37,286 nucleotides of DNA, from the NCBI GenBank assembly GCA_035461305.1, contig DATHVN010000031.1, positions 1 to 37,286 of the forward strand. Reading direction: 5' to 3'. This stretch comes from Euzebyales bacterium (GTDB lineage Bacteria; Actinomycetota; Nitriliruptoria; Euzebyales; JAHELV01). Both the position numbers and the translations under genes were made by a program. How positions within the stretch are numbered: the first letter of the stretch is position 1; each line of letters opens with the position of its first letter. A model generated the notes under the pieces. The model had not been told where the DNA came from and ran no database searches. It worked only from the letters and a program-made list of their open reading frames with translations. Positions 1 to 37,286 of the stretch are shown here, piece by piece.

Positions 1-106
1 GCAGCCACTCCAGGTAGTCCAGACAGTCCGCATCGGTACGAAACCAGGCCTGGAACTCGCCGACCGATCTCGGATAGTGCACACCGGCACGAGGGTGATC
101 CACCAC
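1..106 (-). CDS. IS1595-family transposase, N-terminal part (runs off the window)
   Basis: The minus strand reads from a GTG at about position 106 to the window edge and encodes 35 residues, including GEFQAWFRTDADCLDYLEWL. The EFQAWF...D..CLDYLEWLRW pattern is the usual start of IS1595-type (DDE, zinc-ribbon) transposases, which catalyse cut-and-paste movement of their own element. A second GTG follows directly, so the start is uncertain by one codon. Only the N-terminus is in the window, so I cannot say whether the transposase is intact. The A+T-richer stretch just outside the gene (118-137) could be the end of the element. Confidence 0.72.
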   Translation of the reverse strand, partial: MVDHPRAGVHYPRSVGEFQAWFRTDADCLDYLEWL

Positions 107-117
107 CCCAGCCTACT

Positions 118-137
118 CCGGTTAAATGGATACCCCC
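118..137. repeat. Possible IS1595 terminal repeat
   Basis: Read on the minus strand this is GGGGGTATCCATTTAACCGG, lying about 12 bases upstream of the transposase start. It is AT-richer than its surroundings and sits where the end of such an element is expected. The partner end is outside the window, so inverted repetition cannot be confirmed. Confidence 0.35.
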
Positions 138-214
138 AACCCGGCTAACGCTGATCGGCCGGAGCCACCGCCCGAGCACCTACCGGCCGGGGCCGCACAG
201 AGGCGTCCTGAGCG

Positions 215-238
215 GTTTCGGTTGCAGTTTCGGTTGCA
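215..238. repeat. Tandem 12-bp repeat
   Basis: The 12-mer GTTTCGGTTGCA occurs twice head to tail, between the IS1595 end and tRNA-Ser(TGA). No gene is evident in 138-319. Confidence 0.6.
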
Positions 239-319
239 GTCGCCGAACCGGCGCATTGTGCACTTGTGAACACGATGGCCCGCCAGACGCGTTTCCGCAG
301 CTCAGGGCGGGTTTTCAGC

Positions 320-409
320 GGAGGCGGTGGGATTCGAACCCACGAGACGCACGAAGTCGCCTACCAGTTTTCAAGACTGGCGCCTTCAACCAGACTCGGC
401 CACACCTCC
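320..409 (-). tRNA. tRNA-Ser(TGA)
   Basis: On the minus strand the 90-nt sequence starts GGAGGTGTGGCCGAG and ends GGGTTCGAATCCCACCGCCTCC. The anticodon loop is CTTGAAA, giving anticodon TGA. The long variable arm fits a class II serine tRNA. No CCA is encoded. Confidence 0.97.
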
Positions 410-462
410 AACAGGTTCCCGAGTGTAGACACGTGCCGGGATGCCGGTGCCGTCGCTGTGGC

Positions 463-1662
463 CTACCGCGCGGGCTGTGCGGTCCTGTGCATCGCTGCGA
501 TCGCGAGCAGCGCGAGCAGCGCGCCTGCCGGCAGGACGACGAGCGCGGTGGTCAGCGTCGTCGCGTCGGCGGTGGCACCGAGCAGGTAGGGGGTGACGAC
601 CGCGCCAGCGGCGCCCATGCCCAACGCGGTCGCCGAGGCCCGCTGCTGCTCGGTCGCCGATCCGCCGGCCGCGGTCAGCGTGACGGCCAACGCGAGCGGA
701 AACAGCATCGTGACGGTCAGGCACAGCAGGACCAGGGCGACGACCGGCACGACGACGCCGAACGGGTCCGGCAGGCGGGGGCCGACCAGGTAGGGAACGG
801 ACATGGCGATCGTCACGACGAACGCCGCGCGCAGCAGCACCACAGCGGCGCGACGCCTAATCAGACGTCCCAGGAGCGAGCGGCCAAGCACCAGGCCAGC
901 GAGCACACCAATGGTCATCGCGTCGGCGAACGTGGGAGTCAGGCCGATCGGATCGCGCAGGAACGACGCGGCCCAAAACGTCACCGCCCACTCGACGGCG
1001 ACCGACAGCGCCAGGACCATCCCTCCGATGCGCACGGCGGTCGAGGTGGGCGTCGGTTGGACGGGTGTCTCGGCTGACGCGGCAGCGTTCGCAGGCAGCC
1101 GCTGCGGCTGGCGTGTCAGCAGGATCACCACGACCCCCACGACCGGCAAGGCGAAGGCGAGCCTCCATTGGCCGACCGCGCGCGCAGCCGCGACCGCGAC
1201 CGCGGCTGACGCCAGTCCGATGGCAGCGAACAGGTGGGCGTTGGCCAGAACCGTGCCGCGGCCGTCGGCCCGCTCCGAGCCGAGCACGCCGTGGGCGATG
1301 TTGATCGCAATCGTGCCACCGACACCCATGGCGGTGATACCGGCGAGGCTGACGGCGGCCGTCGGCGCGAGGGCACACAACGCCGCGCCTATGGCGACCG
1401 CAGCGAGCGATGCGCGCAGCAGCGTCGTGCGGTGGAACCGACGGTCGAGGCGGTCGTCGAATGCGCTGCCGACGGCCGAGCCAGCCGAGAACAGGGTGAG
1501 GTGCAGTGCCGCCCCTGCGTAGCTCAACCCATATGCATCCTGCAGCGATGGCACCGCGGGGCCGGGCAGACCGACCGACAAGCCGAACACCAGGAGCATG
1601 CTGTAGGACGCCCATGTGATCTGGCGGGCAGACGTCGATGCTGGTGCGACGGGTTCCGTCAC
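463..1662 (-). CDS. Major facilitator superfamily transporter
   Basis: A 399-residue integral membrane protein with about twelve hydrophobic segments, the usual length of an MFS permease. After the first segments it has a short charged loop (DDRLDRRFHRTT) at the place of the conserved MFS loop 2-3 motif, and a long central hydrophilic loop (around PVQPTPTST) between the two six-helix halves. It probably exports a small molecule by proton antiport; the substrate cannot be told. The GTG at 1662 was chosen because GAGAGGA lies six bases upstream. An ATG 24 codons earlier (1734) has no ribosome site and would add a charged, non-membrane tail. It stands alone between two serine tRNA genes. Confidence 0.85.
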   Translation of the reverse strand: MTEPVAPASTSARQITWASYSMLLVFGLSVGLPGPAVPSLQDAYGLSYAGAALHLTLFSAGSAVGSAFDDRLDRRFHRTTLLRASLAAVAIGAALCALAPTAAVSLAGITAMGVGGTIAINIAHGVLGSERADGRGTVLANAHLFAAIGLASAAVAVAAARAVGQWRLAFALPVVGVVVILLTRQPQRLPANAAASAETPVQPTPTSTAVRIGGMVLALSVAVEWAVTFWAASFLRDPIGLTPTFADAMTIGVLAGLVLGRSLLGRLIRRRAAVVLLRAAFVVTIAMSVPYLVGPRLPDPFGVVVPVVALVLLCLTVTMLFPLALAVTLTAAGGSATEQQRASATALGMGAAGAVVTPYLLGATADATTLTTALVVLPAGALLALLAIAAMHRTAQPAR

Positions 1663-1883
1663 GCGACGTCCTCTCGTGGTCGACGTGACCGCGACTCGCG
1701 ATGTCACGGCCGGAACGCGTGTGGTCCGGAGCACAGCCAGGCGACGGGCGTCCGCCCAGACCTGCGAGCGTACGATCGGTGAGGTCCGCTTGCAGCAGCT
1801 ACGTCATCGAGCCCGTGTGGCGCTGCCGACCGCATGGCCGGTGGTTACACTGCCGGTCGACATCGGCTCAGGGTCGATGCTTG

Positions 1884-1973
1884 GGAGGCTTCGCCTAGTC
1901 TGGTCTATGGCGCGGGATTGCTAATCCCGTTTCGGGTCTGTCCCGATCGAGGGTTCGAATCCCTCAGCCTCCG
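1884..1973 (+). tRNA. tRNA-Ser(GCT)
   Basis: The 90-nt sequence begins GGAGGCTTCGCCTAG and ends with the paired acceptor AGCCTCC plus discriminator G. The anticodon loop ATTGCTAAT gives GCT, and GGGTTCGAATCCC forms the T arm. Its 3' end is the left boundary of the decayed island: excisionase remnants begin within 90 bases, and a related tRNA 3' fragment recurs at about 11262-11329. Confidence 0.97.
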
Positions 1974-2052
1974 CAAAACCCCAGGTCAGCGGCCTGTTCG
2001 CGGCGATCTTCGGCCGGTCGTCCGAAGCCGTCCGAGGATCCCCAACGAAATT

Positions 2053-2066
2053 CCCAACGTTATTCG
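2053..2066. repeat. Island motif CCCAACGTTATTCG, copy 1
   Basis: This 14-mer recurs with one change at 4255-4268 and exactly at 11148-11161. In the first two copies it lies inside a longer shared stretch (about 2020-2100 and 4215-4300) that also contains GTCCGAGGATCCCCAACGAA. It lies ~80 bases from the tRNA-Ser(GCT) end. Confidence 0.6.
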
Positions 2067-2110
2067 GGAGCCGGCCGCTCGACGTCCGGCACGTCCAGCC
2101 CCGTCCACCG
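2060..2110 (-). pseudogene. Excisionase-like HTH protein, C-terminal scrap (copy 1)
   Basis: The minus strand reads LDVPDVERPAPE then a stop at 2062-2060. This matches the C-terminus LDVPDVELRGPE of the longer copy at 8793-9006. Only the tail survives, next to tRNA-Ser(GCT), as expected for a deleted recombination module. Confidence 0.5.
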
Positions 2111-2264
2111 CTCCGACCCTGGCACCCGGGAAGTGTCTCTGGCAGGTTGAAGCGGCGCCGACTGCGCTGATGCGGACGCCAAAGGCTGACACATGCACAC
2201 CGTCGCTCCGACCGGACGGGTCGTTACCGAACGGGCACCCGGTGAGCCCGCCTTCGCGGGCTAC

Positions 2265-3485
2265 TCAGCCGTCCGCGACGGTCGTGTGCACTTCGATCTG
2301 CCCCTCGAGCGTGCGGTGCACCGGGCACTTGTCGGCGATGTCGATCAGCTTTGTGCGCTGTTCGTCGTCGAGGTCGCCAGTGATGCGCAGCGTGCGCTCG
2401 AACCGGTCGATGCGCCCCTCGACGTGCTCGCAGTTCGCGCAGTCGTCGGCGTGGATGCGGTCGTGGGTGACGGTGGCCTCGACCGACGCCAGCGGCCAGT
2501 CCTTGCGGGAGGCGTACATGCGCAAGGTCATCGCCGTGCACGCCGCGAGTCCGGCGCTGAGGTAGTCGTAGGGCGTCGGCCCCCGCTCGGTCCCGCCGAC
2601 GCTCGACGGCTCGTCGGCCAGCATGGTGAAGCCGCGGGTGCTGATCGTGGTCCGCAGTCCGCTGTGGTTGGTCGCGGTCACCATGGCGTCGCCGTAGCTC
2701 TCGGCGTCGCCCTGGCCGAGGTCGCCGTCGGTGATGTACCGGCTGGCCCATGCCGCGGTGACCGAGGCGATGTAGGCGGCGTCGCGCTGGTCGGTGACGA
2801 GGTGGTCGGCACGGTCGAGTGACACGAAGCTCTTGGGGTGACGCGCGGCGCGGTACAGGTCCTCGGCGTTGTCGATCTCGACAAGGTCATCGGCGGGCGA
2901 GTGGAACAGGAGCAGCGCACCGTCGAACCGTCCAAGCTGTACGCGCGGCTGCTGGCGGTCGAGATCCTCCAGGAACGACCGGCGGACCGTGAAGGTGCGG
3001 CCGGCGATCGTGACGGTGGCCGAGCCCTCCTGACGGATGCGGTCGGCGTCGTCGAGCAGGTGTTCCACGTGCGCCGGATCGGCCGGCGCGGCGATGGTCG
3101 CGACCGCCCGCACGCCGTCGATGTCCGGCGCGGCACTGATCACCGCGGCCCCGCCCAGTGAGTGGCCAACGAGCAGCGCCGGTGCCGTCACGGTGTTCGC
3201 GAGGTACCCGGCGGCCGCACGCAGATCGGCGACGTCGCACGAGAAGGTCGCGTCGGCGAAGTCACCACCGCTGCGGCCGAGCCCCGCGAAGTCGAAGGAC
3301 AGCACCGCGATGCCCTGATCGGTCAGAGCGCGGGTGATCTGTCGCTCGACCCGCAGGTCCTTCGAGCACGTGAAGCAGTGGGCGAACAGGGCGGTCGCGA
3401 TGGGTGTCCCGTCGGGCCGTTCCAGTCGGGCAGACAGCTCCTGTCCTCGAGCATTGGTGAACGTGCAGGTGCTCGACGTCGCCAC
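2265..3485 (-). CDS. Bifunctional alpha/beta hydrolase / OsmC-family protein
   Basis: A 406-residue fusion. Residues ~1-250 are an alpha/beta hydrolase with nucleophile elbow GHSLGG (Ser ~109), an oxyanion-region HCFTCSKD near residue 36, and an acid-His pair near FHSPADDLV and RADHL. Residues ~265-406 are an OsmC/Ohr fold with two cysteines in family context: LSAGLAACTAMTL and IADKCPVHRTLE. OsmC proteins reduce organic and lipid hydroperoxides with these cysteines; fusions of this layout are a known family, and the hydrolase may release the acyl or peroxide substrate. The GTG at 3485 follows GGAGGAGG by five bases. An ATG at 3500 overlaps that ribosome site and has none of its own. It has no operon partner. 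Confidence 0.88.
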   Translation of the reverse strand: MATSSTCTFTNARGQELSARLERPDGTPIATALFAHCFTCSKDLRVERQITRALTDQGIAVLSFDFAGLGRSGGDFADATFSCDVADLRAAAGYLANTVTAPALLVGHSLGGAAVISAAPDIDGVRAVATIAAPADPAHVEHLLDDADRIRQEGSATVTIAGRTFTVRRSFLEDLDRQQPRVQLGRFDGALLLFHSPADDLVEIDNAEDLYRAARHPKSFVSLDRADHLVTDQRDAAYIASVTAAWASRYITDGDLGQGDAESYGDAMVTATNHSGLRTTISTRGFTMLADEPSSVGGTERGPTPYDYLSAGLAACTAMTLRMYASRKDWPLASVEATVTHDRIHADDCANCEHVEGRIDRFERTLRITGDLDDEQRTKLIDIADKCPVHRTLEGQIEVHTTVADG

Positions 3486-4254
3486 CACGGCCTCCTCCAT
3501 CACTGTCGGCAGCAGCGTAGCGAGCCCTGCGCCGCGCCGGCGGGCATCGTCGCGGGGTGACAGACCCGAAGACATGTCCTGTGCTTGTCGGTCCTGAGGA
3601 GCGGCCGCGACATCCGCATCCACGACAATGACGTCCTCGTCAGCGGGACGCGGGCCAACGCGTTCGGTTCCGCGTTCGCCGACACCGTGACGGACCCCGA
3701 AGGGAACACCCACCGCGTGACCGCCACGTTCCTCGCGTAGATCACCAACGACGACGAGTTCGCCGTCAACCGCGAGGCATCCCCCTGGTCGCATGATCAC
3801 CGCGACGAAGGGCAGCCGACGACGACGCGACCCATCGTGCGCTGACGCCTTCAATCTTGGACCGGATCTTCTCGGTGGTCGTTCGTCGGGGTTGCCGCGG
3901 GCGTACTCCTGATCGAGCGGCGCACCGCCTCACCAGCGTCGGTCACGGCTCGCACCCATGGCCTGGGTCGTCGTCACTGCCCCCGCGCTGCTGATGACCG
4001 TGTCGCTGTCGCCCGTCCCCGATCGTCCGGTGACGGACAATCACCGACCGTCGCCGGTGCGGATCGATACCGACATACTGAGAAGCCATCGGGATCTTCC
4101 TCCTCACATCGATGGCCTACCTGAACACCACCGAGTGTGGCCCCACCGGGCGCTCAGCAGGAGCGGAGATCCCGTCCCTTCATGTCATCAGAGCATGTTT
4201 TCGCGGCGCCCCCCGGCGGTCGTCCGGAGCCGTCCGAGGATCCCCAACGAAGTT

Positions 4255-4268
4255 CCCAACGTTATCCG
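4255..4268. repeat. Island motif CCCAACGTTATCCG, copy 2
   Basis: One mismatch from the copies at 2053 and 11148. Flanking sequence upstream (CGTCCGGAGCCGTCCGAGGA) is shared with copy 1. Confidence 0.6.
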
Positions 4269-4375
4269 CGAGCGGGCGCCTCGACGTCTGTCACGCGTCC
4301 AGCCCCCGCGCCGGAGCAGTGGGAGCGTCAGCACGGCCATGCGCCCGTTGACCTGGATGGTCTCGAAGTCGCCCC
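4262..4375 (-). pseudogene. Excisionase-like HTH protein remnant (copy 2)
   Basis: The minus strand reads GDFETIQVNGRMAVLTLPLL followed by RR, the same as copy 3 apart from I to M. It then shifts frame within a run of G (GCGGGGGCTGG against CGGATGGGGCTGG) and loses the conserved tail. No N-terminal helix-turn-helix or start remains. This is a broken copy of the DNA-binding excisionase-type gene preserved better at 8793-9006. Confidence 0.6.
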
Positions 4376-4554
4376 CTTGACCGCACGTGCCATCGACCGA
4401 AGCGCACGACGACGCAACGTCGTGACCGCATGTGGCGGTTCGACCGGGGCCCTGTCGCACCACATCGCATCCGTGGATGATGGAAGCGCGGGGCGAGCGG
4501 TGGAGGGACCCAGCGAGGAGGACACCATGTCTCCTGCATCGATCAGGTCAGGCC

Positions 4555-4692
4555 CGCGTCCTCGGGCTCCCGCCCGACGTCCGACTGCTCGCGCTTGTCC
4601 CGGTCGGCTGGCGCGAAGGGCAGTCCGGTCCGTCGCCGTCGCCTCGCCGCCGCCGTTCACTGGCCGCCGCCGTCCACTGGGACCGGTGGTGA
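4555..4692 (+). pseudogene. Nitroreductase-family C-terminal fragment
   Basis: The plus frame ending with TGA at 4690-4692 reads RVLGLPPDVRLLALVPVGW and ends PSPRRRRSLAAAVHWDRW. This is the typical C-terminus of FMN-dependent nitroreductases (LGLP..V..LALVPVGYP...PRRP...VH.ERW). No N-terminal FMN-binding portion precedes it, so it is a remnant of about 45 residues. It lies 26 bases upstream of the SDR gene, which suggests the two were once neighbours. Confidence 0.6.
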
Positions 4693-4718
4693 ATCGCCCG
4701 TCACGGAAGGGGAGAAGG

Positions 4719-5579
4719 ATGCGCCGTATCGCGATCATCACCGGAGGTGCCTCGGGCATCGGTGCGGCCATCGGTCGCGCTCTGGTCGTCCGCGGCCACG
4801 ACGTCGTGCTCGCCGACGTCCAGCACGACGCCGCCGAGCGTCTCGCGGAGCAGCTGACCGCCGCCGGCCCAGGTGCCGCTCGAGGTGTCCTGCTCGACGT
4901 CCGCGACGGCGACCAGGTCGCTGACCTCGTCCGGGACGTGCATGCCGCTCACGAGCGGCTCGACCTGATGTTCAACAACGCCGGAGTCGACGTCTCTGGA
5001 GAGCCCGAGGAGCTCTCTCTCGCCCACTGGGAACGCGCCATCGACGTGAACCTCCGAGGAGTGCTCCACGGCTGCCGGGCCGCGTACCCGCTCATGAAGG
5101 AGCAGCCGCAGGGCGGGTACATCGTCAACACCGCGTCGCTGGCCGGACTCATGCCCATCTCCGGGGGAACGGCGCCGTACGCGATGACGAAGTCCGGTGT
5201 GGTGGGACTGAGCCTCGCGCTGCGTGCGGCAGGGGCGGACTTCGGAGTGAGGGTCAGCGTCGTCTGTCCCGGATTCGTCGACACCCCCATCCTCGACACG
5301 AAGGGACCGTCAGACCTGCCGGTGCCGACGTCCGCGGCGCGACTCCCGACGATGCGGGAGATGCTGCGGCGCCAACGGACACGGTTGTACCCGGCAGACC
5401 GGCTGGCGGCGGACGTGCTCCGTGGCATCGCCCGGAACCGAGCGGTCATCGTCTCGCCGCGGAGCGTGCAGGCTTTGTGGTGGATGTGGCGGCTCGCGCC
5501 GCCGCTCGGACTCAAACTTGCCGTGGACCTCACCCGCCAGGCGCGACGGACGATCGAGGAGACCCCGACGGTTGCCTGA
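4719..5579 (+). CDS. Short-chain dehydrogenase/reductase (SDR)
   Basis: A 286-residue classical SDR, a cytoplasmic NAD(P)-dependent oxidoreductase of unknown substrate. It shows the nucleotide-binding TGGASGIG (residues 8-15), NNAG at 86-89, and a catalytic set of Ser140, Tyr154 and Lys158 (YAMTK). VVLADV places an Asp at the end of beta-2, which usually favours NAD over NADP. The C-terminal ~40 residues are longer than in minimal SDRs and rich in W and R (ALWWMWRLAPPL), perhaps a membrane or lid helix. The ATG at 4719 is preceded by GGGGAGAAGG. The same frame is open upstream without protein-like sequence, so the longer start was rejected. Confidence 0.9.
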   Translation: MRRIAIITGGASGIGAAIGRALVVRGHDVVLADVQHDAAERLAEQLTAAGPGAARGVLLDVRDGDQVADLVRDVHAAHERLDLMFNNAGVDVSGEPEELSLAHWERAIDVNLRGVLHGCRAAYPLMKEQPQGGYIVNTASLAGLMPISGGTAPYAMTKSGVVGLSLALRAAGADFGVRVSVVCPGFVDTPILDTKGPSDLPVPTSAARLPTMREMLRRQRTRLYPADRLAADVLRGIARNRAVIVSPRSVQALWWMWRLAPPLGLKLAVDLTRQARRTIEETPTVA

Positions 5580-5724
5580 CCCGCCTCTCGCATCCTCGGC
5601 GCGGCATGAGGCCTGTCGTGCGTGACCCACATGTGCCTCCAGCCGACGGGGACTCCGGGTTCACATGGCGAGCAGGTTGGCTTCACGTCACAGCGTCCAT
5701 GCCCCCAAACGATCACCCTCCACG

Positions 5725-6530
5725 TCACGAACGTCGGCGTTCTGTAGCGCCTATCCCCACCACAGGGCTGGCCCACGGGTCATCCGGGAAGGTCTCCGGC
5801 AGGTCGAATGCGCCGAACAGCGAGGGGCCGAACGTGGTGATCTCGGCGATCTTGCCGTCCTCGATGAGCAGGACGTCGAACTTGAACGCCCGGAACATCG
5901 TGTCGCCGGGCCGCAGCAGGTAGCTCGCGGCGGTCGGCAAGCGGTTGGCCGTGGTCGGCAGCAGCCGCCAGTCGCCCTCGCGCTGGTCGCCGAACGCCCG
6001 CTCCAGCAGCGGCGCGATGGCGTCCAGCCCGTCGAAGACCATGAGCTGCGGCGGCATCGTGACGCGGATGTCCTGCGACGCGACGGCGGCCGCGGCGGCC
6101 GAGTCGCAGCGTTCGTGCGCGTCGATGAACCGCGCGAGCAGCTCGCGTTCCTCGGCCGTTGGCTCGGGCGCCGACCATTCCGACCGCTGCGACGGCAGGT
6201 GCTGCTGCATGGTGGCGCGCGCCCGCTGCAGTGCGCTGTTGGCCGCCGAAACGCTCGTCTCGACCAGCTCCGCGGTCTCGCTGGCCGCCAGCCGAGCACG
6301 TCGCGCAGCAGCAGCGCGGCCCGCTGCCGCGGTGGCAGCACCTGCAGGGCCGCCAGGTACGCCAGCTCGATCGTCTCGCGCGCGACCGCGACGGCGTCGG
6401 GCTGGTCGTCGGGGGGTGCGATCTCGTCGAGCAGCCGGTCCGGGTAGGGCTGCAGCCATGGCACGTCGGCGAACGAGCGCGGCTCGGTGGCCTGCCTTGA
6501 CCGCTTGCGCAGCACGTCCAGGCAGCGACC
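5725..6530 (-). pseudogene. ECF sigma factor (TIGR02960/SigJ-like), truncated and frameshifted
   Basis: The minus strand first reads CLDVLRKRSRQATEPRS and DEIAPPDDQPDAVAVARETI, then ALQVLPPRQRAALLLRDVLG (region 4). It then changes frame near 6300 to SAANSALQRARATMQQHLP and a SnoaL/NTF2-like C-terminal domain ending near FGPSLFGAFDLPETF. This is the layout of sigma-70 factors with a fused SnoaL domain, which control stress or lipid genes. Region 2, which binds the -10 element, is missing: the sequence joins directly to an SDR fragment at ~6530. The HTH of region 4 is split by the frameshift, so the protein cannot function. Confidence 0.75.
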
Positions 6531-6773
6531 ACATCGTCGACGTGCGCGTCGACCGCGGCCTCGTCCAGCGCGTCGACGACGGCCACGTGCGCGGCACCGC
6601 CCACCGCCTCGATGTCCTTGGCGACCACCTCCAGTGTCTCGCGGGTCCGGCCGGCCAGGAACACCTACGCCCCGTCCCGCGAACGTGCGCGCCACGGCGC
6701 CGCCGATGCCCCCGCCACCGCCGTAGACGATCGCGTTCCTACCTTCCAACAGCGTGCTGATGTCCGCTCCCAC
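6531..6773 (-). pseudogene. SDR oxidoreductase, N-terminal fragment
   Basis: From a GTG at 6773 the minus strand reads GADISTLLEGRNAIVYGGGG with GGIGGAVARTFAGRG, a glycine-rich Rossmann start. After a frameshift near 6665 it continues as FLAGRTRETLEVVAKDIEAV and VAVVDALDEAAVDAHVDDVV. The sequence ends at ~6530 where the sigma-factor remnant begins in another frame. About 80 residues of an expected ~250 survive. The fusion came from a deletion joining two genes of the same orientation. Confidence 0.7.
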
Positions 6774-7118
6774 CCTCGGATCGACGTCAGTACACCGTGC
6801 AACGTCGACTGGGCGCGGAACTCATCGGTCCACCGATGATTCTCTCGCTGCGAGTGATCAGCACGGCCGGCCATCGTCCGGGTCGCCCGTTCGCCACCTC
6901 GATCGGTGGACAGCCGGGTGCGGCAGCTGCCCGACGTCACGACCTACGGACGCAACGGTCTGTTCGTGCACGACAACTCCCACACGCCTTGGCGATGGCC
7001 TGGGCGACCGCCGCCGCGCTTCGACCTGACCCGGATCTCATGGTCAGTCCTCGACCACGTGGTGCGCAACCCAGCGCGCGCCGCTGACCAGTCCGCGGTG
7101 TCGAGTGAACCGGTGCCG
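6774..7118. other. No gene recognised
   Basis: About 345 bases between the SDR fragment and the DAC-domain gene. Several short open frames exist on both strands, but none has a ribosome site with protein-like composition. It contains no strong hairpin. Confidence 0.4.
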
Positions 7119-8078
7119 TCACCCACGCAGGTCGGAGCGGCCGAGCACCTCGCCGTTCCGCAGCACCGAGACCGGACCGTCCTCACTCACGACGATCAGG
7201 GTGGCGAGCGGGTCGTCGAAGCTGTAGCGCCGTCCGGACGTGTGGCGGGTCCCTCCGAACGCCTCGACGGTGTCCTCCGCCATGGCGCTCGGCACCAGGC
7301 GCACCCCGAGGCGCCGCAGGACCCCGTCGGCGTCGAAGATCGCAGCGCCGTCGATCTGCGCGAGCGCGTGGCGGAGTGGAGCGAGGTGCGCGGGCCGGCG
7401 GATCTGCAACGGTGGTGGCGGGGGGAGGCGCTCTTCGACCGCGGGACCGGGCTCGCCGTTCGGCCGATGGATGAGCAGCGCCCCGATGCCCGCTGACCCG
7501 AGGTCATGGACCGCGAACTCCAACATCGCCGTGAGCACCTCGGCATCGCCGTGGAGCGAACACGCGGCGACGACGTCGATCCAGCTTCGTACGGGTGGCT
7601 CGTGGTGCCAGCTGAAGCCCTCCCAGCGGAGCACGCCGAAGTCACCGACGACCCTGACCGAGCCGGCGGGATGACGTTGCACGATCGTGGCATCCAACAC
7701 GTTGGCCAGCACGACGAGGTCCCGCTCGGAGCCTGCGGGTCGATCGAACATCACCCACTCGCTGGGACCGTCACTGCGGCGCAGGAGCCAGCTCGACAGC
7801 CCGTCGGCGAAGCGGCGGACCGCCGACAGGAGTTGCTCACCCACCGGCTTGCGCGTGATGTCGAGCTGGGTTCCTGGTTCCCAGGTGGACGGCTCCGAAC
7901 GTGGCTCGAGGACCGTGCCAGAGCTCGGGACCCGCCGCTCGTGGACAGGCGGCCGGAGCGCATGGTCGATCTCGTCGACCAGCATCTCGCGGAAGGCCAC
8001 GGTGCCTGTCGATGGCAGACCGCTCTCCTCGAGCTCTTCGCCAAGGCGTCGACGCCGCGCCACTCCGGGTTCAGCCAT
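7119..8078 (-). CDS. DisA_N/DAC-domain protein (diadenylate cyclase-like) with altered RHR motif
   Basis: A 319-residue soluble protein. Residues ~235-319 match a diadenylate cyclase (DAC) domain: QIDGAAIFDADGVLRRLG with the DGA motif at 243-245, then GTRHTSGRRYSFDD (276-289) and LIVVSEDGPVSVLRNGEVL. DAC enzymes join two ATP into cyclic di-AMP, using DGA and RHR motifs. Here the second motif is RHT, not RHR, so activity is doubtful or specificity altered. Residues ~80-200 form an unrecognised domain with a strand ending GIGALLIHRP, resembling the first strands of the DAC fold. Neighbours on both sides are decayed genes, so context gives no clue. The ATG at 8078 is the first start; the ribosome site is weak. 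Confidence 0.68.
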   Translation of the reverse strand: MAEPGVARRRRLGEELEESGLPSTGTVAFREMLVDEIDHALRPPVHERRVPSSGTVLEPRSEPSTWEPGTQLDITRKPVGEQLLSAVRRFADGLSSWLLRRSDGPSEWVMFDRPAGSERDLVVLANVLDATIVQRHPAGSVRVVGDFGVLRWEGFSWHHEPPVRSWIDVVAACSLHGDAEVLTAMLEFAVHDLGSAGIGALLIHRPNGEPGPAVEERLPPPPPLQIRRPAHLAPLRHALAQIDGAAIFDADGVLRRLGVRLVPSAMAEDTVEAFGGTRHTSGRRYSFDDPLATLIVVSEDGPVSVLRNGEVLGRSDLRG

Positions 8079-8276
8079 GGTCGAACCCTACCCGGGTCAC
8101 CGATGACCGCGAGGTCAACGACCCGTGTGTCGTAGCCGGTCACCGCCACGCCGCCCGCCAGGCCCAGCGCGACCCTGAGCGCCGTCGCACCCACCCACGC
8201 CCACCCGTGGGCCACCGGTACCTCCCGGGATCCCCCGTCGGGACGCGGGCCGACCCGCCAGCCACTGACCCGCGCC

Positions 8277-8514
8277 TGCGAGCGAGGGCTCACTGAGCTC
8301 GCGCAAGCGGTCCGCAACACCCTGCTGGCCCACCCTGCGTTCGTCGTTCCACGCTCACCCGGCCCTACCTCGGTCCGGCCGGCATCACGGTCGCCGAGTA
8401 CGCCTACGCGCCGATGCGCAGCGTGGCGTTCGGTCGCGATGACGTCGAACGCGGCCTGAACGCCCTGCTGGCGTACACGTTCGGGTTCGTCGTACTCGAA
8501 GTCCCCCGCAGGCG
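8277..8514 (+). pseudogene. TetR-family regulator, C-terminal domain fragment
   Basis: The plus strand reads LTELAQAVRNTLLAHPAFV from 8289, then shifts frame and continues RPYLGPAGITVAEYAYAPMR and GLNALLAYTFGFVVLEVPR. This order is typical of the ligand-binding C-terminal domain (TetR_C) of AcrR/TetR repressors. The N-terminal helix-turn-helix is absent. Nothing recognised was seen in 8079-8276 or 8515-8792. Confidence 0.55.
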
Positions 8515-8792
8515 ACCCGGCCCCGGATGCACCCAGGCCGCACGATGCACGAGATCGACGACGCCTGCCGGCATACGCCCCTACGCACACGACGGGACGA
8601 TGGGTGCCCGTTCGGATGACGCGAGGCGATGCATCCCGACGCTCCACCAGGGCGGTCTCGGTCCGACCTCCGCGACTTACGGCTGACGACCTGATCCGTT
8701 GCCGACTGAAGGCCCCATGCGGATGAGCATGGTTGCGTCACCGTTTGGGCCTATCCATCACACCTGACCGCCGAACTCACGAGATCCTTGAG

Positions 8793-9006
8793 TCACTCGG
8801 GCCCGCGCAGCTCGACGTCCGGCACGTCCAGCCCCATCCGCCGCAGCAGCGGCAGCGTCAGCACGGCGATGCGGCCGTTGACCTGGATGGTCTCGAAGTC
8901 GCCGCGCTTGACCGAGGCGTACATCGGCGACCGGCCGATGCCGACCAGCCTGGCGGCGCTCCACGACAAGCGTCAGCGGCAGGTCCTCGCCCCTTACGCG
9001 CACGGT
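8793..9006 (-). pseudogene. Excisionase-family HTH protein, frameshifted (copy 3)
   Basis: The minus strand reads RGEDLPLTL, then after a one-base shift SWSAARLVGIGRSPMYASVK and RGDFETIQVNGRIAVLTLPL with C-terminus LRRMGLDVPDVELRGPE before the stop at 8795-8793. ARLVGIGRSPMY...RGDFE is the helix-turn-helix of excisionase or MerR-like HTH_17 proteins, which bend DNA for excisive recombination. It lies divergent from, and ~130 bases away from, the CCTTGC repeat region, exactly as the intact excisionase lies at 29750-29950. It is the most complete of three copies in the island. Confidence 0.68.
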
Positions 9007-9124
9007 TAGTCGTCGCGTCGTACCCGCACGCCGACGCGCTGCTCCGGTCGTCCGTCGTCGTTGCCCAGCTTGTCCATGGGTGGACTCCCGTCGTCGCGGA
9101 TTTGACGCCCTACGGCCTACTCAC

Positions 9125-9307
9125 GGAACTGGCAAAACACCTTGCTACTCCGCTTGCGCCTCGCCTTGCTTCTCGCTGGCTCGCCTGTGGACGATGAGCC
9201 AGCGCTGCGAGTTCGCCTCCGCGGGTCGGATCCCCGGTTTCTCCCTTGCAGGGTCCTTGCGTCTCGCCTCACCCCGATCAGATCGCTGCGTTTCCACCGT
9301 CGATCTC
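9125..9307. promoter_or_regulatory. Degraded copy of the element control region (CCTTGC repeats)
   Basis: This matches 30055-30240 over most of its length. The shared blocks include GGTTTCTCCCTTGCAG and TCAGATCGC(T/A)G(C/T)GTTTCCAC. It has CCTTGCT at 9140 and 9164, CCTTGCA at 9244 and CCTTGCG at 9255. Compared with the intact element, ~290 bases before the ATG of the 197-aa homologue are absent. Confidence 0.6.
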
Positions 9308-9715
9308 ATGCCCACCAGCCCTCGAGACCCCGACCGGCCAGCGCGACACGACCAGCAGCACGAGACGCCCGAACGGGAAGCGTGGTTCCCAGGGCAGCCG
9401 AGTACGGCTCGATCTCAACGCCGAGGCCGCTGCCCAGCTGCGCGATGCGCTCGACCGGCTCGCCCACAGCGAGCCCACCGGTGTCGCCGTACTGGCACGG
9501 CTGGATGTGCGTTTGCCCGACGGCCGCCCGCTGCGCCGGTCGGTCCGCGCTGACCGACGCTGGCGCCTTCCGCGAGGTCGATGGCTCGCACCGAACGTCG
9601 AAACGCGCGGCGTACGTCGACGTTCTTGGCGACTTCGACACCCACGTCGCCGCGCGGCACATCATCGATGCCGCGACACGTTCACACCTCGACCTCACTG
9701 CTCCTCGGCGGATCT
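9308..9715 (+). pseudogene. Homologue of the 197-aa relaxase-upstream protein, frameshifted
   Basis: It begins at ATG 9308 with MPTSPRDPDRPARHDQQHET, close to the intact gene at 30526. One extra C near 9386 shifts the frame (RVRLDLNAEAAAQLRDALDR continues in frame two). A second extra base near 9551 moves the frame again (YVDVLGDFDTHVAARHIIDA in frame three). The C-terminal ~65 residues are lost. The long conserved stretches make this clearly the same protein family as the intact neighbour of the MobF relaxase. Confidence 0.8.
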
Positions 9716-9755
9716 GGCGCTCATCAGGGTGGTGCGCTGGGGCGGGTGGCAGCTG

Positions 9756-11126
9756 ATGGTCGCGTCGGTGGCTGCGATCCGTGCGGGCGATGCTGGTGCG
9801 AGCGTCGCCTACTACGTCGACCAGGTCTCTCGCGATCGTTACGACTACTACGCCGGTCACGGTGAAGCGCCTGGCGTGTGGCGCGACGCGTTCGCCGAGC
9901 ACCTCGGCCTGTCCGGCGACGTGGTCGCCGAGGACTTCCGCAGCGTCCTTGAAGGCCACGATCCGGCGACCGGCGCGCGGCTGAAGCCGCGGGCGAACCG
10001 AAGGGTGGCGGCGTGGGATGTGACGTTCTCGCCGCCGAAGTCGTTCTCGGCGTTGTGGGCGCTCGCGCCTCAGGAGGCCCGCCACGAGGTGCGTGAGGCG
10101 CAGGCCGCCGCGATCGACGCTGCCCTCGGCTACCTCACTCGCCATGCGTGGGTCGCCCGCCTGGGCCGGGACGGTGTCGACCGGCAGGACGGCTCCCAGC
10201 TGGGCTTCCTGCGCGCGGATTTCACGCACCACTGCTCCCGCGAAGGCGACCCGCAACTACAGGACCCACTCCGTCCTCATCGACCTCCTTGAGGCGGCCG
10301 CAGAGCGGCGCTGGACGGCGGGCTGTTCCAGCACGCCAAGGCGCCACACGTCCCCCATCCCGCACGTCACACGGCTACTGGATGCGGTCACGGGACCCGA
10401 CAGCGTGACGAAGCGGGCGTCGAGCTTCTCCCGCCGCGACGCGACCATCGACCTGGCCACCCGCTCGGCGATCCACGGCACCGCCGCCGACAACGCTGCC
10501 TTGCGCATCGAGGTCCTCCTCAACCGGCTGTTGCGGGACGACCGTGTCGTACCCGTCCTCGCGCCCGCCGCACGGACCACCGGCGAACTGCTGCGCGTCC
10601 GCGACGCCACTGGTCGCATCGTGCGGACAGTCGATCAGTCCGAGCGCCGCTACACCACCGTCGACCTGCTGACCGCCGAAACCGAACTGCTCCACCGCGC
10701 CACCAGTCGCCGGCACGCCGGCGTCGCACGCATCCCGCGGTGGATCGTCGACCAGGTGCTCGCCGCCCCACCCGACCCTGGACGCCGACTAGCAGACCAT
10801 GGTCCGCACGCTCGCGTCATCCGGCGCTGGCGGTCGATGTCGTGATCGGCAAGGCCGGCACGGGCAAGTCGACCGCACTCGGCGCGTACCGCGCGGCGCT
10901 CGCCGCCGTCGACATCGGGTCATCGGCGTCGCACCATCCGCCACTGCCGCCCATCAACTCGCCATGTCCGCCGGCATCAGCGACACGCGACGGTCGACCC
11001 CTCCTGGTCGAACTCCGACACGGCCGCCGCACGCTGCCGCTCGGCGTCGTCGTGGTGCTCGACGAGGCCGCGATGTGTCCCCACCCGCACCCGCCTGGCC
11101 CTGCAGCGCGGTCGGCGCTCGCGTAG
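9756..11126 (+). pseudogene. MobF (TrwC/TraI-type) relaxase-helicase, frameshifted and truncated
   Basis: It starts at ATG 9756 with MVASVAAIRAGDAGASVAYY, near-identical to the intact relaxase at 31304. Near 10254 the histidine motif is broken: DPQLHTHSVL of the intact copy becomes DPQL followed by a shifted THSVLIDLLEAA. Some 380 bases, equivalent to residues ~199-327, are then deleted. Further frame changes come near 10780-10840 and 10910. Walker A (GKAGTGKST) and Walker B (VVVVLDEAAMCP) are still readable. The sequence ends at a stop at 11124-11126, before helicase motifs III-VI. It cannot be active. Confidence 0.85.
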
Positions 11127-11147
11127 ACGTGCCATGGCGCAGAAATC

Positions 11148-11161
11148 CCCAACGTTATTCG
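11148..11161. repeat. Island motif CCCAACGTTATTCG, copy 3
   Basis: Identical to the 14-mer at 2053-2066. It lies ~100 bases inside the tRNA-Ser-like fragment, mirroring copy 1, which is ~80 bases inside the true tRNA-Ser(GCT). Confidence 0.6.
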
Positions 11162-11261
11162 TTGTCCGGCGGTGTCTGAGGGGTCCGAAACGGGATGCTT
11201 ATCGTGTTCGAAACCCCTGCTGACCTGGACGAACGTAACAACGCCCAACGAAAAGGACGAC

Positions 11262-11329
11262 TCCGGAACCGCTGCTAATCCCGATTCGGGGTGTCCGCCA
11301 TCTGGGGCTTGAATCCCACCGCGTCCACC
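11262..11329 (+). pseudogene. tRNA-Ser 3'-fragment (possible attR remnant)
   Basis: TGCTAATCCCGATTCGGG matches the anticodon arm and variable-arm start of tRNA-Ser(GCT) with one difference. GGCTTGAATCCC and GCGTCCACC follow at the spacing of a T arm and acceptor end. The 5' half is absent. A displaced tRNA 3' end is what an integration event at tRNA-Ser leaves behind. The acceptor sequence differs from the window's own tRNA, so it may derive from a donor tRNA. Confidence 0.45.
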
Positions 11330-11549
11330 GCATGAACCCTTGCGCCGGGTTCACCGACCTCCGCCACCAATCGACCGGCGTCGAACACACACATCGGCTG
11401 CAGACGCTGCGCGCAACAGTCGGCGTGGTGGTGCTGAACGAGGCCACATGTACATCCTCGACAAGCGGTGCTTCGAGCGTCGAGACACGGGAGTCGCCCG
11501 ACATCAATGAGCGGCGACCGAGGTCGCGGGGCGTAGGCGGACCGGCGCG

Positions 11550-12092
11550 TCAGCGGGCGTAAGTGGCTTGCAGCTGCCCCCGCGCGATCACATGGCCGCT
11601 GATCGCGGCGGTCACCTGCGCGGGCGGGGCGCCCCGGGGCAGGTCCAGCGAGGAGTCCAGCGCGAGGACGCGGAACCGATAGTGATGCGGGCCGTCTCCC
11701 GCGGGAGGGCACGGTCCGCGATACCCGACCTCTCCGAAGTCGTTGGTCCCCTCCATCGCTCCCTGCGGCAGAGCGCCGCCGATGGGCGCGGCGTCGGGCT
11801 GCAGCCCCCACACCGTCCAGTGCGTGAACGTGCCACCGGGGGCGTCGGGATCGTCCACCATGATGACCATCTCGACCGCGTCCGCGGGTACGTCGGACCA
11901 TGTCAGGTCCGGCGCGATGTCCTCGCCATCGCACGTGAACTCTACCGGGATGTCATCACCGTCAGCCACCGCGGTGCTCGAGACCGCGAGCGTCGCGCTG
12001 TCCCCGGCGTCGTCCGTGCGGCCGCACGCTGCTGTGAGCATGGTGACGACCACCATGGCAGCGAGCTTGATCCACCTCCGGACGCTGCACAT
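11550..12092 (-). CDS. YbhB/YbcL-type PEBP lipoprotein
   Basis: A 180-residue member of the phosphatidylethanolamine-binding (Raf-kinase-inhibitor-like) family. The N-terminus is a lipoprotein signal: basic MCSVRRWIK, a hydrophobic stretch and the lipobox LTAAC, with the modified Cys at 23. The mature part carries the ligand-pocket motifs DDPDAPGGTFTHW and YRGPCPPAGDGPHHYRFRV. Its role is unknown in bacteria beyond binding small anionic or lipid ligands; here it would sit on the outer face of the membrane. ATG 12092 gives the signal peptide; longer starts add a non-signal leader. Confidence 0.9.
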   Translation of the reverse strand: MCSVRRWIKLAAMVVVTMLTAACGRTDDAGDSATLAVSSTAVADGDDIPVEFTCDGEDIAPDLTWSDVPADAVEMVIMVDDPDAPGGTFTHWTVWGLQPDAAPIGGALPQGAMEGTNDFGEVGYRGPCPPAGDGPHHYRFRVLALDSSLDLPRGAPPAQVTAAISGHVIARGQLQATYAR

Positions 12093-12484
12093 TGACAGGA
12101 TCGAGGGTACCCGCTGACTGCGCTGACGCTCTGGCTGACAGGCTGACGCATGTACGCCGTCGGTCACGATCACGCCATACGAAACGACGTCCCCGCGAGC
12201 TCGCCACACGGCTTGAGCCGAAGGCGTCCCTGCACGTCAGCCTTCCGATGGAGGCTTCCTGGGGCCGTGGACCGACGGGGCCCGTGCATGACGTCGCGGC
12301 ATGGACGGCAGACGCGAGTGTCGTCCACTGTTGCTGTCGATCGTGAACTCCGTGCGGTCATCGCCGACCACGCCTCCCTGCACTCTGACGCCGCAGGTTC
12401 GGCCTGGTGCGGGGCACCATGTGGCCGAGCCGCGTCGCCGAGTCCCCTTGCCCTGCGCTCAACCCCGGAGAGCACGATCGACGG
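12093..12484. other. No gene recognised
   Basis: About 390 bases between the PEBP lipoprotein and a PhnB fragment. Open frames here have no ribosome sites and no familiar motif. Confidence 0.4.
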
Positions 12485-12595
12485 TCAGGCGACGACCGTC
12501 CTGTCGGCCGCTCGGCGCAGCGCGGCGATGTCGAGCTTGCCCATCACCTCCGCGCGCACCGGCACTGTTCGGTGTCCCAGTTGCTGCATCGCGCC
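12485..12595 (-). pseudogene. PhnB/VOC-family C-terminal fragment
   Basis: The minus strand ends MGKLDIAALRRAADRTVVA before a stop at 12485. The same tail, MGKLDVAALRAAADGTPAG, closes the complete VOC gene at 16591-17076. About 15-35 residues are recognisable; the glyoxalase-fold core is missing. It is probably a decayed paralogue. Confidence 0.5.
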
Positions 12596-12749
12596 TGGGA
12601 GGGCGTGCGGCGCGCTGACAGGCGCCGTCGCAGCATCGCGCCGGCCGGTCGTCTCGGGGTCCAAGGTCCGTCGCCTGCCTGTGCTCCGCCTCACCCTTCG
12701 GGCCCCTTCCAGCGGCTAGAACATGCCCAGCGTTGGGAAGGGCGGTCTG

Positions 12750-13451
12750 ATGAGCACGACACCAGGACGGCGTAACGCGATGTCGAGGCGGCGTTTGTTG
12801 ACGCTGGTTGCCGTGACAGCGGGCATCGCCACGTGGCCGGTCACGTTGGCCGCCGCCGCCCAGCGGCGCATCCTCGTGATCTGTCGCGACGCGTGGGGCG
12901 CCAGACCGAGGACGGGCAGGATGCGGGCCCACAGCATCGAGCGCGTCACCGTGCATCACAGCGGCGTGGGGTTCTGGGACAACCGGAAGGCGCCGGCGCG
13001 GTTCCGCTCCCACCAGGCCAACCACCAAGCGCGAGGCTGGCCCGACATCGCGTACCACCTGCTGATCGACCGTCGTGGTCACGTGTACCGCGGGCGACCG
13101 CTGTGGGCCAGGGGCGACACGGGCACCGACTACAACCCGCGCGGTCACCTGCTCGTGATGTGCGAGGGCAACTTCGAGAAGCAGAAGCCGACCGACGCGC
13201 AGGTCAGAGCCCTCGTTCACGTTCTGGCGTGGGCGTGCGTGACGTACGACCTGCCCTTGCGTCGCATCAAGGGCCACCGCGACTTCGCGAACACCGCCTG
13301 CCCTGGCGACGCGCTGTATCGGCTGTTGGAGAACGGGACCATCCGGCGCCGCGTCCGTCGGCGCATCAACAGAGGCGGGGTCTCGCTTCGGAAGATCTGT
13401 GGAGACGCCGGCGACCGTCTCGTCGCCAGAATCGAGAGCGGCGACGCGTGA
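12750..13451 (+). CDS. Exported N-acetylmuramoyl-L-alanine amidase (PGRP type)
   Basis: A 233-residue peptidoglycan amidase that cuts the lactyl-amide bond between MurNAc and the stem peptide. The N-terminus has a Tat-like signal, SRRRLLTLVAVTAGIATWP, followed by Ala residues for cleavage. The PGRP/Amidase_2 domain covers ~45-190: VTVHHSGVGF (zinc His69), Tyr102 in AYHLLID, and GHRDFANTACPGD supplying His176 and Cys184. MCEGNFEKQKPTDAQ is a family signature. A basic tail (IRRRVRRRINR) may hold it to the wall. ATG 12750 follows GGGAAGGGCGG; the ATG at 12723 would mask the signal. It converges on the ParB-like gene. Confidence 0.9.
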   Translation: MSTTPGRRNAMSRRRLLTLVAVTAGIATWPVTLAAAAQRRILVICRDAWGARPRTGRMRAHSIERVTVHHSGVGFWDNRKAPARFRSHQANHQARGWPDIAYHLLIDRRGHVYRGRPLWARGDTGTDYNPRGHLLVMCEGNFEKQKPTDAQVRALVHVLAWACVTYDLPLRRIKGHRDFANTACPGDALYRLLENGTIRRRVRRRINRGGVSLRKICGDAGDRLVARIESGDA

Positions 13452-13455
13452 CGTC

Positions 13456-13487
13456 GGACGGGTGCCAACTGGCAAATGGCACCGTCC
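13456..13487. terminator. Hairpin between convergent genes
   Basis: GGACGGGTGCCA and TGGCACCGTCC form an 11-bp stem with one bulged G and a 9-base loop. It starts five bases after the amidase stop. The gene on the other strand converges on it, so it may serve both. There is no T-run, as is common in high-GC actinobacteria. Confidence 0.55.
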
Positions 13488-13622
13488 CGGTCCGGGTCGG
13501 CCGCCACCCGTGTGAGCGTGGATCGCTCGTCGCCTCACTGCTCCTTCCGCTCGGGCGAACGAACCGGCCGGCGCGGCAACGATGCCACAGTCACATGCTG
13601 CGTGGTACGTCCCGTCGCGGGT

Positions 13623-14081
13623 CTACAGCCAGCGACGAACGATCGCCTGGATCGTGTCGTTGCCCAGCGCCTTGGCCACCGACGCTCTGAAGTGCCCGTC
13701 CATGACGTAGTAGCTGCCGTCGAACTCGTAGAGCTCGACCGGCTCGTAGCCACGCATGCCATGGGCGGCGGCGAAGGCCCGCTTCCACCGCTGGCGGATG
13801 TCGTCGGTGGCGGGATGCAGCGAGCGGGTGAAGTACTGCGCTTTGCCGACGCTGCCGACGATCTTGTGCAGCGGGACCGCCTCGGTGCGCACGTGACTCT
13901 CGGGGCAACAACCCGAGTGGGCGACGACGTCGTCGAACGGGATCAGCGTGGTGCGGCGCCTGCGCAGACGGTCGATGCGCGCCTGCCGCCGGGCCTTGCG
14001 ACGGGCTGTCGCGAACGCCTGCTCGGCCGGCTCACTCCAGTAACTCGTGGAGTTCCACGGCTCATCGGTTCGGAGGGCCAT
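13623..14081 (-). CDS. ParB/sulfiredoxin-fold domain protein
   Basis: A 152-residue protein. The first ~50 residues are charged and probably helical (ATARRKARRQARIDRLRRRR). Residues ~60-150 carry a ParB-like fold: VPLHKIVGSVGKAQYF, PVELYEFDGSYYV, then MDGHFRASVAKALGND, the usual DGH-R-xAA nucleotide-binding motif of ParB/Srx proteins. Stand-alone proteins of this kind are common in actinobacteria and are not chromosome-partition ParB; their role is not known. CPESH near residue 60 includes two adjacent Cys (GCCPESH) that could bind metal. There is no partner gene. Confidence 0.75.
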   Translation of the reverse strand: MALRTDEPWNSTSYWSEPAEQAFATARRKARRQARIDRLRRRRTTLIPFDDVVAHSGCCPESHVRTEAVPLHKIVGSVGKAQYFTRSLHPATDDIRQRWKRAFAAAHGMRGYEPVELYEFDGSYYVMDGHFRASVAKALGNDTIQAIVRRWL

Positions 14082-14611
14082 GATCCCAGTCCCTCGCTCA
14101 GGGCCGCGGGCAACTGCCGCAACGCCTTGTTCCGTCGATTCTACAGATCACGGGCCCGGGCGCCGGCCCTTCAAGCCGATCGTTCACCGGCTCCGTGAAT
14201 CCCGTTTAGGATCGATCCCGATCGATAGATCGGATCCTCATCCTCGGCAACGCCGACGGTCGGCGCCTTGTTCCCATCGGGTTGTCCCAAGCCAACCGAC
14301 TATACTCAGCAGACCGACGGTCAGTCCGCAGACCGGCGAGGCCCCCCCGGCCCCGCGTGAGCGGGTCCACAGGGATCACCCCCGATGGCGGCATCAGCGG
14401 CACTTGGCCTCCAGCGCCGATCGGCTCCGTCGACCTTCGCCACGCGGCTGTTCAACGGACGGCAGGCAACGCGACCCCGACGAGCTCAGACGCGTCTCGA
14501 GTCGGCACTCGCAGCGCGTCAGGAACAGCAAGCCTTGACGAACGCTGCGATCCGCGGCGATAACGGAGGAGGGGCCGAGGCACCACCCACCGGGTGAAGG
14601 AGGCTGCCCCG
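14082..14611. other. Intergenic stretch with GATC-rich palindrome
   Basis: About 530 bases separate two divergently transcribed genes. No gene is supported. A -10-like TATACT lies at 14301-14306 on the plus strand but without a well-placed -35. A palindromic GATC cluster lies at 14208-14238. Confidence 0.4.
14208..14238. repeat. Palindromic GATC cluster
   Basis: Arms AGGATC and GATCCT flank a centre with further GATC sites, five in 27 bases. It lies in the divergent gap ~130 bases upstream of the ParB-like gene. It may be an operator or chance. Confidence 0.35.
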
Positions 14612-15283
14612 ATGCCGACCTACGAACACGCCGTCAACACGCTGGACACAGAGCTCGGCCGCGTCCACGAGGTGCTCGCGGGCCTGACGCCAGACAACTG
14701 GCGAAAGCCGACCAAGCTCGAGCCCATCGACACCACGAAGCCCCACTGGACCGTGTTCGAGTTGGCGGGCCACTTCGACATCTCCATCGGCCTTGCGCGG
14801 ATGCTCATGGCCGACCCGACGGAAGGCCAGCCGGGACGCGACCGCACGAGCTTCTTCATCTTCGCCCGGTCCGAGGTCGCACCCGTCGTGTACGACTACG
14901 CGTACTCGATGGTCGAGGGTCGGACGCCATCGGACATGCCGGACGTCCTCGGCGAGACCTTCACGAAGACGGTGCAGGAGGCCCGCGATCGTCCCCCGGA
15001 TCTCATCGGTCCGGGCTACTACGCGCTCATGCGCCTCGACGAGTTCGTCATCAGCAGGGTGGTCGAGGCCGTCGTTCACGGCCTAGACCTGACCGATGCG
15101 CTGGGCCGCGACAGCATCGCAACACCGGACGGCATCGCGATCACCGCCGAGATCCTCGACGACCTACTGGCCCGCCGGACGGTCGCCGGCCGACCCGCGG
15201 ACCTCGCCGACGACCGGGAGTGGATCCGTGCCGCGTCAGGTCGCGGTCCGCACACCGACCCCCGTCTCCCACTCATCGGCTGA
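14612..15283 (+). CDS. DinB/mycothiol-dependent maleylpyruvate isomerase-like protein
   Basis: A 223-residue protein of the actinobacterial DinB-like fold. Residues ~5-150 match the maleylpyruvate isomerase N-terminal domain with metal-site residues in WTVFELAGHFDISIGLARML and RVVEAVVHGLDLTDAL, the usual His...Glu-x3-His arrangement. Such proteins use mycothiol or bind a divalent metal; most have no assigned substrate. The C-terminus (ATPDGIAITAEILDDLLARR) is the usual helical end. ATG 14612 was chosen because GAAGGAGG lies ~9 bases upstream. It is a single-gene unit ending in a strong hairpin. Confidence 0.8.
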   Translation: MPTYEHAVNTLDTELGRVHEVLAGLTPDNWRKPTKLEPIDTTKPHWTVFELAGHFDISIGLARMLMADPTEGQPGRDRTSFFIFARSEVAPVVYDYAYSMVEGRTPSDMPDVLGETFTKTVQEARDRPPDLIGPGYYALMRLDEFVISRVVEAVVHGLDLTDALGRDSIATPDGIAITAEILDDLLARRTVAGRPADLADDREWIRAASGRGPHTDPRLPLIG

Positions 15284-15523
15284 TGTGGGTGACACGAGAA
15301 CCGGCGGCCGCACTTGCAGCGGCCGCCGGCTTCGCGCCACCTCACATGATGCCGGGGCCGGCCGACGGGTGCCCTCACCCTTCGATACGTCGCTGTCGCC
15401 CTTCTTGGCCTTGCACACGGGGCAGCAGGGGCACCGGCGCTGGTAGCGCTCGCCGCCGGCCCTGCAGCGGCGCGTCGAGAGCCGCAGCCGTGCGCGGGTG
15501 CGCAGTGTCCGATTGCCAATCAT
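15236..15523 (-). CDS. Small Cys-rich hypothetical protein
   Basis: An open frame of 95 codons from ATG 15523, preceded by GGAAGGTGG at good distance. The first ~45 residues are basic and contain RCRAGGERYQRRCPCCPVCK, a cluster of five cysteines that could bind zinc. The rest is low-complexity, crosses the strong hairpin at 15301-15329 and overlaps the 3' end of the DinB gene. The ribosome site and Cys cluster favour a real small protein, but the C-terminal half may be a frameshift artefact. No family is recognised. Confidence 0.35.
   Translation of the reverse strand: MIGNRTLRTRARLRLSTRRCRAGGERYQRRCPCCPVCKAKKGDSDVSKGEGTRRPAPASCEVARSRRPLQVRPPVLVSPTSADEWETGVGVRTAT
15301..15329 (+). terminator. 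Strong hairpin after the DinB-like gene
   Basis: CCGGCGGCCGC, a 7-base loop and GCGGCCGCCGG form a perfect 11-bp GC stem 17 bases after the stop codon. There is no T-run. It would end transcription of the plus-strand gene. Confidence 0.7.
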
Positions 15524-15843
15524 GATCCACCTTCCATCGATGCGTTGCCTGTGAGGCTGCCTGGTCGCGGCGCGCAACTGGTGGTGTCGCCACAGCAGAT
15601 CGGCGGGCACCCCGGCGGGCATGCGGCGCAGGATGGGCTACCGCCGTCTGCGTCGGTGGTGTGTCACCGGCGTCGAACCCTGCGCCCACAGATCGCTCGC
15701 AAGCTCGGCGCGACGTGCCTCAGCGACGTCGGGGCGACGCGGCGGTGTAGACCGCGCTCCAAGCGAGCACGTTCGCGGCCGCGCGCTCGGCGGCGTTCAC
15801 GTCGACTCCAGCCGGGACGCGCCTGCACCGTGCAATGGTCGGA
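15524..15843. other. No gene recognised
   Basis: About 320 bases with no supported gene. A minus-strand scrap near 15725-15810 reads VDVNAAERAAANVLAWS, faintly like the TnpB C-terminal DVNAA motif, too short to call. Confidence 0.35.
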
Positions 15844-16140
15844 CTACCACGCGATGAGGGCTTGTTCGCCCGCGCCTGTGACCTCGTAGAGCCGCCGGCG
15901 CGGGCGACCCTCCGCGACGGCCATGTCGGGATCCTCCCACCCGTTCGACAGCAGCCCCGCTTCGGTGAGGCGGCCCAGGGCCTTGTACAGCGTGCCGTGG
16001 CCGATCAGCCTCCGACCGTCGTCCGACAGGTGCTTCGCGAGCTGGTCGCCGTGGAACGACCGCTCCTCGGCGCGCTGAGAGCGACGGCGGCGACGAGGAT
16101 GTCGGCCTCGATGGGGGGCAGAGTGCCGGGAGTCCAACTG
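15844..16140 (-). pseudogene. PadR-family regulator, frameshifted and truncated
   Basis: The minus strand reads TLPPIEADILVAAVALSA, then after a one-base shift near 16070 FHGDQLAKHLSDDGRRLIGH, GTLYKALGRLTEAGLL and GRPRRRLYEVTGAGEQALIAW before the stop at 15844. This is the winged helix of PadR repressors (GTLYKAL.RLE..G.L and RP.RRYY.LT..G). The C-terminus stops right after the wing helix, and no start codon is visible. It is probably dead. Confidence 0.65.
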
Positions 16141-16326
16141 TGAGACGTTCGAGACCGGCGTGCTCAACCTGACCTACGAACCGGCGAGCTGACCGTCGGT
16201 CCTCGAGTCGGCAGCGGGCGTCCATTGGTCGCGCCGCACATCGCGGACAGCTCAACGTGCCGACGCACTGCAGCGGATCCGTCCTGTCGGAGCGGATGAC
16301 AGGTCGATGACACGACTTGCGGGTGG

Positions 16327-16533
16327 TGGATCCCGCAGGGATTCAGGCTCAAAGCCGGCCGCTTTATGCGGATCCACACCGGGAGGGGCACGGACGACGT
16401 CAACGACCTCTACTGGGGGCGCGGCTGGTACGTCTGGAACAACGACGGCGACCGGGCCACGCTCAAGAACAGGATCGGCGACGTCAAGGACCGGTGCACC
16501 TACGACGGCGGCGATGTGTCGGTGCGCTGTTGA
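16327..16533 (+). pseudogene. Lamin tail domain (LTD) C-terminal fragment
   Basis: The plus frame ending with TGA at 16531-16533 reads WIPQGFRLKAGRFMRIHTGR, then DDVNDLYWGRGWYVWNNDGD, ATLKNRIGDVKDRCTYDGGD and SVRC. This is the second half of a bacterial lamin tail domain (GF.L..G..VTI.TG.G...... YWG....VWNN.GDTA.L.....VD.C.Y). These domains occur at the C-termini of secreted nucleases and surface proteins. No start and no upstream domain remain, so I call it a remnant. Confidence 0.65.
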
Positions 16534-16590
16534 CCGAGGTCGCGCCACAGCGCCGGCCCGGGTTGCCGGACCGGCGCCTGCACGGGATCG

Positions 16591-17076
16591 TCAGCCCGCC
16601 GGGGTGCCGTCTGCGGCGGCGCGCAGGGCAGCGACGTCGAGCTTGCCCATCTGCAGCATCGCCTCCATCGCCCGTCGCGCCCGCTCGGGGTCGGGATCGT
16701 TGAGGATCTCCTCGATCCCGACGGGCGTGATCTGCCACGAGAGGCCGAAGCGGTCCTTCAGCCAGCCGCACTGCCCTTCCTCGCCACCGTCCGAGAGCCG
16801 CTCCCAGAAGTAGTCGACCTCGTCCTGGGTCTCGCACGAGACCTCGAACGACACGGCTTCGTCGAAGGTGAACTCCGGGCCGCCGTTGATGCCGACGAAG
16901 CGCTGGCCATCGAGTTCGAACTCGACCGTCATCACCAGGCCGGCCTCGCGCGGACCGGCCTCGTTGTAGTGGGTCACGTCGACGATCCGTGAGTTCTTGA
17001 ACACCGAGACGTAGAAGTTGGCGGCCTCCTCGGCCTCGGTGTCGAACCACAGGTTGGGGGTGATCTTCTGCCGCAT
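16591..17076 (-). CDS. VOC/PhnB-like protein (3-dmu-9_3-mt family)
   Basis: A complete 161-residue protein of the glyoxalase/VOC superfamily, Pfam group 3-demethylubiquinone-9 3-methyltransferase, an annotation that does not prove that activity. It has two beta-alpha-beta-beta-beta repeats: ITPNLWFDTEAEEAANFYVS and GGPEFTFDEAVSFEVSCETQ, then FWERLSDGGEEGQCGWLKDR and GLSWQITPVGIEEILNDPDP. The C-terminal AMLQMGKLDVAALRAAAD is the usual tail. Its nearest relative here is the tail fragment at 12485. It is a single gene starting at ATG 17076. Confidence 0.9.
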   Translation of the reverse strand: MRQKITPNLWFDTEAEEAANFYVSVFKNSRIVDVTHYNEAGPREAGLVMTVEFELDGQRFVGINGGPEFTFDEAVSFEVSCETQDEVDYFWERLSDGGEEGQCGWLKDRFGLSWQITPVGIEEILNDPDPERARRAMEAMLQMGKLDVAALRAAADGTPAG

Positions 17077-17305
17077 CGCGCTGCCTCTCGTCGGCGGGCC
17101 GTCCCCGCTGGAACGTGTTCGCTGATGTAGACGTCAAGCACCGGCGAACTCATCGCATCCGCTCATGCCGTGACGAGCCCGTGTCGCGGAGCGTTCACGT
17201 CGCGGGCGCCTGTCGCTGTTATCGTTCGTCCGATCGCGTGCCTCCGGCGGGACCGGCCGCGAACATGGGACATGACCTCGGGGGGCCGGAGACGATAGGT
17301 CGCTG

Positions 17306-18460
17306 ATGCAACGTAGGATCTGGGCGATGCTGCTCGCCGGCGCCATGGCGCTCGGCGGATGCACCGGCTTGCCGTCCGTCACGGGCCCTGACGCGGCCGC
17401 CCGAGCGGGCACGGAGGCGGTCGCGACTGACGAGCCCGTAGCGGAGGCGCCCAGCGACGAGACGTCCGAGCGCGAGGTCTCGGCAGACGGATCCGAGATC
17501 GCGGCCGCCGACACGAGTGAGGCGGCGACGGACGGCGCCGACGACACCGACACCGCCCACGTCGGCGCTCAGGCTGCGGCCGCCGCCGGCAACGAGGGGC
17601 ACGACGAGTCCACGCCGAACAAGCGTGCCCTCGCGGTGGTGGGAACCGGCGACCGTGGGGCCAAGGTCGAGAAGGTCCAGCGCAGGCTCGCGCGATTCGG
17701 CTTCGCCCCGGGGCCGGTCGACGGAGCCTACGGTCCGCGCACTCAGGCGGCCGTCAGGTCTTTCCAGCTGATCGCCGGCCTCAAGCGGACCGGGCAGGCC
17801 AACGCCAGGACCGTCGCGGCGCTCGCCGACTACGAGTCCGATGTCAAGCTGCTCGAAACCGGTGACACGGGCAGGGCTGTCAGGAAGCTGCAGCGGCGCC
17901 TGGCGCGAGCACCGTTCGACCCGGGTCCCGCCGACGGCGTGTACGGCACCAAGACCGTCGAGGCCGTGTGGGCGCTCGAGAAGCTGGCCGGCGTGCCGGT
18001 CGACGGCAACTGGGGTCCGTTGGACGAGCACGCGTTCGCTCGGCTGGAGGAGGGCAGCATCGGCAGGGCGAAGCGCAGGCACAAGAAGCGTTGGGTCGAG
18101 TTCGACCTGTCCCAGCAGGTCATGAAGGTCTACGACCCCGGCGAGACCCGGCCGGTGCTGGTCAGTCACGGCTCGAGCGGCAGTGGCATCCCGTGGGAGA
18201 ACGAGGAGCACAGCGGCACGTCGATCACGCCGACTGGTGACTTCGTCATCGGTCGGCGCATCAGCGGGTGGCGTGAGTCGAGCCTCGACATCGGGCGCCT
18301 GTACAACCCCCTGTACTTCAACGGCGGGATCGCCTTCCACGGTGCGACCTCGGTGCCGCCGTACCCGGCGAGCCACGGCTGTATCCGGCTGCCGATGCAC
18401 ATCGCCGAGTACCTGCCCGACGAGCTGCCCAACGGCACGCCGGTCCACGTTCTGCAGTGA
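17306..18460 (+). CDS. Lipoprotein L,D-transpeptidase with two peptidoglycan-binding domains
   Basis: A 384-residue cell-wall enzyme. A lipoprotein signal (lipobox LGGC, Cys19) is followed by an acidic, Ala-rich spacer (~30-110) that spans the wall. Two PG_binding_1 repeats follow at ~117-173 (VEKVQRRLARFGFAPGPVDG) and ~185-240 (RAVRKLQRRLARAPFDPGPA). A YkuD catalytic domain covers ~262-384, with His345 in FHGATS and catalytic Cys359 in SHGCIRLP. L,D-transpeptidases make 3-3 cross-links or attach proteins to peptidoglycan and resist most beta-lactams. All catalytic residues are present. The start at 17306 is set by the signal peptide; the ribosome site is weak. Confidence 0.93.
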   Translation: MQRRIWAMLLAGAMALGGCTGLPSVTGPDAAARAGTEAVATDEPVAEAPSDETSEREVSADGSEIAAADTSEAATDGADDTDTAHVGAQAAAAAGNEGHDESTPNKRALAVVGTGDRGAKVEKVQRRLARFGFAPGPVDGAYGPRTQAAVRSFQLIAGLKRTGQANARTVAALADYESDVKLLETGDTGRAVRKLQRRLARAPFDPGPADGVYGTKTVEAVWALEKLAGVPVDGNWGPLDEHAFARLEEGSIGRAKRRHKKRWVEFDLSQQVMKVYDPGETRPVLVSHGSSGSGIPWENEEHSGTSITPTGDFVIGRRISGWRESSLDIGRLYNPLYFNGGIAFHGATSVPPYPASHGCIRLPMHIAEYLPDELPNGTPVHVLQ

Positions 18461-18488
18461 CCCGGGCGCGGTCGCCGGCGCCTGTCAC
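18457..18488. terminator. Possible bidirectional terminator hairpin
   Basis: GTGAC and GTCAC frame a GC-rich interior with complementary GGCGC/GCGCC blocks, between the transpeptidase stop and the convergent methyltransferase stop. The two genes end only 24 bases apart. Confidence 0.35.
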
Positions 18489-19573
18489 GGCATCGGCGAG
18501 CCGACACCACCCCACACGTCCTCCGCGGTGCGCAGCACGAGTTCGAGCTTGCGCCGCTCGTCGTCCACGGTCACCTGGTTGCCCTGGTAGGCCGACGCGA
18601 ACCCGCACTGTGGGCTGACCGCGAGCAGGTCGAGGGGCAGATGGCGGGACGCCTCGTCGATCTGGCGCCGCAGAGCATCGGGATCCTCGAGCTCGGGGGT
18701 CTTGGTGGACACCAGGCCGAGCACCGCGACGGTGTCGTCGGGTACGAACCGCAGCGCCTCGAAGCCGCCGGCGGGCACGCTGTCGTACTCAAGCAGGAGC
18801 CGGTCGTAGCTGTCCGCCTCCCGGAACAGCACCTCGGCGAACTCCTCGTAGGGCGTGCTGCTGCCGTACATGCCGCGGTAGTTGCCGCGGCAGATGTGCA
18901 GGCCGGTGACGACACCCTCGACCCCCGCCAGGACCCGGGCGTCCTGACGGACGTACTCGGCGAGCTGCTCGGCGCGGCGGTCCGCGTCGGGGTACAGCCG
19001 TTCGTCGTGGAAGTAGGTGTACTTGGGTGCGTCGATCTGGAGGTACGCCGCGCCGGCGTTGGCCAGCGCCACGGCGTCCTCGTGCATCAGCCCGATCAAC
19101 GCGTCGAGGAACGCCTGGCGGTCCGGGTACGCGCGGTCGGACACCCCGGGCGTCCAGTAGCTGAGGAAGTGGCTTGGGCTGGGGATCGTGATCTTGACCG
19201 GGCGGTCGGTCTGCTCGCGCAGGAACGCCAGCTCGAAGTCGACCTGGCTGCGCGTGCGCTCGAGCGGCGTGACCACGACCGGGCCGCCGTGGCGGTCCTG
19301 CCTGCCCTGCTCATCGGTGTAGACGCGCTCGAAGCGCTCCGGGTCGAACCCTTCCGTGATGCGCGTCATCGTGCCGTACCAGACCCGCCGCCGAAACTCG
19401 CCGTCGGTGACGACCGGCATGCCCAGCTCCTCCTGCAGCGCGACGACCTCGCGGACCGCCCGGTCCTCCAGCTGCCGCAGCTCGGCGTCGTCGGCGCGGC
19501 GGTCGAGCGCGTCGGTCAGGTAGGCGGGCCGCAGGAAGCTCCCGACGTTGTCTGCGCGGAGGAGGTCAGCCAC
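18485..19573 (-). CDS. Core-MetE-like zinc methyltransferase, gene B
   Basis: A 362-residue protein matching the C-terminal catalytic domain of cobalamin-independent methionine synthase without its N-terminal domain. Zinc ligands are visible: His226 and Cys228 (GLHICRGNYRG), Glu262 (LLEYDS) and Cys323 (SPQCGFAS). The family includes core MetE, which transfers methyl to homocysteine, and epoxyalkane:coenzyme M transferase, so the substrate thiol is open. The start is a GTG at 19573 that overlaps the stop of gene A by eight bases, indicating translational coupling. It is the last gene of the operon. Confidence 0.9.
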   Translation of the reverse strand: MADLLRADNVGSFLRPAYLTDALDRRADDAELRQLEDRAVREVVALQEELGMPVVTDGEFRRRVWYGTMTRITEGFDPERFERVYTDEQGRQDRHGGPVVVTPLERTRSQVDFELAFLREQTDRPVKITIPSPSHFLSYWTPGVSDRAYPDRQAFLDALIGLMHEDAVALANAGAAYLQIDAPKYTYFHDERLYPDADRRAEQLAEYVRQDARVLAGVEGVVTGLHICRGNYRGMYGSSTPYEEFAEVLFREADSYDRLLLEYDSVPAGGFEALRFVPDDTVAVLGLVSTKTPELEDPDALRRQIDEASRHLPLDLLAVSPQCGFASAYQGNQVTVDDERRKLELVLRTAEDVWGGVGSPMP

Positions 19574-20618
19574 TGGTCCGCAACCTCCGCGCCGCCTCTG
19601 ACGCCGCCTCCGACGCCGCCGACATCTTCTGCTTCGCCAGTCCGCGCGGCACCCGCCGCAGGCCGCAGTCGGTCGAGATCTCGAGTCGCTCGGGGTCGCG
19701 AAACTCGAGGCACGTGCGCACGCGCTCGATGATGTCCTCGGGCTTCTCCGCGTAGTGCGTCTTGATGTCGATCAGCCCTGCGGACAGGATGCGCTCCCGG
19801 TCCCACTGGCCGACCAGATCGATCTCGGACATCTCCCGCGCGCCGAACTCCAGGCTGAAGCCGTGGACGTTGGCGTCGAGCAGCTTGGGGAACAACCAGC
19901 GGTAGGTGCGCTTGGCGTAGGGCAGCCGCCGGAACGACCCGAAGCAGATGTGCACGGTGAAGGTGCAGCCGCGGACGCCGTCGACGACGGCGTTGATGAG
20001 CTCGGCCATGCCCTCCGGTGTGCGGTCGTCCTCGGCGTGCGACGGCGTGATCGGCTCCTCGAGCTGGATGTAGTCGCATCCCACTGCGACCAGGTCCTGC
20101 ACGTGCCGGCGGGTGACCGGCACGAACGCCTTCGCGCAGTCGTACCGGCTGCTGTAGGTGGGGGTGTGGTCGAGCTCGGTGGTCATGCCGTACGGACCCG
20201 GCAGGCCGACGCGCGGGCGGCGGTCCGTGTGCGCCGCCAGGAACTCGTACTCGCTGACGTAGTCCCAGAGCGACTCGATCTGCTCGACCCGCTCGTGGAC
20301 CTCGTATGTCCAGAGGTTGTCGAAGCCGACCGCGCCCAGGTTGCGCTTCGGGGGCACCCGCCGGGTGCCGGGTAGCGCCGAGGTGATCCCCTCGATCCAG
20401 CCGAGACGCCGGTGCTCGCCGTCGGTGACGATGTCCAGCCCGCAGTCCTGCTGGTCCATGATCGCCAGGCGGCAGTAGTCGTCGTAGAGCTCCTCGCGGT
20501 CGAGCGGCCCGAACCGGTCGCGGTTGACGGGCTCGTCGAGGATGTCGTACCACCCGGGTCGCGACCAACCGCCGGTCGTCGTGACCGGGAGCGTGTCGGG
20601 GGCAACGTAGGTGCTCAT
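19566..20618 (-). CDS. Core-MetE-like zinc methyltransferase, gene A
   Basis: A 350-residue protein of the same fold as gene B but clearly diverged from it. The zinc set is His223 and Cys225 (TVHICFGSF), Glu257 (SLEFGAREM) and Cys318 (STDCGLRRV). YIQLEEPI (183-190) and DIVTDGEHRR (62-71) are the usual substrate-loop motifs. It probably moves a methyl or alkyl group onto a thiol activated by zinc in the cytoplasm. ATG 20618 follows AAGGAAG and overlaps the upstream stop as ATGA. Two adjacent diverged copies suggest a heteromer or two successive steps. Confidence 0.9.
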   Translation of the reverse strand: MSTYVAPDTLPVTTTGGWSRPGWYDILDEPVNRDRFGPLDREELYDDYCRLAIMDQQDCGLDIVTDGEHRRLGWIEGITSALPGTRRVPPKRNLGAVGFDNLWTYEVHERVEQIESLWDYVSEYEFLAAHTDRRPRVGLPGPYGMTTELDHTPTYSSRYDCAKAFVPVTRRHVQDLVAVGCDYIQLEEPITPSHAEDDRTPEGMAELINAVVDGVRGCTFTVHICFGSFRRLPYAKRTYRWLFPKLLDANVHGFSLEFGAREMSEIDLVGQWDRERILSAGLIDIKTHYAEKPEDIIERVRTCLEFRDPERLEISTDCGLRRVPRGLAKQKMSAASEAASEAARRLRTSG

Positions 20619-21405
20619 GTCGCTTCCTTGTCGGTCGAAGCGTGGAGGGCCACGAGCAGCTGGTCGTGGAGCGGCCCGTTGCTCGCCACGATGTCGGCCA
20701 GCTGTGGCACGTCCAGCGGCGTGCCGTCGAAGCGGGTCAGCGTGCCGCCGGCCTCCTCGAGGATCACCTTGCCCGCGAGGATGTCCCACGGATCCATGTA
20801 CCGTTCGACGTAGGCCTCCAACCGGCCCGCCGCCACCAGGCAGAGCGCCAGCGCGGGTGAGCCCAGGTTCGGGCCACATTGAGCAGCCGCTCGTACAGCA
20901 CGACGTACTCGTGGATGACCGCCGGGTCGTCGGACTGCGCCATCGCCACGAGCAGCGCGCGGTCCAGCCGGTCGACGACCGAGACCGACAGAGGCACGTC
21001 GTTGCACGTCGCCCCGCCGCCGCGCAACGCCGCGTAGACCTCGTCGCGGAGCGGGTCGCAGACCGCGCCGCACACCACGCCGTCGGGGCGGTGCAGCGCG
21101 ACCGACACGCACCAGAACGGCACGCCGTGCACGTAGTTGGTCGTGCCGTCCAGCGGGTCGACGTACCACACCTCGTCGCTGCCGGTGGAGCCCGCGGTGC
21201 CCTCCTCACCGACGATCGCATGCCGGGGGAACGCCTCGGTGATGACAGCGGTGACCGCCGCCTGTGACGCCAGGTCAGCCGACGTCACGATGTTGGCTCG
21301 GTCATCGTCCTTGCGGGCGATCTCCAGCCGGCGTCGGCTGTCGAGGACCGCACGGCCGCCGGCGCGTGCCGCAGCGACCGCTACCTCCAGCTCGCGGTGC
21401 CTCAT
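20615..21405 (-). pseudogene. Inositol monophosphatase-family gene with one frameshift
   Basis: The family's three motifs are all present: GEEGT, WYVDPLDGTTNYVHGVP (metal site) and, after a frame change near 20875, WDILAGKVILEEAGG. These enzymes remove phosphate from inositol phosphates, 3'-phosphoadenosine phosphate or related compounds with Mg2+. The frame break falls at NVARTW against the expected NLGSPALALCLVAAGRLEAY. Apart from one base the gene is complete, and its stop overlaps the start of methyltransferase gene A (ATGA). The break may therefore be a sequencing error and the gene functional. ATG 21405 starts the conserved N-terminus. Confidence 0.8.
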
Positions 21406-21954
21406 GACCGGCGCGGCTGCCCGGCGAGGACGATGGGCACGGCGTTCGGCCAAGGATCGGACGTCACGGCTGGTGGCCCCGCTCGGGCTTCGATGGCGTC
21501 AGTCACTGTGCAAACGCTATGTGACGATGCACGTGGCCGGTAGATCAGCCGTGTCGGTCAGTGGCGCACGGTGACCAGTTCGCCGTCGTGCTCCCGCCTG
21601 CGACGTGGATGACGCCGCGGAGGCCGTGCCAGGCGGTGAATGCCGACCGGCATCGCGACCGGCTGGTGATAGCGACGGCCAGAAGCTGTTGCTCGACAGC
21701 GCACGCTCGGGGCCGATCATGACCGGCGCGGTCGCCAACGCCAGGCGCACGCCGAGCTTCAGGCCTTCCAGGCGCGCCCGGACATGTCCATCGAATCAGT
21801 CCGTCGGCGGCATGCCTCCGGAGCCAACACGCAGCGTCGGGTCCCGAGGTCGCCGCATCGGCAACGTCGGCGGTGAAGTAGGCAGCGGTCACCGATCCTG
21901 GTCGAGGCCGGTGCGGCGAGGGTGTGCCCGACACCACACCCGAGGGAGCACGCC
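21406..21954. other. No gene recognised
   Basis: About 550 bases upstream of the monophosphatase operon, which must hold its promoter. Several short minus-strand frames exist (for example GVRLALATAPVMIGPERA around 21700), but none is convincing. Confidence 0.35.
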
Positions 21955-22104
21955 ATGTCGCACCACGAGCTGTACGTCCGCAGCGTGATGTCCGACCGCC
22001 TGCGCGAGGCCGCGCTGCACCGGCGCCGTAGCCGCGTCGCCGCGTCCCGTCCGCGCTCACGGCCGCTCCGCCGAGCGATCGCCTGGCGGCCGCGCATCGC
22101 CTGA
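21955..22104 (+). CDS. Small Arg-rich protein (49 aa)
   Basis: ATG 21955 follows GAGGGAG at good distance and opens a 49-codon frame beginning MSHHELYVRSVMSDRLREAA and ending in a very basic tail (RRRSRVAASRPRSRPLRRAI). Small proteins with a HELYVRSVMSDRLREA-like helix and a basic end are frequent in actinobacteria, with no known function. An inverted repeat follows directly. Confidence 0.55.
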   Translation: MSHHELYVRSVMSDRLREAALHRRRSRVAASRPRSRPLRRAIAWRPRIA

Positions 22105-22106
22105 GA

Positions 22107-22139
22107 CGACGGCGCCGCCAGACCTGGGCGGCGTCGTGT
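22107..22139 (+). terminator. Hairpin after the 49-aa gene
   Basis: ACGACGGCGCCGCC and GGCGGCGTCGT pair around a short loop (AGACCTG) with a small bulge, immediately after the stop codon. No T-run. Confidence 0.5.
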
Positions 22140-22495
22140 CCTTCCCTGCGACCGCCGCCGGAACCTGCTGACCCGCGTCGATTGGAGTCAGATCGCTCCA
22201 TCGGGATCCGCAAGCGTCACCCCCGTGATCTGCGACCACCGCCATTCCGGGGGCGCAGACCCACAGCGGCATGAGGTAGCCGAGTAGCAGCAGCACCGCC
22301 GGAGGAGCAACGCCGAGCAGCCTCACGGCCCGCCCACAGCCCGATGGGCGTCGTGCCGTCCAAATTTACGACCACGAGGTCACAGGTCCGCTTCACTTAC
22401 GCCTCCCTTTCGATAGAAGCCGGACGCCCCTGCCCGTCCAATCCGGTCGACCTCGCCACACCGTCCGAGTGGCATATCGCCGACGGTCCGGTATG
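22140..22495. other. Upstream region of padR, no clear gene
   Basis: A minus-strand GTG frame at 22326 encodes a hydrophobic start (MRLLGVAPPAVLLLLGYLMP) but lacks a good ribosome site and then becomes low-complexity. I do not call it a gene. The 3' part, AT-richer near 22360-22420, probably contains the padR promoter. Confidence 0.3.
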
Positions 22496-22508
22496 GTTAC
22501 TCAGTAAC
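22496..22508. promoter_or_regulatory. Palindrome GTTACTCAGTAAC, candidate PadR operator
   Basis: A perfect inverted repeat (GTTACT-C-AGTAAC) ends 21 bases before the padR start codon. PadR regulators commonly bind AT-rich TACT...AGTA-type sites over their own promoter. Binding by this PadR is inference from position. Confidence 0.5.
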
Positions 22509-22529
22509 TATTGCCGGAAGGGTCCATTC

Positions 22530-23090
22530 ATGTCGGTCCGCAACGGCATGCTCGCACTGCTCGCAGAGGAACCCCGCCACTGCTACGCGCTGAAGGCGGA
22601 CTTCGAGGACCGGACCGGCCACACGTGGGCGATCAACATCGGCCAGGTCTACTCGACCCTGGAACGCCTCGAGCGGGACGGCCTGGTGGCGCCCGGCGAC
22701 GAGAGCGACCGCGGGGCTGGGCGCTCCTATGCGCTGACGGCGGCTGGGCGCGCGCAGCTCGAACGGTGGTTCTCCGAGCCCGTGCTCGTCGACCCGCCGC
22801 CCCGCGACGAGCTCGCAATCAAGCTGCTGCTGGCAGTCGGAGCCCCGGACGTCGATGCGGTCGGGATGATCCGGCGGCAGCGCACGGCGCTCATGGGCGT
22901 GCTCCAGCGCTACACGCGCCAGAAGGAATTGCTCGACGACGTGACCGAGCTGCCGGGCGTGTTGCTGCACGACGCGTTGATCCTCAACGTCGAGGCGCAG
23001 CTGCGGTGGCTCGACCTGTGCGAGGCGCGCCTGGCACGTCGCGGCACCCGCAGCGGGCTGTCAGACCGCGTGGGAGGGGAGACGACATGA
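22530..23090 (+). CDS. PadR-family transcriptional regulator
   Basis: A 186-residue PadR protein. Residues ~1-85 are the winged helix: SVRNGMLALLAEEPRHCYAL, INIGQVYSTLERLERDGLVA and RSYALTAAGRAQLERWF. Residues ~90-175 form the helical C-terminal dimer domain (Vir/AphA-like). These regulators usually repress an adjacent exporter. Here the gene overlaps the ABC ATPase start (ATGA at 23087-23090), the classic PadR-ABC arrangement, but the transporter is broken. ATG 22530 follows GGAAGGG. The gene itself looks intact. Confidence 0.9.
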   Translation: MSVRNGMLALLAEEPRHCYALKADFEDRTGHTWAINIGQVYSTLERLERDGLVAPGDESDRGAGRSYALTAAGRAQLERWFSEPVLVDPPPRDELAIKLLLAVGAPDVDAVGMIRRQRTALMGVLQRYTRQKELLDDVTELPGVLLHDALILNVEAQLRWLDLCEARLARRGTRSGLSDRVGGETT

Positions 23091-23375
23091 CCGACCTCAG
23101 CCGCCGGTCCGCGCCGATCGCGACAACCGATGATCGTGTGCTGCGTCTCGACGGCGTCAGCAAGACCTACACGCAAGGTGACCACCAGATCGCGGCGCTC
23201 GCACCGACCCACCTGTCCGTGCGCACCGGGTCGTTCGTCGCGGTGATGGGGCCGAGCGGGTCCGGCAAGACCACGATGCTCATGCTGATGGGCGGGCTGG
23301 CCGAGCCCACCACCGGCCACGTCCTCGTCGAGGGGCGCGACGTCGCCGCGCTTTCGCCGGCAGCGCGGCCGCAGC
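23087..23375 (+). pseudogene. ABC transporter ATPase, N-terminal fragment
   Basis: It begins MTDLSRRSAPIATTDDRVLR and keeps the Walker A GPSGSGKTTML, as in LolD/MacB-type ATPases (LDGVSKTYTQGDHQIAAL). After ~95 residues (EGRDVAALSPA) the sequence passes directly into a permease in another frame. The Q-loop partner, signature (LSGGQ) and Walker B are missing. A deletion fused it to the permease gene downstream. Confidence 0.8.
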
Positions 23376-25605
23376 GACCGTGTTGTTGACCACACGCCGA
23401 CCGCGACCGCGCTCGCGCGCCAAACGCTCGGCGCCGCCGATCTGGCCGCCTACGCGACCGACGGCGACACGGTGACGGCACCGGACGGTCTGCCGCCGTC
23501 GTCGGCGGTCGAGCCCGTGTGGCGGGGGCAGCTCACCGTTCATGGTCAACTCGTCGCCGCGACCGGCACCGACCTGGACGGGCTCGGTGCGGGCACGGTG
23601 GCGGTGACCGCCGGACGCGCACCGCGGCCGGGCGCCGACGAGATCGCGGTCACTGGACCGCTGGCCGCACGGGTCGGCTCGACGTTGGAGACCGGCGTCG
23701 GCGCACTCGAAGTGGTCGGCATCGTGCGCGCTCCGCTGGAGCTCGACCGGCAGGCCCTGTACATGGCGCCGGACCGGGCGCCGGCCGCCTCGGGTGTGCT
23801 CGTCGACCTGCCGTCCGGGACGGACACTCCGGCCGTGGCGCGCGCTCTGGAGCGGGCCGGCTGGGATGTCGAGCCGAGCGGACGTCGCCACCACGGACCC
23901 GAAGCGGTTGCTCCTGATCATGGTGCTCGGTGGCTTCGCCCTGCTGGTCGCCGGTCTCGTCGCCGGTGCAGCGTTCGCGGTGTCGGCACCGCGACGGTGT
24001 CACGAGCTCGCCCTGCTCGCCGCGGCCGGGGCCGCGGTCCGGCATCTGCGGTGGTCGGTGCTCGTGTCGGCGCTGGTGCCGGGTGCAGTCGGCGCGTTGG
24101 CGGGTGTCGCCGCCGGACTCGGCATCGCGGCCGCGACCCTGCCCTGGCTCGAGGGATGGATCAACCGCGCAGTCGACGGACTGGTGGTCGATCCGATCCT
24201 GCTGGCCGGCGCCGGGTCGGCGGGGGTCGTCACGGCGGTCGCGAGCTCATGGATGACGGCGCAGTCGGCGGGGCGGATCCCAGTCGACGCCGCGCTGTCG
24301 GGCCGCAGGCCACCCCGGACGTCCGGTCGGCGGCTGCTGGTCGGCGGCCTGCGCTCCGGCATCGTGGGTACGGTCGTGGTCGTCGCGACCGCTACGTCGG
24401 CAGCGACGAACGCCGCAACGGCGGATGAGGCCCTCACAGCCCTGGGCCTGCTGACGGGCACCGCCGGCCTGGTGGTCGGGCTCGGGGCGGTCAGTCCATG
24501 GCTGATCGACCGCCTGGCTGGCCCGCTCGGTCGCCGGCTCCCTGTGGGCGCCCGCTTGGCGGTGCGCGACGTCGCCCGGTTCCGGGCGCGGACCGGCCGA
24601 TCGTCATGGCCATCGTCGCCGGGCTCGGCCTGTCCATCGCAGTCGGCGCGACGCAGCGCAGCATCGAGATCGGCCTCGCGCGCAGCTACGAGCCACTGCT
24701 CGCCGACGATCAGCTACTCGTCGACGGCGCGGCACCGCAGCCGTTGATCACTGAGCTGCGGGCGGAACTGCCGGTCGCGTCCGCGGCACCGTTCACCATC
24801 ACCGGACCTGTCGACCAGGCACGGCCACGTGGCCTGCCGCAGGTGGTCTCGGTCGCCGACGCACGGCTGCTCGACGCACTGGACGTGCCGTCCTCCGCGG
24901 GTACGGCGCTGGAGGAGGGCCGTGTCCTCGTGCTGACCGACGACGACTCCGTCGGGGGGACGTCGAACAGCAGGCCGCTGCGCTCGCCCCCGACGGTGTC
25001 CAGAGGATCGCGGTGGATCTCGTGCCCGAGGCTGTGCCACCGATCGTGCTGTCGACTGAGACCTTCCACCGCAGCGGCGCGCGACCGGCTCGCGAGCTCA
25101 CCCGGTGGCTGGCGCGCACGCGAGGATCGCTGTCACCTGTGCAGGTACGGTCCGCTGAGGCGACCGCCGGCCGTCTCGGGCAGCGCGTGACGGTGGAGAC
25201 GGGTCCGCCGGCGATCGCCGGCGACGCGATCCGGACCGCCGCGATGGCGGGTGCGGCGGCATCGTCGCTGCTTGTCGTCGGCATCGGGCTCGCGCTGATC
25301 GCGGCCGAGACCCGGTCCGCGGACGAGACGCTGGTGGCGATCGGTGCGCCGCCCCGGGAACGCCGAGGACTCGCCGCGGCGCGGGCGGTCGTCCTCACGC
25401 TCGTCGGCGGCATGCTAGCTGTGCCGGCGGGCCTGCTTCCGATCTGGGCCTGGCCACGGCCGCGGAAGCGGGCAGTGCGACACACCTGGCGATTCCGTGG
25501 GACGCGGTCGTGTTCACCGTCGTGGCCGTGCCGGCTGTCGCTGCAGGGGCAGCCTGGCTGTGCACCCGGCCGTCCCGGTCGACGCTGGCCCACCGACCGG
25601 CCTGA
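23376..25605 (+). pseudogene. FtsX-like ABC permease, multiply frameshifted
   Basis: Permease sequence is readable in changing frames: RVVDHTPTATALARQTLGAA (periplasmic domain), then after ~23890 membrane segments LLIMVLGGFALLVAGLVAGA and VLVSALVPGAVGALAGVAAG. Further shifts occur near 24600 (IVMAIVAGLGLSIAVGATQR), 24960 and 25450, ending LAIPWDAVVFTVVAVPAVAA and a stop at 25603-25605. The layout fits a MacB/FtsX permease of lipid or drug export. At least four frame changes and the loss of the first membrane helix make it nonfunctional. Confidence 0.8.
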
Positions 25606-26074
25606 CGTCGCATGCCGCCTGTCACGCAACTCACCGTATCCAGATGCGTCGTCGCCATCAGGTCCCATGAGACGGGCCCACGTCATCGCCCGTACGACCC
25701 AGCGTGAGCGTGGGAGGGTGGACATCGCGCCAGCCGGAGCCGCATCGGCGTCGTGTTTGGTGTGCCACGGCGGCACACGGGAGCGACCTCGTGACCTGAC
25801 CGACGACACGGATCAGGCATCGCTGGTCGGACGGCCGACAGGCGCGCGACCTGAAGGTGACCTGGGGGGCGCGGAGGTCCAGCCGGGCACGTAGGCGCCC
25901 GACGACGCAGGATCCGCCGGTCACCGACGAGAGCCGGCGATCCGCTGTCGGACGATCGTCCCGGCTGCGCCTCGTCGCCCGGCGTGGTCGTTCGTCAGCC
26001 AACGCGACGACGCGCCGCCCGCCTCGCCGCCCAATCCATGCCGGGCTCTCGACGAGCAGGCGCGACTGCGACTA
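25606..26074. other. No gene recognised
   Basis: About 470 bases with only shadow frames. No motif, repeat or strong hairpin was found. Confidence 0.4.
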
Positions 26075-26536
26075 TCAACCCTCCGCGCCATGCCGCCCGC
26101 GCTTCTGGAGTCGAAGGCGCAGCTGGGGTTGGCCCGAGGCCTTATGGATGTGTCGATTCACGAACGCGAACCCGTAGGCGAACCCGTAGGCGTCGTAGAA
26201 GCGACGACCGATGGCGTTGGCCTCGAAGACGTCGAGCTCCAGATACGGACGCGAGTCACGGGCACGGTCCATGAGCGCACGGCCGATGCCGCGGCCCTGA
26301 TGGTCCGGGTCGACGAAGATGGCACCGACGTCGTTGCCGATGAGCGACAGGAAGCCGACCACGCGGCCGTCGGACTCGTACACCAACGTCTCGGCCATCG
26401 GAAGCCACTGCTCGGCGATCTGCCGTTGCTCGGTCGCAAGGAACTCTTCGGGCAGAAACGCGTGCGCGATCAACGACGCGCGGTACCAGACGTCGAGCAG
26501 ATCACCGAGATCCGCGGAGGTGTACGGACGTAACAT
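26075..26536 (-). CDS. GNAT-family N-acetyltransferase (YjaB-like)
   Basis: A 153-residue acetyltransferase from ATG 26536 (MLRPYTSADLGDLLDVWYRA). The acetyl-CoA loop is DPDHQGRGIGRALMDRAR, preceded by the beta-4 strand VGAIFVDP, and ELDVFEANAIGRRFYDAYGF is motif B. It uses acetyl-CoA to acetylate an unknown amine. Oddly, a tandem 12-bp duplication on the plus strand (CGAACCCGTAGG twice, 26161-26184) repeats four residues as AYGFAYGFAF in the strand after the CoA-binding helix. An upstream in-frame ATG at 26584 has no protein-like leader. Confidence 0.87.
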   Translation of the reverse strand: MLRPYTSADLGDLLDVWYRASLIAHAFLPEEFLATEQRQIAEQWLPMAETLVYESDGRVVGFLSLIGNDVGAIFVDPDHQGRGIGRALMDRARDSRPYLELDVFEANAIGRRFYDAYGFAYGFAFVNRHIHKASGQPQLRLRLQKRGRHGAEG

Positions 26537-26733
26537 GGACAGCCGTACCCCCTGCTCACCGTCCCGCACCTGCCACGACGACATGTGGCACGCCCCAGGT
26601 CAACCACCGAGCGGCGGCCACGTCGTGTCCACCCGATCATCGCAACGGCCTTGCTTACGGGTGCCCCACGTCCGTCGCCGACGGACACGCGCCGTGTGAC
26701 CGACGCCGCGGCGTCGTGCCTGGGTCCGCGGCC

Positions 26734-26961
26734 CTACGAAGCTTCTCTCGCGATGGCGCGGTCACCGAACATCCACCAGGTAGCGCTCGCCATCGTGTTT
26801 TGCCATGACCACGGGAAATGAGATCGTGCGGCCCGTCCGCGCTGGCACCGACCGACGACCTCAAGTGTCACGGCCCGGGCGGGTGACAGCACACCCGCTG
26901 AGAACTGAACGGCCGAGATCCTTGACGCCAGTGGTCCGGCCGAGTTGAAAGGCTCGTGCAT
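26734..26961 (-). CDS. Hypothetical small protein with strong ribosome site
   Basis: ATG 26961 on the minus strand has a perfect AAGGAG five bases upstream. The 75-codon frame begins MHEPFNSAGPLASRISAVQF and continues SAGVLSPARAVTLEV. No family is recognised. The C-terminal half (WSWQNTMASATWWMFGDRA) is less protein-like and the gene may be truncated by a frameshift. Confidence 0.35.
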   Translation of the reverse strand: MHEPFNSAGPLASRISAVQFSAGVLSPARAVTLEVVGRCQRGRAARSHFPWSWQNTMASATWWMFGDRAIAREAS

Positions 26962-27361
26962 CGGAAACTCCTTGAATGGCGGCATCGTCGAGCTGCCGTC
27001 GCACGAAGCGTCACTCCCTACCCGTCGGGGCGTTCCGGGTCGTTCGGCCCGGCATCGGATCGCGTTGGTCTCCGAGCTGCGCGGCACCGGCATGCGGTCA
27101 CGGGTGGTGATGGGTGTGACGCTGCCGTGGCCATGTGCACCGACTACGCCGACGTGCTCGCGACCGCGGACCGTCGTCCAGCGATGCGGTTGGGATCGCT
27201 GATCGTCTTGCCGGTCTCGGCTCGGCCTCACAGTGAGGACTCACTGTCCAGCTCGCCAGGCGCACGTGGACCCTAGAGGCCGCGGACCGCCCGGAGGGTG
27301 TCACGGCCCTGCTGGGGCCCTGCCGTTGGTAGGACTCGGGGGGTGTCCTGACAAGACAGTC
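26962..27361. other. No gene recognised
   Basis: About 400 bases before the IS256 fragment with no supported gene. AGTGAGGACTCACTG at 27230-27244 is a short near-palindrome. Confidence 0.35.
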
Positions 27362-27550
27362 ATGCGCAAGAGACCGATGTCGGTGTCGTCGGCCGGGGTG
27401 ACGCCGCCGGTCTGCCCGCAGCTGTCCGACGAGCTGCGGGTGGCGTCGACCGACATCGCCGCCGTCGCCCGCGAGGGGCTGTTGGTGATGTCGGTGACGG
27501 GCCTGCAGGTGATGGCCGAGCTGATGGACGACGAGCTCGCCGGCCCCGCG
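27362..27550 (+). pseudogene. IS256-family transposase, N-terminal fragment
   Basis: From ATG 27362 the frame reads MRKRPMSVSSAGVTPPVCPQ, then LSDELRVASTDIAAVAREGL and LLVMSVTGLQVMAELMDDEL AGP. The EGLL..S...GLQVMAELMEAD pattern is the start of IS256/mutator transposases. About 60 of ~420 residues remain; the frame then runs into an antisense recombinase remnant. Confidence 0.6.
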
Positions 27551-27574
27551 CACGTCCTCAAGGCCCTCTCGGCG

Positions 27575-28355
27575 CCGCCCTCGGCAACCCAGACGTGCGC
27601 GAACGTGTGCCGGCACTGGTGCGGGTGGACGTGTCCGATGCCGGCCTGGTCTGCGCGTCGTTCGAGCATCTGACCGATGCCCGACGGGTGTCATCGGTCC
27701 GCGGGATGCCGCCCGAGAGACTCGGTGTCGGCGTGGCCGTGGTGGCTTCGGGCGCAGGTAGCGGTCGAGCGCCATCCCGGTGCGCCCACCGAAGGGCGCG
27801 ACCGTCCGCGGCCGCCCTTGCCCCTCACGTAGAGCACTCGAGGTTGAAGTCGACGGTCCAGGGTCAGCCTCGCGAGCTCCGACAACCGCCCGCCGGTGTC
27901 GAGCAGTGTCCGGATGATCGCGGTGTCCCCCCGAGCGACGAAGTACTTGCCCGTACACCCGTCGAGCAGTGCGCCGAGCTGGTCGTCGGTAAGCACCGGT
28001 ACCGGCTGCTCAGGCACCTTCGGTGGCGCATCTTCGTCATCGGGGTGACGCCGAGCTCGCCGTCGTCCTCGAGCCAGCGGAAGAACTGCCGCAGTGACCG
28101 GTACCGTGCGGCGGCCGTCGCGGGCTTCCAGCACTCGAGCAAGGACGCCAGCCATGCTTCGATGTGGCGTCGCTCGATGACGCCGACTCGACCGGCAGGT
28201 CCTGGTCGTCGAGCCAGGCGTCGAACTGCAGTGCCGCCTCGGCGAAGCTCCTGGATCGTCCGAGGTGACCGGTTGCCGACGCGCAGATATCGTTCCACAC
28301 GCGGACAAGCTCGCGGACACGGCCTACACTGCGTGACGACGCACGACGGGACATG
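27575..28355 (-). pseudogene. Tyrosine recombinase (phage-integrase type), heavily frameshifted
   Basis: Family features appear in several minus frames: VERYLRVGNRSPRTIQ and SFAEAALQFDAWLDDQDLPV, HIEAWLASLLECWKPATAAA and RYRSLRQFFRWLEDDGELGV (core-binding domain), PVPVLTDDQLGALLDGCTGK, LLDTGGRLSELARLTLD (catalytic Arg), LYVRGKGGRGR (catalytic Lys) and HPHQCRHTFAHVWVAEGG (His-x-x-Arg). The C-terminal Tyr box is missing where the IS256 fragment begins. It is a nearly full-length but dead recombinase just outside tRNA-Arg(ACG), unrelated in detail to the intact integrase. Confidence 0.75.
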
Positions 28356-28444
28356 CGCGGCAAGTTAGTCGCTGTAGTACCGGTGTGCTAGGGTCATCCA
28401 CCTGTCCTGTGGATCCAAAACCGCAGGTCAGACCCACAAAACCA

Positions 28445-28518
28445 GCGCCCTTAGCTCAGTGGATTAGAGCATCTGACTACGGATCAGAAGGTCGGGGGTT
28501 CGAATCCCTCAGGGCGCG
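28445..28518 (+). tRNA. tRNA-Arg(ACG)
   Basis: A 74-nt tRNA, GCGCCCTTAGCTCAG to AGGGCGC plus G. The anticodon stem TCTGA/TCAGA encloses CTACGGA, giving ACG. Its 3' end is followed within 20 bases by the convergent end of the integrase gene, the usual arrangement of an element integrated in a tRNA. Confidence 0.97.
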
Positions 28519-28535
28519 CTCCGCATCTGTGCTGG

Positions 28536-29747
28536 TCAGCGGCCTGCAGCGTCCTCGTCATCGCCTCCGTCGCGCGGCGGTGGGCGATCTCTGGACCCAA
28601 TCCTGGACCCACTGGCGTCGCCGACGACGCGATCGACCGCGTCGGAGATGGCCTGCACGGCCTGGTCCATCATCCGTTCGCTGACGTGGGTGTAGATCTC
28701 CCGCGTCGTGCGGCTGTCAGCGTGCCCGAGCAGCTGTTGGGCGACCCGCTCGTGCACACCGCTCTCCGCGAGCGTCGTGCCATAGGTGTGACGCAGATGG
28801 TGGATGCCGCGGTGCTCGACGCCCGCACGTTCGGTGACGCGCCGCCACACGCGTGACAGGTTGCGCTGGTTGATCGGCCGCCCGTTGCGGGTAGTCAGGA
28901 TCAGGTCGTTGTCGTCCCACACCGCCGCCTGCGCGCGTTGCTCCGACTGTCGCTGTAGGTGCTCGCGGAGTATCGCGACGGTGATGGGTGGCAGCGGCAG
29001 CCACCGGCGACCGCTTTCAGTCTTGACGTCTTTGAGCACCGGCGACAGCGGGTCGAGTTGGTGACGCAAGCACAGCAGCCCGGCGTCGAGGTCGACGTCG
29101 GACCAGCGTTGCCCGAGCACCTCCGACAGCCGCATGCCGGTGGCGTGCACCAGGAAGATCGCGACGCCGAGGTCCTCGTCGCGCGCCGCGTCGAGGATCG
29201 CGGCCTGCTCGGCGTGCGTGAACGGCCGCCGCTCCGTCGGCCGGTAGCTCGGGCCGCGCACGAGCTGGGCGACGTTGCGCGGCACCAGTCCCCACATCAC
29301 GGCCTGGCCCAGTGCGATCCGTAGCACAGCGTGGGACAGCTGCACCGTCCTGCGTCCCTTGCCCGCCGCCAGCTCATCGTTGATGAACCGCTGAACGTGC
29401 ATAGGTGTCAGCTTGGCCAGCTTGATGCGCCCGAGACCGGGGACGAGGTGGCGGCGAACAGTGAGCTCATAGCCCTGCTTCGTCTTGCTCGCCAGGTCGC
29501 CCGGTTCGACGATCTCGCGGATCCACGCGTCGAGGAACTGCTGGACGGTGGCGCGGCCGGCATCGGTCGACAGCCCGAGTTCACGCTCGCGCAGCCGCTG
29601 CTGCAGCTTGGCCCGCAACTCGGCCTTGGTCCTTGCCGAGACCTTCGCGCGGCGGCCGCGTTCGTCGCGCGGGAGCCGACCGACCCACAGCTGCACTGAC
29701 GCGTCCCACGTGATCGACCCGTCGCCATCCGTCCGCCGCTTGGCCAT
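28536..29747 (-). CDS. int: Tyrosine-type site-specific integrase
   Basis: A 403-residue phage-type integrase. Residues ~1-60 are an arm-binding domain (ITWDASVQLWVGRLPRDERG), ~65-160 the SAM-like core-binding domain, ~175-365 the catalytic domain with Arg206 (TGMRLSEV), Lys242 (DVKTESGRR), His316/Arg319 (HHLRHTYG), His342 (LLGHAD) and Tyr352 (EIYTHVS). All six catalytic positions are present. It should recombine the element with the tRNA-Arg(ACG) site next to its 3' end. ATG 29747 begins two bases after the excisionase stop; a longer open frame upstream is not protein-like. Confidence 0.95.
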   Translation of the reverse strand: MAKRRTDGDGSITWDASVQLWVGRLPRDERGRRAKVSARTKAELRAKLQQRLRERELGLSTDAGRATVQQFLDAWIREIVEPGDLASKTKQGYELTVRRHLVPGLGRIKLAKLTPMHVQRFINDELAAGKGRRTVQLSHAVLRIALGQAVMWGLVPRNVAQLVRGPSYRPTERRPFTHAEQAAILDAARDEDLGVAIFLVHATGMRLSEVLGQRWSDVDLDAGLLCLRHQLDPLSPVLKDVKTESGRRWLPLPPITVAILREHLQRQSEQRAQAAVWDDNDLILTTRNGRPINQRNLSRVWRRVTERAGVEHRGIHHLRHTYGTTLAESGVHERVAQQLLGHADSRTTREIYTHVSERMMDQAVQAISDAVDRVVGDASGSRIGSRDRPPPRDGGDDEDAAGR

Positions 29748-29749
29748 CG

Positions 29750-29950
29750 TCAGTCGACGTCGTAGCCGGACGCGTCCGCGCGGAGATCGTCGACGAACGC
29801 GGCGAGCGCATCGCGCGGGATCCGGCGGCAGCGTCCGATCCGCACGGATCGGACCGCGCCGATCCGGAGCAGCTCGTACATCTTCGTCCTCCCCACGCCG
29901 ATGATCTCCGCCGCTTCCTCCGCGGTGAACAGCAGCTTGTGCATCAACAT
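29750..29950 (-). CDS. xis: Excisionase-family DNA-binding protein
   Basis: A 66-residue helix-turn-helix protein: LLFTAEEAAEIIGVGRTKMY is the HTH, followed by the wing GAVRSVRIGRCRRIPRDALA. Such proteins bend DNA at attachment arms to favour excision and can also repress. Its gene directly precedes the integrase (2-base gap), so both are made from one transcript. Start ATG 29950 or the ATG two codons later cannot be separated; GGGGGC lies just upstream. It is a distant relative of the remnant at 8793-9006. Confidence 0.87.
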   Translation of the reverse strand: MLMHKLLFTAEEAAEIIGVGRTKMYELLRIGAVRSVRIGRCRRIPRDALAAFVDDLRADASGYDVD

Positions 29951-30525
29951 CGCCCCCAAGTCGGCGTCCGTCGCGGCGAACGAGCCGGTCGCATCGCGCT
30001 CCGCGAAGGCGACTGGTGGCCCGCTCAGCCAGTGATGGGCGACGTGTAGCGGGGCGCCTGGCAAACACCTTGCACGACCGCTTGCGCGTCCGCTGGCTTC
30101 TCGGCGGCCACCTGTGGATATCCGTGCCAGCGATCTGCAAGTTCACCTCCGACGTCGGTTTCTCCGGTTTCTCCCTTGCAGAGACCTTGCGTGTCGGCTG
30201 GCAGCGGTCAGATCGCAGTGTTTCCACTGCCGGCCTCACTGACATTTCGCTGGCATTCGACCGGTACGGGGCCCGACGCGCTTCTCCGTATGGCCGGCCG
30301 TCGGGACGAAATTTCTTGGCCGCCGGTCCGGTGAGCGGTCGTCGGGGAGCGCGTCGAGGGTCTCGGTGGGCACGGATGGCCCGATCTGGACGCCCCGGAG
30401 GGACGTGCCAGCGAATTGCCAGTGGGTCTGCAAGCGAATCTGCAAGGACTTTGCAAGGACCGCGGGCTCATTGACTGCTCGGAGACGTGCGCGCCGGCGC
30501 GCGTCGAGCGAGCGGAGGCCACGCG
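29951..30525. promoter_or_regulatory. Divergent control region with CCTTGCA/TGCAAGG repeats (candidate oriT or regulator sites)
   Basis: About 575 bases between the divergent xis-int and orf197-relaxase arms. On the plus strand CCTTGC(A/G) occurs at 30068, 30174 and 30185, and its complement (C/T)TGCAAG at 30135, 30428, 30440 and 30451. GCCAGCG occurs at 30126 and 30407 and inverted at 30248. The left part is conserved in the decayed element (9125-9307), so it was kept by selection for some time. It must carry two promoters and very likely the transfer origin, because MobF origins usually lie beside the relaxase gene. No nick site could be identified. Confidence 0.6.
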
Positions 30526-31119
30526 ATGCCCACCGACCCCCGAGACGCCGAGAGCCGAGCGCGACACGACCAGCAGCACCAGGCGCCCGGACGGGACGCG
30601 TGGTACCAGGGCAGCCGGGTGCGGCTGGATCTCAACGCCGAGGCCGCCGTGCAGCTGCGCGATGCCCTCGACCCGATCGTCCGCAGTGAACCGGCGGGCG
30701 CCGCGCTGGCTCGGTTGGATGTGCGGCTGCCCGACGGTCGTCCGTTGCGGTTGTCGGTCCGGCTGACCGACGCCGGCACGATCCGCGACCCGGACGGCAC
30801 CTGCCGATCCTCCGAGGGTGTCGCCTACGTCGACGTCTCGGGCGACTTCGACACCCACGTCGCTGCCAGGCAGGTCATCGATGCAGCGACGAGTCCGTAC
30901 CACGACGTTCCACGGTCCGAACAGGCCGCCGCCGAGCTCGACGCCGCACGTGTTGACCGGGCGCGCGGCGGCCGAGCGCCTACGGCCGCCGCGCTCGACA
31001 ATCAGACGCGAAATGTCGTGCGCGCTCGCGCGCAACAAGCGGCCGACCACACCCGCACCCAGCGGATCGCCGACGTCGTCCGTCGCAGCCGAGATCTGGG
31101 GATCGGCTGGGACCAATGA
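30526..31119 (+). CDS. Conserved protein of unknown function upstream of the relaxase
   Basis: A 197-residue soluble protein, start ATG 30526 with GGAGG eight bases upstream. Residues ~20-120 form an alternating fold: RVRLDLNAEAAVQLRDALDP, ALARLDVRLPDGRPLRLSVR and GVAYVDVSGDFDTHVAARQV. Residues ~130-197 are basic and helical (ARVDRARGGRAPTAAALDNQ, ADVVRRSRDLGIGWDQ). No family is recognised. The frameshifted homologue at 9308-9715 sits at the same place before the other relaxase, so the pair is an evolutionarily stable module. A role as a transfer-origin accessory or regulatory protein is inference. Confidence 0.7.
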   Translation: MPTDPRDAESRARHDQQHQAPGRDAWYQGSRVRLDLNAEAAVQLRDALDPIVRSEPAGAALARLDVRLPDGRPLRLSVRLTDAGTIRDPDGTCRSSEGVAYVDVSGDFDTHVAARQVIDAATSPYHDVPRSEQAAAELDAARVDRARGGRAPTAAALDNQTRNVVRARAQQAADHTRTQRIADVVRRSRDLGIGWDQ

Positions 31120-31303
31120 CGGACCGCCGCGCGCCCGCAGCAGTCGCCGGCGTGGCCTCGCGGGCCCCGATCCCATCGCTGCCGGACGGGCCGCTGGCAT
31201 CGGCATTGCAGCGCAATGCAAGCGTGTGCTTCGGTCGTCGCCTCGCTGCTCCTCGGTGGACTGGGTGCTCCTCGTTGTGGCGGTGTGGGGCGGGTGGCTG
31301 CTG

Positions 31304-33976
31304 ATGGTCGCGTCGGTGGCCGCGATCCGTGCGGGCGATTCTGGTGCGAGCGTCGCCTACTACGTCGATCAGGTCAGTCACGATCGGCACGACTACTACG
31401 CCGGCCATGGTGAGGCGCCGGGCGTGTGGCACGGCACCTTCGCGGAACATCTCGGCCTCTCGGGCCACGTGGCCGCGGAGGACTTCCGCGCCGTCCTCGA
31501 GGGTCACGACCCCAGCAGCGGCGAGCCGCTCAAGCCGCGGGCGAACCGGCGGGTCGCCGCGTGGGACGTCACGTTGTCCCCGCCGAAGTCGATCTCCGCA
31601 CTGTGGGCCCTCGCACCCGTCGACACCCGACGCGAGGTGACGGAGGCGCAGGCCGCGGCGGTCGACGCCGCCATCGGCTACCTCACCTCCCACGCGTGCG
31701 TCGCTCGGCTCGGCCGCGACGGCGTCGACCGGCAGGACGGCGCCCAGCTGGGGTTCCTGCGCGCGGAGTTCACGCACCGCTGCTCCCGCGAAGGCGACCC
31801 CCAACTTCACACACATAGCGTTCTGGTCAACGTCCTCGAGGCGGCCGACGGCCGCCGCGCAGCACTGGACGGTGGGTTGCTATTTCAGCACGCCAAGGCC
31901 GCCGACGGCATCTATCAGGCTGCCCTCCGGGCCGACCTGACCCGCCGCCTCGGTGTCGACTGGGAGCGTCGTGACGAGCAGTGGCAAATCGCCGGCATCC
32001 CACCCGGCCTGTGTCGTGAGTGGTCCAAGCGGCGCAGCCAGATCACTGCGGCGCTCGCCGCCCGCGGCCTCGACCCCGACACCGCCTCCGGGCGCGCTGC
32101 CCAGACCGCGGCGCTCGCGACCCGCCACCGCAAGGTGCACGTCGGCGACGGTGAATCGCTGCACCATCGGTTCGCACGTGAAGCCGTCGCCGCTGGACTT
32201 GCGCCACACGCGGTCCTCGAGGCGGCGCTGCCATCACACCCGCAACACCACCGGCAACCTCGCGCGCAACCGATCGAGCGCAGCCCACGGCTGCTGGACG
32301 CGATGACCGGGCCAGACGGCGTGACCAAGCAGGCGTCGAGCTTCTCCCGCCGCGACGCGATTATCCACCTCTCCGCCCGCGCCGCGGTCCACGGCGCCAG
32401 TGCCGACAACGCCGCCGCTCGCATCGAGATCTTGGTCAATCGGCTGCTGCGCGACGACCGCGTCGTCCCCGTCCTCGCACCCGCCGCCCGCACCACCAAC
32501 GACGTACTGCGCGTCCGCGACGCCACCGGGCGGATCATCCGCACGGTCGATCAATCCGAACGCCGCTACACCACCATCGACCTGCTCGCCGCCGAGACCG
32601 AACTCCTACAGCGCGCCACCGGCCGGCAGCACGCCGGCGTCGGACGCATCCCCGGCGGGATCGTCGACCGGGTGCTCGCCGCCCACCCTGGGTTGGACCT
32701 CGACCAGCAGGCCATGGTCCGCACGCTCGCCTCGTCCGGTGCGGGCGTGGATGTCGTCGTGGGCAAGGCCGGGACCGGCAAGTCGACGGCGCTCGGCGTC
32801 TACCGCGCCGCACTGGATGCCGCAGGCGTCCCCGTCGGCGGCGTCGCACCGTCTGCGACCGCCGCGCACCAACTCGCCATGTCCGCTGGCATCACCGACA
32901 CGGCAACCGTCGACCGGTTGCTGGTCGAGCTCCGACACGGCCGCCGTGCCCTGCCGCGCGGCGTGGTCGTGGTGCTCGACGAGGCCGCGATGTGTCCCAC
33001 CCGCACCCGCCTCGCACTCCAACGCGCCGTCGACGCTGTCAACGGCAAGATCGTCGACGTCGGCGACCACCGCCAAATCCCGTCGGTCGACGTCGGCGGC
33101 GGCCACTACGCCCTCGCCCAACGCCTCGGCGCCACCGTCCTCGGACAGAATCACCGGTTCCGCGACCCCGTGTACCGCGACGCCGCCGAGTTCCTCCGCG
33201 ACCGCCAGCCCGCCGCCGCGGTCGAGGTCCTCCGCGCGCAGGGCGCGGTGTCCGATCACCACACACGACCGGTCGACGCGTGGACGGAAATGGTCGACGA
33301 CTGGCTCACCCACCGCGACAACGGCCACAGCGTGCTGATGCTCGCCACCGAACGCGCCACCGTCGCCGAGCTCAACCGGCTCGCCCGAGTCCACCTCGTC
33401 GCCCGCGGTGAGGTCGCACGACGCGCACGCACCTACCGGGCGGTCGGTGACCGCCGGACGATTGCGCTCGGGGTCGGCGACGAGGTCATCCTGCGGCGCA
33501 ACCACCAGCTCACCCAACCCGACGGCACCACGACCGCCGTGCGCAACGGCATGACCGGCCGCGTCACCGCCACCCGCCGCCGACACGTCACGGTCCAACT
33601 CGACGCCGCCCACCAGACTCTAGGAGGACCCACGAGTGTCGTGCTGCCGGATGGTTACGTCGGCGCGCACGTCGACTACGGCTACGCCCGCACCGTCGAC
33701 ACCGCCCAAGGCGCCACCGTCGATCACAGCCTGTTCGCGCCCTCAACGTCGGCCACGGCCGAGCGGGCGTACGTCGCGCTGTCCCGCGGGCGGCTGTCCA
33801 ACCGCATCTACGCCACCCACGACCGCGCGTGGATTGACGCCCTCGGCCGACGCCGCAGGCACGCGCTCGCCGTTGACCAGCAGCCCGCCGTCGACCGCTC
33901 GCCGACGCACGTCACGCGACCTCCCACGCTCGCTCGCGATCACGACCGTCAACCGCCACTCGAGGTCGGCCTGTAG
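31304..33976 (+). CDS. MobF-family conjugative relaxase-helicase (TrwC/TraI-type)
   Basis: An 890-residue protein that would nick and unwind element DNA for transfer. The relaxase domain (~1-290) has N-terminal tyrosine pairs YY (19-20) and YY (31-32), the VTLSPPKSISALWAL motif (89-103) and the metal-binding histidines His158, His169 and His171 (DPQLHTHSVLVN). The helicase is an AAA_30/RecD-like superfamily 1 type: Walker A GKAGTGKST (487-495), Walker B VVVLDEAA (555-562), GDHRQIPSVD (587-596), GQNHRFRD, ARTVDTAQGATVDH (795-808) and AYVALSRGR (822-830). ATG 31304 begins the sequence shared with the decayed copy; the ~160-codon upstream extension overlaps the 197-aa gene out of frame. It is slightly short for the family but complete. 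Confidence 0.95.
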   Translation: MVASVAAIRAGDSGASVAYYVDQVSHDRHDYYAGHGEAPGVWHGTFAEHLGLSGHVAAEDFRAVLEGHDPSSGEPLKPRANRRVAAWDVTLSPPKSISALWALAPVDTRREVTEAQAAAVDAAIGYLTSHACVARLGRDGVDRQDGAQLGFLRAEFTHRCSREGDPQLHTHSVLVNVLEAADGRRAALDGGLLFQHAKAADGIYQAALRADLTRRLGVDWERRDEQWQIAGIPPGLCREWSKRRSQITAALAARGLDPDTASGRAAQTAALATRHRKVHVGDGESLHHRFAREAVAAGLAPHAVLEAALPSHPQHHRQPRAQPIERSPRLLDAMTGPDGVTKQASSFSRRDAIIHLSARAAVHGASADNAAARIEILVNRLLRDDRVVPVLAPAARTTNDVLRVRDATGRIIRTVDQSERRYTTIDLLAAETELLQRATGRQHAGVGRIPGGIVDRVLAAHPGLDLDQQAMVRTLASSGAGVDVVVGKAGTGKSTALGVYRAALDAAGVPVGGVAPSATAAHQLAMSAGITDTATVDRLLVELRHGRRALPRGVVVVLDEAAMCPTRTRLALQRAVDAVNGKIVDVGDHRQIPSVDVGGGHYALAQRLGATVLGQNHRFRDPVYRDAAEFLRDRQPAAAVEVLRAQGAVSDHHTRPVDAWTEMVDDWLTHRDNGHSVLMLATERATVAELNRLARVHLVARGEVARRARTYRAVGDRRTIALGVGDEVILRRNHQLTQPDGTTTAVRNGMTGRVTATRRRHVTVQLDAAHQTLGGPTSVVLPDGYVGAHVDYGYARTVDTAQGATVDHSLFAPSTSATAERAYVALSRGRLSNRIYATHDRAWIDALGRRRRHALAVDQQPAVDRSPTHVTRPPTLARDHDRQPPLEVGL

Positions 33977-34100
33977 ATCGCCGACGTGCCCGCGGAACGG
34001 TTGAGTTGAGATGATCTCCGCAAGAGCTGATGTATCCGGACCGGCTGCCCGATGCGGCGTCAGCCGTCGCCGACGGGCCGTACTCGGTTGTCGTGCCGTT

Positions 34101-34610
34101 TCAGGGCGCGCCTGTGAATCGCCAGCGTCCCGATGCTTCGAAGCCATCACGGCCTGCCCACCCTGTCGAACGCCATGCCAGCACAGTCAACGGCGCGATT
34201 GCGGTCAGCGGCCCGTACACGTCCACGTCGTACCGCCAGTCGTACTTCTCGTCGTACCGCCCCACCACCGCCGCGTCCGCCCCTCGACCGGTCACCCTCC
34301 CCTCGACGATGACGACGTCGGTGTCGCTGCCAAGATGCACGGTGACGAGCGGGTCGACGTCGAGCGAGCTTGCGACGATGGGGCTCCCGACGCTGAGATG
34401 CAGCACGTTGGCGTGCCACACGCCCCATACCGGCCGTGGATGCGGGTGGCCCGGCCCCCGGGCGATCACCCAGTAGGTTCCGGCGGCCTCAAGCTGGGCT
34501 TGCACCCACGACCATGCCAGCATGCGCGCACTGCTCGGCTGGCCGTACATCACGAGCTGTTCGCTGGTCGGTTCCACGACCTGGACGGTAGCGGATGACC
34601 GCGACCGCAC
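34101..34610 (-). CDS. PPOX-fold (pyridoxamine 5'-phosphate oxidase-like) protein
   Basis: A 169-residue split-barrel flavin-binding family protein. The order SARMLAWSWVQAQLEAAGTY, WVIARGPGHPHPRPVWGVWH, LHLSVGSPIVASSLDVDPLV and TVHLGSDTDVVIVEGRVTGR matches the PPOX fold (strand, strand with R.V.. W, helix NL...P.V.V, strand ..V.. EG.A). It may bind FMN or F420 and reduce small molecules; the substrate is unknown. It is the first plain chromosomal-type gene beyond the relaxase, and its stop codon lies in the possible attachment match. Confidence 0.72.
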   Translation of the reverse strand: MRSRSSATVQVVEPTSEQLVMYGQPSSARMLAWSWVQAQLEAAGTYWVIARGPGHPHPRPVWGVWHANVLHLSVGSPIVASSLDVDPLVTVHLGSDTDVVIVEGRVTGRGADAAVVGRYDEKYDWRYDVDVYGPLTAIAPLTVLAWRSTGWAGRDGFEASGRWRFTGAP

Positions 34611-34698
34611 GCCGACGGCCGGCGGCGATCACCGGGTGCCGGCGTGATCGGTCGAGCGGGTCATCGCCGGGCGAGTGGCTCGGTGGGTCCCGTGACGG

Positions 34699-35397
34699 TC
34701 ACTGCGCTGGGGACCTTCGTCGCCGGATCAGGGCCGCCCATCCGATCAACCACAGGTTGCCTCCGACGATCCCTGACACGAAGGCGAGCCAGTCGGGGAT
34801 GAGGGAGCCTCCGAGCGCAACGGTCAACGAGGCCGCGCCAGTCCACACCCCGACGGCCAGTCCAGCGAAGCCGAGCCAGCGATGCACCGAGGCGTCCAGC
34901 AACGTCGCTGCTGCCAGCAGGCTGACGGCCAGACCGTAGAGCATGATGACCCACATGAGCGCCAGGCCCACCATGGCGTCGGCCGTGACCTCGGCCACCT
35001 CGGCCAGCGTCGCTCGCGCCGCCAGGTCCGCCGCTGCGAAACGGTCGGCCATCGCGGGCAACCCGAACCCGTCCAACGAGAACTGCACCGCCAACACGCC
35101 GGCCCCGATGGTCGCCACGGTAGATGCCCATTGCGCCACGAGACGCGCCCGCGTGTCGTCAAACAGCGCGGAGGAGCTTCGCAGCCCCACGGTCCACAGC
35201 ACCACTCCGATGATCGAACCGAAGTGGACCAGCGCATAGCTGGGGCGGTCCGCGACGAAGCGCAACGCCGCCGCGCCCGACCCTTCGGGAAGGTCCCCGT
35301 GGGCTGCGCCCATCGCCAGCGCGAGTGCGGCGCCACCGATGATCAGCGCGGAGCTGGCGTGGACCGTGTGCCGCAGGTCTCGTGCACGGGCGGTCAT
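34699..35397 (-). CDS. Six-helix membrane protein cotranscribed with TetR regulator
   Basis: A 232-residue integral membrane protein with about six hydrophobic segments at ~17-33, 56-74, 90-108, 138-162, 172-195 and 204-226. The pattern resembles DUF4386-type small membrane proteins, but I cannot confirm the family. Its ATG (35397) overlaps the TetR stop as ATGA, so it is translated from the same message and presumably regulated by it. The role may be envelope or stress related; this is open. Confidence 0.75.
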   Translation of the reverse strand: MTARARDLRHTVHASSALIIGGAALALAMGAAHGDLPEGSGAAALRFVADRPSYALVHFGSIIGVVLWTVGLRSSSALFDDTRARLVAQWASTVATIGAGVLAVQFSLDGFGLPAMADRFAAADLAARATLAEVAEVTADAMVGLALMWVIMLYGLAVSLLAAATLLDASVHRWLGFAGLAVGVWTGAASLTVALGGSLIPDWLAFVSGIVGGNLWLIGWAALIRRRRSPAQ

Positions 35398-35960
35398 GGG
35401 CCTCCCCCGCTGCGTCGGGTCACTGTGCGCGGCGACAGCAGTGTCGCCAGCGCGTCGAGCACATCAGCAGCCGACGCGGGACGCAGACGGATGCCCTTGA
35501 CGGTGGCGATCACGAGCTCGGTCAGGACGCCCGGGTCGCCGTGGACCTCAACCGAGGTCAGCAGTTGCGTGAGTGCCTGCCGCCACCCGTCCTCGACTGC
35601 CTTGACAGCCGCCGCGATGGCGGGGTCTCGTCGGGCTCGCAGGTCGATCTCGGCCAGGACGACGAACAGGTCCGGCTGCGAGCGCATCATCGCGGCCAGG
35701 GTCGCGAGATGGCCGCGGAGCCGCTCACCGGGCGCGCCATCGTGCGGGATCGTGCTGCGCAGCGGGTCTGTCGCGAACGTTACTACAGCGGAGATGAGAT
35801 CCTGCTTGGTGGCGAAATGGTGATGCAGTGACGAGTGGTCGATGCCAGCGTCGGCCGCGACCGCTCGCAACCGCAGCCCCTCGAAGCCGTCGCGGGCGAT
35901 GACATCGAATGCGGCCTGGACGAGCGCCGAACGCCGGTCACCGCGGACCAGATCAGCCAT
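35394..35960 (-). CDS. TetR/AcrR-family transcriptional regulator
   Basis: A 188-residue repressor. The HTH lies at ~10-55: ALVQAAFDVIARDGFEGLRL, RAVAADAGIDHSSLHHHFAT and KQDLISAV. Residues ~60-185 are the ligand-binding all-helical domain (VVLAEIDLRARRDPAIAAAV). ATG 35960 places the HTH at the usual position; the start upstream is not protein-like. It precedes and overlaps the membrane-protein gene and probably represses both through the inverted repeat at 35981. Confidence 0.9.
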   Translation of the reverse strand: MADLVRGDRRSALVQAAFDVIARDGFEGLRLRAVAADAGIDHSSLHHHFATKQDLISAVVTFATDPLRSTIPHDGAPGERLRGHLATLAAMMRSQPDLFVVLAEIDLRARRDPAIAAAVKAVEDGWRQALTQLLTSVEVHGDPGVLTELVIATVKGIRLRPASAADVLDALATLLSPRTVTRRSGGGP

Positions 35961-35980
35961 GCGACCCACACTACCCCACC

Positions 35981-35996
35981 AACCAACCACTTGGTT
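35981..35996. promoter_or_regulatory. Inverted repeat, candidate TetR operator
   Basis: AACCAA-CCAC-TTGGTT, 6-bp perfect arms, 20 bases upstream of the TetR start codon. Its position is that of an autoregulatory operator. The sequence CCAACCAA around it is unusual for this GC-rich DNA. Confidence 0.5.
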
Positions 35997-36207
35997 GCCG
36001 ACACGGCGGCAAGCGTCGCAGTACCCGGGATGCGTGATGCTTGCCGGCCTGGGCGACTCCGGCATCTACGCATGATGCGCCTCGATGCAGGGGCAGGCCC
36101 CAGTACACGGAGAGGTCACTCGTTCCCTTACCGTTACTTACTGCCTTCGGAAAGGGCAACGCCACCTACTTCAGTACGCTAGCGGTATCGCTCTCTTCGG
36201 AACCATA

Positions 36208-36933
36208 TTACTCTTCCTTGTTGTAGATGACGGGCATCTGGCCCTGCCATTCCTGCCAGATGTCGTTGTCAGTAATCAGATCTGCCATGAAGTGGCCGAC
36301 ATTGATTCGGCTGGTCTTCCCTGCATCAAAGATCGCACTCCTCGTGGGCGACGGATGTATTTCATACTCAGAGACGGCGCTCTCATCGATCAAGCTATCT
36401 GGTCGAACTGCTGCCCACTCGATCAGTTCATTGCCTTGGCCGATCTTGCTGCGCAGATGATCTGCAGCTTGCTCATTGTCTGCGTGCGGTGGCAAGACCA
36501 GACGTAGGAGTCCAACAATCAATTTCTGGAATAGGGAGATTGGTTCATTGAGGTCGCGATTGCGGTTGCCGGTGGTATTCATAAGCACAAACTTGGTTGA
36601 CCCTTTCGGTCCGTTCGCCTTAATGGCAGTACACAATCGGCGCGTTGCGTCGGTGACGAGTCGGCGCGGTTGGCCATACATTCCCTTGAAGTTCGTATTG
36701 TGGCCGAGACATGACGCCACCGCATCGCAGCCTTTCACGTGCTTGGCCAGCTCGGCATCACTCAGATCTAGGAGGCTGGCCTGAACTACAGACAAGTTGT
36801 CGTGAGTCCTGAGTGCTTCGGGCAAGCTATCCGGTGAGCGCACGATCACTTTGACGACGTGTCCGCGTTGCAGCAATTGTTCGACGAGCAACTGGCCAGT
36901 CGCGCCGCTTGCACCGACGACGAGTATGTTCAT
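36208..36933 (-). CDS. NAD(P)-binding atypical SDR (NmrA-like), AT-rich gene
   Basis: A 241-residue Rossmann protein beginning MNILVVGASGATGQLLVEQL, with GASGATG nucleotide binding, RSPDSLPE after beta-2 and VVQASLLDLSDAELAKHVKG. It lacks the Tyr-x-x-x-Lys of classical SDRs. Members sense NADP(H) or reduce small substrates. GGGAGAAG precedes the ATG 36933, and a short upstream frame overlaps it as ATGA. The gene is clearly AT-richer, with codons such as TTG, ATT, CAA and GAT common, unlike all its neighbours, which points to recent transfer from a lower-GC donor. Confidence 0.88.
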   Translation of the reverse strand: MNILVVGASGATGQLLVEQLLQRGHVVKVIVRSPDSLPEALRTHDNLSVVQASLLDLSDAELAKHVKGCDAVASCLGHNTNFKGMYGQPRRLVTDATRRLCTAIKANGPKGSTKFVLMNTTGNRNRDLNEPISLFQKLIVGLLRLVLPPHADNEQAADHLRSKIGQGNELIEWAAVRPDSLIDESAVSEYEIHPSPTRSAIFDAGKTSRINVGHFMADLITDNDIWQEWQGQMPVIYNKEE

Positions 36934-37223
36934 CTCTTCTCCCTTGCATCTTTCGTCGAATCATGGGGCAGAGCCCGAACGCGACCGCTCAGGGTCTCCT
37001 GCACCGAGCCTCGTCGGACCCATGGTGGCGAGTCGCTGTCGACCGAGGAGAAATGTTCGTCCATGTTCCGGAGTCTCGCAGCCAGGTCCTCGTCGCGCGA
37101 GGGGCTGACTCCCCCGGACCGAGCAGGCACGTGCGCTCCGAGATGGCACAGCTCGGCTCGGCGGCAAAACAGATGTTCCGCCGCCCCGCGCGCTGTGCTG
37201 GCGGGTGTCCAGCAATCCGGCAA
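36930..37223 (-). CDS. Possible small upstream gene coupled to the NAD(P)-binding gene
   Basis: The frame ending at the ATGA overlap reads SRDEDLAARLRNMDEHFSSV, DSDSPPWVRRGSVQETLSGR and VRALPHDSTKDAREKR. The stop-start overlap and more ordinary amino-acid use at its C-terminal half suggest a real coding end. The N-terminal half is Arg/Cys-rich and doubtful. No family is recognised. Confidence 0.3.
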   Translation of the reverse strand: MPDCWTPASTARGAAEHLFCRRAELCHLGAHVPARSGGVSPSRDEDLAARLRNMDEHFSSVDSDSPPWVRRGSVQETLSGRVRALPHDSTKDAREKR

Positions 37224-37286
37224 TCCAGTGCGGCGGACAATGTGCGTATCAGAGATTCCGTGCGGTTGGCGGCTACTCGGGGTCCG

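Follow-up and report, generated by a model that had tools for sequence, protein, structure and literature searches.

The window analysed here, a stretch of 37,286 nucleotides that makes up the whole of contig C31 in a genome of 4.24 Mb and 237 contigs from an uncultured actinobacterium, quite probably carries an integrative and mobilizable element (IME) of ∼5.6 kb and of the MobF type. An IME of this rare kind is the best reading of what was observed, namely the gene content, the co-occurrence of orf197 and mobF, a hairpin followed by a nick-like motif, the exchange of integrases between copies, and the lack of transfer genes of its own; excision, nicking, mobilization, and a part for orf197 are what we infer from these.

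The arrangement given in a preliminary description of this DNA, in which int and xis diverge from a 197-aa protein and a MobF relaxase, was confirmed with ARAGORN, Pfam, PHROGs, and NCBIfam. The integration target, a tRNA-Arg(ACG) gene (28445–28519, plus strand; ARAGORN), is followed on the minus strand by a tyrosine integrase of 403 aa (28536–29747; PF00589, E 4e-27; phrog_1, E 1e-73) and an excisionase-like HTH_17 protein (29753–30064; PF12728, TIGR01764), the true start of which is probably the ATG at 29950 (homologues in L044, L045, and L090 start near residue 37–41). Divergent from these, on the plus strand, are orf197 (30526–31119), encoding a putative relaxosome accessory protein, and mobF (31304–33976), encoding a relaxase-helicase of 890 aa (PF08751, PF13604, NF041492). 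All four are intact open frames in the window copy. Canonical IMEs have their own integrase, relaxase, and oriT and no transfer channel (PMC5704250), and the same is seen here: an integrase and an excision factor (by the PF00589, phrog_1, and TIGR01764 matches), a MobF relaxase, an oriT that is a candidate from its conservation and F-like layout, and no mating-pair formation genes inside the element or in the flanks, the genome as a whole being without PF02534 and PF12696.

Completeness of the relaxase-helicase, also claimed earlier, is borne out by its domains and motifs. The TrwC domain spans residues 15–295 (E 8e-74) and AAA_30 residues 464–653, and the NCBIfam MobF model is matched above its curated cut-off. 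The N-terminal ∼280 residues align with the TrwC and TraI structures, the YY..YY tyrosines, the Asp, and the three His of a TrwC relaxase are present, and the Walker A and B motifs identify AAA_30 as the fused SF1 helicase. Between copies, Ka/Ks was 0.18–0.22 for mobF and 0.26–0.41 for orf197; because these values are below 1, both genes appear to be retained as proteins under purifying selection. A search of viral contigs with mobF returned nothing close.

Neither T4CP nor T4SS genes lie within the element or in either flank (to the right are minus-strand frames without assignment and a TetR regulator), so the earlier statement that coupling and secretion genes are lacking stands, and it extends to the genus, which shows no coupling protein of the VirD4 type: PF02534 and PF12696 were found in 0 of 4 genus genomes, with AAA_10 matches only below cut-off. 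The T4CP and VirB4 of T4SS-type ICEs are absent from the element, the flanks, and the genus genomes, and the FtsK/SpoIIIE-type TraB and Rep gene of AICEs are absent from the four genes of the element. With a relaxase and a probable oriT present and a transfer channel absent, the element most likely hitchhikes on other elements. Across the class, PF12696 is present in 14 of 66 genomes, and in other genera a MobF gene and a coupling protein occur on one contig (e.g., G030:C2, G035:C23, G050:C7), the T4CP genes lying 7–22 kb from the MobF genes. MAG bins often miss plasmids, and for that reason the absence of a coupling protein from the genus is weak evidence.

Beyond what the preliminary description reported, we identified a candidate oriT, iterons, and exchange of the integrase module. 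The candidate oriT core (31203–31229, plus strand), put forward from conservation and from comparison with F and TrwC, consists of the hairpin GCATTGC-AGC-GCAATGC (31203–31219) and the 8-nt spacer AAGCGTGT, and the nick is predicted between 31227 and 31228; an inverted repeat with a nick 8–9 nt 3′ of it, as in MobF systems, is thus predicted here. When the DNA upstream of mobF was aligned across copies, a shared block starting at ATGCAAGGGTGTGG emerged, and the 66 class genomes contain exact matches to this 14-mer at six places, each of them the site just upstream of mobF. The window copy reads ATGCAAGCGTGTGC, two substitutions away, and its nick motif is GCGTGTGC as against GGGTGTGG in six relatives; after the hairpin it has AAGCGTGT/GCTT where the relatives have AAGGGTGT/GGTC (the slash marks the predicted cut), which gives a predicted site of GCGTGT/GC versus GGGTGT/GG in most copies. 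Because of these two substitutions in the nick motif, the window copy may be immobile.

All seven copies that keep the region have the hairpin 8 nt ahead of the nick motif, with a sequence that varies among them: GCATTCC-AAA-GGAATGC in L023, GCATTCC-AGC-GGAATGC in L044, GCATC-GTT-GATGC in L043, and, in L042, six pairs with the outermost pair lost. Two stem pairs have changed on both arms, i.e., in compensatory fashion. In the seven related sequences (the left arm being shifted in two), 82% of stem cells were paired, versus 18–45% with the arms slid, and a perfect stem of at least 5 ends at only 1.9% of element positions. The layout of hairpin and then GGGTGT/GG matches the F/R1 core, GCAAAAACTTGTTTTTGC-GTGGGGTGT/GGTGC (PMC5422253), and for TrwC the nick is reported to lie 8 nt from the proximal arm (PMC4814116).

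The MobF relaxases in the rest of the class differ in their neighbours and are found in larger T4CP-bearing regions or in a second compact family. In ten MobF loci of other class genera (L056–L064 and L067; e.g., L059:6192, L058:5832), a conserved hairpin lies by the relaxase start, in the motif GCACTGRCCCAGTGC-CAGTCTGT/GT, which is placed just upstream of the relaxase gene on the opposite strand and is replaced by GCACTGGTCCAGTGC in one locus. The layout is again a hairpin, eight nucleotides, and TGT/G, an integrase adjoins the relaxase gene in 5 of the 10 loci, and the motif is a candidate oriT of another IME group. The rule that had described the first site (a hairpin, then 8 nt and TGT/G, beside mobF) also led to this one, which supports it, and we suggest the rule as a route to oriT sites in other actinobacterial MobF elements. 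When other loci of the class were searched for GGTGTGG close to a hairpin, no consistent site emerged, and this approach was dropped.

All eight subfamily copies with a surviving mobF 5′ end (the window, the decayed copy, C161, C206, C171, and C116 of G001, C136 of G002, and C40 of G003) have orf197 immediately ahead of mobF, and the preliminary description's expectation that the two genes would co-occur elsewhere was therefore upheld. The gene orf197 is present in 4 of 4 genus genomes and in none of ∼97 other relatives searched. In a profile search of 66 class genomes, it was absent from the 62 outside the genus apart from one weak match in G061, which was rejected because it runs antisense to an acetyltransferase gene. 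Among 85,000 species genomes scanned, the only one with orf197 was the MAG of Actinomycetota bacterium 0813_bin27 (contig JAHWKT010000199.1), identical with G001, and nothing close was found in plasmids, phages, or viral contigs (IMG/VR). Its product belongs to no family in Pfam, PHROGs, or NCBIfam; its profile did not match proteins encoded ahead of the relaxase gene in the other MobF families of the class, and AlphaFold2 gave a poor model (pLDDT 55) with meaningless Foldseek matches, so no fold was assigned. A ribosome-hibernation (HPF/S30AE-like) fold, considered because of the predicted beta-alpha-beta-beta-beta-alpha order, was discarded when a profile comparison with class proteins of PF02482 gave no match. 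Two internally deleted forms lack the middle part (L044:1159–1725 and L045:216–650), and both keep the C-terminal helical part, which is perhaps essential.

An array of three TGCAAG iterons spaced 12 and 11 bp lies at 30429–30457 (plus strand), and no three-copy chain arose in 20,000 Markov sequences of the region; inverted members of the repeat (CTTGC pairs at 30069 and 30175; 30069–30190, minus strand) are conserved in L042 and the decayed copy. Iterons of 11–12-bp spacing precede orf197 in the window, L042, L044, and L045 and lie between orf197 and mobF in L043 and L046, which indicates that they belong with orf197-mobF and not with the integrase. Reading them as arm sites of Xis or Int was rejected as the main interpretation, as they remain beside orf197-mobF in copies with another integrase module. 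The orf197 product is probably a relaxosome accessory protein, and it may bind the TGCAAG iterons that accompany its gene. We think it rather unlikely that orf197 is instead an anti-defence, regulatory, or entry-exclusion gene riding with mobF: the protein has neither an assigned fold nor a family and can lose its middle part, but the gene stays strictly adjacent to mobF through integrase swaps, on the same strand, and is placed between the iterons and the oriT. The more specific proposal of the preliminary description, that the 197-aa protein takes the place of a standard relaxase partner, goes further than co-occurrence and Ka/Ks values below 1 can establish.

Each of the four genus genomes available has copies or remnants, and the integrase module has been swapped between copies, which are associated with tRNA-Arg, tRNA-Ala, and tRNA-Val. 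The recombination module of the window is also found on L044 and at tRNA-Ala(GGC) in G002 (L045), the integrases of which are 55–56% identical to that of the window; L042 has a different integrase with its own HTH_17 protein, and L043 and L046 have a XerC-like integrase after tRNA-Val(TAC). In these last two, an extra basic protein without family is encoded before orf197 (L043:6511–7181, L046:11189–11773). Decay or a contig end has left many copies incomplete, and several related contigs stop inside mobF. The recurrent small element family that had been proposed was thus recovered, although the label "actinobacterial" is too broad for an orf197 found so far in one genus. A decayed second copy in the window (∼9139–11118, plus strand) keeps a repeat region and fragments of orf197 and mobF in the order described earlier, but it holds no remnant of int, xis, or the oriT core and hairpin, and its supposed location at tRNA-Ser was incorrect, as the nearest such gene (1884–1974) is 7 kb away.

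On the tRNA side, the boundary of the element is clear. A 43-bp att identity block (28477–28519, the attL side) runs from the anticodon loop to the 3′ end of the tRNA, and in G002:C35 (L091) the block, CTACGG...GCGCGC, recurs 3.1 kb away and is followed by the same element end. The tRNA-Arg locus of G002 holds two remnants of a window-type integrase, with the 43-bp block repeated before the second and one remnant 96% identical to the window integrase over 122 aa, and in G001 (L090, C22) a remnant with an excisionase lies at the same tRNA-Arg; these remnants in two other genomes mark tRNA-Arg(ACG) as a hot spot. The previously proposed right end at 34111 is less secure, since it repeats, out of the expected 43-bp block, no more than 11 bp from the 3′ end of the tRNA (34101–34111, plus strand); the chance of this in 8.7 kb is 0.02, or 0.09 with small offsets, which makes it a weak attR candidate. 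In relatives the mobF stop codon is followed by unrelated DNA, so the true right end is probably within ∼150 bp of the stop. No empty tRNA-Arg site was found in the other genus genomes: they contain nothing that corresponds to the right flank, and the sites reached from the left flank are either occupied or truncated. Three further genus contigs (L092, L093, and L094) end inside the tRNA att block.

From homology and the att repeats of a relative, the integrase and the HTH_17 excisionase would recombine the element into and out of tRNA-Arg(ACG). After excision, the relaxase would bind to the hairpin that precedes mobF, nick 8 nt beyond it (at GGGTGT/GG in most copies), and stay on the 5′ end while its helicase unwinds the strand, which would be handed to a coupling protein and channel from another element; the orf197 protein would most likely act in the relaxosome and may do so by binding the iterons.

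The window copy itself may be damaged, its nick motif being altered and its attR not clear. A stronger version of this idea is that it is a fossil, either of a once-mobile element or of a larger ICE, fixed in the chromosome through the lost attR and the changed nick site. We regard this as possible but somewhat doubtful. The truncated right repeat and the two substitutions in the nick motif are in its favour, as are the decayed copies elsewhere in the same genome and the class contigs that carry both MobF and T4CP genes. However, all four genes are intact, mobF and orf197 diverge under purifying selection, and the same minimal gene set, again without transfer genes, is seen in copies from other species and at different tRNAs, which suggests that small size is a trait of the family rather than the result of random loss. 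It is much less probable that the main task of the relaxase is to replicate the excised circle by the rolling-circle mode or to recombine it site-specifically, with cell-to-cell transfer rare or absent. Although the genus genomes are without any coupling protein (helpers may simply be unseen in MAG bins), the element has no separate replication gene, and the iterons resemble those of replication or segregation, a relaxase fused with a processive helicase is how conjugative MobF proteins are built, the oriT core agrees with cores that function in conjugation, and recurrence across species and different tRNAs argues for horizontal spread. A mobilizable element thus remains our preferred reading.

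A review of IMEs in 2017 by Guedon et al. listed none with MobF or MobH and one only in Actinobacteria (PMC5704250). A close likeness is to the MobF IMEs of Mesorhizobium (traACD), described in 2021, which have an integrase and a MobF-family relaxase, no T4SS, mostly tRNA gene sites, and a smallest member of 5,814 bp (PMC8627217). Contrasted by description, those elements carry TraA with accessory TraC and TraD and belong to Proteobacteria, whereas the window family has orf197, another gene order, and a place in Actinomycetota. With plasmid F/R1 the element shares a hairpin, then GGGTGT/GG, and a MobF relaxase-helicase (PMC5422253), but its relaxase is shorter (890 aa), F-type transfer genes are lacking, and the spacer is 8 nt rather than 9. 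The relaxase domain is homologous to that of R388 TrwC (1omh) over 282 residues and both systems have 8 nt from the proximal arm to the nick, whereas the TrwA-type accessory protein is replaced by the unrelated orf197 protein and the nick sequence differs. T4SS-type ICEs of Actinobacteria share a TrwC-domain relaxase and an integrase but carry T4CP and VirB4, absent here (PMC3218068). We tentatively suggest, as a proposal nearly as credible as its opposite, that a deep actinobacterial class contains a minimal MobF IME lineage with an F-like oriT core, a new accessory protein, orf197, acting on TGCAAG iterons, and hosts without a visible coupling protein. The family adds to the MobF IMEs, a kind unknown to the 2017 review, an actinobacterial group with a testable conserved oriT core; it provides a precisely defined DNA substrate for cleavage assays and a new candidate relaxosome protein, and it presents small elements persisting in genomes without a visible helper.

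Several minor observations concern the surroundings and other remnants. Left of tRNA-Arg (window 27544–28327) is a decayed XerC-like recombinase with an intact counterpart at the same place in G001:C22 (L090:10164–11120), the relatives of which are integrases of tRNA-Val elements. A reductase-like gene near the contig end (window 36208–36933; 56% G+C versus 69% in the surroundings) is possibly a recent import. Further relaxase fragments, one or two of them more divergent, occur in G000:C74:35484–36523, G003:C68:3674–4852, and G001:C165:22057–22788, and show that the genus has lost such elements repeatedly.
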